A DNA stretch of 64,000 bases from an uncultured Dehalococcoidia bacterium (GTDB lineage: Bacteria; Chloroflexota; Dehalococcoidia; Lucifugimonadales; Lucifugimonadaceae), in NCBI GenBank assembly GCA_958295935.1, contig OY282385.1, positions 186,001 through 250,000 on the forward strand, read 5' to 3'. Shown here in pieces: positions 1 to 64,000 of the stretch. Each line of letters starts with the position of its first letter. Position 1 is the first letter of the stretch. The position numbers and the translations under genes are program-made. Below the pieces are notes generated by a model, which saw only the letters and a list, made by a program, of their open reading frames with translations, did no database searches and was not told where the DNA came from.

Positions 1-381
1 GGATGGGGCTCGGCAGCTGCATTCGTTCGACTCACCCGCTCCGCGATGCTCGAAATACTCGACTCGGAGTTCGTAAAGTTCGCACGAGCCAAGGGCGTCG
101 CAAACCAGAAGATCATATGGAAGCATTCCTTCAGAAACGCACTCATCGCACCCCTCACCTTCTCAGGCATTCTGCTCGCCGCCTTCCTTACTGGCGCCGT
201 CGTCACGGAGAAAGTCTTCGCCTGGCCGGGCATGGGAAGCCTGGCCGTACAATCCGTCATCAACAACGACTTCCCCGTCATGACCGGATCCGTCATGATC
301 TTTGCCGGTTTCTTCGTCGGCGCAAACTTCGTAGTCGACATTCTCTACGCGGTTATAGATCCGCGCATCAAGTACGAATAG
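1..381 (+). CDS. ABC transporter permease, DppB/OppB type (5' end outside window)
   Basis: This is the C-terminal part of an inner-membrane permease of a peptide/nickel-type ABC importer. The frame is open from base 1, so the gene starts outside the window; about 126 residues are visible. The cytoplasmic EAA-type coupling loop that contacts the ATPase is seen around KFARAKGVANQKIIWKHSF, followed by two membrane segments and the family-typical ending DPRIKYE. The sequence is close to the corresponding regions of the permeases at 5824 and 11289 (shared LDSEF, NALIAPLTFSG, VFAWPG and NNDFPV blocks), so the three are paralogues. The matching DppC-type gene starts 6 bases after the stop, which indicates one transcript. 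Its binding protein is presumably upstream, outside the window. The substrate cannot be read from the sequence. Confidence 0.93.
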   Translation, partial: GWGSAAAFVRLTRSAMLEILDSEFVKFARAKGVANQKIIWKHSFRNALIAPLTFSGILLAAFLTGAVVTEKVFAWPGMGSLAVQSVINNDFPVMTGSVMIFAGFFVGANFVVDILYAVIDPRIKYE

Positions 382-387
382 ACCCCG

Positions 388-1317
388 ATGGACATCACCG
401 AAAATACTGCAACTGCAACACCGCGGCGAATATCCGGGCAGACGCTTTGGAAGCAGACTTGGAGAATAGCTCGCACATGGCCGCTCATTCCCCTCATCAT
501 CATCGGCCTTCTCGTAAGCTCCGCCGTCTTTGCTCCCCTCATAGCGAATAAAGAGGCCGAGAGGGGAGACATCTTCTTCAAGAACATCCCACCCATCTGG
601 TACACCGAGTATTACGCGCAAAACCCGGATGACCCCAAATTCATTCTCGGCGCAGATGCACTGGGACGGGACGTTTTCAGCAGGGTCGTATACGGCAGCC
701 GAATCTCCATCACCATCGCCGGAATTGTTCTCTCGGCAGGCGCAATCGGTGGAACCATCATCGGCCTCGTCGCAGGCTACTTCGGAAGAAACATCGACGA
801 ATTGCTCATGCGCTTTGTGGATCTCACCTTCGCCGTGCCCTTCATCCTGGTCGCATTGGTGGTTGTTATCGTCTTTGGGCAAAGCCTGACGATAATCATC
901 GTCCTGCTCATAGCCTTCAGCTGGGGCGTCTTTGCAAGGCAGGTAAGGGGTGAAACCTTGGTCCTAAGAGAGCAGGACTACGTTTCCATGGCAAAGGTCG
1001 TAGGAGCATCGCCTGTATATATTCTCTACAGGCATCTGTTCCCAGGCGTTTTCAACACCCTCATGGTCGTAGCCAGTCTGAGAGTAGGTACGCTGATACT
1101 GGCGGAGTCCGTGCTCAGCTACCTCGGCGTCGGCGTGCCCCCTCCCACGCCCGCCTGGGGCGCCATGGTCTCCGATGGCCGAGACTACATAGCCACGGCA
1201 TGGTGGAGCACCTTCTTCCCAGGCCTGGCCATCTTCCTGACCGTGCTGGCCTTCAATTTCCTGGGCGACTGGCTGAGGGACAGGCTCGACCCGCGGCTGC
1301 GGCAACTGGCGGACTGA
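388..1317 (+). CDS. ABC transporter permease, DppC/OppC type
   Basis: This 309-residue inner-membrane permease is the partner of the DppB-type protein ending at 381. An N-terminal cytoplasmic tail and a first membrane helix (about residues 30-55) precede the extracytoplasmic stretch holding LGADALGRDVFSRVVYGSRIS, the hallmark of the DppC/OppC group. The membrane domain follows, with the ATPase-coupling loop near VSMAKVVGASPVYILYRH and the C-terminal GDWLRDRLDPRLR. Length is normal for the family. It starts 6 bases after the previous stop. The next gene is a different kind of protein and no ATPase gene follows, so the transporter must use ATPase subunits encoded elsewhere. Peptide, nickel or oligosaccharide import are all possible for this family. 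Confidence 0.94.
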   Translation: MDITENTATATPRRISGQTLWKQTWRIARTWPLIPLIIIGLLVSSAVFAPLIANKEAERGDIFFKNIPPIWYTEYYAQNPDDPKFILGADALGRDVFSRVVYGSRISITIAGIVLSAGAIGGTIIGLVAGYFGRNIDELLMRFVDLTFAVPFILVALVVVIVFGQSLTIIIVLLIAFSWGVFARQVRGETLVLREQDYVSMAKVVGASPVYILYRHLFPGVFNTLMVVASLRVGTLILAESVLSYLGVGVPPPTPAWGAMVSDGRDYIATAWWSTFFPGLAIFLTVLAFNFLGDWLRDRLDPRLRQLAD

Positions 1318-1391
1318 GGCCCCCACCACTGGCCGAGCCCCATGCCTGCGCCCTTGAGCCTGCCGTCGAGCGGAGTGCAGGACATAGGTAG

Positions 1392-3593
1392 ATGCGAAAC
1401 CACCACGTAGCCTTGCCGCTCCTTCACCTGCTCATTGGTGCAGCGGCGGCGCTGCTGCTGACCGCGGCATGCAGGTCCGCCGGCCCCGAATCTCCCACTC
1501 CCCAACCGGCTGAGATCCGCCAAGCCGATGAAAGCCCCGCCGTAGCCTTTTCGGGAAGCGGACGCCTTGCCGACGTAACCCCCTTCGAGGACATAGCCGT
1601 ATCTGCGCTGGGCGCCGACGCCTTCGTTGACAACTGGTTCCCGGGCATAGCGCTGTTCGACTACGACCGAGACGGCGATATCGACATATACGTGTCATCC
1701 GCGGAAGATGCCTCACCCAGGGGACAGGCGCGGGGCGGCCCCAACCTGCTGCTGAGGAACGACGGAGATGAAACCTTCACGGAGGTCGCCGAAACCGCCG
1801 GCGTAGATATCCCCAAGGCCAACAGCTCAGGAGTCGCAGCATGCGACCTCGACAACGACGGCTACCAGGACCTATACGTAGCCTCATACGGGCGTATCGG
1901 AGACGACCTCGACTACCGGTCCGTAGATGAAACCCCCGGCCTGCGCGATGCAGTCATGGACCACCTCTTCCGAAACCGCGGGGACGGTACATTCGAGGAC
2001 GTCACAGAAAGGGCCGTCGAAGAACCCAACATATTGTCTGCCCTGAGCGTGGCCTGCGCAGACGTGAACGGTGACGGATGGCTCGACCTATACGTCGGCA
2101 ACCGCGCCGATGACGACTTCATCACGTTCGAGGAGTCCCGACACCACGGACAATACAACGTCCTATATCTAAACAACGGAGACTTCACCTTTTCAGACGT
2201 GACGGAGGAGGCCGGTCTCCTCGAAGGCGAAATCAAGCTCCTTGGGCCGGATGGCCGCCCCATCCAGTACACCGACCCAGCAACGGGCCGCACCACCGTC
2301 GGGTTCGACCCCTCGTTCGTCGACCAAAACGGCAACCTGGTCGGAGACCCCACGGGTCAAACGCTTGCCCTGATGTTCTTCGATTATGACTCCGACGGAG
2401 ACCCCGACCTCTGGCAGGCCGACGACGGAGACGTGCTAAAGGTCTACCGCAATGACTCCACGCGGGACTCCGTAAGGTTTACGCGCGTCGATGCCGAACT
2501 CGGCATAGATATAGCCGGCGCCTGGATGGGCTTCGCACTTGGAGACTACGATTCCGACCTCGACCTCGACGTGTTCGTGACCAACATAGGCTTCCACCCG
2601 CTGCTGCACGAGCAGCCCAAGATCTCCACCGGAGACTGCGCCTCCACGCACAACTACGAATGGAGCACTTGCTACCACTTCCTCCTTGAGAACAAGAGCA
2701 GCCCTGACCGAGGAACGAAAGACGCGGCCGGCCTGTTCCAGAACGTCGCCCCGAAAGTGGCCGTCACGCCCAGCGGAGTGATGCCGCCCCCTTCTCTTGA
2801 CCCAGCCAACTATTTGCCGGAGTGGGACGTCAACACCGTTCCCCCCGGCCTGCAGGCCTACGACTTCGGCTTCGGCACCACCTTCCTCGACATGGAGAAC
2901 GACGGCGATCAAGACCTCTACTGGCTTGGATCCATGGGCGGCAGGGGAGAGGGCCCATACGGCCAGCAATACGAGGGAGCAGGGCGCATGATGCGAAGCG
3001 ACGGCTCCGGCAACTTCGAAGACGTAACCGTCGAAAGCAGGTTGCTTGACATAGCCCTCGTCGACTACGAGAACCTAGACCCAAAGGATCCCGCGTTCGA
3101 CCCCGTCAGCAGACGCATCTCCGCAAAATTCCATGAGAACGGCAAGGGAGTCGCAAAAGCCGACCTAAACGGAGACGGGTACGTCGATCTGGTAGGAAGC
3201 AACAGCATGGGCCCCATATGGGTCGGCCCAAACCTGCTAGACCTCCTCGGTGGGCGGCTGTTCGTGTGGATGAACGGAGGCGGAGATAATCAATGGGTCA
3301 CGCTCAGGCTCAAGGGGCGCATGGCCATAGACGGAACCGGCTCCAACGCTGACGCGATAGGAGCGAGGGTGAAGATATGGGCCGCTTCGGCAGACGGCGA
3401 AATTCGATCCCAGGTGCAAGACCTCATAGCCGGATCCAGTTTCATCTCTATGAGCAGCATGGACCTTCACTTCGGACTCGGCAGCGCAACCCAGGTTGAG
3501 AGACTGGAGATCCGCTGGCCGAGCGGAACAGTCCAGATCATCGAAAATCTGGAAATCAACCGCCTGCACCAGATTGCCGAACCACCCGGATGA
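1392..3593 (+). CDS. FG-GAP/VCBS repeat lipoprotein with C-terminal ASPIC/UnbV domain
   Basis: This 733-residue exported protein has an N-terminal hydrophobic segment ending in LTAAC, a lipobox, so it is probably a lipoprotein. At least seven Asp-rich calcium-binding-like loops of the FG-GAP/VCBS type occur along the chain, for example DYDRDGDIDIYV, DLDNDGYQDLYV, DVNGDGWLDLYV, DMENDGDQDLYW and DLNGDGYVDL, as expected for a beta-propeller. The last 110 residues match the ASPIC/UnbV domain (GARVKIW, LHFGLGSA, LEIRWPSG). The family is common in marine and acidobacterial genomes; its biochemical role is not settled, and extracellular binding is the usual inference. The ATG follows AGGTAG closely. 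It lies between two peptide-transporter units on the same strand, but a 74-base gap before it and a promoter-like site after it suggest separate expression. Confidence 0.88.
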   Translation: MRNHHVALPLLHLLIGAAAALLLTAACRSAGPESPTPQPAEIRQADESPAVAFSGSGRLADVTPFEDIAVSALGADAFVDNWFPGIALFDYDRDGDIDIYVSSAEDASPRGQARGGPNLLLRNDGDETFTEVAETAGVDIPKANSSGVAACDLDNDGYQDLYVASYGRIGDDLDYRSVDETPGLRDAVMDHLFRNRGDGTFEDVTERAVEEPNILSALSVACADVNGDGWLDLYVGNRADDDFITFEESRHHGQYNVLYLNNGDFTFSDVTEEAGLLEGEIKLLGPDGRPIQYTDPATGRTTVGFDPSFVDQNGNLVGDPTGQTLALMFFDYDSDGDPDLWQADDGDVLKVYRNDSTRDSVRFTRVDAELGIDIAGAWMGFALGDYDSDLDLDVFVTNIGFHPLLHEQPKISTGDCASTHNYEWSTCYHFLLENKSSPDRGTKDAAGLFQNVAPKVAVTPSGVMPPPSLDPANYLPEWDVNTVPPGLQAYDFGFGTTFLDMENDGDQDLYWLGSMGGRGEGPYGQQYEGAGRMMRSDGSGNFEDVTVESRLLDIALVDYENLDPKDPAFDPVSRRISAKFHENGKGVAKADLNGDGYVDLVGSNSMGPIWVGPNLLDLLGGRLFVWMNGGGDNQWVTLRLKGRMAIDGTGSNADAIGARVKIWAASADGEIRSQVQDLIAGSSFISMSSMDLHFGLGSATQVERLEIRWPSGTVQIIENLEINRLHQIAEPPG

Positions 3594-3645
3594 CCCGTCC
3601 CGCCACCGCCGTTCCAACGCCTGAACCTGCCGGAAAATCGGTTCG

Positions 3646-3674
3646 TTGACATTTACCGCGCTTGAGAATAATCT
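3646..3674 (+). promoter_or_regulatory. Candidate sigma70-type promoter for the binding-protein gene at 3766
   Basis: A perfect TTGACA at 3646-3651 is followed by an A/T-rich element: AATAAT at 3667-3672 with a 15-base spacer, or TAATCT at 3669-3674 with a 17-base spacer. It lies about 90 bases before the chosen ATG. The -10 assignment is uncertain. Confidence 0.45.
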
Positions 3675-3765
3675 CGCGTGCTCTACGGACGATCCGGATT
3701 CACATATGGATCTGGCGTGTTCTTGTGCCCTACGCGGGCGTAACCAAAACCAAAGAGGTGTAATC

Positions 3766-5613
3766 ATGGCATTTGGCCGCTTATGTTCACGCAGCCTTTG
3801 GGCTGCGGCGATTCTTCTATGTGGCAGCCTTTTCTTACTAGCCGCATGTGGCGGAGGCGATGCCGACCCCACAGCTACCACTGCGCCGGCAGCCCCAACC
3901 ACAGCTCCAGCAGCGCCAACCGCGATGCCTGCAACCGCAGTGCCCGCAACCGCAATGCCACAACCGACCAACACTCCAGCGCCGTCAAGCGGCGGAGGCG
4001 GAACCCTCGTAGTCGCCAACGACCTCATAGGGCCAAAGGTCTTCAGACCCTCGCTTATCACAGGCGGCGCTCACTCCGCTTTCGGACTTCAGGACTGGGG
4101 CTTCTACGACTTCCTGCTGCAAGCAGACCACTCCAATCCCCTCAACTTCGGAGAGGTCGGAACCTCCGGCATTGCAACCAGTTGGACGGTTGACGACAAC
4201 CAGACCGAAATCATCTTCACCATCCGCACCGACGCCGAATTCCACTGCGACGCAGGCGGAACCGTTGGGCCGGAAGACGTCGTGCACTCCTTCATGGAGA
4301 GTATGACCGAAGGCACGAAGAGCACCCGAGGCCCGGGCATCAAGCGGTGGGCGCCTACGTGGGAAGTGGTCGACGCCACCACCGTACGGGCCAACCTCCT
4401 GCCAGGAAAACTTGAACCCACCTGGAAACTCGCGCTCGCAAACAACGGCGGCGGAAGCATACCCATCGTAAGCAAGGCCCTCTTCGACCAGGGAGGGGAC
4501 GCAGACCTCACCACCCCATGCGGATCAGGCCCGTTCGAAATACAGGAATGGGTCTCCGAGGAGAAGGTCGTAGCTACACCCGTTCAGGACAACTGGCGGG
4601 CACAGCCGGAAATGATCGACGAACTCCAGGTCGTTCAGATCCCCGAAACCAACTCCAAGATAGCCGCTCTCAAGACGGGTGAGGTACACATGGCCAACAT
4701 CCCGCTCAAGTTCCTCGCAGACACCAAGGATGAAATACCCGGAAGCTGGGAACAGGCCACCGGAAAGTACCAGCCGCAAATCGTCTACTTCGCCGGTAAC
4801 TTCTGGGCCAAGCGAGCCTACAACTTCGAGGACGAGGCCGACATCTTCCCCAGGGAAGGGCTCAAGGCCGACGACGAACACCCATGGATCGGCAACCCGG
4901 ACGACGACGCCTCTATGGAGAGCGCACGCAAGGTGCGATGGGCAATGTCCATGGCGATCGACCGGGAAAAACTCAACGACAACGTGTTCAATGGACTCGG
5001 ACAGATCACCTACGCATACACCGACGTGCTGCCCAGCAGCCCGCTCTTCAAAGACGAGTGGACTGTTGACTACGACCTCGACGGCGCAAGGAGAATGCTC
5101 GCCGAGGCAGGCCACGCAGACGGCTTCGAACTTGACTTCTGGGTATCCCCGGACAACACCGCAGCCGTCGAGCCCGAAACCTTCGAGGCTATAGCACAGA
5201 TGTGGCAGGACATTGGCGTTCAGGCTTCCATCGAAAAGACCGTCTACGCCTCACGCAGGCCCACGCTGGTCGCAAGGTCGATAGACATACCCTTCGCTCA
5301 CCACACCTTCTGGTTGTCCGCCGACGAACCCAAGGGCGGCACCCTCGTGCCTACCGGCGGATTCAACCACGGTATCGAGCTGCCAGAGGAAATCGGCGTC
5401 ATCCGATACCTCAACATCTCGGAACCGGACCTGCAGACCAGAATCGACAACAACATCCGACTGCAGGACTACCTCAGCCACTGGCAATTGATGGCCGTCA
5501 CAGTCACGCTGCAACCCCACTGGCTCGTGCGCCCAGAGGTAGTGTCATGGGACCTCTACCAGCAAGCCTGGGCAGTCTTCAACTCCCCCGAAAGAGTGAA
5601 GATGCAGAACTAG
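3766..5613 (+). CDS. Peptide-type ABC transporter substrate-binding lipoprotein (SBP_bac_5 family)
   Basis: This is a 615-residue extracytoplasmic solute-binding lipoprotein. The frame is open further upstream, but the ATG at 3766 is chosen because AGAGGTG lies just before it and because it gives a clean signal peptide ending LLAACGGG (lipobox). A low-complexity Thr/Ala/Pro tether follows (about residues 25-75, ATTAPAAPTTAPAAP-like) before the folded domain. The body has SBP_bac_5 features: PKVFRPSLI near the start, the HCDAGGTVGPEDVVHSF block, and a C-terminal region with AMSIDRE-like AMAIDREKLNDNVFNG and the AEAGHADGFELDFWV block. It is followed by a strong hairpin and then its DppB and DppC genes, the usual order SBP-B-C. 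Ligand unknown; peptides or related oligomers are most likely by family. Confidence 0.93.
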   Translation: MAFGRLCSRSLWAAAILLCGSLFLLAACGGGDADPTATTAPAAPTTAPAAPTAMPATAVPATAMPQPTNTPAPSSGGGGTLVVANDLIGPKVFRPSLITGGAHSAFGLQDWGFYDFLLQADHSNPLNFGEVGTSGIATSWTVDDNQTEIIFTIRTDAEFHCDAGGTVGPEDVVHSFMESMTEGTKSTRGPGIKRWAPTWEVVDATTVRANLLPGKLEPTWKLALANNGGGSIPIVSKALFDQGGDADLTTPCGSGPFEIQEWVSEEKVVATPVQDNWRAQPEMIDELQVVQIPETNSKIAALKTGEVHMANIPLKFLADTKDEIPGSWEQATGKYQPQIVYFAGNFWAKRAYNFEDEADIFPREGLKADDEHPWIGNPDDDASMESARKVRWAMSMAIDREKLNDNVFNGLGQITYAYTDVLPSSPLFKDEWTVDYDLDGARRMLAEAGHADGFELDFWVSPDNTAAVEPETFEAIAQMWQDIGVQASIEKTVYASRRPTLVARSIDIPFAHHTFWLSADEPKGGTLVPTGGFNHGIELPEEIGVIRYLNISEPDLQTRIDNNIRLQDYLSHWQLMAVTVTLQPHWLVRPEVVSWDLYQQAWAVFNSPERVKMQN

Positions 5614-5648
5614 CCGCGGGCAAAGCGGACTCAGTTGGTGAATGGCTC

Positions 5649-5675
5649 GGCCTGCCGCCGCCTCGGCGGCAGGCC
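5649..5675 (+). promoter_or_regulatory. Stable hairpin between SBP and permease genes
   Basis: A perfect 12-bp inverted repeat, GGCCTGCCGCCG (5649-5660) and CGGCGGCAGGCC (5664-5675), closes a 3-base loop. It starts 36 bases after the SBP stop and has no U-run, so it is a poor intrinsic terminator. A 3'-protecting or attenuating stem that keeps binding-protein mRNA above permease mRNA is the likely role (inference). Confidence 0.6.
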
Positions 5676-5823
5676 GTGACTTTGATAGACACAAGCAGGC
5701 TGCACCGGTCGAGCGCCCTCGCAAGACCGGTGCACGTGCAAACCAGTACAATCGGGCAACCCACCCGGAGCGCACGCCGCCCCCATTGGGCTTGACGCCG
5801 GATAAAACCTCCCCAAACTCCTG

Positions 5824-6741
5824 ATGGCCAAATTCATAGGAAGGCGCCTCATCTACTCGGTAGGCGTCATGATCGCCACCAGCATCATCGTCTTTGGCCT
5901 CTCAAGGGCCGCAGGAGACCCTCGACACCTCTTCCTCACCGAATACACCACCACCGCCACCTGGGACGCATGGGGCAAGGAATATGGACTAGATAGACCT
6001 TTCATCGTCCAGTACGTGATATGGATGGGAAGGGCCGTAAGAGGAGACTTCGGAACTTCACTGCGCGACCACGTCAACGCGCGCACCGTCATATGGGAGA
6101 AGGTACCGGCCACCCTCCAACTAACCGTAAGCTCCTTCATTGCAGCCATCGTCATCGGAGTTCCCTTGGGAGTCCTCTCAGCCGTCAAGCGAGGCACCGT
6201 GTGGGACTACCTCGGCCGTACCTGGGCGCTCCTGGGCCAGGCCCTGCCGCCGTACTGGCTCGGCGTCATGCTGGTGTTGTTGTTCGCCGTTACCTGGAAT
6301 TTGCTCCCGTCCAGCAGGCGAGGCGATTGGACTCACTTCGTACTGCCCACCCTCACACTCGCCTGGGGATCCGCCGCGGCCATGCTGCGGCTCACACGCT
6401 CCGCCATGCTGGAAGTCCTAGATTCGGAATTCGTGAAGTTCGCTCGATCCAAGGGATCCACAAACCCAATGATCATATGGAAACACGCCTTTCGGAACGC
6501 ACTAATAGCCCCGCTGACATTCTCCGGACTGCTGCTCGCAGGATTCATGACCGGCACGGTGGTCACCGAAACCGTCTTTGCATGGCCGGGACTCGGACGA
6601 CTTGCCGTGCAGGCAGTATTCAACAACGACTTCCCGGTGCTTACCGGCGTTGTCCTGCTCGTAACCGCTATCTACCTCGCCGTCAACCTGATGATCGACC
6701 TCACCTACGCCCTCGTAGACCCCCGAATAAGGCTCTCGTAG
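5824..6741 (+). CDS. ABC transporter permease, DppB/OppB type
   Basis: This 305-residue inner-membrane permease starts with the family-typical MAKFIGRRLIYSVGVMIATS helix and the GDPRHLFLTEY extracytoplasmic segment. Further features are LGVLSAVKRGTVWDY, PPYWLGVMLVLLFAV, the coupling loop FARSKGSTNPMIIWKHAFRNA, and the ending VDPRIRLS. Its length is normal. It follows the binding-protein gene by 210 bases, which include a stable stem, and is followed by its DppC partner after 9 bases. It is strongly similar to the truncated permease at the window start and to the one at 11289, which implies serial duplication of the whole transporter. Confidence 0.95.
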   Translation: MAKFIGRRLIYSVGVMIATSIIVFGLSRAAGDPRHLFLTEYTTTATWDAWGKEYGLDRPFIVQYVIWMGRAVRGDFGTSLRDHVNARTVIWEKVPATLQLTVSSFIAAIVIGVPLGVLSAVKRGTVWDYLGRTWALLGQALPPYWLGVMLVLLFAVTWNLLPSSRRGDWTHFVLPTLTLAWGSAAAMLRLTRSAMLEVLDSEFVKFARSKGSTNPMIIWKHAFRNALIAPLTFSGLLLAGFMTGTVVTETVFAWPGLGRLAVQAVFNNDFPVLTGVVLLVTAIYLAVNLMIDLTYALVDPRIRLS

Positions 6742-6750
6742 ACAACAACC

Positions 6751-7662
6751 ATGGCCCTAGAAGCAAGCGCAAAAACTGAAGCCGACCTGTTCGGCGCGCC
6801 AAAGAGCCGAGCAAGGGTCGTCTACTCCTTCACCCGCAGATACCCCGTAATCCCCGGCATCATCATCATAGTGCTAGCCGTCTTTGCAATCTTTGCACCC
6901 CTGCTAACTTCATACGACCCGGAAAAGGCCGAGGAATACAACGACAACGGAATCCCTCCCTTCTGGCAGGCAGACGGCAGTACCAAATACATCCTGGGCA
7001 CCGACTACCTCGGAAGAGACGTCCTCGCAAGAATCATCTTCGGAACTCGAATCTCACTCCTGGTAGCCTTCTCTGTACTCGGCATCGGCGGAGTCATAGG
7101 CATCGCGGTCGGCCTCATCTCCGGATACTTCGGAGGCATAATAGACGAGGTATTGATGCGCCTCGTCGATCTCACCCTCGCAGTACCATTCATACTCGTA
7201 GCCCTCGTATGGGCCATCGTCCTCGAAGATTCCCTCACGTCCGTAGTCATACTCCTCATAATGTTCTTCTGGAACGGCTTCGCCAGGCAGGTGCGCGCAG
7301 AAACCCTCCAGCTAAAGACACTCGACTACGTGGCCCTTGCAAGGATCGCAGGCGCATCCCCATTGCGCATCATGTACAAGCACATCCTCCCCGGCGTCTT
7401 CTCCACCGTGATCGTCATAGCCACCCTCACCGTCGGAGTAGTCATACTCGTCGAATCCATACTCAGCTTCCTCGGCGTCGGCGTACCCGCCCCCACACCC
7501 ACTTGGGGAGCCATGATCTCCGACGGACGAAACTACCTCACCTCAGGATGGTGGATGGCATTCTTCCCAGGCATGGCAATACTATTCACCGTTCTGGCAT
7601 TCAACTTCCTCGGTGACTGGCTCCGAGACACGCTTGACCCCAAGCTCAGACAACTCAACTAG
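6751..7662 (+). CDS. ABC transporter permease, DppC/OppC type
   Basis: This 303-residue permease is the partner of the preceding DppB protein. Its N-terminal tail (about 30 residues) leads into a first helix PGIIIIVLAVFAIFAPLL, then LGTDYLGRDVLARIIFGTRI, the DppC hallmark. The coupling loop near VALARIAGASPLRIMYKHI and the ending GDWLRDTLDPKLRQLN are intact. The start lies 9 bases after the previous stop. No ATPase gene follows: the next gene is a sugar-phosphate enzyme after 252 bases. Transporter family is certain; the substrate is not. Confidence 0.94.
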   Translation: MALEASAKTEADLFGAPKSRARVVYSFTRRYPVIPGIIIIVLAVFAIFAPLLTSYDPEKAEEYNDNGIPPFWQADGSTKYILGTDYLGRDVLARIIFGTRISLLVAFSVLGIGGVIGIAVGLISGYFGGIIDEVLMRLVDLTLAVPFILVALVWAIVLEDSLTSVVILLIMFFWNGFARQVRAETLQLKTLDYVALARIAGASPLRIMYKHILPGVFSTVIVIATLTVGVVILVESILSFLGVGVPAPTPTWGAMISDGRNYLTSGWWMAFFPGMAILFTVLAFNFLGDWLRDTLDPKLRQLN

Positions 7663-7914
7663 AACGTCCGCCCCTCCATGCACGTGGACCACGCCCCTTG
7701 GCTGGAACCCGGCCGCAACGCATCCTTGCGAGTGACTCCGGCCGCCCCCTTACCGGCCGCGGCCGAGCCGGTGCCCGATTCGCGGCGAACTACGGAAAAT
7801 GCCCCCCAATTCTGCTAACGTTCTTGAATGTCTCGCAAAATCACCGAATACACGCGCACCCACGGTTGAACACCATCCAATGAGGGCACCCAAAAAAGGA
7901 GAAGCAAAGGCGCC

Positions 7915-9096
7915 ATGAAAGTAACGATGAGCGTAATCAAGGCCGACGTCGGCTCAATCGGCGGACACACCAAGCCCAGCGATGCCATGGTCGCAAAGGT
8001 CAAGTCCATGGTCAGCGACGCCATTGCAAGCGGGCGACTCATCGACGGCATGGTCACCTACACCGGAGACGACATCGCCATGCTCATGTCCCACACACAC
8101 GGTGAGGGAGCCGCCCCGGTACACGAATTCGCATGGGCATGCTTTGAATCCGCTGCCAACGTAGCCGCACAAGAGGGAAACTACGGGGCAGGGCAGGACC
8201 TGCTCGTAGACGCCCCCAGCGGAAACGTGCGCGGCGCCGGGCCCGCAGTCGCCGAAATCGAATTCGACCTCCTACCCGATCACCGGCCCGCCGAAGCATT
8301 CATGGTATTCGCCGCAGACAAGTGCGCACCAGGCGCATACAACCTACCCCTATACCTCACCTTTTGCGACCCCATGCACAACGGAGGCCTCCTACTCAGC
8401 CCAGTGCTGCACCAAGGCTTCACCTTCACAGTCATCGACATGGACCACGCTTCGAGAGACTCAGACCGAGTCATCAAGCTCAACGTACCGGAGCAAACCT
8501 GGGACCTCGCAGCCCTGCTAAGGGACGAAGACCGCTTCGCCGTCGAGTCCATACACTCGAGGGTATATCCCGACGAAAAGATCGTCTCCGTAGCGGCAAC
8601 GAGGCTCCACAACGTAGCCGGCAAGTACACGGGTAAGGACGACCCGGTGGCCATCGTGCGGGTCCAATCCATATTCCCCGCACCCGAAGAGGTCGTCGAA
8701 CCCTGGGCCGCGGTAAACCAGATCATCACGGGAGACTGCCGAGGCTCCCACAACATGCCCATAATGCCGGTCGGAATAAACACCCCCGTCACTGGACCAT
8801 ACTGCCTGCCCATCGTATCCGCCCTCGGATTCTCCATGGACCGCAACGGCGCGTTCTCGCATGGCTCGGTGGACTTCTTCGAGGGATCCGCATTCGATCA
8901 GGTAAGGCTCGACGTACAAAAGAAGGCGATCGACTTCAGACGCCAAGGCTTCTTCGGCATAGCCATGGCCTCGAAGACCGAACTGGCCTACACCGGCCTC
9001 TCGGACACGCTGGACACGCTCGAATCCAAATTCGAGATGCGCTCCGACACCAGGGCAGCCGTAAACGTCAACCCGGACGCCAAAGACCCGGACTGA
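7915..9096 (+). CDS. Class V fructose-1,6-bisphosphate aldolase/phosphatase (archaeal type)
   Basis: This 393-residue protein matches the bifunctional FBP aldolase/phosphatase family known from archaea and deep-branching bacteria. It would condense the two triose phosphates to FBP and dephosphorylate it to fructose 6-phosphate, a gluconeogenic one-way step. Visible family blocks are VIKADVGSIGGH at the N-terminus (metal and phosphate site), GAGQDLLVDAPSGNVRGAGP, PGAYNLPLY, and the aldolase site AGKYTGKDDP with Tyr238, Lys241 (Schiff-base lysine by family) and Asp242-Asp243 as metal ligands. A C-terminal LAYTGL may hold the second active-site Tyr. A good Shine-Dalgarno, AAAGGAG, lies upstream, somewhat far from the ATG. 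It stands alone between two peptide-transporter units. Length is close to the archaeal members. Confidence 0.92.
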   Translation: MKVTMSVIKADVGSIGGHTKPSDAMVAKVKSMVSDAIASGRLIDGMVTYTGDDIAMLMSHTHGEGAAPVHEFAWACFESAANVAAQEGNYGAGQDLLVDAPSGNVRGAGPAVAEIEFDLLPDHRPAEAFMVFAADKCAPGAYNLPLYLTFCDPMHNGGLLLSPVLHQGFTFTVIDMDHASRDSDRVIKLNVPEQTWDLAALLRDEDRFAVESIHSRVYPDEKIVSVAATRLHNVAGKYTGKDDPVAIVRVQSIFPAPEEVVEPWAAVNQIITGDCRGSHNMPIMPVGINTPVTGPYCLPIVSALGFSMDRNGAFSHGSVDFFEGSAFDQVRLDVQKKAIDFRRQGFFGIAMASKTELAYTGLSDTLDTLESKFEMRSDTRAAVNVNPDAKDPD

Positions 9097-9116
9097 CCGG
9101 ACAAATCCCCCCATGC

Positions 9117-9145
9117 TTGACGCGCCACAATCGCGCAAGTATTCT
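9117..9145 (+). promoter_or_regulatory. Candidate sigma70-type promoter for the SBP gene at 9262
   Basis: TTGACG (9117-9122) and TATTCT (9140-9145) are separated by exactly 17 bases, about 115 bases before the ATG. This is the best promoter-like match noticed in the window. It lies just after the FBP aldolase/phosphatase stop, so the following transporter probably has its own transcript. Confidence 0.55.
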
Positions 9146-9261
9146 TTCCGCCGTTGGAGCAGGCTGGCTGAACGCCTGCCGGCCCGGTATGGAACTTAGC
9201 GCACAGGCCGGATCGACCAGCGGCGCTTGAAATGGATCATCTGAATTCGGAGGAATACTCA

Positions 9262-11166
9262 ATGTCACCGTTCCGATTGAAATTATCGGTGATGGCTCTC
9301 ATCGTCGTATCGGCTGCCCTGCTGGTACTTGCTGCCTGCGGCGGCACTGAAACGGTGACCGAGACAGTCATCGTCAAGGAAACCGTCACCGTCAGAGAAG
9401 AGGTCGTGGTCCAGGAGACGGTCGTTGTCGAAGGACAGACCATAACGAAAGAGGTCGTGGTGACCGCCACTCCCGGCCCCTCCGACAGTATGGACTCCGG
9501 CAGTATGATGGCGGAAGAGAGCAGTGTGGTCGTTGCCGACTCAAGCGTCTTCCCCGTCATCTTCGTTCATGCACTCTCCGGCCTCGGCCAGGAATGGAAA
9601 GTCATCGGCTGGGACGTAGGCGAAAACCTGCTGCGCGTAGACCAAAACGGCAACTACATGCCCGATGAGTCCATCGCACAGTCATTCGAAATAGCTCCCG
9701 ACAACACCTCCATCACGTTCAAGCTCAGAAACGACGTGATGTTCCACCCAACTCCGGGAGGAACCGAGGTAGGAGGCATGACCGCCGAGGACGTCGCTTG
9801 GAGCTTCAACAACGCCGGAAGAGCCGACTCCATCTTCTACCGCGCAGGCAGCGTCCGTGACTGGATGGGCGAGTTCGATGAAGACGGAAACCGAACCGTC
9901 GAACCCTTCGACGTGATCGACACATACACAGTACGGCTCAACTGGAAGCCAGGAAAGTTCCTGCCCTGGTGGACCACCAACCTCAGCCAGACCGCAAGCG
10001 CAGACCCATGGATCACCTCCAAGAAATTGGTGGATGACCTTGGAGAAGCAAAGGCTTCACAGGTTCCAGTCGCCACAGGCCCATACAGGGCGGCCAACTG
10101 GAGCGTGGGTGAACGCATGGACCTCGAAGCCGTCGAGGGACACTGGCGCAAAACCCCGCAGGTGAAGAACTTCACCGTCATCGAACTGCGCGAAACGCAG
10201 ACCATGGTCTCCGCATTCAGGACCGGGCAGATAGACCTCGCGCCCATTCCAAACAGCCTCTTGGGGCAAGCCTTGGATAGCACGCCCGGTTCCCGCAGAC
10301 AGGCTGTCGGACAGTCGCAAATGGGCTGCATAAACTTCACGGGCAACTACTGGCAGCAGAAGAACAACAACCCGGACAGCTCAGGCTTTGGAGAGCAGAT
10401 CTTCCCCAGGCCGGGATTCAACCCCGAAAACGCTTGGGTCGGAGACCCGCGCGATGACGCCAGCATGGAAGCCGCCCGCAAGATCAGGCGAGCGCTCATA
10501 CTCGCAATTGACCGCGAGAGCATCCGAGACGAACTCTTCGGAGGCTTTGGAGGAATCCAGGGATCCGCAGTCAACGGATGGGGACCCGACTTCTCAGGTT
10601 GGAAGACCGAGTGGGAACGAAACTTCGATCCCGACGAGGCCGAAAAGCTGATCGCAGAGGCCGGATACCCCAACGGTTTCGACATCCCCCTCTTCGTGCC
10701 CTCTGACCACCCCAGAGTCAACCCAGAGGCCGGACGGGTCATCGCACAGATGTGGAGCGACGTCGGAGCTAACGTCGACCTTGACGTAAGCGCTTACGCC
10801 GCCGCAAGACCCAGAAGATTCAACGGCGTGGACGACATACCCTGGTACCACTGCGGAACCATCCGACCAGGTCTCGAAGACCGGCCTTTCGACGGCGGAA
10901 TGGGCCCAACCTCCACCTTCCGGGGGTTCGAGGTACATGACGAAATGGTCCCGCTCTACTTCGCAAACTTCACCGAACCGGACAGACAGAAGCGCATCGA
11001 GAACAACGTCAAGATCAATGACTACGTTCTCGGAACCTGGGAACTGCAAACCGCCTTCGTGGCCGACATACCGCACTACGCGGTAGGCCCCAGGATCGGC
11101 GAGTGGATGCCGCACGCAATCGACGCACCGATCTTCACGGGCGCTGCAACAGTAACCCTGAAGTAA
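9262..11166 (+). CDS. Peptide-type ABC transporter substrate-binding lipoprotein (SBP_bac_5 family)
   Basis: This is a 634-residue solute-binding lipoprotein. The ATG at 9262 is chosen for the GGAGGAA eight bases upstream. The signal peptide MSPFRLKLSVMALIVVSAAL ends in VLAACGG (lipobox). A repetitive Val/Thr/Glu tether follows to about residue 70 (TETVTETVIVKETV, then further ETV and VVV units, ending VVVTATPGP). The body shows SBP_bac_5 blocks: TSITFKLRNDVMFHPTPGG with GGMTAEDVAWSF, ATGPYRAANWSVGERM, and the C-terminal RALILAIDRESIRDELFGG and AEAGYPNGFDIPLF. Its signal-plus-tether cassette is nearly the same as that of the unrelated binding protein at 38906-40285. A hairpin and its two permease genes follow downstream. 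Ligand unknown. Confidence 0.93.
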   Translation: MSPFRLKLSVMALIVVSAALLVLAACGGTETVTETVIVKETVTVREEVVVQETVVVEGQTITKEVVVTATPGPSDSMDSGSMMAEESSVVVADSSVFPVIFVHALSGLGQEWKVIGWDVGENLLRVDQNGNYMPDESIAQSFEIAPDNTSITFKLRNDVMFHPTPGGTEVGGMTAEDVAWSFNNAGRADSIFYRAGSVRDWMGEFDEDGNRTVEPFDVIDTYTVRLNWKPGKFLPWWTTNLSQTASADPWITSKKLVDDLGEAKASQVPVATGPYRAANWSVGERMDLEAVEGHWRKTPQVKNFTVIELRETQTMVSAFRTGQIDLAPIPNSLLGQALDSTPGSRRQAVGQSQMGCINFTGNYWQQKNNNPDSSGFGEQIFPRPGFNPENAWVGDPRDDASMEAARKIRRALILAIDRESIRDELFGGFGGIQGSAVNGWGPDFSGWKTEWERNFDPDEAEKLIAEAGYPNGFDIPLFVPSDHPRVNPEAGRVIAQMWSDVGANVDLDVSAYAAARPRRFNGVDDIPWYHCGTIRPGLEDRPFDGGMGPTSTFRGFEVHDEMVPLYFANFTEPDRQKRIENNVKINDYVLGTWELQTAFVADIPHYAVGPRIGEWMPHAIDAPIFTGAATVTLK

Positions 11167-11207
11167 CAGTCCGCCCCAGCGGGAATACCTGTTTTGGAGA
11201 TGATCGA

Positions 11208-11235
11208 GGGGGCGGAGCCGGCCGGCTCCGCCCCC
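11208..11235 (+). promoter_or_regulatory. Stable hairpin between SBP and permease genes
   Basis: A perfect 13-bp inverted repeat, GGGGGCGGAGCCG (11208-11220) and CGGCTCCGCCCCC (11223-11235), begins 41 bases after the SBP stop. It is followed by TTGTGTCTAT, which is not a proper U-run. Its position is equivalent to that of the hairpin at 5649. It could be a partial terminator or an mRNA-stabilising stem. Confidence 0.6.
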
Positions 11236-11288
11236 TTGTGTCTATACCCGCACCGGCCGGCTAAGCGCCAGAGACCAGGTACGGCAAA

Positions 11289-12206
11289 GTGGCATATTTC
11301 ATAACGCGCAGAATCATCTACACCATCGTGATGATCATCGGCATGAGTATCTTTCTCTTCGGTATGTCACGCGCTCAGGGTGACCCCCGCCTTCTATATC
11401 TAAACGAGTACTCCACGGAACAGGACTGGGAAGCATGGGGCAAGGCCATGGGCCTCGACCGACCCCTTGTCGTGCAGTACGGATCGTGGGCCGCAAACGC
11501 AGCGCGCGGAGACTTCGGAAACTCTAGGCAACACCAGAGAACCTCACTCGCCGTTGCATACGACCGCCTCGGAGCCACTCTGATGCTGGCCCTCACAGGC
11601 ACACTGTTCGTAATGTTCTTGGCCATACCCCTAGGCGTCCTCTCAGCCGTCAAGCGCGGCACCATATGGGATTACATCGGAAGAACCATCGCTCTCGTCG
11701 GACAAACCGCACCACAATTCTGGCTCGGAATCATGTTGGTACTCATCTTCTCCGTCTGGTTCGGATTGTTGCCCACGTTCGGACGAGGAGGATGGACAAA
11801 CTACATACTGCCAACCATAACCATCGGATGGCTCAGCGCAGCCGGCCTGCTGCGCCTCGTTAGAGCATCCATGCTGGAAGTCATGGACTCCGAGTACATC
11901 AAACTCGCAAGGGCAAAGGGCGTCGGCACACGAATGATCATATGGAAGCACGCGTTCAAGAACGCTCTCATAGCGCCCCTTACTTACTCCGCCCTCATTA
12001 TTGCCGGTTTCGTCGACGGTTCCGTAGTCACCGAGACCGTCTTTGCATGGCCGGGCGTCGGAAGGCTCGGCATCGAAGCCGTCAACGCCAACGATTTTCC
12101 ACTCATAACCGCCATCATCACCCTTGTAACCATCCTGTACGTAGGGATGGCCCTGCTGGTAGACATACTCTATGCAGTAGTGGACCCCCGCATCAGGCTC
12201 AACTAG
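11289..12206 (+). CDS. ABC transporter permease, DppB/OppB type
   Basis: This 305-residue inner-membrane permease starts with GTG (MAYFITRRIIYTIVMIIGMS). It has GDPRLLYLNEYS after the first helix, LGVLSAVKRGTIWDY, PQFWLGIMLVLIFSV, the coupling loop LARAKGVGTRMIIWKHAFKNA and the ending VDPRIRLN. It follows the binding-protein gene after a 122-base spacer that contains a strong stem, and precedes a DppC gene. It is the most diverged of the three DppB paralogues here, with NALIAPLTYSALIIAGFVDG replacing the LTFSG variants. No ATPase gene is nearby. Confidence 0.95.
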   Translation: MAYFITRRIIYTIVMIIGMSIFLFGMSRAQGDPRLLYLNEYSTEQDWEAWGKAMGLDRPLVVQYGSWAANAARGDFGNSRQHQRTSLAVAYDRLGATLMLALTGTLFVMFLAIPLGVLSAVKRGTIWDYIGRTIALVGQTAPQFWLGIMLVLIFSVWFGLLPTFGRGGWTNYILPTITIGWLSAAGLLRLVRASMLEVMDSEYIKLARAKGVGTRMIIWKHAFKNALIAPLTYSALIIAGFVDGSVVTETVFAWPGVGRLGIEAVNANDFPLITAIITLVTILYVGMALLVDILYAVVDPRIRLN

Positions 12207-12265
12207 ATGCTTGAACTCACTTCAAAACTCTATTGCCCAAACCAGCCAGGCAGGGGATCGGAATA

Positions 12266-13177
12266 ATGGCCGTTCGTGACGTAGAGGCAAGCCCAGACCT
12301 CCGCCTGGACGCCTTTCAGACGTCCACCGCAAAAAGGTACTGGCGAGAGTTTCGACGATGGCCCGTTATACCGGGAGTGGTCATTCTAGTCCTGATTGTG
12401 GTCGCCATATTTGCACCGCTCATAGCCCCGCACGACCCGGAAAGAAGCAACCTGCGAGATCGACACATCCCGCCCGCATGGCTCGAAGACGGCTCCGGAA
12501 AATACTTATTGGGTACCGACTTCGCAGGTAGCGACATATTCAGCAGGCTCATATACGGGGCCAGAATCTCCCTCATGGTGGCAACTATCGTACTGGCAGG
12601 AGGGGTGATCGGCGGAACTCTGGTCGGACTTGTATCAGGATGGTACGGAGGCCAAGTAGACGAACTCCTCATGCGATTCGTCGACTTCACCTTCGCCATT
12701 CCATTCATCCTCGTCGCCCTGGTCGCAATTATTGTGCTCGGCCAGAGTCTGACCGTCATCATTATCCTGCTCGTCATATTCAGCTGGAACAGCTTCGCAA
12801 GACAGGTACGAGGCGAAACCCTCTCAATCAAGACCGAGGCATACGTCGACGCCGCACGCACCTTGGGAGCGCCCACTACCAGAATATTCCTCAGACACAT
12901 CTTCCCAGGCCTCCTTAGCACCATAATGGTCATGATGTCACTCAGAGTAGGAGGCCTGATACTTACCGAGTCCACCCTCAGCTTCCTCGGAGTAGGCATA
13001 CCCCCGCCCACCCCCGCCTGGGGAGTGATGGTCGCAGACGGACGCCAATACGTCACTACCGCTTGGTGGGAAAGCCTGTTCCCAGGCCTCGCAATCATGC
13101 TCGTAGTTCTAGCCTTCAACTTCTTCGGAGACTGGCTCAGAGACTTCCTCGATCCAAAACTCCGACAAAACGTCTGA
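12266..13177 (+). CDS. ABC transporter permease, DppC/OppC type
   Basis: This is a permease of about 303 residues and the partner of the preceding DppB. The frame is also open from a TTG at 12233. The ATG at 12266 (MAVRDVEASP) is preferred as a standard start with GGGGATCGG before it. The first helix PVIPGVVILVLIVVAIFAPL is followed by LGTDFAGSDIFSRLIYGARI; here the usual LGRD of the motif is replaced by AGSD. The coupling loop around VDAARTLGAPTTRIFLRHIF and the ending GDWLRDFLDPKLRQNV are intact. A GNAT gene starts 1 base after its stop. No ATPase is encoded nearby. Confidence 0.92.
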   Translation: MAVRDVEASPDLRLDAFQTSTAKRYWREFRRWPVIPGVVILVLIVVAIFAPLIAPHDPERSNLRDRHIPPAWLEDGSGKYLLGTDFAGSDIFSRLIYGARISLMVATIVLAGGVIGGTLVGLVSGWYGGQVDELLMRFVDFTFAIPFILVALVAIIVLGQSLTVIIILLVIFSWNSFARQVRGETLSIKTEAYVDAARTLGAPTTRIFLRHIFPGLLSTIMVMMSLRVGGLILTESTLSFLGVGIPPPTPAWGVMVADGRQYVTTAWWESLFPGLAIMLVVLAFNFFGDWLRDFLDPKLRQNV

Positions 13178-13178
13178 T

Positions 13179-13775
13179 TTGCCCCAGAACACTCCGGCAC
13201 GGGTCACCGAGTACCGACCCGTAACCACAAACGAAGCACACCACCTCAACCGCTTCTCCGAGGCCCACGGCAAGTTCCGATACTGCTCATGCATGAGATG
13301 GCGATTGACCAGCTCGGAATTCGGACGCGCAGCCAAACAGGGCCGCATACGCAACCTCCAACACCTCGCCGCAAACGGCGTACCCACCGGAATACTCGCC
13401 TACGCAAACGACGAGCCCGTAGGCTGGTGCGCCATCGCACCCCGTGAACTGCTACTGGGATTGGAGAGATACCGCAAACTGGCGCGCATCGACGAGGCCC
13501 CGGTGTGGTCCGTCACCTGCTTCTTCATCGACGCCGCATTCCGGCGCAACGGGCTCACGCTGGGCCTTCTAAGAGCCGCCGTTCAATACGCAGCCGCGAA
13601 CGGCGCAAGAATCGTAGAGGGATACCCCGTCGAGCCAACCGCCACTTCATACACCTACATGGGATCCCCTTCCACATTCGCCGGGGCAGGATTCAGAGAC
13701 GTAACCCCCGGAGGCAGGGAAAGGCTCATATACAGATATGAAATCCCGGCAGAAAAGGCCCCAAGCCTTGGCTAG
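13179..13775 (+). CDS. GNAT-family N-acetyltransferase
   Basis: This protein of about 198 residues starts with TTG directly behind the permease stop. It has the GNAT core: a central strand WSVTCFFIDAAFR leading into the acetyl-CoA pyrophosphate loop RRNGLTLGLLRAAVQYA, then GARIVEGYPVEP and YMGSPSTFAGAGF, as in uncharacterised acetyltransferases with a helical N-terminal part (CMRWRLTSSEF). The substrate is unknown. The tight spacing suggests it is transcribed with the transporter, perhaps by read-through. No strong ribosome site is seen, so the exact start is uncertain, but the frame has no other good start codon before the conserved part. Confidence 0.82.
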   Translation: MPQNTPARVTEYRPVTTNEAHHLNRFSEAHGKFRYCSCMRWRLTSSEFGRAAKQGRIRNLQHLAANGVPTGILAYANDEPVGWCAIAPRELLLGLERYRKLARIDEAPVWSVTCFFIDAAFRRNGLTLGLLRAAVQYAAANGARIVEGYPVEPTATSYTYMGSPSTFAGAGFRDVTPGGRERLIYRYEIPAEKAPSLG

Positions 13776-13944
13776 GAGAACTGACCCGCCGCCCGCAACA
13801 CAACCGCGCGCCACACTATCGGAATCGACAAACCACTCTGCCCACCCACCGCCACAGAAAAACGGGGAAATGATAACGCTGCAACGCATTGAGATAGACT
13901 CGCGCACTGACCGGCCTGGATCGTCACACAGCAGGAGCAAATAA

Positions 13945-15465
13945 ATGCGGCAACTTCCACACACCGAATACGACGGCTATAGAGGCGTCGGAGTAAGGCT
14001 GTCCGAACCCATGGTCGACGACCTGCGGGCTGACGTAGCCCATGGGCGGGAAACCCCGGTGTTCAAGGGCCTGCACATGTTCGACAAGGCCCACACACTC
14101 ATGCTTGGCGAAGAAGGTCTCATCCCGGCCAAAGACGCCGCAGCCATTCTCAAGGCATTCCGGGAAATGGAACAACGGGGCTATATGCAAGCACGCTCAG
14201 AGCAGCCCTGGGGCCTACACGCCGGCGAAAACTTCTTGATACGTAAACTGGGATACGAGGTCGGAGGACGCATACACCTCGCACGATCCTCCGGAGACCT
14301 CATGGCCGTATCCAGACGAGTGGCCACGCGAGACACCATCATCGAAACCATGCAGGGAGTCGTCGACTTAAGGCGCGCGCTGCTGCCCGTGGTCCACGAA
14401 ACAGCCGACGCCGTGATGCCCGGATACACCCACGGAATGCACGCACAGCCCACCACACTGGGCGCACAACTACTCGCATGGGTCGCAGGCCTGGAGCGAG
14501 ACTTCGAACGCCTCGACGCAGCATACCAACACGCAAACCAAAGCCCCGCAGGCGCAGCCATCATGACCGGGTCGCCCTTCAGCGTGAACCGACAGCGCAC
14601 CGCCGACTGCCTCGGATTCGACTCGGTCATGTACAGTACCTTCGACGCCATAGTGGGCAGCAGAGACTACTCGCTCGAGGCCTTCTCCGCAGCCGCAATA
14701 CTCGATAGCCACGTCGGCAGAGCAGGCGAGGACATCGCATACTGGTACAACAACGAGTCCCGAATGGTCGACATCCCGGACCGCTTCTGCCACACCAGCA
14801 GCATCATGTTGCACAAGAAGAACCCCGTTGCCCTTGAGCAAATCAGGGGATCCGCAGCCGAGGCCATTGGAGGGCTGACCGGCGCTTTCGTAGCCTCCAA
14901 GAGCCGCAGCGGAGCGCCCGATGGCGGCGGCGGAGTCTTCTTCGAAATGCTCGACGTATTCAAAAACACCCGAAGGAACATGCACTGGCTAGCAATCATG
15001 GTCCCCGACATGGAAGTCAAGCGGGAACGCATGTACCAACTCGCCAGCTCCCATTGGGCCGTCGCACCGGACATCGCAAGCGCTATCGTCAGGGAAAAAG
15101 GCCTGCCATGGCGAATCGCCCATCAGTGCGTCGGCACCATGGTCCGATTCTCACACGAACGCGGACTTTCGCCCATGCAAGCCACGCCGGAACTCCTCGA
15201 CGAGGCCGCTGTCGAGTACATGGGAAAAACCATCGGCCTCAGCGGAAAGGCTTTGCAGGACGCGCTCGACCCCGCAAAGGCGGTGGAACGGAGAACCCTG
15301 TACGGCGGGCCCGCTCCGGAGCAGACACGCGCAAGGTCCGGAGAGGCCGCTGACAGAGTTGAAGCCGACGCACAAAACATTGTCCGGAAAACACAGAAAC
15401 TCGACGCCGCAGCCGACCTCCTGGAAAAAGGCATCGACGAACTCATAGCCGCAACCTCCGCCTGA
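13945..15465 (+). CDS. Argininosuccinate lyase-like enzyme (fumarase/aspartase superfamily)
   Basis: This 506-residue protein has the three conserved regions of the superfamily. Region 1 is GGRIHLARSSGD (residues 108-118). Region 2 is PGYTHGMHAQPTTLG (residues 159-173), with the general-base-region Thr-His. Region 3 is TSSIMLHKKNP (284-294), with the flexible-loop catalytic Ser. AGENFLIRKLGYEVGGRIH resembles argininosuccinate lyases. However, canonical ArgH has ARSRNDQ, here ARSSGDL, and GSS-MPQKKNP, here TSSIMLHKKNP, so the substrate may not be argininosuccinate. No argG or other arginine gene is adjacent. A good Shine-Dalgarno, CAGGAGC, precedes the ATG. An MBL-fold hydrolase follows closely. 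The reaction is likely a beta-elimination giving fumarate or an analogue; specificity is unresolved. Confidence 0.82.
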   Translation: MRQLPHTEYDGYRGVGVRLSEPMVDDLRADVAHGRETPVFKGLHMFDKAHTLMLGEEGLIPAKDAAAILKAFREMEQRGYMQARSEQPWGLHAGENFLIRKLGYEVGGRIHLARSSGDLMAVSRRVATRDTIIETMQGVVDLRRALLPVVHETADAVMPGYTHGMHAQPTTLGAQLLAWVAGLERDFERLDAAYQHANQSPAGAAIMTGSPFSVNRQRTADCLGFDSVMYSTFDAIVGSRDYSLEAFSAAAILDSHVGRAGEDIAYWYNNESRMVDIPDRFCHTSSIMLHKKNPVALEQIRGSAAEAIGGLTGAFVASKSRSGAPDGGGGVFFEMLDVFKNTRRNMHWLAIMVPDMEVKRERMYQLASSHWAVAPDIASAIVREKGLPWRIAHQCVGTMVRFSHERGLSPMQATPELLDEAAVEYMGKTIGLSGKALQDALDPAKAVERRTLYGGPAPEQTRARSGEAADRVEADAQNIVRKTQKLDAAADLLEKGIDELIAATSA

Positions 15466-15540
15466 CACGTGAACCGCGTGTCGCGGCACGTGGAAACAAC
15501 AGGAAACTCGCTTCAACCGCGCCCCCTGCTACGCGCCAAG

Positions 15541-16275
15541 ATGGAGTCAACGCTCCGATACCTTGGACACGCCGCGTTCCTGTGGACCGGCGCCCGCGGC
15601 TCGCGCGCCCTGATAGACCCCTTCAGGAACCCCGAACGGGGCCGTTGGTTCGTGCGGCCTTTCCCACGCGTCCACGCCGATATCTTGATGGTCACCCACG
15701 ATCATTTCGACCACAACGCAGTCGAAATGGCGCCAGGTTCACCGGAGATCCTTGCAGGGCAGGGCGGCGCGCAACGCGAGGACCTAACCGTGCTCGGCAT
15801 AGCCGAGGTGCACTCACGGGCGCCAGAGATCAATATGGTCAACACCATCTTTCGCGTAGAGGCAGGTGGGGTCAGCTACTGCCACTTGGGGGACAACAGG
15901 CCGGATATAGCCCCGCAAGCGCTGGAGCAGTTGGGCCAAATAGACGTCCTCATGGTACCGGTCGACGACTCAAGACACCTGCTCAGATTTGAAGAAGTGG
16001 CCGCTCTCATTGAGAGCATCGATCCCCGCGTCATCATCCCCATGCACTACTTCACCCACGGAACGACCCACGAAGACTCCACGCTGCTATCTATCGACGA
16101 GTGGCTTTCCCTGCAACCCTCGGTCAAACGCATCCGCGCTCACACGCTCACGATGTCCCCAAAGGCCCTTCCACAGAAACCCCGTAAGGCGCCGGCGAGG
16201 ACTGACGCGTCGCTGCCTCCAGAGGCCCTCGCAGGGAAACCCGAAGTATGGGTCATGGACCCTTGGCTGCCCTGA
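15541..16275 (+). CDS. MBL-fold metal-dependent hydrolase, UlaG-like
   Basis: This is a metallo-beta-lactamase-fold hydrolase of about 244 residues. The N-terminus MESTLRYLGHAAFLW resembles the UlaG/L-ascorbate-6-phosphate-lactonase-like group. The metal-binding motif THDHFDHN is at residues 52-59, followed by a conserved HLGDNRPDIAP and a C-terminal IIPMHYF histidine. The frame is open from an upstream GTG at 15469. The ATG at 15541 is preferred because the conserved fold starts there, but the true start is not certain. The C-terminal 35 residues after the fold are Pro/Ala/Lys-rich. It lies 75 bases after the lyase-like gene, probably in the same transcript. Substrate unknown. Confidence 0.83.
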   Translation: MESTLRYLGHAAFLWTGARGSRALIDPFRNPERGRWFVRPFPRVHADILMVTHDHFDHNAVEMAPGSPEILAGQGGAQREDLTVLGIAEVHSRAPEINMVNTIFRVEAGGVSYCHLGDNRPDIAPQALEQLGQIDVLMVPVDDSRHLLRFEEVAALIESIDPRVIIPMHYFTHGTTHEDSTLLSIDEWLSLQPSVKRIRAHTLTMSPKALPQKPRKAPARTDASLPPEALAGKPEVWVMDPWLP

Positions 16276-16308
16276 CGATGCCTCAAAGCACCCCCCGCTG
16301 CCTCGCCG

Positions 16309-16737
16309 TCAATCCCGCAGGGCCAACTGTCGCCGGAACTCGCGCAAGCCAAAAAAGATCAACGGCAACAGATTCGCCGCTATTCCCGCCGATGCGATCG
16401 CGGTGACGTACCCGTCGCTCGAAGGAATCGGAATGTCGAACACCGCCTGAGCGTATAGCAGACCGGCCCAGGTTCCCACAGACCCGCCAATCAGCGTCAT
16501 CCAGAGACCAGGCAAATTCCGCCGCACTCCCTCGTCCAGCCTCACCCAGCCGGATAACGCGCCAAGACCGCCAAAGATCCCCGTGGAAACCACCAAGACC
16601 ACGAAGGAAAACGTGGAGGACATCCAAGGCTGCAGAAGGAAGAACCAGCCGATGAAATAGCCCACAAGCGCCGCTGCGCCGCCCGCCACTACACCGATTG
16701 AAACCCTGATCAGCAGGATCATAAGTATTTCGAACAT
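16309..16737 (-). CDS. Small integral membrane protein of unknown function
   Basis: This minus-strand frame encodes about 142 residues, with four hydrophobic stretches: residues near 2-35, 45-65, 75-98 and 115-135. The frame extends to 16761, but the ATG at 16737 is preferred because AGGGGTG lies just before it. Gly and Ala are frequent within the helices (GGAAALVGYFIGW, GIFGGLGALSGW, GGSVGTWAGLLYAQ), which suggests a tightly packed helical bundle. I do not recognise a family. It is convergent with the MBL-fold gene (33 bases between stops) and divergent from the enolase-superfamily gene. The hydrophobic pattern and ribosome site support it being real. Confidence 0.65.
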   Translation of the reverse strand: MFEILMILLIRVSIGVVAGGAAALVGYFIGWFFLLQPWMSSTFSFVVLVVSTGIFGGLGALSGWVRLDEGVRRNLPGLWMTLIGGSVGTWAGLLYAQAVFDIPIPSSDGYVTAIASAGIAANLLPLIFFGLREFRRQLALRD

Positions 16738-16908
16738 CAGCACCCCTGAACGGCTACGCAAGAGCCGGTATATTGTCCACCAGTACGGGTTGTATCTTAA
16801 AAGAATACACCCGGGAAACCCGCGCTCGACTCAAGATTTGCACCCGGCTGAAAAAACGCAGGATCCCCCAAAGCGCCGGGGCGAACCTCGCATTGACAGG
16901 ATACCCCT

Positions 16909-18015
16909 ATGAAAATTGCCGGAATATCAACCTACCCCATTGCGATTCCTTACCGAACACCATGGCGCAACCGCCACACCGAAGAGGCGGGCAAGCCCAT
17001 GAATAACCTCGAAACTACGATAGTGGAGGTCCATACCGATAGCGGCATCAGCGGCCTCGGTGAAGCCAAGGGCGCAGACGTCATCGAGAAAATCGAAAAC
17101 CGCGTCGCACCCGCCCTCAGCGGACAAGACCCCATGAACCTCGCCACCCTGATAACTGAACTGGAAAGATCATTCGGCAACTCCCCGATCGTCGCAGCCA
17201 TAGACTTCGCCCTGCACGACATAGCCGGAAAGGCCTTGGGCGTGCCCGTATACGCACTGCTTGGCGGAAAGATCAGAAAAAGCGTGCCCCTGGTCTGGAC
17301 CCTGCCTTACCTTGACGTAGAAGAGCAGGTCCAACTGGCCATAGAGCGAGTGCGCGAGGGCTTCACCCACGCCATCAAGATGAAAGTAGGAGTCCCCGGA
17401 GACCTTGAGCACGTGTTCGCAGTGGGCAAGGCAATAGGAGACGTACCCGTGCGCCCCGACTCCAACATGGGCCACTCCAAACAGCAGGCTATCAGCCAGA
17501 CCGAGGCTCTACAGGCCGAAGGCATCCGCATAGAAATGCTGGAAGACCCCTGCCCGGCCAACTGGGACGACTACCAGGACATATCCGATCAACTAGGCGT
17601 GGATATATCCGTACATGGCGGCTGGAACTCCTTTAGCGAACTGGCCGACGTCATACTGGCCGCAAAGCCCGGTATCCGATGCGTTAACGTCATGCCAACA
17701 GACTGGGGAATTCTCAGAACCGCGCAGATAGTAGGCGCGCTGGAAATCGCCGGAATCGGATGGACCATGGGCACAAGCCATGACTCCTCCATCAAGATCG
17801 CAGCCTCGCTGCACCTCGGAGTGGCCCTGACAAACCGCATATACCCCTGCGACCTGCTAGGCCCCCGGCTGCATTCAGCCGACGTAGCCGCCAATCCCCT
17901 CACCATCGCAGCAGGGCAGGGCATCGCTCCTGAAACACCCGGCCTCGGAATCCAGCTCAACAGGGACGTCCTGCGTGAGTATCGGTCCGATCCGGCCAAT
18001 CCGGGACAGGTATAA
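16909..18015 (+). CDS. Mandelate racemase/muconate lactonizing enzyme family protein (enolase superfamily)
   Basis: This 368-residue protein has an N-terminal capping domain (MKIAGISTYPIAIPYRTP, TDSGISGLGEA) and a TIM-barrel domain. Active-site features seen are the KMK pair at 157-159 (candidate catalytic lysine), Asp184 in RPDSNMG and Glu212 in LEDPC as metal ligands. After them, where an ADES-like third ligand is expected, the sequence reads DISVHGGW (232-239), so the third ligand is unclear. The C-terminal TMGTSHDSSIKIAASLHLG is typical. Such enzymes abstract the alpha proton of a carboxylate (racemisation, cycloisomerisation or dehydration of acid sugars). The substrate cannot be assigned. 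The start ATG has ACAGGA just upstream. It stands alone, with a convergent gene downstream. Confidence 0.87.
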   Translation: MKIAGISTYPIAIPYRTPWRNRHTEEAGKPMNNLETTIVEVHTDSGISGLGEAKGADVIEKIENRVAPALSGQDPMNLATLITELERSFGNSPIVAAIDFALHDIAGKALGVPVYALLGGKIRKSVPLVWTLPYLDVEEQVQLAIERVREGFTHAIKMKVGVPGDLEHVFAVGKAIGDVPVRPDSNMGHSKQQAISQTEALQAEGIRIEMLEDPCPANWDDYQDISDQLGVDISVHGGWNSFSELADVILAAKPGIRCVNVMPTDWGILRTAQIVGALEIAGIGWTMGTSHDSSIKIAASLHLGVALTNRIYPCDLLGPRLHSADVAANPLTIAAGQGIAPETPGLGIQLNRDVLREYRSDPANPGQV

Positions 18016-18150
18016 AACCCCGTGAAGAAGGGCAGGCCGACATAGACGCCTCACCCGGACGACCCGCGCCGACGTGAACACCCGGGCCCCCCACTGAAGA
18101 AACGCCGCAGCCTCATCGGCCCACAGGCCGCCAGCGGTGATCCCCGATAC

Positions 18151-19137
18151 TCAGCGGTTTTCCACGAACTCGTTCGTGAATGCCGACCCGGGATCCACGT
18201 CCCCACGGATCAGCCCCCGCCCCTTCATCCAGTCCGAGAACTCCGTCCACCTGCCAGCATCCTGCCAGCCAAACGAAGGCGCCCCGTCCGTCCAGAGCGG
18301 CGACAGAAGATCAACCCCCTGACGCTCCAGCTCCTCGTTCACCGTGCCCTCATCCGTCTCCTCCAGCAGCGCGCTTATCGACCTTTGGGGGTCCTCGATG
18401 GCCGACTCGAAACCGCGACTCACTGCGCGAACGAAGCGTTGGACCACGTCCGAACGATTCGACACACTGTCCTCGCTCGCTACCACCAGCAGCTCGTAGA
18501 AATCAGGCACCCCCCACTCCTCCATACGCATGATGGTCACGTCGTACCCCTCAAGCTCCATCAGGATCGACTCGTGCGTCCAATAGGCCCCCACAATCGC
18601 ATCCACTCGACCTCCCAACAAAGCCTGTACCAGGTCAAACCCCACGCCCACCATCTCCACCTCATCCAGCGCAACCCCATCGGTGTTCAGCATCGTCTCG
18701 AGCATCCCCTCGTTAGACGGAATGCCCGGATGCCCGATCTTCTTGCCGCGCAGATCCCCCGGCCTGCTTAAACCCGAATCCGCAAGGGTCATGATCGAGT
18801 TCAAAGGATGCTGCACGATCCCCGCAACCGCCACCACCGGAATACCCTCACTGCGTGCCTGAAGAATCTCCGCCTGGTAGTTGATGCCGAAATCGTCCCT
18901 ACCAGCCCCCACCGTCTGCAAAATCGTAGACGGGTCTGACGGAGTGTATATCCGAACGTCCAGCCCCTCATCTTCAAAATACCCCTGCATCACCGCCTCA
19001 TATATGCCCGCATGGTTGGAATTCGGGTACCAGTCCAGCGCCAACGATACGCTCACCCTCTCCGGCTCGCCACCGCACCCAGCAGCCAGCGAGTAGACGC
19101 CCAAAACCAGAACCGCTGCAAAGACTCGTAACTTCAT
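18151..19137 (-). CDS. ABC transporter substrate-binding protein, THI5/NMT1 (ThiY-like) family
   Basis: This is a 328-residue lipoprotein: MKLRVFAAVLVLGVYSLAAG, then Cys in a LAAGCGG lipobox. The mature part opens with SLALDWYPNSNHAGIYEAVM, the family signature. GYFEDEGLDVRIYTPSDPST, DDFGINYQAEIL and the specificity segments around GHPGIPSNEGMLET follow. Members bind thiamine pyrimidine precursors (for example the formylaminopyrimidine of ThiY) or, less often, sulfonates and taurine. The DWYPN-HAGIY form favours the pyrimidine group. AGGAGG lies 12 bases before the ATG. It begins 40 bases after the ThyX-like gene on the same strand, so co-transcription is possible. No permease, ATPase or thiamine gene is adjacent. 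Confidence 0.88.
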   Translation of the reverse strand: MKLRVFAAVLVLGVYSLAAGCGGEPERVSVSLALDWYPNSNHAGIYEAVMQGYFEDEGLDVRIYTPSDPSTILQTVGAGRDDFGINYQAEILQARSEGIPVVAVAGIVQHPLNSIMTLADSGLSRPGDLRGKKIGHPGIPSNEGMLETMLNTDGVALDEVEMVGVGFDLVQALLGGRVDAIVGAYWTHESILMELEGYDVTIMRMEEWGVPDFYELLVVASEDSVSNRSDVVQRFVRAVSRGFESAIEDPQRSISALLEETDEGTVNEELERQGVDLLSPLWTDGAPSFGWQDAGRWTEFSDWMKGRGLIRGDVDPGSAFTNEFVENR

Positions 19138-19177
19138 GCTGATGAAAATCCTCCTGAATCGATACCCCTGATTTTAC

Positions 19178-20821
19178 TCAAAATAAAAACCCCTCGGTAT
19201 CAGCAACGTTTCTCTTCCTCTCAGACCGCCTCTCCGCGTCAAGGCGCTCAAGCTCATAGCCACCGTGGTCAACGTAGCTCATGCACTCCGCAATGGCCGT
19301 GTGGCCGGCGACGTCCCGGATCAGACGATGCATCTCCTGGCATATCCGACGATAATCGGGATGACCCTGCCGGGTAGTACGCAACTCCAACAGATGGAAC
19401 GCTTCCCGCGCGTTCAACTGCATCACGTACCGCAGGCGGTACGCAAACGGAACCGCATACTGCGCCGCATCCCGCCCGTGCTCCTTCAAGATACCTTCGT
19501 GCAATTCTGCCATACGCTCCATCGCATCGCTCCATACAGCCTTTTTGTGAATCTCCGCAATGGCCGGCGGAACGCAATAACTGTGCGACACACCCAGCGG
19601 CTGCCACTCGATGGTCAGCATACGGTGCCGCTGAAGGTCTCGGAAACTCCCAAAATCCGACAGTATGTCGAAGCGATAGGACACTCGCTCCATACCCCTG
19701 CCCGGCTTGTGACGACGATTGCGGCGTTCCCCAACGTAAGAGCGAATCACGCTCGCCCTCTCATCCGGAGTCATCCTTCTGGAAATCTCCAGCAACTCCG
19801 CATCGGGCTTGTCAGTGAATGCATACAGCGCAGCAGCAGCAACCTTTATTTCCCCCTCACAATCCCAGTCCGTCAGCGTCACCTCCGGCTCCTCGTTGGA
19901 AGAAACCCCGAGCCCCGCGAGACTGCTCGCCTTCTCGGACATCGACTCCGCAGTACGACGAATGTAATCGCTCCAAACACCCCCTCGATCAGGCTCGTCA
20001 ACCCGCCGCATGAACGCCGGAATCACCTTCCGCAACTCCGTCAAGATCAGCGAAGAGTAATCCTCCACCTCCCGCAACGCGCTCGCGCGCATTCGCAGAA
20101 GCAAAGACTCATACGCCTGACCGCTGCCGAATATCCCCACGTTCGACAGCGTGGCCGCCGGCAGTAACCCCCGCGCCGTATCGCACGCCTTCGCACGAAT
20201 ACTCGACCGCCACACGCGCGCAGAGTCTCCGGCCGCACGGGGGAACATGCGGGAAAAGTATTGGCCCAGCTCGCGCACAAGATCCGAGTAAGCGGCGAAT
20301 TGCCGATCCATGGTTGCCCTGTAATCGGCTTCAAGCCCCGATCCTAGGATTTCAGGAGGCGTCAGATAGCGGTAGCCCCCGCCCAGCTTGCGGTCGTAGT
20401 AGATATACCGCGTGCTCTGCTCCAGATAGGCCGCCAGCCGTCCCCACTCCAACACCTTGGTCAGAATGTTCGACGCCTGCTCGCAAGCCAGGTGAGCCCC
20501 GCCCAATTGGGCTACCGAGTCATCGCCGTACTCGCCGAACACCCGGTCGTACAACCGCTCGGCGCGGCCCGTATCCAGCGCGCCGGCAGCGCCGCCCCCG
20601 CCTGCCTCCGAAATCGCCTCTATCCCAATATCCGGCTGATGGTAGAACTCGTCTAGGAACAGGCGGCGAAGAGGCTTGTGCGTCCTGCTATAGCGAGCGA
20701 ACAACGCCCCCTTGACGACCTCAGGGAGATTTACCAGCGCAAATACCGGCTGGTCGAGATTCGTAAAGAAGCGCCCAAGCGCAGAACGCTCTTCAGCAGT
20801 GAAATTCTCCTGGAAGTACAT
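19178..20821 (-). CDS. thyX: Double-length ThyX-like (FAD-dependent thymidylate synthase family) protein
   Basis: At 547 residues this is about twice the usual ThyX length, and it looks like two ThyX-like halves. The first half has GDDSVAQLGGAHLACEQAS and EQSTRY (134-139), like the NEQSxRY part of the ThyX motif, plus a helix ARGLLPAATLSNVGIFGSGQ like the ThyX arginine/asparagine region. It lacks the RHR part. The second half has LQRHR (396-400), then MLTIEWQPLG instead of the S-x-NEQS continuation, and a good ThyX C-terminal block (AVPFAYRLRYVMQLNAREAF, HLLELRTTRQGHPDYR). The canonical dUMP/FAD motif thus seems divided between the halves. It may still make dTMP from dUMP with methylenetetrahydrofolate and FADH2; a changed function is possible. 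folD lies 3.8 kb away on the same strand. Confidence 0.78.
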   Translation of the reverse strand: MYFQENFTAEERSALGRFFTNLDQPVFALVNLPEVVKGALFARYSRTHKPLRRLFLDEFYHQPDIGIEAISEAGGGGAAGALDTGRAERLYDRVFGEYGDDSVAQLGGAHLACEQASNILTKVLEWGRLAAYLEQSTRYIYYDRKLGGGYRYLTPPEILGSGLEADYRATMDRQFAAYSDLVRELGQYFSRMFPRAAGDSARVWRSSIRAKACDTARGLLPAATLSNVGIFGSGQAYESLLLRMRASALREVEDYSSLILTELRKVIPAFMRRVDEPDRGGVWSDYIRRTAESMSEKASSLAGLGVSSNEEPEVTLTDWDCEGEIKVAAAALYAFTDKPDAELLEISRRMTPDERASVIRSYVGERRNRRHKPGRGMERVSYRFDILSDFGSFRDLQRHRMLTIEWQPLGVSHSYCVPPAIAEIHKKAVWSDAMERMAELHEGILKEHGRDAAQYAVPFAYRLRYVMQLNAREAFHLLELRTTRQGHPDYRRICQEMHRLIRDVAGHTAIAECMSYVDHGGYELERLDAERRSERKRNVADTEGFLF

Positions 20822-21010
20822 CGCCGAAGGATTCTAGTAGCCGGCAGCAGTCAGCGCACGGGCCGGAAGCGAGCGGTTTCTGCCTGCGGCCACGGGCGCA
20901 AACAAGACCGGGCGAAGCCTACGCGCAGCCTTGGACTGAGCGCGCCCCGCCGGAGGGCAACCACGAAGGCTCCACCCGGAAATGACGATGTGATCGCGTT
21001 GACTCAACGC

Positions 21011-22324
21011 CTATATCAGCAGCCTGACCGGATTCTCCAGGTTCCCCTTGATCTCGTTCAGGAAAACCGCACCCTCGGCCCCATCTGCTACCCGGTGGTC
21101 CACCGACAAAGTCGCCTTCATGATGTCCGCCGCAACGATCTCGCCGTCACGCACCACCGGAGTAGGCGTGACGCTGCCAGTAGCCAGTATCGCCGTCTGC
21201 GGAGGAACGATGATCGCCGAAAAACTCTCCACGTCCAGCATACCCATGTTCGATATGGCAAACGTCGCCCCAGTCAGCTCTTCCTGAGTCAGAGACCCGC
21301 CGTCGCCGCGGGCCCTGCGGCCAAGATCCTTGGCCGCCTGGGACAACTCCGAAAGAGACTTGCCCTCGCAGTGAAGCAGCGCAGGAACTATCAGCCCGGC
21401 CTCCAGAGAGATAGCGATCCCGATGTTGATGCCGGACTGCCCAACCAGACGGTCGTCCGCATAGAACTTGTTGAACTTCGGCCGCGCGGCAAGAGCGTTC
21501 ACACTGGCCTTGATCAGCATGTCGTTCACCGAAATACGAGTGCCCGAGCCCGACAGAGCCTCATTGATGCTGCCGCGCATCCGCATAAGCTCCGTCATGT
21601 CAACCGAAACGGTCACGTAGAAGTGAGGCTTCTCGGTCTTGCTCCTCACGGTTACACGCGCTATGGCTTGCCTCATGCTCGTCAAAGGCGTATCGGACGA
21701 GTCGATCAGCGCGGAGGGAGCGTCCGCAACCAGTGGAGCAGGCGCTTCCGGCGGAGCAGGTACTTCTGGTGGAACGGGCGCTTCTAGTGGAGCAGGCGCT
21801 GCAACCGGGGCCGCCGCTTCCGGCAAAGGCTCCGCCGGAGGCTGCCAGGAAAGAACGTCATCGCGCGTGACCCGACCGCCGGGACCGCTGCCGGGCACAA
21901 GGGAAATGTCTATACCGCGCTCACGAGCCAGGCGTCTCGCCATGGGAGAGGCCTTGACCCTGCCGCCTGCCGACCGCGCTGGCGGCGCTGGCGGCGCGAG
22001 AGCCGATGGAATATCTGCCGGCGGTCGCGCCTGAGCCTCCGGAACCTCAGACTCCGGAGGCGCCTCCTCCGCCGGCACTTCGTCCTCGGCATCGCCGATG
22101 AACGCAATCAGATCCCCGACAGGCACCTTTACCCCCTCGCCAACCACGATCCTCCTCAGCAGACCATCCGCATAGGCCTCCATCTCAACTACCGTCTTGT
22201 CAGTCTCTATCTCCGCAAGCTTGTCCCCCCGGACAACCGCATCCCCCTCCGCCTTGAGCCACTTCACAACAGTACCTTCGGTCATGTCGGCGCCCATAGA
22301 GGGCATGGTCACTTCGCTGATCAA
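21011..22324 (-). CDS. 2-oxoacid dehydrogenase E2 (dihydrolipoamide acyltransferase)
   Basis: This 437-residue E2 component has three domains. The lipoyl domain is at residues 1-80, with the lipoylated Lys43 in ETDKTVVEME. A Pro/Ala/Glu linker leads to a peripheral-subunit-binding domain at about 123-160 (ASPMARRLARERGIDI, GSGPGGRVTRDDV). A second Ala/Pro-rich linker of about 50 residues leads to a catalytic domain ending in DHRVADGAEGAVFLNEIK, with catalytic His410 and Asp414. It transfers the acyl group from lipoate to CoA. It is the last gene of a minus-strand set E1alpha-E1beta-E2. No E3 (lipoamide dehydrogenase) gene is in the window. Pyruvate or acetoin dehydrogenase fits best by E1 form; branched-chain specificity cannot be excluded. 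Confidence 0.93.
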   Translation of the reverse strand: MISEVTMPSMGADMTEGTVVKWLKAEGDAVVRGDKLAEIETDKTVVEMEAYADGLLRRIVVGEGVKVPVGDLIAFIGDAEDEVPAEEAPPESEVPEAQARPPADIPSALAPPAPPARSAGGRVKASPMARRLARERGIDISLVPGSGPGGRVTRDDVLSWQPPAEPLPEAAAPVAAPAPLEAPVPPEVPAPPEAPAPLVADAPSALIDSSDTPLTSMRQAIARVTVRSKTEKPHFYVTVSVDMTELMRMRGSINEALSGSGTRISVNDMLIKASVNALAARPKFNKFYADDRLVGQSGINIGIAISLEAGLIVPALLHCEGKSLSELSQAAKDLGRRARGDGGSLTQEELTGATFAISNMGMLDVESFSAIIVPPQTAILATGSVTPTPVVRDGEIVAADIMKATLSVDHRVADGAEGAVFLNEIKGNLENPVRLLI

Positions 22325-22453
22325 GTCAACCTGCTCCGATCCGAGTATCTAGCGATGGAATCTGCCGCGGGCGGCCCCGCCGGGGTACAGCCCGCCACAC
22401 TGCTAGAGGTTACACAAATGCGCCTCATTCGGCAGCATGAGCCAAGCATCGGG

Positions 22454-23431
22454 CTACAGGTCATATGTCGCCGACAACATTCCGGTGACATCCTGAGCAT
22501 CCGGCAACGAACCTTGCTCCATCTCCCTGTTGTAAGGCCAGGGAGCGCACTTGGCCCCGATCCGAACCACCGGCCCGTCCAGCCAGTCGCTAGTCTGCTC
22601 CTGCAGCGTAGCCGTCACCTCGGCCATGATGCCGCCCGACCGCCGCGCCGTATCAAGAGCAAGCACGCGCCCCGTTTTTTGCACCGAGTCCACCAGCACG
22701 CCGGTATCTATTGGACTCAGCGACCTCAGGTCTATCACCTCTGCCGAAACCCCCCGGGCCGCCAGAATCTCAGCCGACTCATACAGGATCGGCATACCGT
22801 GCCCATACGAAATCAGCGTCGCGTCATCACCTGACCGGCAGACCTTCGCAGAACCTATAGGCACTTCGTAATACTCCGCAGGTGTTTCCCCGCTTGCCCC
22901 ATAGAGACCCGCAGACTCCGCGTAGATCACCGGGTTGTCTTCCTTGATCGAACTCCTTAGCAGCCCCAGTGCGTCATACGGAGTCGAAGGCGCAACCACA
23001 CGCAGACCCGGCACTTCCGCCAGCCAGGTCTCGAAACTCTGAGAGTGCGTAGCAGCCAACTGCATACCCGCGCCTGTGGGAGCACGTATCACCATGGGAG
23101 CCTTTATCTGTCCCCCGGACATGTAGCGCAGGTTGGCCGCCATATTCACGATCTGGTCGAAACCCACCAGCGCGAAACTCATCGACATCAACTCCACGAT
23201 CGGACGCAATCCCCCTGCCGCCGCTCCCACACCCGCACCGATGAACGCCGCCTCCGATATCGGAGTATCCCTCACCCGATCCGGGCCGTACTTCTCCAGA
23301 AGCCCCGCAGTAACTGCGTAAGCCCCGCCATAGGTACCGATGTCCTCGCCCATCAGAAAAACCGAAGGGTCGGTTTCCAACGCCTCGTCGAGGCCCAGAC
23401 GAATCGCTTCCCGGATGGTCAGAGTTGGCAT
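22454..23431 (-). CDS. 2-oxoacid dehydrogenase E1 beta subunit
   Basis: This 325-residue protein starts MPTLTIREAIRLGLDEALET. The frame extends to 23455, but the ATG at 23431 matches the family's usual N-terminus. Conserved blocks are FLMGEDIGTYGGAY, RVRDTPISEAAFIGAGVGAA (with the TPP-activating Glu in SEAAF), ATHSQSFETWLAEVPGLRVV, and the C-terminal half GHGMPILYESAE, EVIDLRSLSPIDT, LALDTARRSGG. The mature enzyme is an alpha2-beta2 thiamine-diphosphate enzyme that decarboxylates a 2-oxoacid and acylates E2 lipoate. It begins 39 bases after E1alpha and precedes E2 by 129 bases on the same strand. Confidence 0.93.
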   Translation of the reverse strand: MPTLTIREAIRLGLDEALETDPSVFLMGEDIGTYGGAYAVTAGLLEKYGPDRVRDTPISEAAFIGAGVGAAAGGLRPIVELMSMSFALVGFDQIVNMAANLRYMSGGQIKAPMVIRAPTGAGMQLAATHSQSFETWLAEVPGLRVVAPSTPYDALGLLRSSIKEDNPVIYAESAGLYGASGETPAEYYEVPIGSAKVCRSGDDATLISYGHGMPILYESAEILAARGVSAEVIDLRSLSPIDTGVLVDSVQKTGRVLALDTARRSGGIMAEVTATLQEQTSDWLDGPVVRIGAKCAPWPYNREMEQGSLPDAQDVTGMLSATYDL

Positions 23432-23470
23432 GAGTGCATGAAATTCAGGCGGCAAGCTTCCGTGGACCGC

Positions 23471-24568
23471 TTATGCGTACACGTCGTCGAATATCTCATG
23501 AGGAGACGGCTTCGCGCTCCCCTCGGAAAATCGCACCGCGGCCGAGACCTCCTGATGAACCGACTCTCTCTGCGCCTCCAGATCGGATTCGACAGCCGCG
23601 CCGCGAGCCAGCAAGAGGCTGGGAAAAGTCTTCAGCGGATCCTTTTCCATCCACTCAGCAAGCTCAGAATCATCGCGATACCGCGCCGGGTCCGCCATCG
23701 AATGGCCCACGTAGCGGAACGTCTTCGCCTCTATGAACTGTGGCCCCCCGCCAGCGCGCATCTTGCCAACCGCATTCGCCATCACCTCGCGCACCTCCAA
23801 TACGTTCATACCGTCCACGAGCACGGATTCAATACCGTAAGACTCCGCCATCGGGTAGAAGTCGGTCCCACCGGCCCTCACCTTCCCAATGGCAGAACCC
23901 ATCCCGTAGAAGTTATTCTCGAGGAAGAACAGCAGCGGAAGCTTCCAGACCGCAGCCAGGTTCATAGTCTCATGGAAAGTGCCCTGATTGACCGCGCCGT
24001 CCCCAAAGAACACGATGGCGATGTCGTCTGTGCCCTTGTACGTGCACGATAGGCTTAGCCCCGCTGCAAGCGGCAATTGGCCCCCTACTATGGCGTGCCC
24101 CCCCATGAAGCGCTTCGACGCGTCGAAAAGATGCATCGACCCGCCCTTCCCCTTGCTCAGACCGGTTTTTCGCCCAAACAACTCCGCCATAGCGCGGTTC
24201 GTGTCAACCCCCCGAGCCAAGGCATGGCCATGGTCCCGGTAGTGCGTGACCACGTAATCGCCGGGCCGCAGTACCGACATCACCCCCACCGCAACCGCTT
24301 CCTGACCAATGTAGAGATGCAAGAAGCCGCGGATGTTCCCCTTCGAGTAGTTTTCAGCGCAGGCCTCCTCGAACCGTCGGATGAGATACATCTGACGGTA
24401 GAGATCCAGCAGTTCCGCCTTCTCGCCCGGCCCGTAAAGGGAAACCTCGCCCACGGAACGCAACTCCCCAACTCCGTCGAGGGAGCTAGCCTGTTCTATT
24501 TGTTGAAGATCGGCTCTCATCTGTCGGGCAGGGCGCAACTGCGTCGGCACATACCGCTGAATCTCCAT
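23471..24568 (-). CDS. 2-oxoacid dehydrogenase E1 alpha subunit (pyruvate/acetoin type)
   Basis: This 365-residue protein is the TPP-binding E1 subunit. The thiamine-diphosphate motif runs from GDG (189-191) to NN (218-219), with the spacing typical of the family. Other blocks are GFLHLYIGQEAVAVGVMSVL, THYRDHGHALARGV, GKGGSMHLFDASKRFMGGHA, and the phosphorylation-loop-like region YVGHSMADPARYRDD. The form resembles pyruvate/acetoin dehydrogenase alpha more than branched-chain E1. About 45 residues precede the conserved domain, so translation could begin at the internal Met17. It is the first gene of the three-gene set and lies 97 bases after folD on the same strand. Confidence 0.93.
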   Translation of the reverse strand: MEIQRYVPTQLRPARQMRADLQQIEQASSLDGVGELRSVGEVSLYGPGEKAELLDLYRQMYLIRRFEEACAENYSKGNIRGFLHLYIGQEAVAVGVMSVLRPGDYVVTHYRDHGHALARGVDTNRAMAELFGRKTGLSKGKGGSMHLFDASKRFMGGHAIVGGQLPLAAGLSLSCTYKGTDDIAIVFFGDGAVNQGTFHETMNLAAVWKLPLLFFLENNFYGMGSAIGKVRAGGTDFYPMAESYGIESVLVDGMNVLEVREVMANAVGKMRAGGGPQFIEAKTFRYVGHSMADPARYRDDSELAEWMEKDPLKTFPSLLLARGAAVESDLEAQRESVHQEVSAAVRFSEGSAKPSPHEIFDDVYA

Positions 24569-24665
24569 TCACACGCGGCAACTGCCAATTTTACCCCTGT
24601 TTGCAAATAGACGCGGCAGACCCCCAGGATTGCACCAGAGGAAGGCCAGCGTGTACCAACGGAGC

Positions 24666-25628
24666 TCATCGACCGCCTCCCAAGGACAATTTTCGCGCCA
24701 GCAATACGTTGTGCAACAACATCGCAATGGTCATCGGGCCAACACCTCCAGGCACCGGGGTTATGGCAGAGGCGACCGCTGAAACCTCGCCATAAGCCAC
24801 ATCTCCCACCAGCCTGTACCCGCGCCGCCTCGACTGATCCTCCACTCGGGATATCCCAACGTCTATGACCACGGCGCCAGGCTTCACCATCTCAGAAGTG
24901 ATAGCCCTAGGTTCCCCCACGGCAGCCACCAATATGTCCGCCTGCCGGGTCTCAGAGGCCAGATCACGAGTCCCGGTGTGGCACACCGTCACAGTTGCAT
25001 TAGCCCCCCGGCCGCGTCCCAGCAGCAGAGCCGCCAATGGCATACCCACGATGTTACTGCGTCCACAGATGACCACCTTCGCCCCGTTCGTCTCGATACC
25101 ATCCTCGATCAGCAGACGTTGCACTCCCAGGGGCGTTGCAGGGACGAAGCGCGGCGCACCGGCCAGCAAGAGACCCGCATTCTCGGGGTGCAAGCCGTCC
25201 ACGTCCTTGGAAGGATCAACCGACCGGATTACCGCACGCTCGTCGATATGGTCCGGCAAGGGTAACTGCACCAGGATGCCGTGGAATCGCTTATCCCTGT
25301 TGAAGCGCTCCACCTGATCCACAACCTCCCTCTGAGAAACCCCTCCCTCCAAGCGCATCGTCTCTGTGAAAATACCCGCCTCTTCACATGCACGTTCCTT
25401 GCCCCGCACGTAAGAATGTGAGGCCGGATCGTTCCCAACCAGAATCACTCCCAGCCCGGGGGACGGGGCATGAGCCTCTCGAAGCGCTGAAACCTCGGCA
25501 GCAAGGCTCGCCCGCACCTTCGCGGCGATAGCCTTGCCGTCTATAACGCGGGCAGTCTGCCTTTTCTTGGATTGGTCCACTTCTTGGAAATCGGCGGCTA
25601 AGGAACCCGGAATCTCTGCAACGGCCAA
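24666..25628 (-). CDS. folD: Bifunctional methylenetetrahydrofolate dehydrogenase/cyclohydrolase FolD
   Basis: This 320-residue protein interconverts 5,10-methylene-, methenyl- and 10-formyl-tetrahydrofolate with NADP. Visible signatures are SHSYVRGKERACEEAGI (the active-site region, with Lys as in the YxxxK motif), GILVQLPLPDHID, PSKDVDGLHPENAG, the nucleotide-binding ICGRSNIVGMPLAALLL, and the C-terminal TPVPGGVGPMTIAMLLHN. About 25 residues precede the conserved start (ARVIDGKAIAAKVRASL), so an internal start is possible, although no nearby Met is evident. It is divergent from acpS, with a 141-base intergenic region that should hold both promoters. Confidence 0.96.
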   Translation of the reverse strand: MAVAEIPGSLAADFQEVDQSKKRQTARVIDGKAIAAKVRASLAAEVSALREAHAPSPGLGVILVGNDPASHSYVRGKERACEEAGIFTETMRLEGGVSQREVVDQVERFNRDKRFHGILVQLPLPDHIDERAVIRSVDPSKDVDGLHPENAGLLLAGAPRFVPATPLGVQRLLIEDGIETNGAKVVICGRSNIVGMPLAALLLGRGRGANATVTVCHTGTRDLASETRQADILVAAVGEPRAITSEMVKPGAVVIDVGISRVEDQSRRRGYRLVGDVAYGEVSAVASAITPVPGGVGPMTIAMLLHNVLLARKLSLGGGR

Positions 25629-25769
25629 AGCCGAAGCGCCTCACTCAATCCATTCTAGCGAACCGGAGAGCAAAATCCCCTAGCGTCAATACCCTGGTTG
25701 CAGAACGTATCATGAAGCCATACTTCCCCGACTCGGCAGGCTGAAACCCATGCGAACCGGAGCCGTACC

Positions 25770-26159
25770 TTGATCTATACAGGCATCGACATCATCGAGA
25801 TAAACCGGATTGAGGACGTAGCCCAACGTTACCCAAAGAGGTTTCTGGAAAAGGTCTACACCCAGGGTGAGCGGATCTACAGCCGGGGAAGAGCCCCCCA
25901 ACTAGCCAGTCGCTTCGCAGCCAAAGAGGCCATGATGAAGGCCTTGGGCACCGGAATACGCGGAGTCGGATGGCAGGAAGTGGAGGTCGTCAGAAAACGG
26001 GGGCAGGCTCCGGAAATAGTCCTGCACGGAAGAGCGAAGAAACGAGCCGAGCGACTGGGAATAATCCGCACGGCCCTGAGTCTCTCCCACTCCAGAGAGT
26101 ACGCGGTCGCCTCTGTCGTCGCGGTCACCGGGAGAGTCGAGGTCGACCCACCGCGATGA
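25770..26159 (+). CDS. acpS: Holo-[acyl-carrier-protein] synthase AcpS
   Basis: This 129-residue enzyme transfers the 4'-phosphopantetheine of CoA to a serine of acyl carrier protein. The two family motifs are present: TGIDIIEINRIE at the N-terminus (Mg ligand Asp) and RFAAKEAMMKALG (Mg ligand Glu and the catalytic Lys region). SLSHSREYAVASVV follows near the end. The start is a TTG at 25770; no ATG is suitably placed. Its stop overlaps the start of nnrD in an ATGA arrangement, so the two are translationally coupled. It heads a plus-strand cluster with CoA-biosynthesis genes. Confidence 0.94.
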   Translation: MIYTGIDIIEINRIEDVAQRYPKRFLEKVYTQGERIYSRGRAPQLASRFAAKEAMMKALGTGIRGVGWQEVEVVRKRGQAPEIVLHGRAKKRAERLGIIRTALSLSHSREYAVASVVAVTGRVEVDPPR

Positions 26160-27715
26160 AAGCCGTAACCGCTGCACAGATGCGGGCAATAGAGGAAGCA
26201 TCCGTACAAGCCGGCGTCTCGCTCCAACTGCTGATGGAGAACGCTGGCCGAGCCGTTGCAGATGCAGTCGCCGACAGGCTCGATAACGTAGAAGGTTCTC
26301 GGATCGTCATACTCATCGGCCCGGGAAACAACGGAGGCGACGGCCTCGTGGCCGCGACCAGATTGGCGCGGATGCGAGGCTCGGTTAAAGCATTCGTCTT
26401 GGCAGGCAGCGGAAACCCCGCGGGGAAGCGGCCTCATGCCCAAGATGCAGACGTAGAAATAGTAACGGCCCAGGACCCCGCCGGCATTCGTGAACTTGAG
26501 AAAACCGCCTCCGCCGCCAACGTCGTCGTAGACGCCGTACTCGGTACCGGGTCCAGCCGCCCAATTACGGCCCCGCTATCCGACGCTCTCGCGGTAGTTC
26601 GACGTGCGCGAACCCCGGTGGTCGCCGTCGATCTTCCAACCGGCATGAACCCGGACACCGGACGCCTGGATCCATGCGGGCTGCCCGCAAGCCTGACTCT
26701 CATGCTCGGCAGACCGAAGATCGGCCCAATCGCGCGCGCCGGCGAAGGAAAATGCGGAAAGATCCAGGTACTCGATATCGGAATCCCCCCGGGCCTAGAT
26801 TCCCACATAAGCGCTGAGCTGCTGGACAGCACGGCCGCCGCATCCCTGATGCCTACGAGAAAGGGAGACGCTCACAAGGGCGACTTTGGCCGTACTCTCA
26901 TCGTCGCAGGGTCGCGGCGCTATCCCGGCGCGGCTCTGCTGGCTGCCAAAGCCGCCACTAGAAGCGGGGCAGGATTGATCGAACTGGCAACCCCCGAAAG
27001 CGTGTACCCAGTCGTCGCAGGACATGCTCCCGAGGCCATATGCACCCCGATTGAAGAAGAGGTCTCAGGCCTCGCAGGGCAAGCCACAGCCGCCCGGCAG
27101 GTAATCAGCAGCGCCTCAGACGCCTCGGCCATGCTGATAGGTCCCGGACTGGGAACCATGGAACCCACGGCCGCTCTCACCAGAACGTTGACCGCACAGG
27201 CCGACAGTCTGCCCCCGCTCGTGGTGGACGCCGACGCCCTCAACGTACTCGCCAGAACCCACCGGTGGTGGCGCCGGTTGCCTGAAACCACCATCCTTAC
27301 GCCGCATCCGGGAGAAATGGCCCGCCTCGCAGGCATCAGCGTTCGGGAAGTCCAGGACGACCGCCTGAACCTTGCCGCGCAAGCCGCAGAGGATTGGGGA
27401 GTGCACCTGACCCTGAAAGGCGCCGCAACCATCATCGCATCCCCCGGCGGCCGCATTGGAATCAGCCCATTCGTCAACCCGGGCCTTGCCAAAGGCGGAA
27501 CCGGTGATGTTCTCGCAGGCCTCATGGCGGGCATACTAGCCCAAATGCCTCAACGCTCTCATGAGGCCGCTTCACTGGCCGTATACCTGCACGGTCGCGC
27601 CGGCGAAATCGCCCGCCGGTCAATGGGAGAAACCGCTATGAAGGCCGGAGACGTGATCGACGCACTGCCTCAGGCGTTCCTAGAATTGGGTGAACGACAA
27701 CAGCATTCCGGCTGA
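26156..27715 (+). CDS. nnrD: Bifunctional NAD(P)H-hydrate epimerase / ADP-dependent dehydratase
   Basis: This 519-residue protein repairs damaged (hydrated) NADH and NADPH. The frame is open upstream to 25970, but the ATG at 26156 is chosen because it overlaps the acpS stop and gives the family N-terminus MKAVTAAQMRAIEEAS. The N-terminal YjeF_N epimerase domain (about 1-205) shows GPGNNGGDGLVAATRL (residues 55-70) and VDLPTGMNPDTG. The C-terminal ribokinase-like dehydratase domain shows GAGLIELATPE, VVDADALN, TPHPGEMARL and the nucleotide-binding KGGTGDVLAGLMAG. Fusion of the two is normal in bacteria. coaX follows after 44 bases. Confidence 0.95.
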   Translation: MKAVTAAQMRAIEEASVQAGVSLQLLMENAGRAVADAVADRLDNVEGSRIVILIGPGNNGGDGLVAATRLARMRGSVKAFVLAGSGNPAGKRPHAQDADVEIVTAQDPAGIRELEKTASAANVVVDAVLGTGSSRPITAPLSDALAVVRRARTPVVAVDLPTGMNPDTGRLDPCGLPASLTLMLGRPKIGPIARAGEGKCGKIQVLDIGIPPGLDSHISAELLDSTAAASLMPTRKGDAHKGDFGRTLIVAGSRRYPGAALLAAKAATRSGAGLIELATPESVYPVVAGHAPEAICTPIEEEVSGLAGQATAARQVISSASDASAMLIGPGLGTMEPTAALTRTLTAQADSLPPLVVDADALNVLARTHRWWRRLPETTILTPHPGEMARLAGISVREVQDDRLNLAAQAAEDWGVHLTLKGAATIIASPGGRIGISPFVNPGLAKGGTGDVLAGLMAGILAQMPQRSHEAASLAVYLHGRAGEIARRSMGETAMKAGDVIDALPQAFLELGERQQHSG

Positions 27716-27759
27716 GCAGCGTCCTTTACCGCCAAACCCGAACGTATAATTCGAGACCC

Positions 27760-28542
27760 ATGATCACTCTGCTAACCGCCGACGTCGGCAACAGCAACGT
27801 CACTATAGGAGCTTTTAAAGGCGAGCGGCTGGCCGCTACCTGGCGCCTATCCACCGACTGGCGCCGCACCACGGATGAATACACCTGGTTGATAGGCGGA
27901 CTCCTCTCCGCAGCAAACCTTGACCCATCATCCATAGGCGCAGTCGCTATGTGCTCGGTAGTACCGCCCGTGACCGAAATGGTTCGGGCAGCGCTGGACA
28001 AACTCACCGGCAAAAGGTCATTGCTCGTAGGGCCGGGCACACGCACAGGCATCAGGATCGATTACGACCGAGTGCAGGATGTCGGGACAGACCGGGTGGT
28101 CGACGCCGTAGCCGCACGTACAAAGTACGGAGGCCCCGTCATTGTGGTGGACTTCGGAACCGCCACCGTATTCGACGCAGTAACCGCAGATGGCGTGTAC
28201 AGGGGAGGAGCTCTCGCCCCAGGACTCGCCATGTCCGCAGAGGCCCTATACGAAAGCACCTCACAACTGCGAAGAGTAGATCTCTCCCCGCCCGAAACAG
28301 CCATCGGAAGAAATACCACCGCAGCCATTCAGTCCGGATTGATATACGGGCACGTAGGGTTGGTAGAGGGAATGGTGACGCGCTTCAGGGCGGAACTAAA
28401 CTGCCGAACTCCCGAAGAATGCACCGTCGTCGCAACAGGAGGTCTGGCAGCCCTTATCTCCGGCTGTACTAGCGTCTTTGACCGCGTTAACGAGAACCTC
28501 ACCCTGGAGGGGCTGCGGTTCGTCTACGAAATGAACCAGTAA
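27760..28542 (+). CDS. coaX: Type III pantothenate kinase CoaX
   Basis: This 260-residue protein phosphorylates pantothenate, the first step of CoA synthesis. Key signatures are the P-loop-like ADVGNSNVTIGAF (residues 7-19), MCSVVPPVTE, the GTDRVVDA motif (109-116, catalytic Asp) and VVDFGTATVFDAV (129-141). GGALAPGLAMSAEALYEST and GLIYGHVGLVEG follow. Type III enzymes are ATP-dependent, need a monovalent cation and are not feedback-inhibited by CoA (family knowledge). The gene sits between nnrD and coaBC on the same strand, so two of the CoA-pathway steps are encoded side by side. Length is normal. Confidence 0.96.
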   Translation: MITLLTADVGNSNVTIGAFKGERLAATWRLSTDWRRTTDEYTWLIGGLLSAANLDPSSIGAVAMCSVVPPVTEMVRAALDKLTGKRSLLVGPGTRTGIRIDYDRVQDVGTDRVVDAVAARTKYGGPVIVVDFGTATVFDAVTADGVYRGGALAPGLAMSAEALYESTSQLRRVDLSPPETAIGRNTTAAIQSGLIYGHVGLVEGMVTRFRAELNCRTPEECTVVATGGLAALISGCTSVFDRVNENLTLEGLRFVYEMNQ

Positions 28543-28619
28543 GGAAATCTCGGTCCGCACGCAAGACTCATCCGACCTCAAGTTCGCCGCCCAAGGCGAT
28601 GAGCAATGAGTAGAAAAGC

Positions 28620-29831
28620 ATGAACGTCGAAGCCTACCTGCCGCTCGCAGGCAAGAACGTCGTACTCGGCGTTACAGGCAGCATCGCCGCATACAAGGCG
28701 GCAGACCTCGCCAGTAAACTCGTACAGGCAGGAGCACAAGTCGACGTTGTGATGACTTCCGCAGCTCAGGAATTCATCGGCCCGACCACCTTTGCAGCGC
28801 TGACCCATAGACCGGTCACCGTTGGCCTCTTTCAGTCCAACTCTGAGTTGAATATCGATCACGTAGCCTTGGCTCTGCGGGCAGATGCCGTAGTGGTGGC
28901 CCCGGCTACCGCAAATACTATGGCCAAGATTCGGCTGGGGATAGCAGACGACCCCCTCGGAGCCACCGTCTTGGCAACCAACGCCCCGGTTGTGGTAGCT
29001 CCGGCCATGGACGCCCACATGTGGGACCATGCCGCCACCGCTCGCAACGTTGAGGTTCTGCGCTCCCGCGGCGTCAAGTTCGCCGGACCTGTAGAAGGAC
29101 GCATGGCCTCCGGTCTGTCCGGCAAGGGACGCATGGCCGAACCCGCCGAAATCGTCCAACACGTACGCGCCGCACTCGGTGAAAACGGAGATTACGCCGG
29201 AAGGGAAGTGGTCGTCTCGGCAGGAGGAACTCGTGAACCCCTCGACCCTGTACGATACCTCGGCAACCGGTCATCGGGAAAAATGGGGTATGCCCTCGCC
29301 GAAGCCGCCAGAGACCGAGGCGCCGCTGTGACACTCGTATCCGGCCCGACTGCCTTGCACGATCCCGTGGACGTTGAAGTCGTAAAAGTCGAAACGGCCG
29401 GGGAAATGCAAGGAGAGGTGGTCGCATCATCCCGCGAGGCCGACCTGCTGGTGATGGCGGCAGCAGTGGCAGACTTCAGGCCGAGCGCCCGGTCAACCGG
29501 CAAGATCAAGAAGGAAAATGGCCGTCCCCGGTCAATAACCCTCGAAGAGAACGCGGATATCATTGCATCATCGAGCGGGCCAAGGCTCGTGAAAATCGCA
29601 TTCGCAGCCGAGACAGGCGGACACGTCGAGAAAGCCCGCCCTAAACTTGAGGCAAAAGGAGCAGCGTTCGTCGTTGCCAACGACTTGAACCAACCCGGTA
29701 GCGGCTTCGGAGTGGACACCAATCGAGTCTCAATCGTTGGTCCAGGCGGAAAGGTGGAACACCTCCCCCTCATGCACAAGCTCGCGGTCGCACACCAAGT
29801 GCTCGACCGCGCATTGCCGCTGCTTAAGTAA
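28620..29831 (+). CDS. coaBC: Bifunctional phosphopantothenoylcysteine decarboxylase / phosphopantothenate-cysteine ligase CoaBC
   Basis: This 403-residue protein joins phosphopantothenate to cysteine and decarboxylates the product to 4'-phosphopantetheine. The N-terminal flavin-dependent CoaC domain has GVTGSIAAYKAADLAS, APATANTMAKIRLGIADD and APAMDAHMW. The last block corresponds to the PxMNxxMW motif with Asn replaced by Asp, a variant I recall from some other bacterial CoaBC proteins. The C-terminal CoaB domain has VSAGGTREPLDPVRYLGNRS, SSGKMGYALAEAA and VANDLNQPGSGFGVDTN. It follows coaX by 77 bases, and a small gene starts 15 bases after its stop. Confidence 0.95.
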   Translation: MNVEAYLPLAGKNVVLGVTGSIAAYKAADLASKLVQAGAQVDVVMTSAAQEFIGPTTFAALTHRPVTVGLFQSNSELNIDHVALALRADAVVVAPATANTMAKIRLGIADDPLGATVLATNAPVVVAPAMDAHMWDHAATARNVEVLRSRGVKFAGPVEGRMASGLSGKGRMAEPAEIVQHVRAALGENGDYAGREVVVSAGGTREPLDPVRYLGNRSSGKMGYALAEAARDRGAAVTLVSGPTALHDPVDVEVVKVETAGEMQGEVVASSREADLLVMAAAVADFRPSARSTGKIKKENGRPRSITLEENADIIASSSGPRLVKIAFAAETGGHVEKARPKLEAKGAAFVVANDLNQPGSGFGVDTNRVSIVGPGGKVEHLPLMHKLAVAHQVLDRALPLLK

Positions 29832-29846
29832 AGTGAGCTCACAACC

Positions 29847-30116
29847 ATGAAAATGTACTGGCAGGAAAAGAAACGAGGCCTCGACCTGGTCGTCGAAATG
29901 GACAACGGCGAAACCTTCTCCGTCGGAGGGGTGAGGGTCACCCGACGCGGTATCGAAGCCTTGGCCAAGACCAACGGATACGACCCGGGCCGAGCCATTA
30001 AGGGGCTCAACAACCTTGAAGAAGGCAGGGTGTTCGTCGAGCACTTCGAACCCTGGCGAGACTTCTTTCCCGTAGAGGACCTGGTCGTGGAGGCCGAGGT
30101 ACGGCCCGCAGGGTAG
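29847..30116 (+). CDS. Small protein of unknown function downstream of coaBC
   Basis: This 89-residue, soluble-looking protein is rich in charged residues (MKMYWQEKKRGLDLVVEMDN, DPGRAIKGLNNLEEG, HFEPWRDFFPVEDL). I do not recognise a family, and there is no signal peptide or membrane segment. The ATG is 15 bases after the coaBC stop, with a perfect 10-bp palindrome GTGAGCTCAC at 29833-29842 just before it, so translation coupling to coaBC is plausible. Base composition matches the neighbours. Its reality is supported by tight spacing, full-length codon-like composition and position in an apparent operon. Confidence 0.6.
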   Translation: MKMYWQEKKRGLDLVVEMDNGETFSVGGVRVTRRGIEALAKTNGYDPGRAIKGLNNLEEGRVFVEHFEPWRDFFPVEDLVVEAEVRPAG

Positions 30117-30219
30117 GGCAGTGAAGCGTTGCCGGACTACGCCGAGGGCAGCCTTGGAAAAGCATGAACGAACCGCCTACCCACCGCCGGCCCAGCCGGC
30201 GATGCGGAAGTAGCAGCCC

Positions 30220-30906
30220 GTGATCACCGTAGACGAATCCGTTGTCGAACAGCTGAGCCGATTCGACTCAGCAACCGTACAGAACGCCGCCATACTGGTA
30301 CGAGGATACGTACCCCCGGAAAGTGACTACTCCGGGCCGGAACTCAAGTGCATGATGCCGGACATGGGAACCATTGTCGGATACGCCATGACCGCAGAAC
30401 TGATGCCCCTCCATGCCGACAAGGCCGGCAGAGACCTGCGAATCGAGTTCTACGACTCCTTAGCCAACGCAAACGTCCCAGCCATAGCCGTCCTCAAGGA
30501 CGTAGACCAACCCCCTGGACGAGGCGCCATCATCGGAGATGGAATGTGCTACCAGATGCGAGCCCTCGGATGCATAGGAGTGGTCGCCGACGGTAGCGCA
30601 CGAGACGTTCCGGGCATCCGAAAAACTGGAATAGCGCTCTGGGCTACGGGCCGAGTCCCCGGTCACGGACCCTTCAAAACCGTCCGGCACGGTGAACCGG
30701 TGTCCGTAGCAGGACTCACGGTATGCCAGGGCGATCTGCTGGTCTGCGACGGGGACGGCGTGACGAGAGTACCCGTGGATCTGGCGCGAGACGTCGCCAG
30801 AAAAGCGGCAGAAGTGCGGGACGCCGAAACCCGGATGCACCAATACTTCAAAAACCCGGAGTTCACCAAGGACTCCTGGGAACGCTGGAAGAAGAGCCAA
30901 GATTAG
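30220..30906 (+). CDS. RraA-family protein (HMG/CHA aldolase-like)
   Basis: This 228-residue protein belongs to the RraA-like family, which includes 4-hydroxy-4-methyl-2-oxoglutarate/4-carboxy-4-hydroxy-2-oxoadipate aldolases and the RNase E regulator RraA. Seen are the N-terminal LSRFDSATVQNAA, the glycine-rich core GAIIGDGMCYQMRALGCIGV, and the signature VVADGSARDVPGIRKTG, where the Arg-Asp pair is the usual substrate and metal site. GHGPFKTVRHGEPVSVAGL and DGDGVTRVPVDLA follow. The start is GTG at 30220. In this setting an aldolase in catabolism of aromatic-derived acids is more likely than an RNase regulator. It is separated from the small gene upstream by 103 bases, so membership in that operon is uncertain. 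Confidence 0.85.
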   Translation: MITVDESVVEQLSRFDSATVQNAAILVRGYVPPESDYSGPELKCMMPDMGTIVGYAMTAELMPLHADKAGRDLRIEFYDSLANANVPAIAVLKDVDQPPGRGAIIGDGMCYQMRALGCIGVVADGSARDVPGIRKTGIALWATGRVPGHGPFKTVRHGEPVSVAGLTVCQGDLLVCDGDGVTRVPVDLARDVARKAAEVRDAETRMHQYFKNPEFTKDSWERWKKSQD

Positions 30907-31705
30907 CGGCAGGCCCGACCCCGCGCGGGAAGGCGCGGAGTCGCCAGGGAAATCCGGTAGACCGAGCCAATCTATCGGCAGGCGAAGGGGCAGGGCGGCA
31001 CAGGTGAAAAGCAAGTCCGGGAAGTTATCCCTATAAACGCTAAAATGCCCCTGCTGGAATAACGCAAAATCGCATGGCATGAATAAATAGAGCAAAAGAT
31101 ACAATCAACGTGGAAATAGCATTACAGCCCAAGATTACATACGCAGAGAATGAAGCCAGCATTTATAGACCGCGGAATCAGCGAACACAACGACCGTATA
31201 TATGATCAATACTAGCAATACTAGAACGAATGCGAAGAAGCCAATATAGGCGACCGCAGGTCGCGTCAAAATGGACCGAGCCCGCCCTCCAAAGCTCGAA
31301 GAGACACGCGTGAAACTCAGACAGCGAGGGGCAACTCCGAGATTCTCGCTAAGGTACCGACAAATCCCGAACTACAGAGTCAACAGCCCAAATCAGGATC
31401 GAGGACTTCACCATAGAGGGCCGTGAAGCGGCCCGGACAGTACCAGAATACCTTTCCGACGTTCGGAGGGCCTGTTTCAGTGCCCGCCCGATAAGGGGTA
31501 GGATCCACAACCCTCCGACACCGAACACCTCCCCCAACCATCCGACGTCCTCCCCAAAAGGCGCCGCGTACACCAGCCATCACCGAAAAAGTCGGAAACG
31601 CTCCCGGCGGCGGCAAATCCCCCGAACTCGGTAGTGAACCAGAGACCGCGCCTCGCAAAGAGCCCGCCCAAAGGGCCTTTTGGCCCCTCAACAGCCTCCG
31701 ATGGG
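30907..31705 (+). other. Gene-free stretch, partly AT-richer
   Basis: No convincing gene is seen in these roughly 800 bases. From about 31020 to 31260 the sequence is visibly richer in A and T than its surroundings. It holds a short direct repeat (CAATACTAG twice at about 31206-31223) and a 6-bp stem GCGACC/GGTCGC at 31250-31264. Minus-strand frames at 31349-31691 look like compositional noise. No tRNA or transposon ends were recognised. Confidence 0.5.
31673..31686 (-). terminator. Weak candidate terminator of valS
   Basis: Read on the minus strand, GGGCC-AAAA-GGCCC forms a 5-bp stem about 20 bases after the valS stop, followed by TTTGGG. The stem is short and the T-run brief, so this is only a candidate. 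Confidence 0.35.
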
Positions 31706-34354
31706 TTAAGTCCTTACAGCGTCGGCTAGAGGCTCGATATCGGCAGTGTAGGGGGCATCCGAATCCACTTCCCGGACAGATACAAGCTCCGCTGTTGGGG
31801 ATCCGGACGCGCTGAGCACGTCAGGGAGAACCGCTTCAAGCCTCTCCAGCATCTGGGCAGTGCTGTAAATTCGCAACCTCGAAAGCGGTTTACCCAAACC
31901 CACCGAACGCTCGGACTTCGCCTTCCGCACTGCGGCAATGGCCCCGCATGCAACACGGAACGACTCCGAGTCCAACGGCTCCTCCACCTCCGCAAGCTCC
32001 GACGTCGAGGGCCAACCGGCCAGATGAACGGACGCCTTCCCAGTCTCCTCCGCGAATACCCACGACCACACCTCATCGGCGATGGAAGGCACGAACGGGG
32101 CAAACAATCGCAGATGCACCGACAGCCCCAATCGCAGCGTCGCTAGGGCAGACCCATGCCCAACGGGGTCGTCCCAGTTCCTCGCCCGATGCTTTGCCAA
32201 CTCGATGTAGTTGTCCGTGAAAGACCCCCAGAAGAACGACTCCGCCGCTTCCAGAGCTGAAGCGAATTCGTAACGCTCGAACGAGCCGGTGGCGCGTTCC
32301 ACAACGCTCCTCAGCTCAGCCGCGAACGCCCTGTCCAACTCGTTCTGTACACTCCCGGCCGGACCAGCCTGCGAAAGAACGAACTTGCCAGCGTTATATA
32401 TCTTGGTCACCAGCCGCTTGCCGACCCGGAACACCTTGTCGTCGTGGATCGTGTCCGCACCGAGCCGCGCACGCGCCGACCAGTAGCGCACCGCGTCAGC
32501 CCCGTACTGGTCCAGCAAGCCAATGGGCGTAACCACATTGCCCCTGCTTTTGCTCATCTTCTTGCGGTCTGGGTCGACCACAAACCCACTGATGACGATA
32601 TTGCGCCAGGGCACGTCATCGTGGTGGAGCATCGCCTTGACGATAGTGTAGAAAGCCCAAGTGCGTATGATGTCGTGCGCTTGCGGCCTTATGTCCATAG
32701 GGAAGAGGCGGTCCATCTCCTCGTCCGGGTCGCCCCAACGAGCCACTATCTGAGGCGATAGCGAAGAGGTAAACCAGGTGTCGAAAACGTCGCGCTCGCC
32801 GGCGAAACCTCCCGGCTGATCCCTCTGAGACTCTCTGAAACCCGGCGCAGGCTCAGTCATGGGATCGATAGGCAACAGGTCGTCCGAAGGCATGATCGGC
32901 GAGCCGTAGTTCCGGCCCCCGGAGTCGTCCAGCGGATACCAGACCGGTATCGGAACCCCGAAGTAACGTTGCCGACCAATCGCCCAATCCGAGTTGAGGT
33001 TCTCCGTCCAGTTCTCGAAGCGCGCCTGCATGTAGTCCGGCAGCCAGCGGATGCGCGAACCCATTTCTATCAGCCTATCCTTCTTGTCCAACAGCCGGAC
33101 GAACCACTGCCGGGACGTCAGATACTCAAGGGGACTGTCACCCTTTTCGTAGTAGCGGACCACCTGCTGAGTGGGCCTGGGCTCCCCGCGGAGCGGCGGG
33201 CCGTTGCCGGTCGCCGAGTTCTCTCCACTGGCAAGAATTTGCTCCATCTCACGTCTGGCCGAAGCGACGCGCTTGCCCACTAGGCGAGCGTAGTTGGCAT
33301 TTGCAACCTCGGGACGCGTACTCTCCCAACCCGAATCCCCAAAACGACGATCAAGAATACGACCGTCCAGTCCTAGCATGTGCCGCATCTCAAGACTTCT
33401 CGCGCGCCACCATTCAACGTCGGTCTGATCCCCAAAGGTGCACACCATCAGGATTCCAGAGCCTTTTTCAGGGTCGGCCAGTTCGCTGGGGAATATGGGC
33501 ACTGGAGCGAAGAAGGCCGGGGTCACTGCCCGCTTGCCGAACAAATCCGTGTACCGCTTGTCATCAGGGTGGGCCGTCACGCCTACGCAGGCAGCAAGTA
33601 GCTCCGGCCGAGTGGTGGAGATCATGAAAGATCCTCCACCCTCAACCCCGAACTCCAGATCGTAATACGCGCTCGTGCGCTCACGATCCTCCACCTCAGC
33701 TTGGGCCACCGCGGTGCGGAAGTCCACGTCCCACATCGTCGGCGCCTCTTCCTGGTAGACGTGGCCCTTCTCGTAGAGGTCCAAAAAACTGCGCTGAGCG
33801 ATCCGACGGCACCGCTCGTCGATAGTCGCATACTCCTCTGACCAGTCAATCGACAGACCGAGCCGTTGCCACATCTCCTTGAACGCAAGTTCATCCCGCT
33901 CCGTAACTATCCGGCACAACTTGATGAAGTTCTGGCGGGAAATGGCCTGCGGCGGCCCGGAAGACCTGCGGCGGCCCGCGGGCTCGACCTTCAGACCGGC
34001 TTCGTACGGCACACCAGGCTCAGCCTGAACGTTGAAATAGTTCTGCACCCGGCGCTCGGTGGGAAGACCGTTATCGTCCCAGCCCATCGGGTAAGAAATG
34101 TTCCAGCCCTGCATCCGCTTGTAACGCACCAGCAGGTCCTGATGCGTATACGAGAACACGTGCCCCACGTGCAGAGAACCGCTTACGGTCGGCGGCGGAG
34201 AATCCACCGCGAAAGTCCTGTCACGGGACTGAAGGCGGTCGCGGGACGCTATGTTCAGCTCAATCCAGCGCGCCCGCCACTTCGTTTCCATCTCGCCGAT
34301 GTTCAGGTTCCTCGGCAGGCTGTTGAAATCAATCGATTTAACCAACTCGGTCAT
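31706..34354 (-). CDS. valS: Valyl-tRNA synthetase
   Basis: This class I synthetase of about 882 residues charges tRNA-Val. The HIGH motif appears as HVGH (residues 62-65), after PPPTVSGSL. The KMSKS signature is intact at 599-603 (KKMSKSRGNVV). The editing (CP1) domain region lies between, with FMISTTRPELLAACVGV and the Thr/Asp-rich editing pocket. The C-terminal anticodon-binding helices include VPSIADEVWSWVFAEETG. The frame continues upstream to 34417. The ATG at 34354 (MTELVKSIDF) is preferred because AGGAG lies 13 bases before it and upstream residues look non-conserved; 34384 is an alternative. It is rather short at the C-terminus compared with ValS proteins that carry a long coiled-coil tail, which seems absent here. 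Confidence 0.94.
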   Translation of the reverse strand: MTELVKSIDFNSLPRNLNIGEMETKWRARWIELNIASRDRLQSRDRTFAVDSPPPTVSGSLHVGHVFSYTHQDLLVRYKRMQGWNISYPMGWDDNGLPTERRVQNYFNVQAEPGVPYEAGLKVEPAGRRRSSGPPQAISRQNFIKLCRIVTERDELAFKEMWQRLGLSIDWSEEYATIDERCRRIAQRSFLDLYEKGHVYQEEAPTMWDVDFRTAVAQAEVEDRERTSAYYDLEFGVEGGGSFMISTTRPELLAACVGVTAHPDDKRYTDLFGKRAVTPAFFAPVPIFPSELADPEKGSGILMVCTFGDQTDVEWWRARSLEMRHMLGLDGRILDRRFGDSGWESTRPEVANANYARLVGKRVASARREMEQILASGENSATGNGPPLRGEPRPTQQVVRYYEKGDSPLEYLTSRQWFVRLLDKKDRLIEMGSRIRWLPDYMQARFENWTENLNSDWAIGRQRYFGVPIPVWYPLDDSGGRNYGSPIMPSDDLLPIDPMTEPAPGFRESQRDQPGGFAGERDVFDTWFTSSLSPQIVARWGDPDEEMDRLFPMDIRPQAHDIIRTWAFYTIVKAMLHHDDVPWRNIVISGFVVDPDRKKMSKSRGNVVTPIGLLDQYGADAVRYWSARARLGADTIHDDKVFRVGKRLVTKIYNAGKFVLSQAGPAGSVQNELDRAFAAELRSVVERATGSFERYEFASALEAAESFFWGSFTDNYIELAKHRARNWDDPVGHGSALATLRLGLSVHLRLFAPFVPSIADEVWSWVFAEETGKASVHLAGWPSTSELAEVEEPLDSESFRVACGAIAAVRKAKSERSVGLGKPLSRLRIYSTAQMLERLEAVLPDVLSASGSPTAELVSVREVDSDAPYTADIEPLADAVRT

Positions 34355-34851
34355 ACTTACGGATTCGCTCCTATTCGAGGCCATGTCGCCTGTGCTCTCG
34401 CAAAGACCGCCTAGCATCGAGTGACTTGGAAATCTGGATTCCTGTGGAAATCAGGAAAGACGTTATAGGGGAGGGACGTCGGGAGACGCCTGTACACGAG
34501 TTTATCCCAAATACTGCTCGCCCTGCCGGATCGGTCCCTGGCTGCGAGACGGCGGATTCAGCCGCGGCGCGGAAACCTCAACGCTGATTCTCCTCTGAGG
34601 TCCTTGTGCGATCCGCCTTCCATGAGAGCATGAATCCGAAGAACAAAGCCCTCTGCGACCGCCGATCCGTGAAGTCGCGTCAGATATCGCGATAGTACCA
34701 ACCTCAACCGAAAACCCAAGAAGAGCATGGACCCGTTCACGCCGTCTAAACCTCACTTCCCCCAAGCCGCCCCATGCAGATGCAGCGTTACCCATAACAG
34801 TTTACAGTAACCATCTCGCTCCACCCTGGAGCCGGCCACCATGGAGACGAT
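34355..34851 (-). other. Intergenic region between divergent valS and livG
   Basis: These roughly 500 bases should carry promoters for both genes. No protein-coding gene is credible here; minus-strand frames around 34502-34795 lack family features. The valS side (about 34420-34700) is long enough for a leader RNA. I could not find the conserved AGGGUGGNACCGCG of a T-box on the minus strand, so none is annotated. Confidence 0.4.
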
Positions 34852-35640
34852 TTGACAAATTCACCACCCCTGCTCCAAGTCTGCGACGTTGTGAAGGACT
34901 TCGGGGGAGTCCGCGCAGTAGACCATTGCTCCGTGGAAATTGAGACCGGCGGCATCACCGGACTCATAGGCCCTAACGGAGCCGGAAAAACGACTCTCTT
35001 CAACCTGGTATCGGGAGCCATCGCGCCGACCAGCGGGCGAATCTTGTTTCAGGGCAGACGTATTGAAGGAATGATGATGCACGAAACCTTCAAACTCGGC
35101 TTGGTCCGCACCTTTCAGATACCCAGAGAGATGAAGCGGATGACAGTGCTCGAGAACCTCATGCTCGTACCGGCCCCTCAAGTCGGTGAGCGCGTTTGGG
35201 CCTCGTGGATGATGCCATGGCGAGTGGCTCGAGAGGAAGCAAGCATAGAACGACAGGCCTTGGAGGTTCTGGAGCTAGTCAACCTCGCCCACCTGACCAA
35301 CGAATATGCAGGCAACCTCTCCGGCGGCCAGAAGAAACTGCTGGAATTGGCGCGTACCCTGATGGCCGAGCCAAAGATGGTCTTGCTGGACGAACCTGCC
35401 GCCGGAGTCAACCGAACGCTGCTTCAGAGCCTGGCAGCCACCATTCTCCAGGCAAGCGTCGACCGGGACATCACCTTTGTCATCATCGAACACGATATCC
35501 GCCTAGTCATGAACCTATGCGACCCAATCATCGTAATGGCGAACGGAACCGTCATCTCCCACGGTACCCCAACCCAAGTACAACAAGACCCGCAAGTGCT
35601 GGAAGCATATCTCGGAGGCGCCGTCAGTGACTCTTCTTGA
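34852..35640 (+). CDS. livG: Branched-chain amino-acid-type ABC transporter ATPase LivG
   Basis: This 262-residue ATPase starts with TTG at 34852, with GGAG nine bases upstream. Walker A is GPNGAGKTTLFN, the signature is NLSGGQKKLLELA, and Walker B is MVLLDEPAAGVN followed by a switch His in FVIIEHDIRLVM. The insertion with LVRTFQIPREMKRMTVLENL is typical of LivG rather than LivF. It energises uptake of hydrophobic amino acids or other small molecules together with LivF, LivH and LivM. Its 3' end overlaps the livF start by 14 bases. It is divergent from valS. Confidence 0.95.
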   Translation: MTNSPPLLQVCDVVKDFGGVRAVDHCSVEIETGGITGLIGPNGAGKTTLFNLVSGAIAPTSGRILFQGRRIEGMMMHETFKLGLVRTFQIPREMKRMTVLENLMLVPAPQVGERVWASWMMPWRVAREEASIERQALEVLELVNLAHLTNEYAGNLSGGQKKLLELARTLMAEPKMVLLDEPAAGVNRTLLQSLAATILQASVDRDITFVIIEHDIRLVMNLCDPIIVMANGTVISHGTPTQVQQDPQVLEAYLGGAVSDSS

Positions 35641-36331
35641 AGCATCCGGCGTGGTGGCAGGGTACGGGGAAACCCAGATACTCCACGGCGTATCCATGGC
35701 TGTGAACCAGGGAGAGGTGGTTACCATCATCGGGCCCAACGGCTGCGGCAAGTCCACTCTGCTAAAAACCATCATAGGGCTGGTGAGAGTACGCGCTGGA
35801 TCAGTAGCGTTCCGCGGTACGGACATATCCTCCCGGCCGCCGGAGCAGATCGTGCGAACCGGGCTCTGCTACGTTCCACAGACCGCCAACGTCTTCTCCT
35901 CGCTTACCATTCTGGAAAACCTGGAGATGGGCGCATTCGTGCGCAACAGCGGCCAGGGGGAACGAATAGGGGAGATGTTCCAACTGTTCCCGGACCTCGC
36001 ACGGCGTACGGATCAAAAGGCAGGCAGCCTATCAGGCGGCCAGCGGCAGATGCTGGCGATAGCGCGTGCCCTTATGCTCGATCCCGTCCTGCTGATGCTG
36101 GACGAGCCCTCAGCCGGACTATCCCCCGCCATGACAGGCCTGGTCTTGGAGCGGATCAAAGATATAAATGAGACCGGGGTCGCTGTTCTGCTGGTCGAAC
36201 AGAACGCCCGCGAAGCCCTGCAAATGTCGCACCGAGGATACATCCTCGTCGCCGGAGAAACACGCTTGGAGGACACCGGACCCCAGCTGCTCAACAACCC
36301 GGAAGTGGCCCGGCTTTACCTTGGAGGATAG
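35627..36331 (+). CDS. livF: Branched-chain amino-acid-type ABC transporter ATPase LivF
   Basis: This 234-residue ATPase starts with GTG inside the end of livG (14-base overlap), so translation is coupled. Walker A is GPNGCGKSTLLK, the signature is LSGGQRQMLAIARAL, and Walker B is LLMLDEPSAGLSP. The switch region reads AVLLVEQNAREAL, where Gln replaces the usual His as in most LivF proteins. VPQTANVFSSLTILENLEMG is the family Q-loop region. It pairs with LivG. The permease gene livH follows after 131 bases. Confidence 0.95.
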   Translation: MTLLEASGVVAGYGETQILHGVSMAVNQGEVVTIIGPNGCGKSTLLKTIIGLVRVRAGSVAFRGTDISSRPPEQIVRTGLCYVPQTANVFSSLTILENLEMGAFVRNSGQGERIGEMFQLFPDLARRTDQKAGSLSGGQRQMLAIARALMLDPVLLMLDEPSAGLSPAMTGLVLERIKDINETGVAVLLVEQNAREALQMSHRGYILVAGETRLEDTGPQLLNNPEVARLYLGG

Positions 36332-36462
36332 GTCCATGCCGTTTCCTTACCGCACCGCGGATCAGCATACCTTCCCGCTCTTCACCGAAATCCCAAATCC
36401 TTCGACCCAGGCTCCGGGCGCCGGCAGGCCGGCTTGAGCCAGGCCCCGCACAAGAGGCTTGA

Positions 36463-37485
36463 GTGAGTACTCTGCAAAATATCTCAACCAGAATCCGCCG
36501 AAAGTGGGCGCCAGGCCACACTATCGTACTGATAGTCATATTGGCCGTGGCAGCAGGATTCTTGCCCTTCGTCAAGATGGGACTGGTGGTCAACGGAGTC
36601 TTTCTGGCGTCCATCATCGCACTCGGCGCCATCGGCCTCACCCTGATCTACGGCATCCTGGACTTCGCAAACGTAGCCCACGGCGACTACATGACCATGG
36701 GCGCCTACGTCGCCCTCTTCATCGTGGCAGGAGTAATCGCGGCAATCGGAGCGGAAAGCCAGGGATTGGGGCCGTTCACCTTCGGATACCCCCTGCTCAT
36801 TGCGATTCCGCTGACCGCAGCGATCGTTGCCCTGGGAGCCATCGCCCTCGACGCGGTGATATACCGCAGGCTACGAAACTGGCGCGTAAACACTGCCGTG
36901 GTCTCCATGGCCTCTCTCGGGGTCGCCATTGCCCTGAGAGGCTTGGTGCAAATCATCTGGTCGTCCGATACCCAGAACTACCCAAGAGAATCGCGGCAGG
37001 TCTTTCACCTCCCCATGGACGTGCGCATACCGCCAGACAACATCTTCATCGCTCTCGTGGCTGTGATTCTGGCCGTAGCCGTCTACCTCTTGTTGACCCG
37101 CACCAAAATGGGCAAGGCAATGAGAGCCACCGCTGACAACCCGGACCTGGCCCTGGTCAGCGGTATAGAGACAGCGCGGGTCATCCGGTGGACGTGGGTG
37201 ATCGGTGCGGTTCTGGCCGCCGTCGCGGGAATTCTGCTGGCGGTGTTCCAGGCGCACCTGGTACCCATCATGGGCTGGAAATTTCTCATCCCCCTCTTCG
37301 CAGCCGTCGTCCTCGGAGGCATAGGCAACCCATACGGCGCGTTGGCAGGAGCTTTCATCATAGGCGTGACTTCAGAAGTCTCTACGCAGTGGATCAACCC
37401 CAGCTACAAGCCCGCAGTGGCCTTCGCGATCATGATCGCCATGCTGCTGGTCAGACCTCGCGGCCTCTTTGGCGGTCAGGGATGA
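36463..37485 (+). CDS. livH: Branched-chain amino-acid-type ABC transporter permease LivH
   Basis: This 340-residue inner-membrane permease starts with GTG. Its N-terminal tail precedes a first helix (IVLIVILAVAAGFLPFV). Then comes the family block LGAIGLTLIYGILDFANVAH with GDYMTMGAYV, and later MGKAMRATADNPDLALVSGI (the ATPase-coupling loop). The C-terminal part is AAVVLGGIGNPYGALAGAFIIG with the ending LVRPRGLFGGQG. It forms the translocation pore with LivM, which starts 13 bases after its stop. Confidence 0.95.
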   Translation: MSTLQNISTRIRRKWAPGHTIVLIVILAVAAGFLPFVKMGLVVNGVFLASIIALGAIGLTLIYGILDFANVAHGDYMTMGAYVALFIVAGVIAAIGAESQGLGPFTFGYPLLIAIPLTAAIVALGAIALDAVIYRRLRNWRVNTAVVSMASLGVAIALRGLVQIIWSSDTQNYPRESRQVFHLPMDVRIPPDNIFIALVAVILAVAVYLLLTRTKMGKAMRATADNPDLALVSGIETARVIRWTWVIGAVLAAVAGILLAVFQAHLVPIMGWKFLIPLFAAVVLGGIGNPYGALAGAFIIGVTSEVSTQWINPSYKPAVAFAIMIAMLLVRPRGLFGGQG

Positions 37486-37498
37486 AGGGCAGGGCAGC

Positions 37499-38473
37499 AT
37501 GGACATAATCAGCTACGCCGCAGGCTTCGCCATCATGGCGGGTATCTACGCCGTGTTCTCGCTCGGCCTCAACATCCACTGGGGAGCCACCGGCCTGTTC
37601 AACATAGGGATCGCGGGGTTCTTTGCACTCGGAGCCTATACAGCGGCCCTTCTCACCACCCAGCCCCCGGATCCCATGCTGTTCGAGGACTTTACCTTCG
37701 GAGGCAACTGGTCCGAAATCGGATTCCTGGACCTTGGAATCGACCTGTGGTTCTTTCTTGGAATCGCAGCCGCTGCTATAGCATGCGGGATCATTGCGCT
37801 CGCGATAGGCTACGTCACCCTGCGCCTGCGGGATGACTATCTGGCGATAGCCACCTTGGGAATCGCCGAGACCGTCCGGCTGTTCTTCCTCAACGAAAAG
37901 TGGGTGGCCAACGGCTCGAAGGGTCTATACCGAATTCCAAAATTTCTCGGTGACCTGGTATCTCCCGAAAACTACGACTACATATACCTGGGGGTGGTGC
38001 TGGCGGTGCTGGTTGCACTCTTCATAGCCGTCGAACTCGCCCTCAAGTCTCCCTGGGGAAGGGTACTGCGGGCTATTCGAGAGGATGAAGTAGCGGCCGA
38101 GGCAAGCGGAAAGAACGTGTTCAACTTCAAACTGCAAGCCTTCATCCTCGGAGCCGTCATCATGGGCATAGGCGGAGCCCTATTCGCGCACAACGTCCGT
38201 TTCCTGGCGCCCATCACTTTCGATCCGCTGCTCGCCACCTTTGTCATATGGGCCATGCTCATGGTCGGAGGGTCAGGCAACAACCGGGGGGCGATACTGG
38301 GCGCCTTTGCTGTCTGGGGAATCTGGACAGGCACACAATTCCTGCCGGGCATATTTGAAGACCCCAACTTCCGATTCTTCATGATCGGCGCGCTCATAGT
38401 GACCGTGATACTCATTCGCCCAGGCGGCATCCTGGGCGAAGAGCGGCGAATGGCGCAAACCGTAAAGGACTAG
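37499..38473 (+). CDS. livM: Branched-chain amino-acid-type ABC transporter permease LivM
   Basis: This 324-residue permease is the partner of LivH. The frame is open from a TTG at 37469 inside livH, but the ATG at 37499 (MDIISYAAGFAIMAGIYAVF) gives the normal N-terminus. Conserved blocks are LGLNIHWGATGLFNIGIAGF, TLRLRDDYLAIATLGIAETV, the coupling loop GRVLRAIREDEVAAEASGKN, and a C-terminal RPGGILGEERR. It is the last gene of the livGFHM set. The presumed binding-protein gene lies downstream on the opposite strand. Confidence 0.95.
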   Translation: MDIISYAAGFAIMAGIYAVFSLGLNIHWGATGLFNIGIAGFFALGAYTAALLTTQPPDPMLFEDFTFGGNWSEIGFLDLGIDLWFFLGIAAAAIACGIIALAIGYVTLRLRDDYLAIATLGIAETVRLFFLNEKWVANGSKGLYRIPKFLGDLVSPENYDYIYLGVVLAVLVALFIAVELALKSPWGRVLRAIREDEVAAEASGKNVFNFKLQAFILGAVIMGIGGALFAHNVRFLAPITFDPLLATFVIWAMLMVGGSGNNRGAILGAFAVWGIWTGTQFLPGIFEDPNFRFFMIGALIVTVILIRPGGILGEERRMAQTVKD

Positions 38474-38905
38474 AGTTAAGCACAGGGTGAACGCCTGCTT
38501 GGGGCCTGCGGACAAGGGGAATGGCGAGAGGGCAGGGAAGTCCCCAAAGTCAGAGCTGGAATGGTTGGACGGCCAAGCTTCGTGGATTGGCGCTGTCTGA
38601 ATCAGGATTGGCCCCGTCGCGCGTGGGAGCTTGCGCCTTTCCGACACCTACAGGAAACGGCTAGAGATTTGGCCCCGTCGCGGCTGGCAGCTCGGCGTCG
38701 AGGGAGAGGCGAGGCCGGCGCGGTCTGGAAGGATTACCGCCTACGCTAGCAGAGAAAGCATGGCGGGGAATGAAAAGACGACCGCCGCTGACGTGCGCGA
38801 TCTTAGTTGTCTTGCACGGCCGGCGCCACTGAAGATAGTTCGCCAATAAAAAAGGGGCTGCTCGATTCGAGCAGCCCCTGTGCGAATCAGCGGAAGTGTG
38901 TCAGG
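38474..38905 (+). other. Intergenic region between convergent livM and the binding-protein gene
   Basis: About 430 bases carry no recognised gene. There is a degenerate direct repeat: GGCCCCGTCGCG occurs at about 38610 and again at about 38671, each followed by a similar G-rich segment. Short frames over it (38561-38749 and 38631-38849) have no recognisable features. The binding-protein terminator lies at the right end. Confidence 0.45.
38848..38879 (-). terminator. Intrinsic terminator of the Liv-type binding-protein gene
   Basis: On the minus strand, GGGGCTGCTCG and CGAGCAGCCCC form a perfect 11-bp stem (longer if the A-T pair is counted) with a 3-base loop. TTTTTTATT follows directly. It lies about 27 bases after the stop of the minus-strand gene. 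This is a textbook intrinsic terminator. Confidence 0.88.
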
Positions 38906-40285
38906 CTAGGGAGTCTCGAACCTCCCGGTAGACCTGATCTCGCCCCCCTCGACCGTCCATATCTCGATGGGACCGACCACGTCTCCGTTCTCGTCGAAGT
39001 CCACCGAACCCGCGGCTCCCTCATAGTTGATGTCCTCACCGGCCGCTATCAGCTCAAGCGCCCTGGCGATACTGTCCCGACCAGGCCCCACCACCGTACC
39101 CGGAGGGTTGGCCACAAACCGAAGAGCATCGCGTATGGCCGCAGAATCCGTGGTATTTCCAGCCTTGGCCGCTGCAAGCCCTATCAGAACCGCTGCGTCG
39201 TAGTGCTCGGCCATGAAGGGATGCGAAACCGGAAAGCCAAACGCCTCCTCATAAGAACTCTCGAACGAGCTCTTACCAGGCGTGGCCGGACTGCCCTGAG
39301 CGGTTCCCAAGGTACCCTCGAGCGCATCCCAGCTGTCGATTTCGTTAATCCATTCAGCGCCCTTGACACCATCGACGAACAGGAACTCGTCGGCGTATCC
39401 ACCCTCCAGCGCCTCACGCACGTACACCTTGGCCTGGCCCGTGTAGCTCATGACGGCGAGTACGTCCGGATCCCCGTCGGTAGCCTTTTCCAACTCCGAA
39501 ACGTACGAGGGTTGCACGTCCTCGTGAGGAACCTTCGCCGTCACCGTGCCTCCCTGCGCAGTGAAAGCCCTCTCGAATTGGTCGGCCAGGCCCTCGCCAT
39601 AGGCATTGTTGATGTACATGATGCCGACCTTCCCGTATCCCTGCTCAGAAGCGAGATTGGCCAGCACAACTCCCTGTGCAGCGTCGGAAGGCGTGGTACG
39701 AAAGACGAAGTCCCCATCTTCGAGCACCGTAATGCTCGGCGCAGTCGACGCACCCGAAATGAGAAGCGTTCCCCTAGGTATCGTGACCGACTGAGCCACC
39801 GCAATCGCCACACCGCTCGAAAGAGGACCCACGATCGCAGCAGCGCTTTCAACGTCCACCAGCGCACGAGCAGCGTCAACACCCTGCACAGGGTTGACTG
39901 CCGTGTCACGGCTGATCAGAACCACCGAACTGCCATCTATCCCCCCAGCACGGTTGAGGTGATCGACCGCAAGCTCAACAGAGTTCCGAAGAGGCGGCCC
40001 GAACTCCGCGAGGGAACCGGTAAAGGTGTTCAGGTTTCCTATGATCAGAGGGGGCTGCATCATCACCGGACCGGGGGTCGCCGTAACCACCACCTCCCTC
40101 GTCTCCGCCACTACCACGGTCTCCTTGACTACGACCTCTCTTGACTCCTCCACAACGACGGTCTCTTTCACTATGACCGTCTCGGTCACTGTTTCAGTAC
40201 CGCCGCAGGCAACAACCACCAGAAGTAGCGCCGCCATCGCGACTGCGAAGGCAAGTACCGGAAGCTTCAATCGAAATGATGACAT
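38906..40285 (-). CDS. Branched-chain amino-acid-type ABC transporter substrate-binding lipoprotein (Peripla_BP_6 family)
   Basis: This 459-residue lipoprotein starts at the ATG at 40285, which has GAGGAAA eight bases upstream; the frame is open to 40324. The signal peptide MSSFRLKLPVLAFAVAMAAL ends in VVVACGG. A Val/Glu/Thr repeat tether follows (TETVTETVIVKETVVVEE, then more such units) to VVVTATPGP. The type I binding fold starts at PLIIGNLNTFTGSLAEFGPP. Other LivJ-like blocks are AVDHLNRAGGIDG, AAAIVGPLSSGVAIAVAQ, FRTTPSDAAQGVVLA and MYINNAYGEGLADQFERAF. It most likely serves the livGFHM transporter although it is convergently oriented. Ligand unassigned: amino acids, amides or urea are all known for the family. 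Confidence 0.93.
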   Translation of the reverse strand: MSSFRLKLPVLAFAVAMAALLLVVVACGGTETVTETVIVKETVVVEESREVVVKETVVVAETREVVVTATPGPVMMQPPLIIGNLNTFTGSLAEFGPPLRNSVELAVDHLNRAGGIDGSSVVLISRDTAVNPVQGVDAARALVDVESAAAIVGPLSSGVAIAVAQSVTIPRGTLLISGASTAPSITVLEDGDFVFRTTPSDAAQGVVLANLASEQGYGKVGIMYINNAYGEGLADQFERAFTAQGGTVTAKVPHEDVQPSYVSELEKATDGDPDVLAVMSYTGQAKVYVREALEGGYADEFLFVDGVKGAEWINEIDSWDALEGTLGTAQGSPATPGKSSFESSYEEAFGFPVSHPFMAEHYDAAVLIGLAAAKAGNTTDSAAIRDALRFVANPPGTVVGPGRDSIARALELIAAGEDINYEGAAGSVDFDENGDVVGPIEIWTVEGGEIRSTGRFETP

Positions 40286-40826
40286 CGTAGGTTTCCTCGT
40301 GAAGAGGCGACTAGCCTCGAACACAGTCTTTTCTGATACACACCTGTAGCGCTGCAGAAGAAATCGGCAGGGCGCGGACCGCCCACCTCAACGCCTCAGT
40401 TTACTAACCAAGAGCCGATAACGTCAATTCGGGTGAGCGTACTCGGACCAACCCACAAGCCTGATCCCTACGTCTCGCGGGTAGAGTCCGGATGCACGAG
40501 CCGGGGCGGGCCTACTTCCGCCGGAACAGCCGCACGACCCGATCCACGAGAGCGCGAAGCGGTCCCATCCGCCCGAGCTGTGAAACTCCCCCTCGACGGT
40601 TGGATCGCCGCCTACTGCAACTGATGCAGGTGCAATAGACCGGGTGAGACCCACCCCTGTACGTTCTGTCGTCCATCGTCCTCACCGGCAACCGGCTCGT
40701 ACGCCGCGCGCTGTTTTCCTCTGCCCAGTATATGCGCCCACCGTTTCAGGCAGTGTACCCTCACTTGGCAACCGGCAAGGCAGTCGCGAATCCGTAGCAC
40801 GCAGGAACGACAAGTTACACGCCGCC
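40286..40826 (+). other. Intergenic region upstream of divergent genes
   Basis: About 540 bases separate the divergent binding-protein gene and the glycosidase-like gene. A promoter candidate for the minus-strand gene is listed separately. The plus-strand frame is open from 40644, but the part before 40827 is Arg/Pro-rich and looks non-coding. No RNA gene was recognised. Confidence 0.4.
40398..40427 (-). promoter_or_regulatory. Candidate promoter of the Liv-type binding-protein gene
   Basis: On the minus strand, TTGACG (40427-40422) and TAAACT (40403-40398) are 18 bases apart, about 113 bases before the ATG at 40285. The match is good for a sigma70-type promoter, with slightly long spacing. 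Confidence 0.45.
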
Positions 40827-42392
40827 ATGACAAAACTGTCCAACGTCAACACCGCGAACGTCCGCTCAGCCATTGAAATGGGTCTCCGGACCATGTCCAG
40901 CGTATTCAACGCCGATGACAACGACGTGCCCTTCTTCGGATCCGAGGCCCTGCCGAATCCACGCCTGAGCTTCAGCAGCGTGCACTCTGAATCCCACGTG
41001 CCGGGCCGACACCTCAACGCTCTCCTGACTGCTGAGAGTGTGACCGGCATCGCCATAGACGAGGCAGCCGTCGAAAAGCACGCCAGGGCAGCCTTCTTCT
41101 CATACTCCGGCCCGGCGCCGCTGCCCCTGAACCGTGATGCACAGGATGGCCCGCTCATCAACTTCAACGAGCACAACCTGCGGGAGGGCTTCCACGCCCT
41201 CTACGCGCTAGCCCGTTACCGGGACTCTGAACGGGCCAGGGAGACGGCTGAAAGGAGCATCGAGTTCCTCTTGCAGCGGTGGGACCCGCAAAACGGGCTC
41301 GACGCGGCAGCGTTGGAAGCGGAATTCGGAATCCGACAGGTCAGGAAACACACCTTCATCACCGGCATAGCCCGCTCCATAGGCCCATTGGTCAAGTACT
41401 ACCGCATAGCCCATCACGGACCCGCCTTGGAACTGGCTTGCGCCCTCGCCGACAAAGCCACCTCGGAATTCTTCACGCCGCAGGGAAGATATGACCGAGA
41501 CCTCTTCGGCACGCACACGCATTCCACCACCTGCGTCATGTCCTCTCTGGCCCAACTTGCCGACCTAACCGCAGACTCCGCACGACTGGAGCGGGTGCGC
41601 GCCTTCTATGAAAACGGCCTGAGAGACATCAGGGACGAGGTCGGCTGGGTGATCGAAAGCAGCGCCGACCACAGCCCCCCGGACAGGGGAGAGTGCAACA
41701 ACACCGGAGACCTCATCGAGACAGCCCTGATCCTGGGCCGGCGCGGCTACCCGAAGTACTACCAGGACGCCGAGCGAATGCTGCGCGGACACCTGCTCCC
41801 CTCGCAGCTCCGGGACGCGTCCTTCATCCCCCAGGTTGCAAATCCACAGGGCGAGGACGGTCTGCGAAACGTCCGCGAGCGGCATCTTGGCGCCTTCGGA
41901 TTCCCAGCGCCGTACGGACACGCGCCCAAGGGTCTGGACAGAATCAGCTTCAACATGGACATCGTGGGCGGCGCAGTCGGATCCCTCTGCGAGGCGCTGC
42001 GAGAGGCTATCGTCGAAACTGCCTACGGTCTCAGGGTGAATCTCCTCCTCGACCACGAATCAGACGGCGCTCGCGTCGAGGCGCCCCGGACCGGCGGAGG
42101 CGTCACGGTCACCGCCAAACGCGCCGCACCCCTATGGATTCGACTACCCGAATGGGCTGACAGGAAGCGCCTTGAGATCAGCGGAGCCGGACGCTGCCGG
42201 GTACTTGGCAGCTACCTGCTGGTATCTCAGGCTGGGGCAGGGCAGACCATCCGCATCCGCTATCCGGTCGCGACAAGCGAGATTACACTCGCCCACCGCA
42301 CGCGAGACATACGGGCGGTACTGCACGGCGATTCAGTCGTAGCTATGGATAACTTCGGCGCCGACCTGACCTTCTTCGAACCTGTCCGATAA
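40827..42392 (+). CDS. Putative glycoside hydrolase, GH127/DUF1680-like
   Basis: This protein of about 521 residues is probably an (alpha/alpha) toroid glycosidase followed by a beta-sandwich. Support is distant. The helical part has NLREGFHALYALARY, THTHSTTCVMSSLAQLADLT, and CNNTGDLIETALILGRRGYP with KYYQDAERMLRGHLLP, which resembles the block before the catalytic Cys/Glu of DUF1680 proteins. The C-terminal part has APLWIRLPEWADRKRLEIS, like the LRIPxW strand of that family. No signal peptide is seen. The frame is open upstream, but the ATG at 40827 is preferred because the preceding residues look non-coding; a ribosome site is not clear. GH127 members act on beta-L-arabinofuranosides; the substrate here is unknown, and a general hydrolase-like annotation is safer. 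Confidence 0.6.
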   Translation: MTKLSNVNTANVRSAIEMGLRTMSSVFNADDNDVPFFGSEALPNPRLSFSSVHSESHVPGRHLNALLTAESVTGIAIDEAAVEKHARAAFFSYSGPAPLPLNRDAQDGPLINFNEHNLREGFHALYALARYRDSERARETAERSIEFLLQRWDPQNGLDAAALEAEFGIRQVRKHTFITGIARSIGPLVKYYRIAHHGPALELACALADKATSEFFTPQGRYDRDLFGTHTHSTTCVMSSLAQLADLTADSARLERVRAFYENGLRDIRDEVGWVIESSADHSPPDRGECNNTGDLIETALILGRRGYPKYYQDAERMLRGHLLPSQLRDASFIPQVANPQGEDGLRNVRERHLGAFGFPAPYGHAPKGLDRISFNMDIVGGAVGSLCEALREAIVETAYGLRVNLLLDHESDGARVEAPRTGGGVTVTAKRAAPLWIRLPEWADRKRLEISGAGRCRVLGSYLLVSQAGAGQTIRIRYPVATSEITLAHRTRDIRAVLHGDSVVAMDNFGADLTFFEPVR

Positions 42393-42573
42393 GACCCTGC
42401 GCCTGCTTCCCTCCGTGTAGACCCGCCTCGTTCCGCGCTCGCAGCGAGAGGCGCGGCCCTCACTGTGTGACACGTCGGTTTCGGATTATCGGCAGTGCGC
42501 TCTTAGTATGCGGTTGTCGAAGCATCTCTTTCATTTATTCAAGAGCGCAGGCGCCGCCGATACGAGGTGAAAC

Positions 42574-44109
42574 TTGCTAGCAAAAACAAAGTCCTCAGCA
42601 GTCGTGGGTCTCGACGGGTTCCTCGTCGAAGTGGAAGTCGATATATCGCCGGGCCTGCCAGCCTTCAACATCGTCGGACTGCCAGACAAGGCAGTACAGG
42701 AATCCAGCGAACGAGTACGCGCCGCGATCCGCAACTCCGGCGCCGAGTTCCCTATGCGGCGCATCACCGTAAGCCTGGCTCCCGCAGACGTCAGGAAGTC
42801 CGGACCCTCTTACGACCTGCCAATAGCCATCGGCATACTGCTCTCAACCGGGCAGGTCCCGGACAGCATCAACGGCTCCCTGCTGCTGGGCGAACTGGCG
42901 CTGGACGGCTCGCTAAGGGCTACCCAGGGCATCCTGCCAATGGTCGCAGTAGGGAAAGAGCGGGGCATCGAGAAGGTGTTCGTACCCGCCCCCAATGCAG
43001 CCGAGGCCGCCTTGGTGGAAGGCGTCAGCGTTACCCCCGTCACCGAACTTTCCCAGCTGGCCGGCCATCTCCGCTCGGAAACTATGATCCCCGCGTACAA
43101 GCCGGCTGAGACGAACGGCGCTTCGCAGTACAAACTGAACGGCAACCTCAAACGCGCCCCCGATCTCGCCGAAGTTCGCGGACAGGAAATGGCAAAGCGC
43201 GCCCTGGAGGTGGCCGCGGCAGGCGCGCACAACGTGCTCATGACCGGCCCGCCCGGCTCAGGGAAAACCCTGCTTGCGAGGCGTTTGCCCACCATCCTGC
43301 CCCCAATGACTCCCAGCGAATCCCTCGACGTCACCAAGATATACAGCGTGGCAGGGCTCTTGCCATCCGGAAGCCCACTGATCGACCAACGCCCGTTTCG
43401 CACGCCCCACTACACGATTTCTAGCGCCGGCCTCGTGGGCGGCGGCGCTATCCCGCGCCCCGGCGAGATCACCCTCAGCCATCGCGGCGTGCTCTTCCTG
43501 GACGAACTGCCCGAGTTCGGCCATTCGTCTCTGGAAGTGCTGCGCCAGCCCATCGAGGACAAACTCGTGACCATAAGCAGGGCGCAGGGCACCATCACCT
43601 TCCCGGCCAACTTCATGCTCGTCGGAGCCATGAACCCCTGTCCATGCGGCTACTACGGCGACACCGCCCAAACCTGCTCCTGCTCACTCTCCGCCATCTC
43701 GCGCTATCAGAGACGCATATCAGGCCCCTTGATGGACCGCATCGACATCTTCGTCGAGGTGCCGCGAGTGGAGTACGAAAAGCTGGTGAAGCCCTCCAAC
43801 TCTGAAAGCTCGGAGACCGTCAGACAGCGCATCACTGCCGCCCGCGAACTTCAGCACGAGAGATTCGGCAAGGGCGGCGCAGTCGCGAACGCCGAAATGG
43901 GGCCGGTCGAGGTCTGGGAACATTGCGCGGTCGAGGACTCGGCCCGCTCGCTTCTACAGATGGCCATGAAGCAGCTGAGCCTGTCGGCAAGAGGGTTTCA
44001 TCGCATCCTGAAAGTGGCCCGCACCATCGCCGACCTCGAAGGGCACGCCAAGATAGAAACCTCGCACTTGGCGGAAGCCCTCCAATACCGCCCGCGCTCG
44101 CCGCTCTAG
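42574..44109 (+). CDS. comM: YifB/ComM-family Mg-chelatase-like AAA+ ATPase
   Basis: This 511-residue protein starts with TTG at 42574, with GAGGTG upstream. The N-terminal Lon-protease-like domain (VVGLDGFLVEVEVDISPGLP, FNIVGLPDKAVQESSERVR) is followed by the AAA+ core: Walker A GPPGSGKT (225-232), the RTPHYTISSAGLVGGG insert, and Walker B GVLFLDELPEF (305-314). A Cys-rich segment NPCPCGYYGDTAQTCSCS and the C-terminal helical part ARGFHRILKVARTIADLEG complete it. ComM is a hexameric branch-migration helicase that aids integration of transformed DNA (family knowledge). The protein is intact. A decayed partial copy of its middle lies at about 47082-47345. Confidence 0.95.
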   Translation: MLAKTKSSAVVGLDGFLVEVEVDISPGLPAFNIVGLPDKAVQESSERVRAAIRNSGAEFPMRRITVSLAPADVRKSGPSYDLPIAIGILLSTGQVPDSINGSLLLGELALDGSLRATQGILPMVAVGKERGIEKVFVPAPNAAEAALVEGVSVTPVTELSQLAGHLRSETMIPAYKPAETNGASQYKLNGNLKRAPDLAEVRGQEMAKRALEVAAAGAHNVLMTGPPGSGKTLLARRLPTILPPMTPSESLDVTKIYSVAGLLPSGSPLIDQRPFRTPHYTISSAGLVGGGAIPRPGEITLSHRGVLFLDELPEFGHSSLEVLRQPIEDKLVTISRAQGTITFPANFMLVGAMNPCPCGYYGDTAQTCSCSLSAISRYQRRISGPLMDRIDIFVEVPRVEYEKLVKPSNSESSETVRQRITAARELQHERFGKGGAVANAEMGPVEVWEHCAVEDSARSLLQMAMKQLSLSARGFHRILKVARTIADLEGHAKIETSHLAEALQYRPRSPL

Positions 44110-44213
44110 TTTTCTTCCGCGGCCGCGCGGGCTCCCCCACGCAGATGGCCGGGCGGTTGATTCATCGGACTGATCCATGTATTAGGTACACGCGACGCGA
44201 GAGGAAGTCCGCC

Positions 44214-45149
44214 ATGCAGCCGACCATTGAAATTCAACCCTTCCCGCAAGTGAAACCGGAGAAGTCCGCGCAGACCTTTCCAGCAGAACAAGAGCCGCGG
44301 GCGAACGGCAACGTCCAGCCTGTCCTTGCCTGCCAGGACAACCTGGACTTCATGAAGGGCCTTCTCGACGGGCAGATGAAGCTGGTCGTCACCTCGCCTC
44401 CCTACAATCTCGGCAAGGACTACGAGGACAAGACCTCACTCGACGCCTACCTCGAGGCCCAGGAAGCCGTGATCAGCGAGTGCGTCCGCATTCTCCACCC
44501 GCAGGGGTCCCTCTGCTGGCAAGTTGGGAACTACGTCGAGAACGGGGAGATAGTCCCTCTCGACGCGGTTTTGTACCCCTTGTTCCGCGCCAGGGGACTC
44601 AAGCTCCGCAACCGCATCATCTGGCATTTTGGCCACGGCCTGCATTGCACCAGGCGCCTTTCCGGGCGCTACGAGACCATCAACTGGTGGACGAAGAGCG
44701 ATGAGTACACCTGGAACCTGGACCCCATAAGGGTTCCGTCCAAGTATCCGGGCAAGCGCCACTTCAAGGGCCCCAACGTCGGAAAGTTGTCGGGAAACCC
44801 AAAGGGGAAGAACCCAAGCGACGTATGGGAGTTCCCCAACGTCAAGAACAACCACCCGGAGAAAACCATCCACCCCTGCCAATTCCCCGTCGAACTCGTG
44901 GAACGGCTCGTCCTCTCCATGACGAACCGGGGGGACGCCGTGTTCGACCCCTACGCGGGAGTCGGTTCATCCGTCATCGCCGCACTCATGCACGGTAGGG
45001 CGGCCTACGGATGCGACGTCGTGCCGGAATACGTGGACGTAGCACGCCAACGAGTGCGCCGGCTCCGAGCAGGGAAGCTCCGGACTCGCCCGATGGGAAA
45101 GCCCGTTTACGACCCCGCGCTGCCCAATGGCGGAGTTCCCGCCCCGTAG
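44214..45149 (+). CDS. Site-specific DNA methyltransferase, beta-class (N4-cytosine or N6-adenine)
   Basis: This amino-methyltransferase has 311 residues. The ATG at 44214 is chosen for GAGGAAG just before it; the open frame extends upstream into comM. Motif IV TSPPYNL (60-66) comes before motif I FDPYAGVGSS (244-253), the order of beta-class enzymes. SPPY favours N4-cytosine methylation, but N6-adenine enzymes with this form exist. The final motif region is RAAYGCDVVPEYVDVARQR. The middle (about 170-215) should hold target recognition. No restriction endonuclease or specificity subunit is adjacent, so it is probably solitary. It lies 104 bases after comM on the same strand. Confidence 0.9.
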   Translation: MQPTIEIQPFPQVKPEKSAQTFPAEQEPRANGNVQPVLACQDNLDFMKGLLDGQMKLVVTSPPYNLGKDYEDKTSLDAYLEAQEAVISECVRILHPQGSLCWQVGNYVENGEIVPLDAVLYPLFRARGLKLRNRIIWHFGHGLHCTRRLSGRYETINWWTKSDEYTWNLDPIRVPSKYPGKRHFKGPNVGKLSGNPKGKNPSDVWEFPNVKNNHPEKTIHPCQFPVELVERLVLSMTNRGDAVFDPYAGVGSSVIAALMHGRAAYGCDVVPEYVDVARQRVRRLRAGKLRTRPMGKPVYDPALPNGGVPAP

Positions 45150-45295
45150 GGGCCGTTCGTGAACCACGCGGCGTCCCCGCCGTCCCCCTCGTCCTCATCC
45201 GAGGCGCTCCCTGATTGACCGCGCAGCGGGATATACTCGCCGCAATTTCCTCACCCGTTACCCGATGCCGCGCCGCATCGAGGGGCTGCCGACCA

Positions 45296-46492
45296 ATGAA
45301 GACATCTCTCAAACGCGACGTCGTAATCGCCGGCGCCGCAAGAACGCCCGTCGGCAAGTTCGGCGGCGGACTCGCCGCCACTCCCGCAACCCGGCTGGGA
45401 AGTACCGCCTTGAGCGCAGCCATAGACCGCTCCGGCCTACCTCCCGACGAGATCGAATACGTGGCGATGGGCAACATGCTCTCCGCAGGTCTCGGCCAAA
45501 CCCCTGCGCGGCAGGCCGCCATCGACGCAGGCATCCCCGAATCCACCTCCGCAACCACGTTGAACAAGGCCTGCGCTTCCGGCATCGCCGCCGCCATCGC
45601 CGGCGCCCGGATGATCCAGCTTGGAGAAGCCGAAACCGTCGCCGCAGGCGGAATGGAAAACATGAGCGCCGCACCGCATCTGCTCGCGAACAGCAGGACC
45701 GGGCAGCGCCTCGGAGACGCCGCGCTGATCGACTCCATGGTCCACGACGGCCTCTGGTGCCCCTTTGAAAACCGGCACATGGGAGAATCCGCCGAGGCCA
45801 TAGCCATCGAGTACGGCATATCGAGGCAGGAACAGGACGAATACGCCCTCCGATCTCACCAACTGGCCTCCACGGCCGTTGCCGAGGGATGGTTCGACGA
45901 CGAGACCGTCCACGTCGAGGTCACCGGGCGAAAGGGAGAAACCATACTCATCCGGGCCGACGAAGGGCCCAGGCCGGACTCCACCCGGGAATCGCTCGCA
46001 AGACTCCGACCCGCCTTCCCGCCGGGCCATACCGTCACCCCAGGCAACTCCTCGCAGATCAGCGACGGGGCCGCCGCGTTCATCGTCGCGTCGGCAGATC
46101 GGGCACGCGACACAGGCGCGAACGTCGATGCCCGCATCACCGGATACGCACACGCCGCCAACGAGCCCGGAATGTTGTTCGACGCTCCCCGCATCGCCGT
46201 GAAACGGCTCCTCGAACGCACCGGTATGCAGCTGAGCGACTTCGACCTCATAGAGGTCAACGAGGCCTTCGCCGCCCAGGTACTCGCCAACGCCAGGGCC
46301 CTCGAATGGGATCCGGACAAGGTGAACAGTAGGGGAGGGGCCATAGCCCTCGGCCACCCCCTCGCCGCCAGCGGCGCCCGCATACTCGTCACCCTGATAT
46401 ACGGCCTGAAGCGCTCCGGCGGCGGGGCCGGACTAGCGGTAATTTGCCACGCCGGCGGTGGGGCAGTGGCCATGAGCATCGAGGCAGCCTGA
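45296..46492 (+). CDS. Thiolase / acetyl-CoA acetyltransferase
   Basis: This 398-residue enzyme either condenses two acetyl-CoA or cleaves 3-ketoacyl-CoA. The ATG at 45296 gives the normal N-terminus (RDVVIAGAARTPVGKFGG). The nucleophilic Cys93 lies in NKACASG. Downstream are GGMENMS, the NEAFAAQ motif, GHPLAASGARI with the catalytic His, and the second Cys in ICHAGGGAVAM near the C-terminus. All four catalytic elements are present. Length is typical. Only one thiolase and no other beta-oxidation or PHB gene is next to it. The following gene starts 48 bases later on the same strand. Confidence 0.94.
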   Translation: MKTSLKRDVVIAGAARTPVGKFGGGLAATPATRLGSTALSAAIDRSGLPPDEIEYVAMGNMLSAGLGQTPARQAAIDAGIPESTSATTLNKACASGIAAAIAGARMIQLGEAETVAAGGMENMSAAPHLLANSRTGQRLGDAALIDSMVHDGLWCPFENRHMGESAEAIAIEYGISRQEQDEYALRSHQLASTAVAEGWFDDETVHVEVTGRKGETILIRADEGPRPDSTRESLARLRPAFPPGHTVTPGNSSQISDGAAAFIVASADRARDTGANVDARITGYAHAANEPGMLFDAPRIAVKRLLERTGMQLSDFDLIEVNEAFAAQVLANARALEWDPDKVNSRGGAIALGHPLAASGARILVTLIYGLKRSGGGAGLAVICHAGGGAVAMSIEAA

Positions 46493-46540
46493 TCCGTTCC
46501 CGGACTCCCTCCCGCAACTTGAAACCGCGCCCAACACACT

Positions 46541-47110
46541 ATGATTCTGCCAAAACATAACGACAAAACCATCCCCCCCGTTCCCATAGAAGAACGCCTG
46601 GGCGTCCTCGACCGCAGGCGCATCGAGGCGATGATCCTCGGCCCCGTCATCCGGGCCTATCAGGACGAGATCGGACGCGAGCAGGCCGCCGACGTAGCCC
46701 GACGAACCATCACCGGAATCGCCCGCGAGCAGGGCGCCGCCATGGCCGCAAAACTCGGAACCAACAGCCTGCGGGCCTTCGCCTCGAGCAAGGAACCGTG
46801 GCTCAGGAACGGCGCGCTTGAGATCGACGTGATCGAAGAAAACGACGACGCCTACGCCTTCAACGTCACCCGCTGCCGATACGCCGAGATGTACGAGGAA
46901 CTCGGCTTCCGCGACCTCGGCGAAGCCTTCTCCTGCACCAGAGACTTCGAATTCTCCAGAGGATTCAACCCCGACGTGAAGCTCACGCGCACCCAGACCA
47001 TCATGCAGGGCGCTTCACACTGCGACTTCCGATACGAACTGCCGCAACCGGCCAGCACGCAGACGGACAACGGAGAGGCCGCGGCAGACGCACGCAACGA
47101 GGCCCCATGA
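46541..47110 (+). CDS. L-2-amino-thiazoline-4-carboxylic acid hydrolase family protein
   Basis: This 189-residue protein shows features of the ATC hydrolase family, whose founding member opens 2-amino-thiazoline-4-carboxylate on the way to cysteine. Seen are a helical N-terminal part (RRRIEAMILGPVIRAYQDEI), a central FNVTRCRYAEMYEELGF, and the C-terminal Cys motif IMQGASHCDFRYEL. Many relatives have unknown substrates. The last 10 residues (EAAADARNEAP) do not belong to the family and match the comM reading frame EVAAAGAHN. The stop therefore lies inside a decayed comM copy, and the original C-terminus was altered by that insertion or fusion. No good ribosome site precedes the ATG at 46541, so the start is uncertain. 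Confidence 0.78.
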   Translation: MILPKHNDKTIPPVPIEERLGVLDRRRIEAMILGPVIRAYQDEIGREQAADVARRTITGIAREQGAAMAAKLGTNSLRAFASSKEPWLRNGALEIDVIEENDDAYAFNVTRCRYAEMYEELGFRDLGEAFSCTRDFEFSRGFNPDVKLTRTQTIMQGASHCDFRYELPQPASTQTDNGEAAADARNEAP

Positions 47111-47345
47111 CAGGCGCCCGGTTCAGGGAAAACTCCGCTTGCGAGGCGCTTCCCCGCGATCCTGCCCCAATGACTCACTGCGAATCTACCAACGCCGCCA
47201 AGACATCCAGCGCGATATCTGGCAGGGCAGAGCTGCCCCCATGCGAAAGACCACTGATCGACGAACGCCCGGTTCGTATGCCCCGCAGCGCCATTTCAGC
47301 GCCGGATTCGAATTTGGTAGGCGGGGGTGCCATTTTTCCGCCAAG
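47082..47345 (+). pseudogene. comM: Decayed partial copy of comM (Walker A region)
   Basis: The sequence aligns with bases of about 43207-43455 of the intact comM, coding for residues around 212-297. Exact shared blocks include TCAGGGAAAAC, GCTTGCGAGGCG (43272-43283 and 47137-47148) and CCACTGATCGAC (43375-43386 and 47251-47262). The distance between the last two is 103 bases in comM and 114 here, so several indels have accumulated. In translation, pieces such as MTHCESTN, PLIDERPVR and NLVGGGAI recall MTPSES, PLIDQRPFR and GLVGGGAI. The frame is broken more than once, and no start or end of the gene is present. It overlaps the last codons of the preceding hydrolase gene. Confidence 0.85.
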
Positions 47346-47422
47346 CGTGTAACATGCGCCCGGATTCAAAAACAATACTCTGAGACCGCCCGATTGGGCG
47401 ACTCGCGTGAAAAGATGCATAA

Positions 47423-47446
47423 CCCCCCCCCCCCCCCCCCCCCCCC
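47423..47446. repeat. 24-base poly-C tract upstream of the giant FN3 gene
   Basis: There are 24 consecutive C residues on the plus strand, ending 55 bases before the ATG of the giant gene. A small stem CGATTT-TTG-AAATCG begins at its last base. GAGG with an 11-base spacer precedes the ATG, so the tract lies in the leader or promoter region. Such tracts slip in replication and can switch expression, but a sequencing or assembly artefact (poly-G on the other strand) must be considered. Confidence 0.9.
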
Positions 47447-47501
47447 GATTTTTGAAATCGCGGAGGGAAGCATGTGACATGACCTTGAGGATTCTCTGAA
47501 A

Positions 47502-50500
47502 ATGGGTGGATGGGATCGCGCCTCCTGGTGGAAGGCCGCCGCCGCAGTACTGCTCGCAGTTCTCTTGACCTTCGCGTCCACGGACGGAGCGCGCGCGCAG
47601 ACCGAGCGGGCCAAGGTAACGGACCTATCCGCAACCGCGCACGCAACCAACGGCGCGACGCAGATCAACCTGACCTGGAGCACGCCCACCGGCGGATCCA
47701 CCATCACCGGCTACAAGCTGCAGCGCAAGACCTCGACAACCAGCTACGTGGAGGTGACGTCGTCCATAGCGGCCAGCGCAACCAGCTACACGGACACCGG
47801 CCTCACGCCCGGCACTACGTATACCTACGTCATCAGCGCCCTCGACTCCGAAGGCGAAGCAGGGCTCGCGTCCGCCGATGCATCCGCAACGACCGACTCC
47901 ACAGCGCCCGCCGTCGTGTCCGACCTCGCGGCTGCCCTCCACACAACCTACGTCGCGACTCAGATCAACCTGACGTGGACCGCGCCCAACCCCCACGGAG
48001 AACAAATCACCGGTTACGCGATTCAGCGCAAGGCCGGCTCCGGCTCCTTCGCCAACATATCCACGGAGATAGCGGCCAGTGCTACCAGCTACGAGGACAC
48101 CGGCCTCACGCCCAGCACTACGTACACGTACCAGATCCGCGCCTCGAACTCCGTCGGCGACGCGGCCTGGTCCGCCGACGCCTCCGCAACCACCCAGGCC
48201 AGCCAGCCTCCGTCGAAGATAACGGACCTGGCCGCAACCGCCACAAGCTCGCACGCGATCACCCTTACGTGGAGCGCGCCCGACGTCATCGACGCCGCCA
48301 TCACCGGATACACGCTTCAGCGCAAGGCCGGCTCCGGAAGCTACGCCGAAGTATCGTCGACCATAGCGGCCGAAGATACCAGCTACTACGACACCGGCCT
48401 CACGCCCGAGGTGAGGTACACCTACCGGATTCGCGCCGAGAACTCCGTCGGCAACGGGGTCTGGTCGAACGAAGCCTCCGCAACAACGGTCCGAGCGGAG
48501 CGGCCTAGCGCGGTGTTCGACCTGCGCGGCGTACAGGAGGGCGGGAGCGCCACGGCCGGGCCCACGTCGACCCGACTGAGGTGGACCAGAGCTAACGGCG
48601 ACGATGATTATTATCACGTCTTTTGGAACGACGGCGGAACCTGGAAACGGCAGGCTATCACCCCACCCTCCGCTCTTGACACGTTCACTTACGCCAATCA
48701 ACACCTCACTGCCGGCAGGACTTACAGCTATCGCGTGCTCGCGGGCAGTTGGACACAGGGCCAAGGGCCGTTTCAATACGTTGACATCACTGTGGGCGCT
48801 CCGGCCGCCGGAACCCTCAGCGCTCCCACCGTTAGCAACGCATCGGTGGTTCTGAGCTGGACAGCGTCAACCAGGGTCTTCGGCAACGCCATCACCGGGT
48901 TCCGCGTGGAACGGAGGATAGGCACCACCGAGCCGTGGAGCTTGGTTACGACCACGGACTCCACAACCACTACCTATACCGACGACACCGCGGCGGGCAA
49001 CACCGCCTACTACTACCGCATACGCGCGCTGAACTCGGTCGGCGTCGGAGACGCGACGCGGCAGCAGGCAGTGACCGTGGGCGCCGGACGCCCCTCCGCT
49101 CCCACGGGCCTGGGCGCGACCGCCTCCGGGTCCGCGGCTATAGACCTCGCGTGGACCGCGCCGGACAACGGCGGAGCCGCTATCACCGGATACACACTAC
49201 AGCGCAAGAGCGGCGAGGGAAGCTACGCCAACGTATCCGCCTCCATCGGCGCAGGCGATACCGCGTACTCAGACTCCGGACTCACCCCCGGCACTGAATA
49301 CACCTACCGAATACGCGCCGCGAACTCCCACGGCAGCGGCGGTTGGTCCAGCGAAGCCAGCGAAACCACGGACAACGTCGTGCCCGAGGCCGTTGCAGAC
49401 CTGAGAGCAACCAAGGACGCAACCAACAACACAACCGAGATCGACCTGTCCTGGACCGCACCCGACGACAACGGCCGCCCCATAACCGCATACACACTAC
49501 AGCGCAAGATCGGCAGCAGAGGAGACTACGCCGACGTCGCGACCTCGACCATCTCGGTCAGCGCCACCAGCTACTCCGACACCGGCCTCTCGCCCGGTAC
49601 TACCTACACCTACCGCATACGCGCCGCGAACTCCGAAGGCCCCGCCGAATGGTCCAACGAACCCAGCGAAACCACGGACGCCAACGTCCCCGATGAAGTA
49701 ACCGGCCTGACCGCAACTAAAGACGAAACCAACGGCGACACGCAGATCAACCTCACCTGGACCGCGCCCGAAAACGACGGAGGAGCCGCCATCTCCGGCT
49801 ATACGCTTCAGCGCAAGAGCGGCTCCGGCCAATACGCCGACGTATCCACCGAGATCGCCGCAAGCGCTACCAGCTACTCCGACTCCGGACTCACGCCGGC
49901 AACCGAGTACACCTACCGCATCAGCGCCGAGAACTCCGCAGGCAGCTCCGAATGGTCCAACGAACCAAGCGCAACCACGGACATCGCCCCACCCGCGCGC
50001 ATAGAAGACCTGCAAGCAATCAAGGACGCAATCGACGCCGCCAGCAAGATCAACCTCCAGTGGACCCCGCCTGCCGACAACGGATCCCTCATAACCGGAT
50101 ACAACATACGGCGCAAGGTCGGCGGCGGAAGCTACGTGATCATATCCACCACCACCATTGCAACCTCTACGTACTCCGACGTCGGCCTAATGCCCGGCGC
50201 TGCATACACGTACCAGGTTCGGGCGAGGAACTCCGAAGGCGACGCAGACTGGTCCAACGAAGGCACAGAAACCACGGACGCCACCGCACCGGAGGCCGTT
50301 GCAGACCTGGACGCAACCGCGAACGGCGTGAGGAGGGTTGACCTGTCGTGGACCGCGCCCACGAACAACGGAGCCGCCATCAGCTCCTACACACTCGCGC
50401 GCAAGACCGGCTCCGGCAACTACGCCGACATATCCACGACCATAGCGGGCAGCGCTACCGCGCACTCCGACACCGGACTCACCCCCGCAACCACGTATAC

Positions 50501-53500
50501 CTACCGCATACGCGCGGTGAACTCCGTCGGCCCCTCCGACTGGTCCAACGAAGCCAGCGTAAACACGGGCACCGCCGCGCCCGACGCCGTAACCGGCATG
50601 ACCGCAACCAAGAGCGGCACGTCGAGGGTCGACATCGCGTGGACCGCGCCGGCAACCAACGGCGCCGCCATCTCCGGATACCACCTGGACCGCAAGGCAG
50701 GATCAGGAAGCTACGCCAGCGTATCCACCTCCATAGCAGCAAGCGCTACCTCCTACGCAGACACCGGACTCGCGGCAGGAATCACCTACACCTACCGCAT
50801 ACGAGCCGCCAGCTCCGCAGGCAACGCCGGCTGGTCAAACGAACCCACCGCAACCACGGACAGCTCCGCGCCCTCGCGCATAACGGACCTGACCGCAACC
50901 AAGAACGGCGCCAGGAGGGTCGACCTGGCGTGGTCAACCCCCGCACCCAACGGAGAAGCCATCACCGGATACCGCCTGGAACGCAAGATCGGATCCGGCT
51001 CCTACACACTGCTGACGTCGGCCATAGCCGTCACCGCTACCAGCTACTCCGACACCGGCCTCACCCCCGGAACCGCGTATACATACCACATACGCGCCGC
51101 GAACTCCGAAGGCGACGCGGCCTGGTCCAACGAAGCCAGCGTAAACACGGGCACCTCCCCGCCCGATGAAGTAACCGGCATGACCGCAACCAAGATCGGC
51201 TCGTCGAGAGTCGACCTGGCCTGGACCGCGCCGGCAACCAACGGCTCCGCCATCACCGGATACCACCTGGACCGCAAGGCAGGCTCAGGAAGCTACGCCA
51301 GCGTATCCACCTCCATAGCCGCAAGCGCTACCAGCTACTCCGACACCGGACTCCCGGCCGGAATCACCTACACCTACCGCATACGAGCCGCCAGCTCCGC
51401 AGGCAACGCCGACTGGTCAAACGAACCCACCGCTACCACGGACAGCACAGAGCCAGCACGCATAACGGACCTGACCGCAACCAAGAACGGCGGCAGGAGG
51501 ATCGACCTGGCGTGGTCAAAACCCGCACCCAACGGAGAAGCCATCACCGGATACACCCTACAGCGCAAGACCGGCTCAGGAAGCTTCGCGACCGTATCGA
51601 CCTCCATCAGCGCAAGCGCTACCTCCTACTCCGACACCGGACTCTCGCCCGTAACCACGTACACCTACAGCATCTGGGCCACGAACTCCGAAGGCGACGC
51701 TCCATGGTCCAACACTGCATCCGCAACCACGGACGCCGCCGCGCCGGACAAGATAACGACCCTGTCCGCAACCGCAAGCGGAAACACGGTCAGCCTGTCA
51801 TGGACCGCGCCGGCCAACAACGGCGCCGCCATCAACGGATACCGACTGATGGCCCTGACTGTTGATAGACCATTCGGGATAGTGCTGTTGAACTTCGTTG
51901 CAACCACTACCTACTCGCACACCAACCTCCGTTACGGAACACTGCACGCCTACAGAGTCCAAGCCAGGAACTCCGTCGGCACCGGGCCGTATTCCGACTA
52001 CGCTCAAGTAACCACGGGCACCGACGTGCCCGCAGCCATAACCAACCTGTCCGCAACTAGAGACGCAACCAACGGCGACACGGAAATCGACCTGACCTGG
52101 AGCACGCCCGCACCCCGCGGATCCGCCATGACCGGATACACCCTACAGCGCAAGAGCGGCTCAGGAGACTTCGCGAACGTATCGACGTCCATAGTCGCAA
52201 CCGCTACCTCGTACTCCGACACCGGACTCACCCCCGGAACCACGTATACCTACCGCATACGCGCCGTGAACTCCGTCGGCGCGGCCGGCTGGTCCAACGA
52301 GGAGAGCGAAACCACGGACGCCGCAAAGCCCGACGCCGTAGCCGACCTGACCGCAACTAAAGACGCAACCAACAGCGACACGGAAATCGACCTGGCCTGG
52401 ACCGCGCCAGCCAACAACGGCGCCGCCATCGCCTCCTACACACTCCAGCGCAAGAGCGGCTCAGGAAACTTCGAGAACGTATCCACGGCCATCGGCGCAA
52501 GCGCTACCGCGTACTCCGACACCGGACTCACCCCCGCCACCGCGTATACATACCGCATACGCGCCGTGAACTCGGTCGGCAACGCCGACTGGTCCAACGA
52601 GGAGAGTGAAACCACGGACGCGGCAAAGCCCGCAGCCGTAACCGACCTGACCGCAACTAAAGACGCAACCAACGGCTCCACGGAGATCGACCTGGCCTGG
52701 ACCGCGCCCGCAGCCAACGGCGCCGCCATCGCCTCCTACACACTCCAGCGCAAGAGCGGCTCAGGAAACTTCGAGAACGTATCGACGTCCATAGCCGCAA
52801 GCGCTACCGCGTACTCCGACACCGGACTCACCCCCGCAACCGCGTATACCTACCGCATACGCGCCGTGAACTCCGTCGGCGACGCGGCCTGGTCCAACGA
52901 GGAGAGCGAAACCACGGACGCCGCAAAGCCCGACGCCGTAACCGGCCTGACCGCAACTAAAGACGCAACCAACAGCTCCACGGAGATCGACCTGGCCTGG
53001 ACCGCGCCCGCAGCCAACGGCGCCGCCATCTCCGGATACCACCTGGACCGCAAGGCCGGCTCAGGAAGCTACGCCAGCGTATCCACCACCATCGGCGCAA
53101 GCGCTACCGCATACGCCGACACCGGACTCACCCCGGGAACCGCGTATACCTACCGCATACGCGCCGTCAACTCCGTCGGCAACGCCGACTGGTCCAACGA
53201 ACCCACCGCTACCACGGACAACGTCCCCGACGCCGTAACCGGCCTGACCGCAACTAAAGACGCAACCAACGGAGACACGGAGGTCGACCTCGCCTGGACC
53301 GCGCCCGCAGACAACGGCGCCGCCATCACCTCCTACACACTCCAGCGCAAGAGCGGGGCAGGGGGCTTCGCGAACGTATCCACCACCATCGGCGCAAGCG
53401 CTACCTCGTACTCCGACACCGGACTCACCCCCGCCACCACCTATACCTACCGCATACGCGCCGTCAACTCCGTCGGCAACGGAGGATGGTCCAACGAAGA

Positions 53501-56500
53501 CTCCGCTACCACGGACAACTCCGCGCCCGCAGCCGTGACAGACCTGGCCGCAACCACCGCAAGCTCGAGCGCCATAAGCCTGACCTGGACCGCGCCCGTC
53601 AACAACGGCGCCGCCATCACCTCCTACACCCTGCAGAGCAAGACCGGCTCCGGAAACTTCGCCGACGTATCCACCACCATCGGCGCAAGCGATACCGCGT
53701 ACACCCACACCGGCCTCGCAGCCACGACCATCTACACCTACCGCATACGCGCAGTGAACTCCGTCGGCGACGGAGCATGGTCCAACGAACCCAGCGCAGC
53801 CACGGGCACGGCCCCGCCCTCAGCCATAACCAACCTGTCCGCAACTAAAGACGCAACCAACGGCGCCACGGAGATCGACCTGGCCTGGTCGGCGCCCTCA
53901 CCTAACGGAGCCGCCATAACCTCCTACACACTCCAGCGCAAGACCGGCTCCGAAAGCTTCGCCAACGTATCCACCACCATCGGCGCAAGCGCTACCAGCT
54001 ACTCCGACACCGGACTCACCCCCGCAACCGAATACACCTACCGCATACGCGCCGCGAACTCCGTAGGCCCGGCCGGCTGGTCCAACGAAGACTCCGCAAC
54101 CACGGACAACGCCCCGCCCGATGGAATAACGGACCTGACCGCAACCAAAGACGCAACCAACGGCAAGACCGAAATCGACCTGACCTGGAGCGCGCCCGCA
54201 GCCAACGGCCGCCCCATCACCGGATACACACTCCAGCGCAAGACCGGCTCCGGAACCTACGCCGACGGATCCACGGTCCTCGGAATAAGCGCTACCGCGT
54301 ACTCAGACACCGGACTCACCCCCGGAACCACATACACCTACCGCGTACGCGCCATCAACTCCCTCGGCGACGGCGCATGGTCCAACGAACCCAGCGCTAC
54401 CACCGACAAAGACGCACCCGCCGACATAACCGACCTGGCCGCAACCGCTAACGGCGCCAGGGGGATCAACCTGACCTGGACCGCCCCCAACAACCACGGA
54501 GAAGCCATCACCGCATACACACTCCAGCGCAAGACCGGCTCAGGAACCTACGCAGACGTTGCCACCTCCACTGCCGACATAGCGGTCAGCGCTACCAGCT
54601 ACGCCGACACCGGACTCACCCCCGCAACCGAATACACCTACCGACTGCGCGCTACGAACGCCATAGACGACGCGGAATGGTCCAACGAGCCCAGCGCAAC
54701 CACGGCCGCCGACGTACCCGACGCCATAACCGACCTCGAGGCAACTCCCGGGGCCGATGACCCCTACCGCTCCGTCGACCTCGAGTGGACCACGCCCGAA
54801 AACAACGGAGCCGCCATCGACCGGTACTCGGTTCGGGTGCGCTGGGGTACGCCTGAGCAGATGCAGTGGAAACTGGTAAATACGGCGGACGCGGTGGTAG
54901 ACGGAAGCAAAACCACCTACACGTGGGACACCTCCACGACGCCCAACCTCACGCCCGGCGTTACATATAGGTACGACATCTTCGTGCGCAACTCCGTCGG
55001 CAACAGCGCCGGGTCCAACGTCGCCACCGTAACGACGCAGGACACCGCCGCACCGGACGCCATAACCGACCTCGCCGCAACCAAGGACGCTACCAACGGC
55101 GCAACCGAGATCGACCTGTCGTGGACCGCGCCAGACGCCAACGGAGAAGCCATCACCGGATACGTACTCCAGCGCAAGACCGGCTCAGGAACCTACGCCA
55201 CTACGACCGCGTCCATCGCAGCCAGCGCTACCAGCTACTCCGACACCGGACTCTCGCCCGTAACCGAATACACATACCGCCTGCGGGCCGTCAACTCCAG
55301 GGGCAACGCCGCATGGTCCAACGAAGACAGCGCAACCACGGACCCCGACGTGCCCGATGTAATAGACGACCTCGTCGCAACCAAGGACGCAACCAACGGC
55401 GAGACGCAGATCAACCTGACCTGGTCCGCGCCCGACGCCAACGGATCCCCCATCACGGGCTACACCATCCAGCGCATAAGCGATGATCGACCCACGTGGA
55501 CCAATCTTCCGTCCATACCGGCAACCGCAACCAGCTACTCGGACACGGGCCTCGCGCCCGGAAATGAACACGCGTACAGCATTCGGGCCACGAACTCCAT
55601 CGGCGACGCCGAGTGGTCCAGCCACGCTCTGGCGACGACCGACGCCGCACAGGTTCCCACGAAGATAACGACCCTGGCCGCAACCGCCGCAAGCTCGACC
55701 GCCATAAACCTCTCTTGGACCGCACCCGCCGAGAGGGGATCCGCCATAATCTCCTACACACTCCAGCGCAAGACCGGCGCCGGCTCCTACGCCACCACCA
55801 CTACAGAAATCGCCGCAGACGCTACTACCCACACCGACTCCGGACTCACCCCCGCAACCGCCTACACCTACCGCATCAGCGCGGTGAACTCCGTAGGCGC
55901 CGGCGAATGGTCCAACGAACCCAACGCAGAGACGCACCGAGCCCCGCCCGGGCGCATAACGGACCTGCGCGCAACCAAGACCGGCGCGAGGTCGATCCGA
56001 CTCTTCTGGGGCTCGCCCGCCGCCAACGGACGCGCCATCAGCGCATACACGCTTCAGCGCAAGGCCGGCTCCGAAGACTACGTCGTCGTGTCTTCGAGCA
56101 TCGATGTAGGCGCAACCATCTACGACGACACCGGAGTCGCGCCCGCAACCGCGTACACCTACCGAATACGCGCCAGGAACGCCCTGGGCAACGCCGAATG
56201 GTCCAACGAATCCAGCGCTACCACGGACAACGCCGCGCCCGACGCCGTGACAGACCTGACCGCTACAGCCGCAAGCTCCACCGCCGTCAGACTGACCTGG
56301 ACCGCGCCCCCGGCTAACGGGCGCACCATCACCGCATACACGCTACAGCGCAAGGCCGGCGCAGGCGGCTACGACGACGTGGCGCCCGGACCAGCCGTGG
56401 GCGATACCGGCTACCTCGACGTTGCGCTCGCAGGCGGCACTCTCTACACCTACCGCATCCGCGCCGTCAACTCCGTCGGAAACGGAGGATGGTCCAACGA

Positions 56501-59500
56501 ACCAACCGCAACCACCCAGCCAGCCAGCGGCGACCCGCCGAGCGACGGCCCGTTCGACCTGCGAGGCGAACAGACCGGCGGAAGCGCCACCCTGCCGCCC
56601 ACCGGAGCCAAGGTCAAATGGAGCGACGCCCCCGGCGCCGGGTCCTACCACTTCCAGTACTCCGCGGACGGAACCACATGGGAACCCATGCCCCCGGCCG
56701 GCCACGGATCAGACAACAAGGAGTTCGATCTCCCCAGCGCCCATTTCAACATCGGCACGCCCTACTACTACCGCGTGCGCGGGGTGAACGGCGGCGGGGT
56801 AGGGCAGTGGGACACCATCGACGTCACGCCGGGCGCTCCGGCCGCTTACTCCGGGTTTACTGCCGAAGTTGTAAACGCGTCGGTGCTATTGACATTGGGT
56901 ACCGCGCCAACCAGAGTCTTCGGCAACGACATCACCGAGGTCCGGGTGGAGCGAAGGATAGGCAACTCCGGGCCGTGGGATTCGGTGGCAACCCTTGCCG
57001 CAGGATCCGGGTCCTGGACCGACACCACCGCGGTGGGCAACCGCACCTACGTCTACCGCATCCGCGCAGTCAACTCCGAAGGGGTTGGTGACCCGACGCG
57101 GCAGCTGTCCGTGACCCTCGGACCCGGACGGCCCGACGCTCCCACCGGCCTCAGCGCAGCCGCTTCCACCGCGTCCACCATAGACCTGACCTGGACCGCA
57201 CCCGCCGACGACGGAGGCGCCGCCGTCTCGTCATACATCCTCGAACGCTCGACCGGCGGAGGGACCTACGACGAAGTGACGAGGCCCGCGGCAGGCACAA
57301 CCAGCTACGAGGACACCGGCCTCACCCCCAACACGGCGTACAACTACCGCATCCTGGCCGTGAACGAGCACGGAACAGGCCCGTGGTCCACCATACTCTC
57401 CCTAACGACGCCCGCCACCTCCAGGCCCGCGCGCACAACCGACCTGACCGCTACCAAGGACGCAACCGACAGCTCTACTAGGATCGACCTGTCCTGGACC
57501 GCAGCCGCAGCCAACGGATCCGCCATCCTCCGCTACAACATCCAGCGCAAGGCCGGCTCCGGAAACTACATAAACATTGGCTCTACAAACGAGACCAGCT
57601 TCTCCAACCCTGGCCTGTTGCCCGGTACGACGTACACCTTCCGCGTCCGAGCCGTGAACTCCCTGGGCAACGCCGCATGGTCCAACGAGGCCTCCGAAAC
57701 GACGGACGACACGCCCGATCAAGTAACGGACCTCGCCGCAACAGCCGCAAGCTCGACCGCGATCCGACTGACCTGGACCACGCCCGCAGACAACGGAGAA
57801 GCCATCAGCGGCTACACACTCTCGCGCAAGACCGGCTCCGGCAACTACGCCGACGTATCCACGTCCATAGCGGCAAGCGCTACCAGCCACGTCGACGCCG
57901 GACTCACCCCCGCAACCGCCTACACCTACCGCATAACCGCTGTCAACCGCATAGGCAACGGCGCATGGTCCAACGAGGCCGCCGCAACCACGCCCGACGA
58001 CGCACCCGCAGCCATAACCGACCTGAGGGCAACCCTCTCGTCCTCTGACCCGTACCGCTCCGTGGCCCTGGAGTGGACCGCGCCCGCCGACCACGGAGAA
58101 GCCATCACCGGATACACCCTCCAGCGCAAGGCCGGCTCAGGAAACTACTCCAACGTATCGACCACGATAGCCGCAGGCGATACCAGCTACTCCGACACCG
58201 GACTCACTCCGGGCACGATCTACACCTACCGCATCCACGCTACGAACTCCATCGGCAACGCCGAGTGGTCCAACGAGCCCGTGGTAACCACGACCGATAC
58301 CGCCGTGCCCGACGCCATAACGGACCTGGAGGCAACCGCCACAAGCACGACCTCGATCATCCTGACGTGGTCAACGCCCGACGACAACGGAGAAACCATC
58401 ACCAGCTACACCCTCCAACGCAGGATCGGGACAGGGAGCTGGGCTGCACTATCAACCGGACCCAGTGCAGCCGCTACCACCTTCACGGACATCGGCCTCA
58501 CGGCCAATACGGCGTACACCTACCGCATACAGGCCTGGAACAGAGAGGGCGCAGGCGCGTGGTCCAACCTAGCCGCCGCAACCACGCTCACCGATCCACC
58601 CGACGCCATAACGGACCTCGCCGCAACCGCCGCAAGCGCGACCTCGATCCGACTGACCTGGACCGCGCCCGCCGACAACGGAGCCGAAATCGACAACTAC
58701 ACCCTCGAGCGCAAGACCGGGACAGGGAACTTTGTTGCACTATCAGGCGGACCTGGCGCAGCCGCTACCACCTTCACGGACACCGGCCTCACGCCCGAAA
58801 CGACCTACACCTACCGCATGCGGGCCTGGAACACAGCGGGCGCAGGCGGGCGGTCCAACGAAGCCACCGAAACTACACCCCCGGCCGGGGCGCCGGTGGC
58901 CGTGTCAGACCTGACCGCAACCGCAAGCTCCACCGCAATAGCGATCGAACTCTCGTGGTCCGCGCCCGACGACAACGGATCCGCCATCACCGGATACACA
59001 CTCCAGCGCAAGACCGGCTCAGGAAACTTCGCCGACGTATCGACCACGATACCCGCAGACGCTACCGCCTACTCCGACGACGACCTCACACCCGCTACCG
59101 CGTACACCTACCGCATCCGAGCCGCCAACGTCATAGGCGACGGCCCCTGGTCCAACGAGGACAGCGCAACCACCGGAAACGCTCCCCCCGCAGCCATAAC
59201 CGACCTGGCCGCAACCAGGGACGCAACCAACGGCGACACCGAGATCGACCTGAGCTGGACCGCGCCCGCCGCCCACGGAGCCGCCATCACCGGATACACA
59301 CTCCAGCGCAAGAGCGGGGCAGGGGAGTACGCCAACATATCCACGACGATAGCCGCAAGCGCTACCGGCTACTCCGACACCGGCCTCACACCCGGCACGA
59401 CCTACACCTACCAAATCCGCGCCGCCAACTCCCTGGGCCCCGCCGAATGGTCCAACGAGGAGAGCGAAACCACGGACAACGCCGCACCCGCAGCCATAAC

Positions 59501-62500
59501 GGACCTGAGGGCAACCCTCTCGACCTCTGACCCGTACCGCTCCGTGGCCTTGCAGTGGACCGCGCCCGCCGACAACGGAGAAGCCATCACCGGATACACA
59601 CTCCAGCGCAAGGCCGGCTCCGGAGCCTACTCCAACGTATCGACCGCGATAGCCGCCGACGCTACCAGCTACTCCGACACCGGCCTCACGCCCGGCACGA
59701 CCTACACCTACCGACTGCGGGCCGTCAACTCCGTAGGCGCCGGCGAATGGTCCAACGAACCCGCAGTAACCACGACGGATACCGCCGCGCCGGACGCCAT
59801 TGCTCTCACCGCAACCAAGGACGCAACCAACGGCAAGACCGAAATCAACCTGACGTGGTCAACCCCCGACGATAACGGAGAAGACATCACCGCCTACCGA
59901 CTGGAACGCAAGGTCGGATCCGGCTCCTTCACGCTGTTGTCGGCCTCCATAGACGTCGGCGCTACCGCGTACTCCGACACCGGCCTCACCCCGGCAACCA
60001 CATACGCCTACCGACTGCGGGCCGCCAACTCCGTAGGCAACGGCGCATGGTCCAACGAAGCCGACGATACCACGGACAACGACGTACCCGCCGCCGTGGC
60101 AGACCTGCTCGCATCGGCCACAGACTTGACCACGATCCGCATTACCTGGACCGCACCCGCCGCCAACGGCGCAGCCATCAGCGGATACACCCTCCAGCGC
60201 AAGACCGGCACAGGAAACTACGCCAACGTATCCACGACGATAGCCGCCGGCGCAACCAGCTACGAGGACACCAGTCTCACGGCCGCAACCACGTACACGT
60301 ACCAAATCCGCGCCGTGAACTCCGTCGGCAACGCGGAATGGTCCAACGAAGCCACCGAAACTACACCCGCGGCAGGCGCGCCGTCGGCCGTGTCAGACCT
60401 GACCGCAACCGCAAGCTCCACCGCGATAGCGATCGACCTCTCGTGGTCCGCGCCGACAACCAACGGATCCGCCATCACCGGATACACCCTCCAGCGCAAG
60501 ACCGGCTCAGGAAACTACGCCGACGTATCCACGACGATACCCGCAGACGCTACCGCGTACGCCGACGAAGACGACGACCTCACACCCGCAACCGAATACA
60601 CCTACCGCATCCGAGCCGCCAGCTCCGCCGGCAACGGCCCCTGGTCCAACGAGGAGAGCGCTACCACCGGAAACGCTCCGCCCGCAGCCGTGACAGACCT
60701 GGCCGCAACCTCCGTAGGCGCGAGATCGATCAGCCTGTCCTGGACCCCGCCCGCCAACAACGGATCCCCCATCATCGAATACGTCGTCCACCGCCGGGTC
60801 CTCACAGGGTTCCCCTCGGAAGCGCAGTTCTTACTAACAGCGCGCGCTACCGACTTCACCGACTTCCGCCTCAAGCCCGCAACCCAATACGGCTACCGCA
60901 TCCGCGCGACCAACTCCCTGGGCGACGGCGAGTGGTCCGAAGAAGTCTTGATAACCACGGGCCCCGCCGAACCCGGAGTCATCATAGGCCTGACCGCAAC
61001 CGCCGGATCCTCTGACCCGCACCGCTCCGTGGATCTGACGTGGACCGCGCCGCCAACCAGCGGCGCCACCATCACCGCCTACACCCTTCAGCGCAAGACC
61101 GGCTCAGGAACCTACGCGAACGTATCGACGACCATAGCCGCCGACGCTACCAGCTACTCCGACACCGGCCTCACACCCGGCGCGACCTACGCCTACCGCA
61201 TCCGAGCCGCCAACTCCACAGGCGAAGGAGAGTGGTCGGCCGAACGCAGCGTAACCACCACGGACACTTCCAAGCCCGCCGCCATAACCGACCTCGACGC
61301 AACCAAGGACGCGAACAACGGCGCGACCGAGATCGACCTGACGTGGTCAACCCCCAACGCCAACGGAGAAGACATCACCGCCTACCGACTGGAACGCAAG
61401 GCCGGATCCGGCTCCTACGCACTGCTCTCGTCGTCCATAGCCGTCAGCGATACCACATACTCCGACACAGGACTCTCACTCGGCACTACCTACACCTACC
61501 GACTCCGAGCCGCCAACTCCATAGGCGACGCCGAGTGGTCCAACGAGGACAGCGCAACGACCGACTCCGGCGTGCCCGCGCGCATAACCGACCTGCTTGC
61601 AGAGACGGCAAGCTCGACCTCGATCTACATTTCGTGGACCCCGCCAGACGACAACGGATCCGCCCTCACCGGATACACCATCCAGCGCAAGACCGTCGAC
61701 GGCTCCTACGTCGAATTAGACAGGGACTTCCACCCCGCCGCAGACGGCTGGACCGACGGCTTCCTCACCCCCTTGACCGCGTACACCTACCGACTCCGCG
61801 CTACGAACTCCCTCGGCAACTCGGAATGGTCCAACGAAACGACCGCAACTACCACGGCCGACGGCTCGCCCAACAACGTAATTGACATGGCCGCAACCGC
61901 CCTAAGCCCGACCTCGATCCGCCTTACCTGGACCGCGCCCGACGACAACGGATTAGCCCTCACCGGATACCGCCTGGAACGCAAGGCCGGTCCGCCGCTG
62001 CGGCGAGCCGAACAACGCCCGGACCCCGATACCGGCTCATTCACACTGGTGTCGTCCACCATCGCAGGCAGCGCTACCACCTACACCGACACCGGCCTGG
62101 CGCCCGGCACCAAGTACACGTACCGACTCGTGGCCGTCAACGCCGGAGGCGACTCCCCATGGTCCAACGACCCCAGCGCTACCACGGACCCCATCCGGCC
62201 CGAACCCGTAACCGACCTGACCGCTGCCAAAGACGCTGACAATGGCGCCAGGGAGATCAACCTGTCCTGGACCGCGCCCCACGACAACGGCGCCGACATC
62301 ACCTCATACACACTCCAGCGCAAGGCCGGCTCAGGAGACTACGCGAACGTATCCACGACGATAGCCGGCGCCGCTACCAGCTACTCCGACACCGGCCTCA
62401 CACCCGCAACCGCGTACACGTACCAAATCCTGGCCGTCAACTCCGAGGGCAACAGCGCCTGGTCCAACGACCCCTCCGAAACCACGGACAACGCCCCGCC

Positions 62501-64000
62501 CGCAGCCGTGACAAACCTGGCCGCAACCAGCGTAGGCGCGAACACGATTGGCCTGTCGTGGACCGCACCCGCCGCACACGGAGCAGCCATCACCGGATAC
62601 ACCCTCCAGCGAAAGACCGGCTCAGGAGACTACGAGAACGTATCCACCTCCATCGCGGCTAGCGCTACCACCCACCCCGACCTCGGCCTCACACCCGCAA
62701 CCGCGTACACCTACCGCATTCGCGCCAGAAACGCCGAAGGCGAAGGCGCATGGTCCAATGAAGACGACGCAACCACGAACAACGACGCACCCGCAGCCGT
62801 GACAGACCTCGACGCAACCGCCGCAAGCGCGACCTCGATCCGACTGACCTGGACCGCACCCGCCGCACACGGAGCAGCCATCAGCAGCTACACCCTCCAG
62901 CGCAAGACCGGCTCGGGAAACTACGCCAACGTAGCGACGAACATAGCGGCCAGCGCTACCAGCCACACGGACACCGGCCTCACGCCCGCAACCGCGTACA
63001 CCTACCAAATCCGCGCCGTGAACTCCATTGGCAACGGCGCATGGTCCAACCAACCATCCGAAACCACCCCCTCCGGCCAGGCTCCGTCCCCCGTGTCCGA
63101 CCTGACCGCAACCAGGGACGCAACCAACGGCGCGACGGAGATCGACCTGGCATGGACCGCGCCCGCCACCGGTGCATCCGCCATAACCGAATACACCCTG
63201 CAGCGCAAGAGCGGCACAGGAAACTACGCCGACATAGCGACGAACATCGAGGCCAGCGAGACCGGCTACTCCGACACCGGCCTGACCCCCGGCACGACCT
63301 ACACCTACCGCATTCGCGCCGCCAACACCCAGGGCAACGCCGCCTGGTCCAGCGAAACCAGCGAAACCACGAACAACGCCGCGCCCGCAGCCATAACCGA
63401 CCTCGCCGCAAACCACGCAAGCGCAACCTCGATCCGCCTTACCTGGACCGCGCCCAACGCCCACGGCGCCGCAATCACCGCCTACACACTCCAGCGCAAG
63501 ACCGGCTCAGGGAAATACGCCGACGTATTGACGACGATACCCGCCGGCGATACCGGATACACCGACACCGGCCTCGCAGCCGGCACTGAATACACCTACC
63601 GGATTCGGGCTGCTAACTCCCTGGGCAACGGCGAATGGTCCAACGAGCCCAGCGCAACGCCGCAGGGCCCGCCCGATGAAATAACCGACCTCGCCGCAAC
63701 CTCCGCAAGCGCAACCTCGATCAGCCTGACCTGGACCGCGCCCGCCGCCAACGGAGCCGCCATCACCGGATACACACTCCAGCGCAAGACCGGCACGGGA
63801 ACCTACGAGGACGTTGCCACCTCCACCATAGCCGTCAGCGCTACCGGCTACTCCGACACCGGCCTCACGGTCGGAACCGAATACACCTACCGAATCCGCG
63901 CCGCCAACTCCCTGGGCGACGGCGGGTGGTCGAACGAGGCAAGCGCAACGACGCAGGCCGTAGCCCCGCCGCCCCCGCCGCCGCCACCCCCGCCAGCCCC
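47502..64000 (+). CDS. Giant exported protein with about 55 fibronectin type III modules (3' end outside window)
   Basis: One frame runs without a stop from the ATG at 47502 to the window edge, at least 5,499 codons. GAGG lies 11 bases upstream. A signal peptide (WWKAAAAVLLAVLLTF, with the likely cleavage site after ARA at residue 32) is followed from residue 37 by tandem FN3 modules of about 96-112 residues. I count about 55. The module pattern is TDLTAT, a Leu-Trp strand (LTWTAP), YTLQRKTGSG, TSYSDTGLTP, YTYRIRA, WSNE and a Thr-rich linker. No Cys was noticed. At residue 5486 a Pro-rich run begins, so a linker to another domain probably follows. Such proteins usually act in adhesion or as a cell-surface stalk; no enzymatic domain is seen here. 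Codon style matches the genome. Confidence 0.93.
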   Translation, partial: MGGWDRASWWKAAAAVLLAVLLTFASTDGARAQTERAKVTDLSATAHATNGATQINLTWSTPTGGSTITGYKLQRKTSTTSYVEVTSSIAASATSYTDTGLTPGTTYTYVISALDSEGEAGLASADASATTDSTAPAVVSDLAAALHTTYVATQINLTWTAPNPHGEQITGYAIQRKAGSGSFANISTEIAASATSYEDTGLTPSTTYTYQIRASNSVGDAAWSADASATTQASQPPSKITDLAATATSSHAITLTWSAPDVIDAAITGYTLQRKAGSGSYAEVSSTIAAEDTSYYDTGLTPEVRYTYRIRAENSVGNGVWSNEASATTVRAERPSAVFDLRGVQEGGSATAGPTSTRLRWTRANGDDDYYHVFWNDGGTWKRQAITPPSALDTFTYANQHLTAGRTYSYRVLAGSWTQGQGPFQYVDITVGAPAAGTLSAPTVSNASVVLSWTASTRVFGNAITGFRVERRIGTTEPWSLVTTTDSTTTTYTDDTAAGNTAYYYRIRALNSVGVGDATRQQAVTVGAGRPSAPTGLGATASGSAAIDLAWTAPDNGGAAITGYTLQRKSGEGSYANVSASIGAGDTAYSDSGLTPGTEYTYRIRAANSHGSGGWSSEASETTDNVVPEAVADLRATKDATNNTTEIDLSWTAPDDNGRPITAYTLQRKIGSRGDYADVATSTISVSATSYSDTGLSPGTTYTYRIRAANSEGPAEWSNEPSETTDANVPDEVTGLTATKDETNGDTQINLTWTAPENDGGAAISGYTLQRKSGSGQYADVSTEIAASATSYSDSGLTPATEYTYRISAENSAGSSEWSNEPSATTDIAPPARIEDLQAIKDAIDAASKINLQWTPPADNGSLITGYNIRRKVGGGSYVIISTTTIATSTYSDVGLMPGAAYTYQVRARNSEGDADWSNEGTETTDATAPEAVADLDATANGVRRVDLSWTAPTNNGAAISSYTLARKTGSGNYADISTTIAGSATAHSDTGLTPATTYTYRIRAVNSVGPSDWSNEASVNTGTAAPDAVTGMTATKSGTSRVDIAWTAPATNGAAISGYHLDRKAGSGSYASVSTSIAASATSYADTGLAAGITYTYRIRAASSAGNAGWSNEPTATTDSSAPSRITDLTATKNGARRVDLAWSTPAPNGEAITGYRLERKIGSGSYTLLTSAIAVTATSYSDTGLTPGTAYTYHIRAANSEGDAAWSNEASVNTGTSPPDEVTGMTATKIGSSRVDLAWTAPATNGSAITGYHLDRKAGSGSYASVSTSIAASATSYSDTGLPAGITYTYRIRAASSAGNADWSNEPTATTDSTEPARITDLTATKNGGRRIDLAWSKPAPNGEAITGYTLQRKTGSGSFATVSTSISASATSYSDTGLSPVTTYTYSIWATNSEGDAPWSNTASATTDAAAPDKITTLSATASGNTVSLSWTAPANNGAAINGYRLMALTVDRPFGIVLLNFVATTTYSHTNLRYGTLHAYRVQARNSVGTGPYSDYAQVTTGTDVPAAITNLSATRDATNGDTEIDLTWSTPAPRGSAMTGYTLQRKSGSGDFANVSTSIVATATSYSDTGLTPGTTYTYRIRAVNSVGAAGWSNEESETTDAAKPDAVADLTATKDATNSDTEIDLAWTAPANNGAAIASYTLQRKSGSGNFENVSTAIGASATAYSDTGLTPATAYTYRIRAVNSVGNADWSNEESETTDAAKPAAVTDLTATKDATNGSTEIDLAWTAPAANGAAIASYTLQRKSGSGNFENVSTSIAASATAYSDTGLTPATAYTYRIRAVNSVGDAAWSNEESETTDAAKPDAVTGLTATKDATNSSTEIDLAWTAPAANGAAISGYHLDRKAGSGSYASVSTTIGASATAYADTGLTPGTAYTYRIRAVNSVGNADWSNEPTATTDNVPDAVTGLTATKDATNGDTEVDLAWTAPADNGAAITSYTLQRKSGAGGFANVSTTIGASATSYSDTGLTPATTYTYRIRAVNSVGNGGWSNEDSATTDNSAPAAVTDLAATTASSSAISLTWTAPVNNGAAITSYTLQSKTGSGNFADVSTTIGASDTAYTHTGLAATTIYTYRIRAVNSVGDGAWSNEPSAATGTAPPSAITNLSATKDATNGATEIDLAWSAPSPNGAAITSYTLQRKTGSESFANVSTTIGASATSYSDTGLTPATEYTYRIRAANSVGPAGWSNEDSATTDNAPPDGITDLTATKDATNGKTEIDLTWSAPAANGRPITGYTLQRKTGSGTYADGSTVLGISATAYSDTGLTPGTTYTYRVRAINSLGDGAWSNEPSATTDKDAPADITDLAATANGARGINLTWTAPNNHGEAITAYTLQRKTGSGTYADVATSTADIAVSATSYADTGLTPATEYTYRLRATNAIDDAEWSNEPSATTAADVPDAITDLEATPGADDPYRSVDLEWTTPENNGAAIDRYSVRVRWGTPEQMQWKLVNTADAVVDGSKTTYTWDTSTTPNLTPGVTYRYDIFVRNSVGNSAGSNVATVTTQDTAAPDAITDLAATKDATNGATEIDLSWTAPDANGEAITGYVLQRKTGSGTYATTTASIAASATSYSDTGLSPVTEYTYRLRAVNSRGNAAWSNEDSATTDPDVPDVIDDLVATKDATNGETQINLTWSAPDANGSPITGYTIQRISDDRPTWTNLPSIPATATSYSDTGLAPGNEHAYSIRATNSIGDAEWSSHALATTDAAQVPTKITTLAATAASSTAINLSWTAPAERGSAIISYTLQRKTGAGSYATTTTEIAADATTHTDSGLTPATAYTYRISAVNSVGAGEWSNEPNAETHRAPPGRITDLRATKTGARSIRLFWGSPAANGRAISAYTLQRKAGSEDYVVVSSSIDVGATIYDDTGVAPATAYTYRIRARNALGNAEWSNESSATTDNAAPDAVTDLTATAASSTAVRLTWTAPPANGRTITAYTLQRKAGAGGYDDVAPGPAVGDTGYLDVALAGGTLYTYRIRAVNSVGNGGWSNEPTATTQPASGDPPSDGPFDLRGEQTGGSATLPPTGAKVKWSDAPGAGSYHFQYSADGTTWEPMPPAGHGSDNKEFDLPSAHFNIGTPYYYRVRGVNGGGVGQWDTIDVTPGAPAAYSGFTAEVVNASVLLTLGTAPTRVFGNDITEVRVERRIGNSGPWDSVATLAAGSGSWTDTTAVGNRTYVYRIRAVNSEGVGDPTRQLSVTLGPGRPDAPTGLSAAASTASTIDLTWTAPADDGGAAVSSYILERSTGGGTYDEVTRPAAGTTSYEDTGLTPNTAYNYRILAVNEHGTGPWSTILSLTTPATSRPARTTDLTATKDATDSSTRIDLSWTAAAANGSAILRYNIQRKAGSGNYINIGSTNETSFSNPGLLPGTTYTFRVRAVNSLGNAAWSNEASETTDDTPDQVTDLAATAASSTAIRLTWTTPADNGEAISGYTLSRKTGSGNYADVSTSIAASATSHVDAGLTPATAYTYRITAVNRIGNGAWSNEAAATTPDDAPAAITDLRATLSSSDPYRSVALEWTAPADHGEAITGYTLQRKAGSGNYSNVSTTIAAGDTSYSDTGLTPGTIYTYRIHATNSIGNAEWSNEPVVTTTDTAVPDAITDLEATATSTTSIILTWSTPDDNGETITSYTLQRRIGTGSWAALSTGPSAAATTFTDIGLTANTAYTYRIQAWNREGAGAWSNLAAATTLTDPPDAITDLAATAASATSIRLTWTAPADNGAEIDNYTLERKTGTGNFVALSGGPGAAATTFTDTGLTPETTYTYRMRAWNTAGAGGRSNEATETTPPAGAPVAVSDLTATASSTAIAIELSWSAPDDNGSAITGYTLQRKTGSGNFADVSTTIPADATAYSDDDLTPATAYTYRIRAANVIGDGPWSNEDSATTGNAPPAAITDLAATRDATNGDTEIDLSWTAPAAHGAAITGYTLQRKSGAGEYANISTTIAASATGYSDTGLTPGTTYTYQIRAANSLGPAEWSNEESETTDNAAPAAITDLRATLSTSDPYRSVALQWTAPADNGEAITGYTLQRKAGSGAYSNVSTAIAADATSYSDTGLTPGTTYTYRLRAVNSVGAGEWSNEPAVTTTDTAAPDAIALTATKDATNGKTEINLTWSTPDDNGEDITAYRLERKVGSGSFTLLSASIDVGATAYSDTGLTPATTYAYRLRAANSVGNGAWSNEADDTTDNDVPAAVADLLASATDLTTIRITWTAPAANGAAISGYTLQRKTGTGNYANVSTTIAAGATSYEDTSLTAATTYTYQIRAVNSVGNAEWSNEATETTPAAGAPSAVSDLTATASSTAIAIDLSWSAPTTNGSAITGYTLQRKTGSGNYADVSTTIPADATAYADEDDDLTPATEYTYRIRAASSAGNGPWSNEESATTGNAPPAAVTDLAATSVGARSISLSWTPPANNGSPIIEYVVHRRVLTGFPSEAQFLLTARATDFTDFRLKPATQYGYRIRATNSLGDGEWSEEVLITTGPAEPGVIIGLTATAGSSDPHRSVDLTWTAPPTSGATITAYTLQRKTGSGTYANVSTTIAADATSYSDTGLTPGATYAYRIRAANSTGEGEWSAERSVTTTDTSKPAAITDLDATKDANNGATEIDLTWSTPNANGEDITAYRLERKAGSGSYALLSSSIAVSDTTYSDTGLSLGTTYTYRLRAANSIGDAEWSNEDSATTDSGVPARITDLLAETASSTSIYISWTPPDDNGSALTGYTIQRKTVDGSYVELDRDFHPAADGWTDGFLTPLTAYTYRLRATNSLGNSEWSNETTATTTADGSPNNVIDMAATALSPTSIRLTWTAPDDNGLALTGYRLERKAGPPLRRAEQRPDPDTGSFTLVSSTIAGSATTYTDTGLAPGTKYTYRLVAVNAGGDSPWSNDPSATTDPIRPEPVTDLTAAKDADNGAREINLSWTAPHDNGADITSYTLQRKAGSGDYANVSTTIAGAATSYSDTGLTPATAYTYQILAVNSEGNSAWSNDPSETTDNAPPAAVTNLAATSVGANTIGLSWTAPAAHGAAITGYTLQRKTGSGDYENVSTSIAASATTHPDLGLTPATAYTYRIRARNAEGEGAWSNEDDATTNNDAPAAVTDLDATAASATSIRLTWTAPAAHGAAISSYTLQRKTGSGNYANVATNIAASATSHTDTGLTPATAYTYQIRAVNSIGNGAWSNQPSETTPSGQAPSPVSDLTATRDATNGATEIDLAWTAPATGASAITEYTLQRKSGTGNYADIATNIEASETGYSDTGLTPGTTYTYRIRAANTQGNAAWSSETSETTNNAAPAAITDLAANHASATSIRLTWTAPNAHGAAITAYTLQRKTGSGKYADVLTTIPAGDTGYTDTGLAAGTEYTYRIRAANSLGNGEWSNEPSATPQGPPDEITDLAATSASATSISLTWTAPAANGAAITGYTLQRKTGTGTYEDVATSTIAVSATGYSDTGLTVGTEYTYRIRAANSLGDGGWSNEASATTQAVAPPPPPPPPPPA
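48507..49385 (+). repeat. Three-module block of the FN3 protein, copy 1
   Basis: This divergent triad opens with FDLRGVQEGGSAT, has TRVFGNAITGFRVERRIG in its second module, and GRPSAPTGLGATAS opens the third. The first module lacks the YTLQRK strand. A second copy lies at 56541-57428 with the same order and landmarks. Confidence 0.8.
50583..51746 (+). repeat. Tandem duplication of a two-module, 582-base unit
   Basis: Units 50583-51164 and 51165-51746 each contain a module with YHLDRKAGSGSYASVSTSIA or its partner, in the same order. Module starts are spaced exactly 291 bases. VTGMTATK and RITDLTATKNG mark equivalent modules in both units. Confidence 0.8.
52032..53228 (+). repeat. Run of four nearly identical 300-base FN3 modules
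   Basis: Modules start at 52032, 52332, 52632 and 52932, exactly 300 bases apart, and share long identical nucleotide stretches (for example ACTAAAGACGCAACCAAC and CTCCAGCGCAAGAGCGGCTC). A shorter fifth module starts at 53229. The near identity implies recent tandem duplication or gene conversion. Confidence 0.85.
56541..57428 (+). repeat. Three-module block of the FN3 protein, copy 2
   Basis: This is the second copy of the triad at 48507. It begins FDLRGEQTGGSAT, has TRVFGNDITEVRVERRIG in the second module, and GRPDAPTGLSAAAS opens the third. Divergence from copy 1 is large, so the duplication is older than the 300-base tandem runs. Confidence 0.8.

Follow-up and report, generated by a model that had tools for sequence, protein, structure and literature searches.

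A pure run of 24 cytosines lies just upstream of a giant surface-protein gene in the 64,000-nucleotide stretch of an uncultured Dehalococcoidia genome analyzed here (the window), and it is likely that this run (C24) is a contingency, or phase-variation, tract that modulates expression of the gene through slipped-strand changes in its length. Replication slippage at C24 would alter tract length; with the tract placed in the promoter or 5' leader, transcription or the working of the leader would change in turn, and cells would then differ from one another in the amount of surface protein. We infer both that C24 slips in living populations and that expression is affected. C24 would also be one member of a genome-wide set of tracts, the others acting mostly as frameshift switches in genes for methyltransferases, glycosyltransferases and lipoproteins. 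The original prediction had weighed a switch against an assembly scar; the switch is favored by the tract set, by tracts upstream of orthologous genes and by a pair of paralogs in and out of frame, and the scar is disfavored by the single contig and by continuous coding sequence across tracts.

C24 and its surroundings

Both the placement of C24 and the 55-base gap to the ATG of the giant open reading frame proved exact in the sequence (Table 1), where the tract is read directly between gatgcataa and gatttttgaaatcg. The exact count of 24 is uncertain, given that every sequencing technology is prone to errors in the length of homopolymers. C24 is the sole C/G run longer than 7 within the window and the longest in the genome, a single contig of 2,750,180 bp. 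Six C/G runs of at least 14 were seen in this genome (lengths 24, 16, 14, 22, 17, 21), compared with about 0.002 expected when the run-length decay of the window is extrapolated to 2.75 Mb, and a rough extrapolation of the same kind gives about 2e-10 for runs of at least 24. A/T runs longer than 8 were absent from 254 kb of the genome, and no A13 run was present in the whole of it. C24 therefore has the form of a contingency locus, that is, a pure homopolymer far above chance length, and it has the corresponding placement, in a putative promoter or leader with 55 bp between it and the start codon of a candidate variable surface gene.

The giant gene extends beyond the window, and its full length was pieced together from the window and one further locus (L036). 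The protein contains fn3 domains throughout, with two 1500-aa pieces matching fn3 at E values of 1e-165 and 1e-172, a signal-peptide-like N-terminus, a Pro/Thr-rich stalk, a C-terminal transmembrane anchor and a short basic tail. This domain layout suggests a surface-exposed protein with an adhesin-like role.

The spacer between tract and start codon contains the inverted repeat GATTTTTGAAATC (47447-47459), a GGAGG (47462-47466), a start-stop ATGTGA (47472-47477) and a 6-codon mini-ORF, MTLRIL (47479-47499), that stops 2 nt short of the giant ATG; a GAGG at 47487-47490 is a possible Shine-Dalgarno sequence. Translation through C24 into the giant reading frame is ruled out by the in-frame stop TGA at 47475-47477, indicating that C24 cannot switch the gene by frameshift and would have to act through the promoter or 5' leader, where, being outside the reading frame, its length would affect transcription or leader function, the candidate steps being factor-to-polymerase spacing, promoter geometry and the 5'-UTR. 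A promoter scan recognized no convincing promoter on either side of C24; its one match (9/12), which overlaps the giant-gene ATG, was taken as chance. Upstream on the same strand are a thiolase gene and the ATC-hydrolase-family gene, the latter with named relatives in uncultured Chloroflexota/Dehalococcoidia, including a SAR202-cluster MAG, so that the host probably belongs there too; no terminator-like site was found between this gene and C24. The decayed comM copy reported beside the tract is indeed there, matching its counterpart over ~190 bp; the counterpart lies within an intact-looking comM-like ORF (42574-44109) about 4 kb upstream of the copy, the comM identity being judged from the N-terminal sequence rather than by profile search.

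Table 1. Features of the window, long C/G runs in its genome (G000) and sites of the AGAACNNNNGTNC module.
Feature	Position or locus	Strand	Basis or detail
L-2-amino-thiazoline-4-carboxylic acid (ATC) hydrolase family gene	46541..47110	+	Pfam PF14196, E 1e-38
Decayed partial comM-like copy, upstream of C24	47115..47305	+	76% identity to 43250-43430
C24 homopolymer tract, proposed hypermutable switch	47423..47446	+	Sequence; longest of six runs of at least 14
55-bp spacer, tract to start codon	47447..47501	+	Sequence
Giant surface-protein gene, 5,951 aa	47502..64000, on past the window to ~65357	+	ORF and profile search
Giant surface genes with tract upstream			C24 at the 5,951-aa gene; C17 68 bp before a He_PIG protein of at least 2,088 aa
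Split N6_N4 DNA methyltransferase	L031		Split by C16
N6_N4 methyltransferase, halves out of frame	L103		13-base run at SAM-binding motif
Methylase-HNH gene (N6_N4 methyltransferase)	L033		C22, 0.5 kb upstream
Split PMT-family glycosyltransferases	L035, L095		Split by runs
GSDH/cytochrome-c lipoprotein (dehydrogenase)	L032		Run at 5' end; profile
GSDH/cytochrome-c lipoprotein	L097		Run at 5' end; 83% DNA identity to L032
No recognizable target	L093		One of the ten runs
AGAACNNNNGTNC module sites in G000	L032:4136, L095:4757, L097:4930
AGAACNNNNGTNC module sites in relatives	L106, L118, L124, L136, L192-L199

Long C/G runs in the genome and its relatives

Ten C/G runs of at least 13 are present in G000, nine of them at or within genes of classic contingency classes. 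Three of the ten are at N6_N4 methyltransferases, for which the genome has 19 matches, and the probability of this by chance is ~3e-4. The run at L103 (G13, 4934-4946) falls exactly on the Gly-rich SAM-binding motif (ADFV-GGGG-TTLSVAQ), splitting the frame. Shorter runs were also noted: a C11 inside one more methyltransferase ORF (L099) and, in the region L094:4680-4789, a C12 that is 9 bp past a tRNA-Ser gene and ~140 bp ahead of a putative lipoprotein ORF. A mismatch-repair defect was ruled out as the source of the tracts because mutS1 and mutL are both present.

For comparison we used four near-complete relatives in few contigs, belonging to the same order and to other families (G041, G046, G050 and G058). 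Each has 7 to 14 C/G runs of at least 13, located at genes for giant surface proteins, glycosyltransferase-like membrane proteins, lipoproteins and methyltransferases, most of these assignments coming from reading translated N-termini and one (L124) from a profile scan. In G050, two paralogous membrane-protein genes (L122 and L130) are 92% identical with identical flanks and differ in carrying C17 versus C21; the C17 paralog is a 681-codon open frame, and the C21 paralog is out of frame. At the level of sequence, this pair is a direct sign of slippage. Runs of at least 13 are absent from the single-contig relatives G011 and G039, and G029 has one, indicating that the trait is patchy.

A module consisting of AGAACNNNNGTNC followed by a G-run of 8-15 was observed at 18 listed places in G000 and the four relatives, either preceding genes for PMT-like glycosyltransferases, GSDH lipoproteins and DNA methyltransferases or at their 5' ends; a reversed-pattern control gave zero matches. 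Its perfect form, GAACAATTGTTC, is similar to a LexA box (GAACN4GTTC). The module may represent a portable switch cassette; a conserved promoter is the alternative reading. G046 also has a tandem pair of methyltransferase-like loci (L196, G046:C1:2669000-2676000) that are nearly identical and carry G11 and G12 behind almost the same flank. We find the case evenly balanced for a full 'phasome' in this lineage, probably an environmental one, in which adhesin, glycosyltransferase and lipoprotein switches would be combined with a phasevarion and with a reusable AGAACNNNNGTNC-G(n) module at the starts of unrelated families.

Orthologous genes and alternative readings of the tract

Orthologs of the giant gene, compared in alignment A1, are present in G046, in G050 and, as two copies, in G058; in G041 the gene is broken. 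The G046 ortholog (N-terminal 70% identity) has a G20 ending 57 bp before its ATG and the G050 ortholog (55% identity) has a G16 ~306 bp before its first start; on the coding strand both are G-runs, compared with C in G000. The two intact G058 orthologs lack any C/G run of at least 8 in the upstream DNA examined. Tract length thus differs among relatives (C24, G20, G16 and none), as at a contingency locus, the differences being between species and paralogs only. The poly-G upstream of orthologs suggests that the identity of the base on a given strand counts for less than length or geometry. A second giant gene, shared by three families at 64-83% protein identity, is preceded by C17, C15 and C20 at 68, 88 and 75 bp upstream in G000, G058 and G046, respectively, within diverged flanks. 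For a given gene, the chance that a tract falls in the 200 bp ahead of it is about 0.0005-0.001. Among orthologs of the first giant gene, the flanks of the tract are not conserved, the neighborhoods differ and no upstream neighbors are common to them; accordingly, synteny across C24 gives no support either way. A further pair, L107 of G046 and L139 of G058, was left out of the comparison, since 8,886 bp are 100% identical and L139 is on a small 14-kb G058 contig, which is probably mis-binned, or else reflects a very recent transfer.

Several of these observations run counter to a switch, namely the tract-less G058 orthologs, the ~306-bp distance in G050, the unconserved flanks, the patchy occurrence and the result of the promoter scan. 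The tract-less G058 orthologs, the dissimilar tract-to-start spacing among orthologs, a C24 with no promoter mapped, the target-less run at L093 and shorter runs without obvious role, such as the C12 next to tRNA-Ser, would suit a tract that is real and unstable yet neutral for expression, long C/G runs simply expanding and persisting wherever the intergenic DNA of this lineage tolerates them. We consider this improbable, however, because nine of ten tracts are at contingency-class genes, because many are intragenic, where neutral expansion would be harmful, and because upstream tracts recur at two giant genes across families. It is very unlikely that C24 is instead a structural element of DNA or RNA, such as a G-quadruplex or i-motif, a pausing site or a recombination hotspot. 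The occurrence of both strand orientations upstream of orthologs, by which sequence polarity is not critical, and the differing neighborhoods of the giant genes fit such an element, but the C17/C21 paralogs, the ortholog length differences and the frameshift placement at other loci all suit length switching. Furthermore, an inverted repeat like that beside C24 is not a general feature of the tracts (4/48 versus a 3% background, not significant), and a general adjoining palindrome was dropped from consideration.

The original concern that poly-G artefacts might have joined two contigs is justified for fragmented MAGs, four of which (G111, G174, G091 and G123) contain closely spaced opposite-strand C15 runs like short-read poly-G artefacts. 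Because these clusters resemble sequencing artefacts, tracts in fragmented MAGs, including those at contig ends, were left out as evidence. For C24, an artefact, whether a false join of unrelated DNA or a wrong length, has in its favor this resemblance and the differing upstream neighbors of the orthologs, by which synteny cannot vouch for the join, but it is very unlikely given clean, lone tracts in a single 2.75-Mb contig, coding sequence that continues across the tracts at L031, L095, L103 and L122 (the last in G050), and separate assemblies with a tract near the same gene at a chance of ~1e-3 each.

Significance and comparison with known systems

Phase variation through simple repeats is regarded as a trait typical of pathogens with small genomes (PMC11475388), and a limited literature search found no paper treating phase variation and SAR202 together. 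The type of switch and its class of mechanism are already known; within that search, the lineage and the combined set of switches appear to be new. If a phase-variable C24 and its companion tracts are confirmed, environmental or symbiotic bacteria would also turn surface proteins, glycans and perhaps DNA methylation on and off at random, which could serve, for example, against phages. A direct test is possible on existing long-read metagenomes; in short-read MAGs, C/G tracts may be mis-assembled or under-counted.

Phasevarions are DNA methyltransferases switched by simple sequence repeats (review PMC11475388), and in G000 and its relatives, likewise, C/G runs interrupt or adjoin genes for N6_N4 methyltransferases. 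This likeness concerns tracts other than C24, and the case differs in that the host is an uncultured member of the Chloroflexota in which switching of methylation and of a regulon is putative. In contrast to porA-type promoters of Neisseria, C24 seems longer than a simple -35/-10 spacer would allow. Those promoters phase-vary through poly-G (PMC3639595); C24 resembles them in being a C/G homopolymer that precedes a gene for a surface protein, and differs in that no -35/-10 pair was recognized flanking it. At the Bordetella fim3 promoter, transcription is set by poly-C length, such that loss of one C abolishes Fim3 (PMC10172299), and the fim3 tracts of B. bronchiseptica contain up to 22 C (PMC1891110). 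Unlike fim2 and fim3, C24 has no known BvgA-like activator site or -10/-35, its target is a 5,951-aa fn3 protein in another phylum and the orthologs of that target have poly-G as well as poly-C. Nevertheless, in both cases a long poly-C tract of similar length is upstream of a gene for a surface adhesin, putative in the case of C24 (PMC10172299, PMC1891110), and belongs to a C/G-biased set of tracts in a GC-rich genome.
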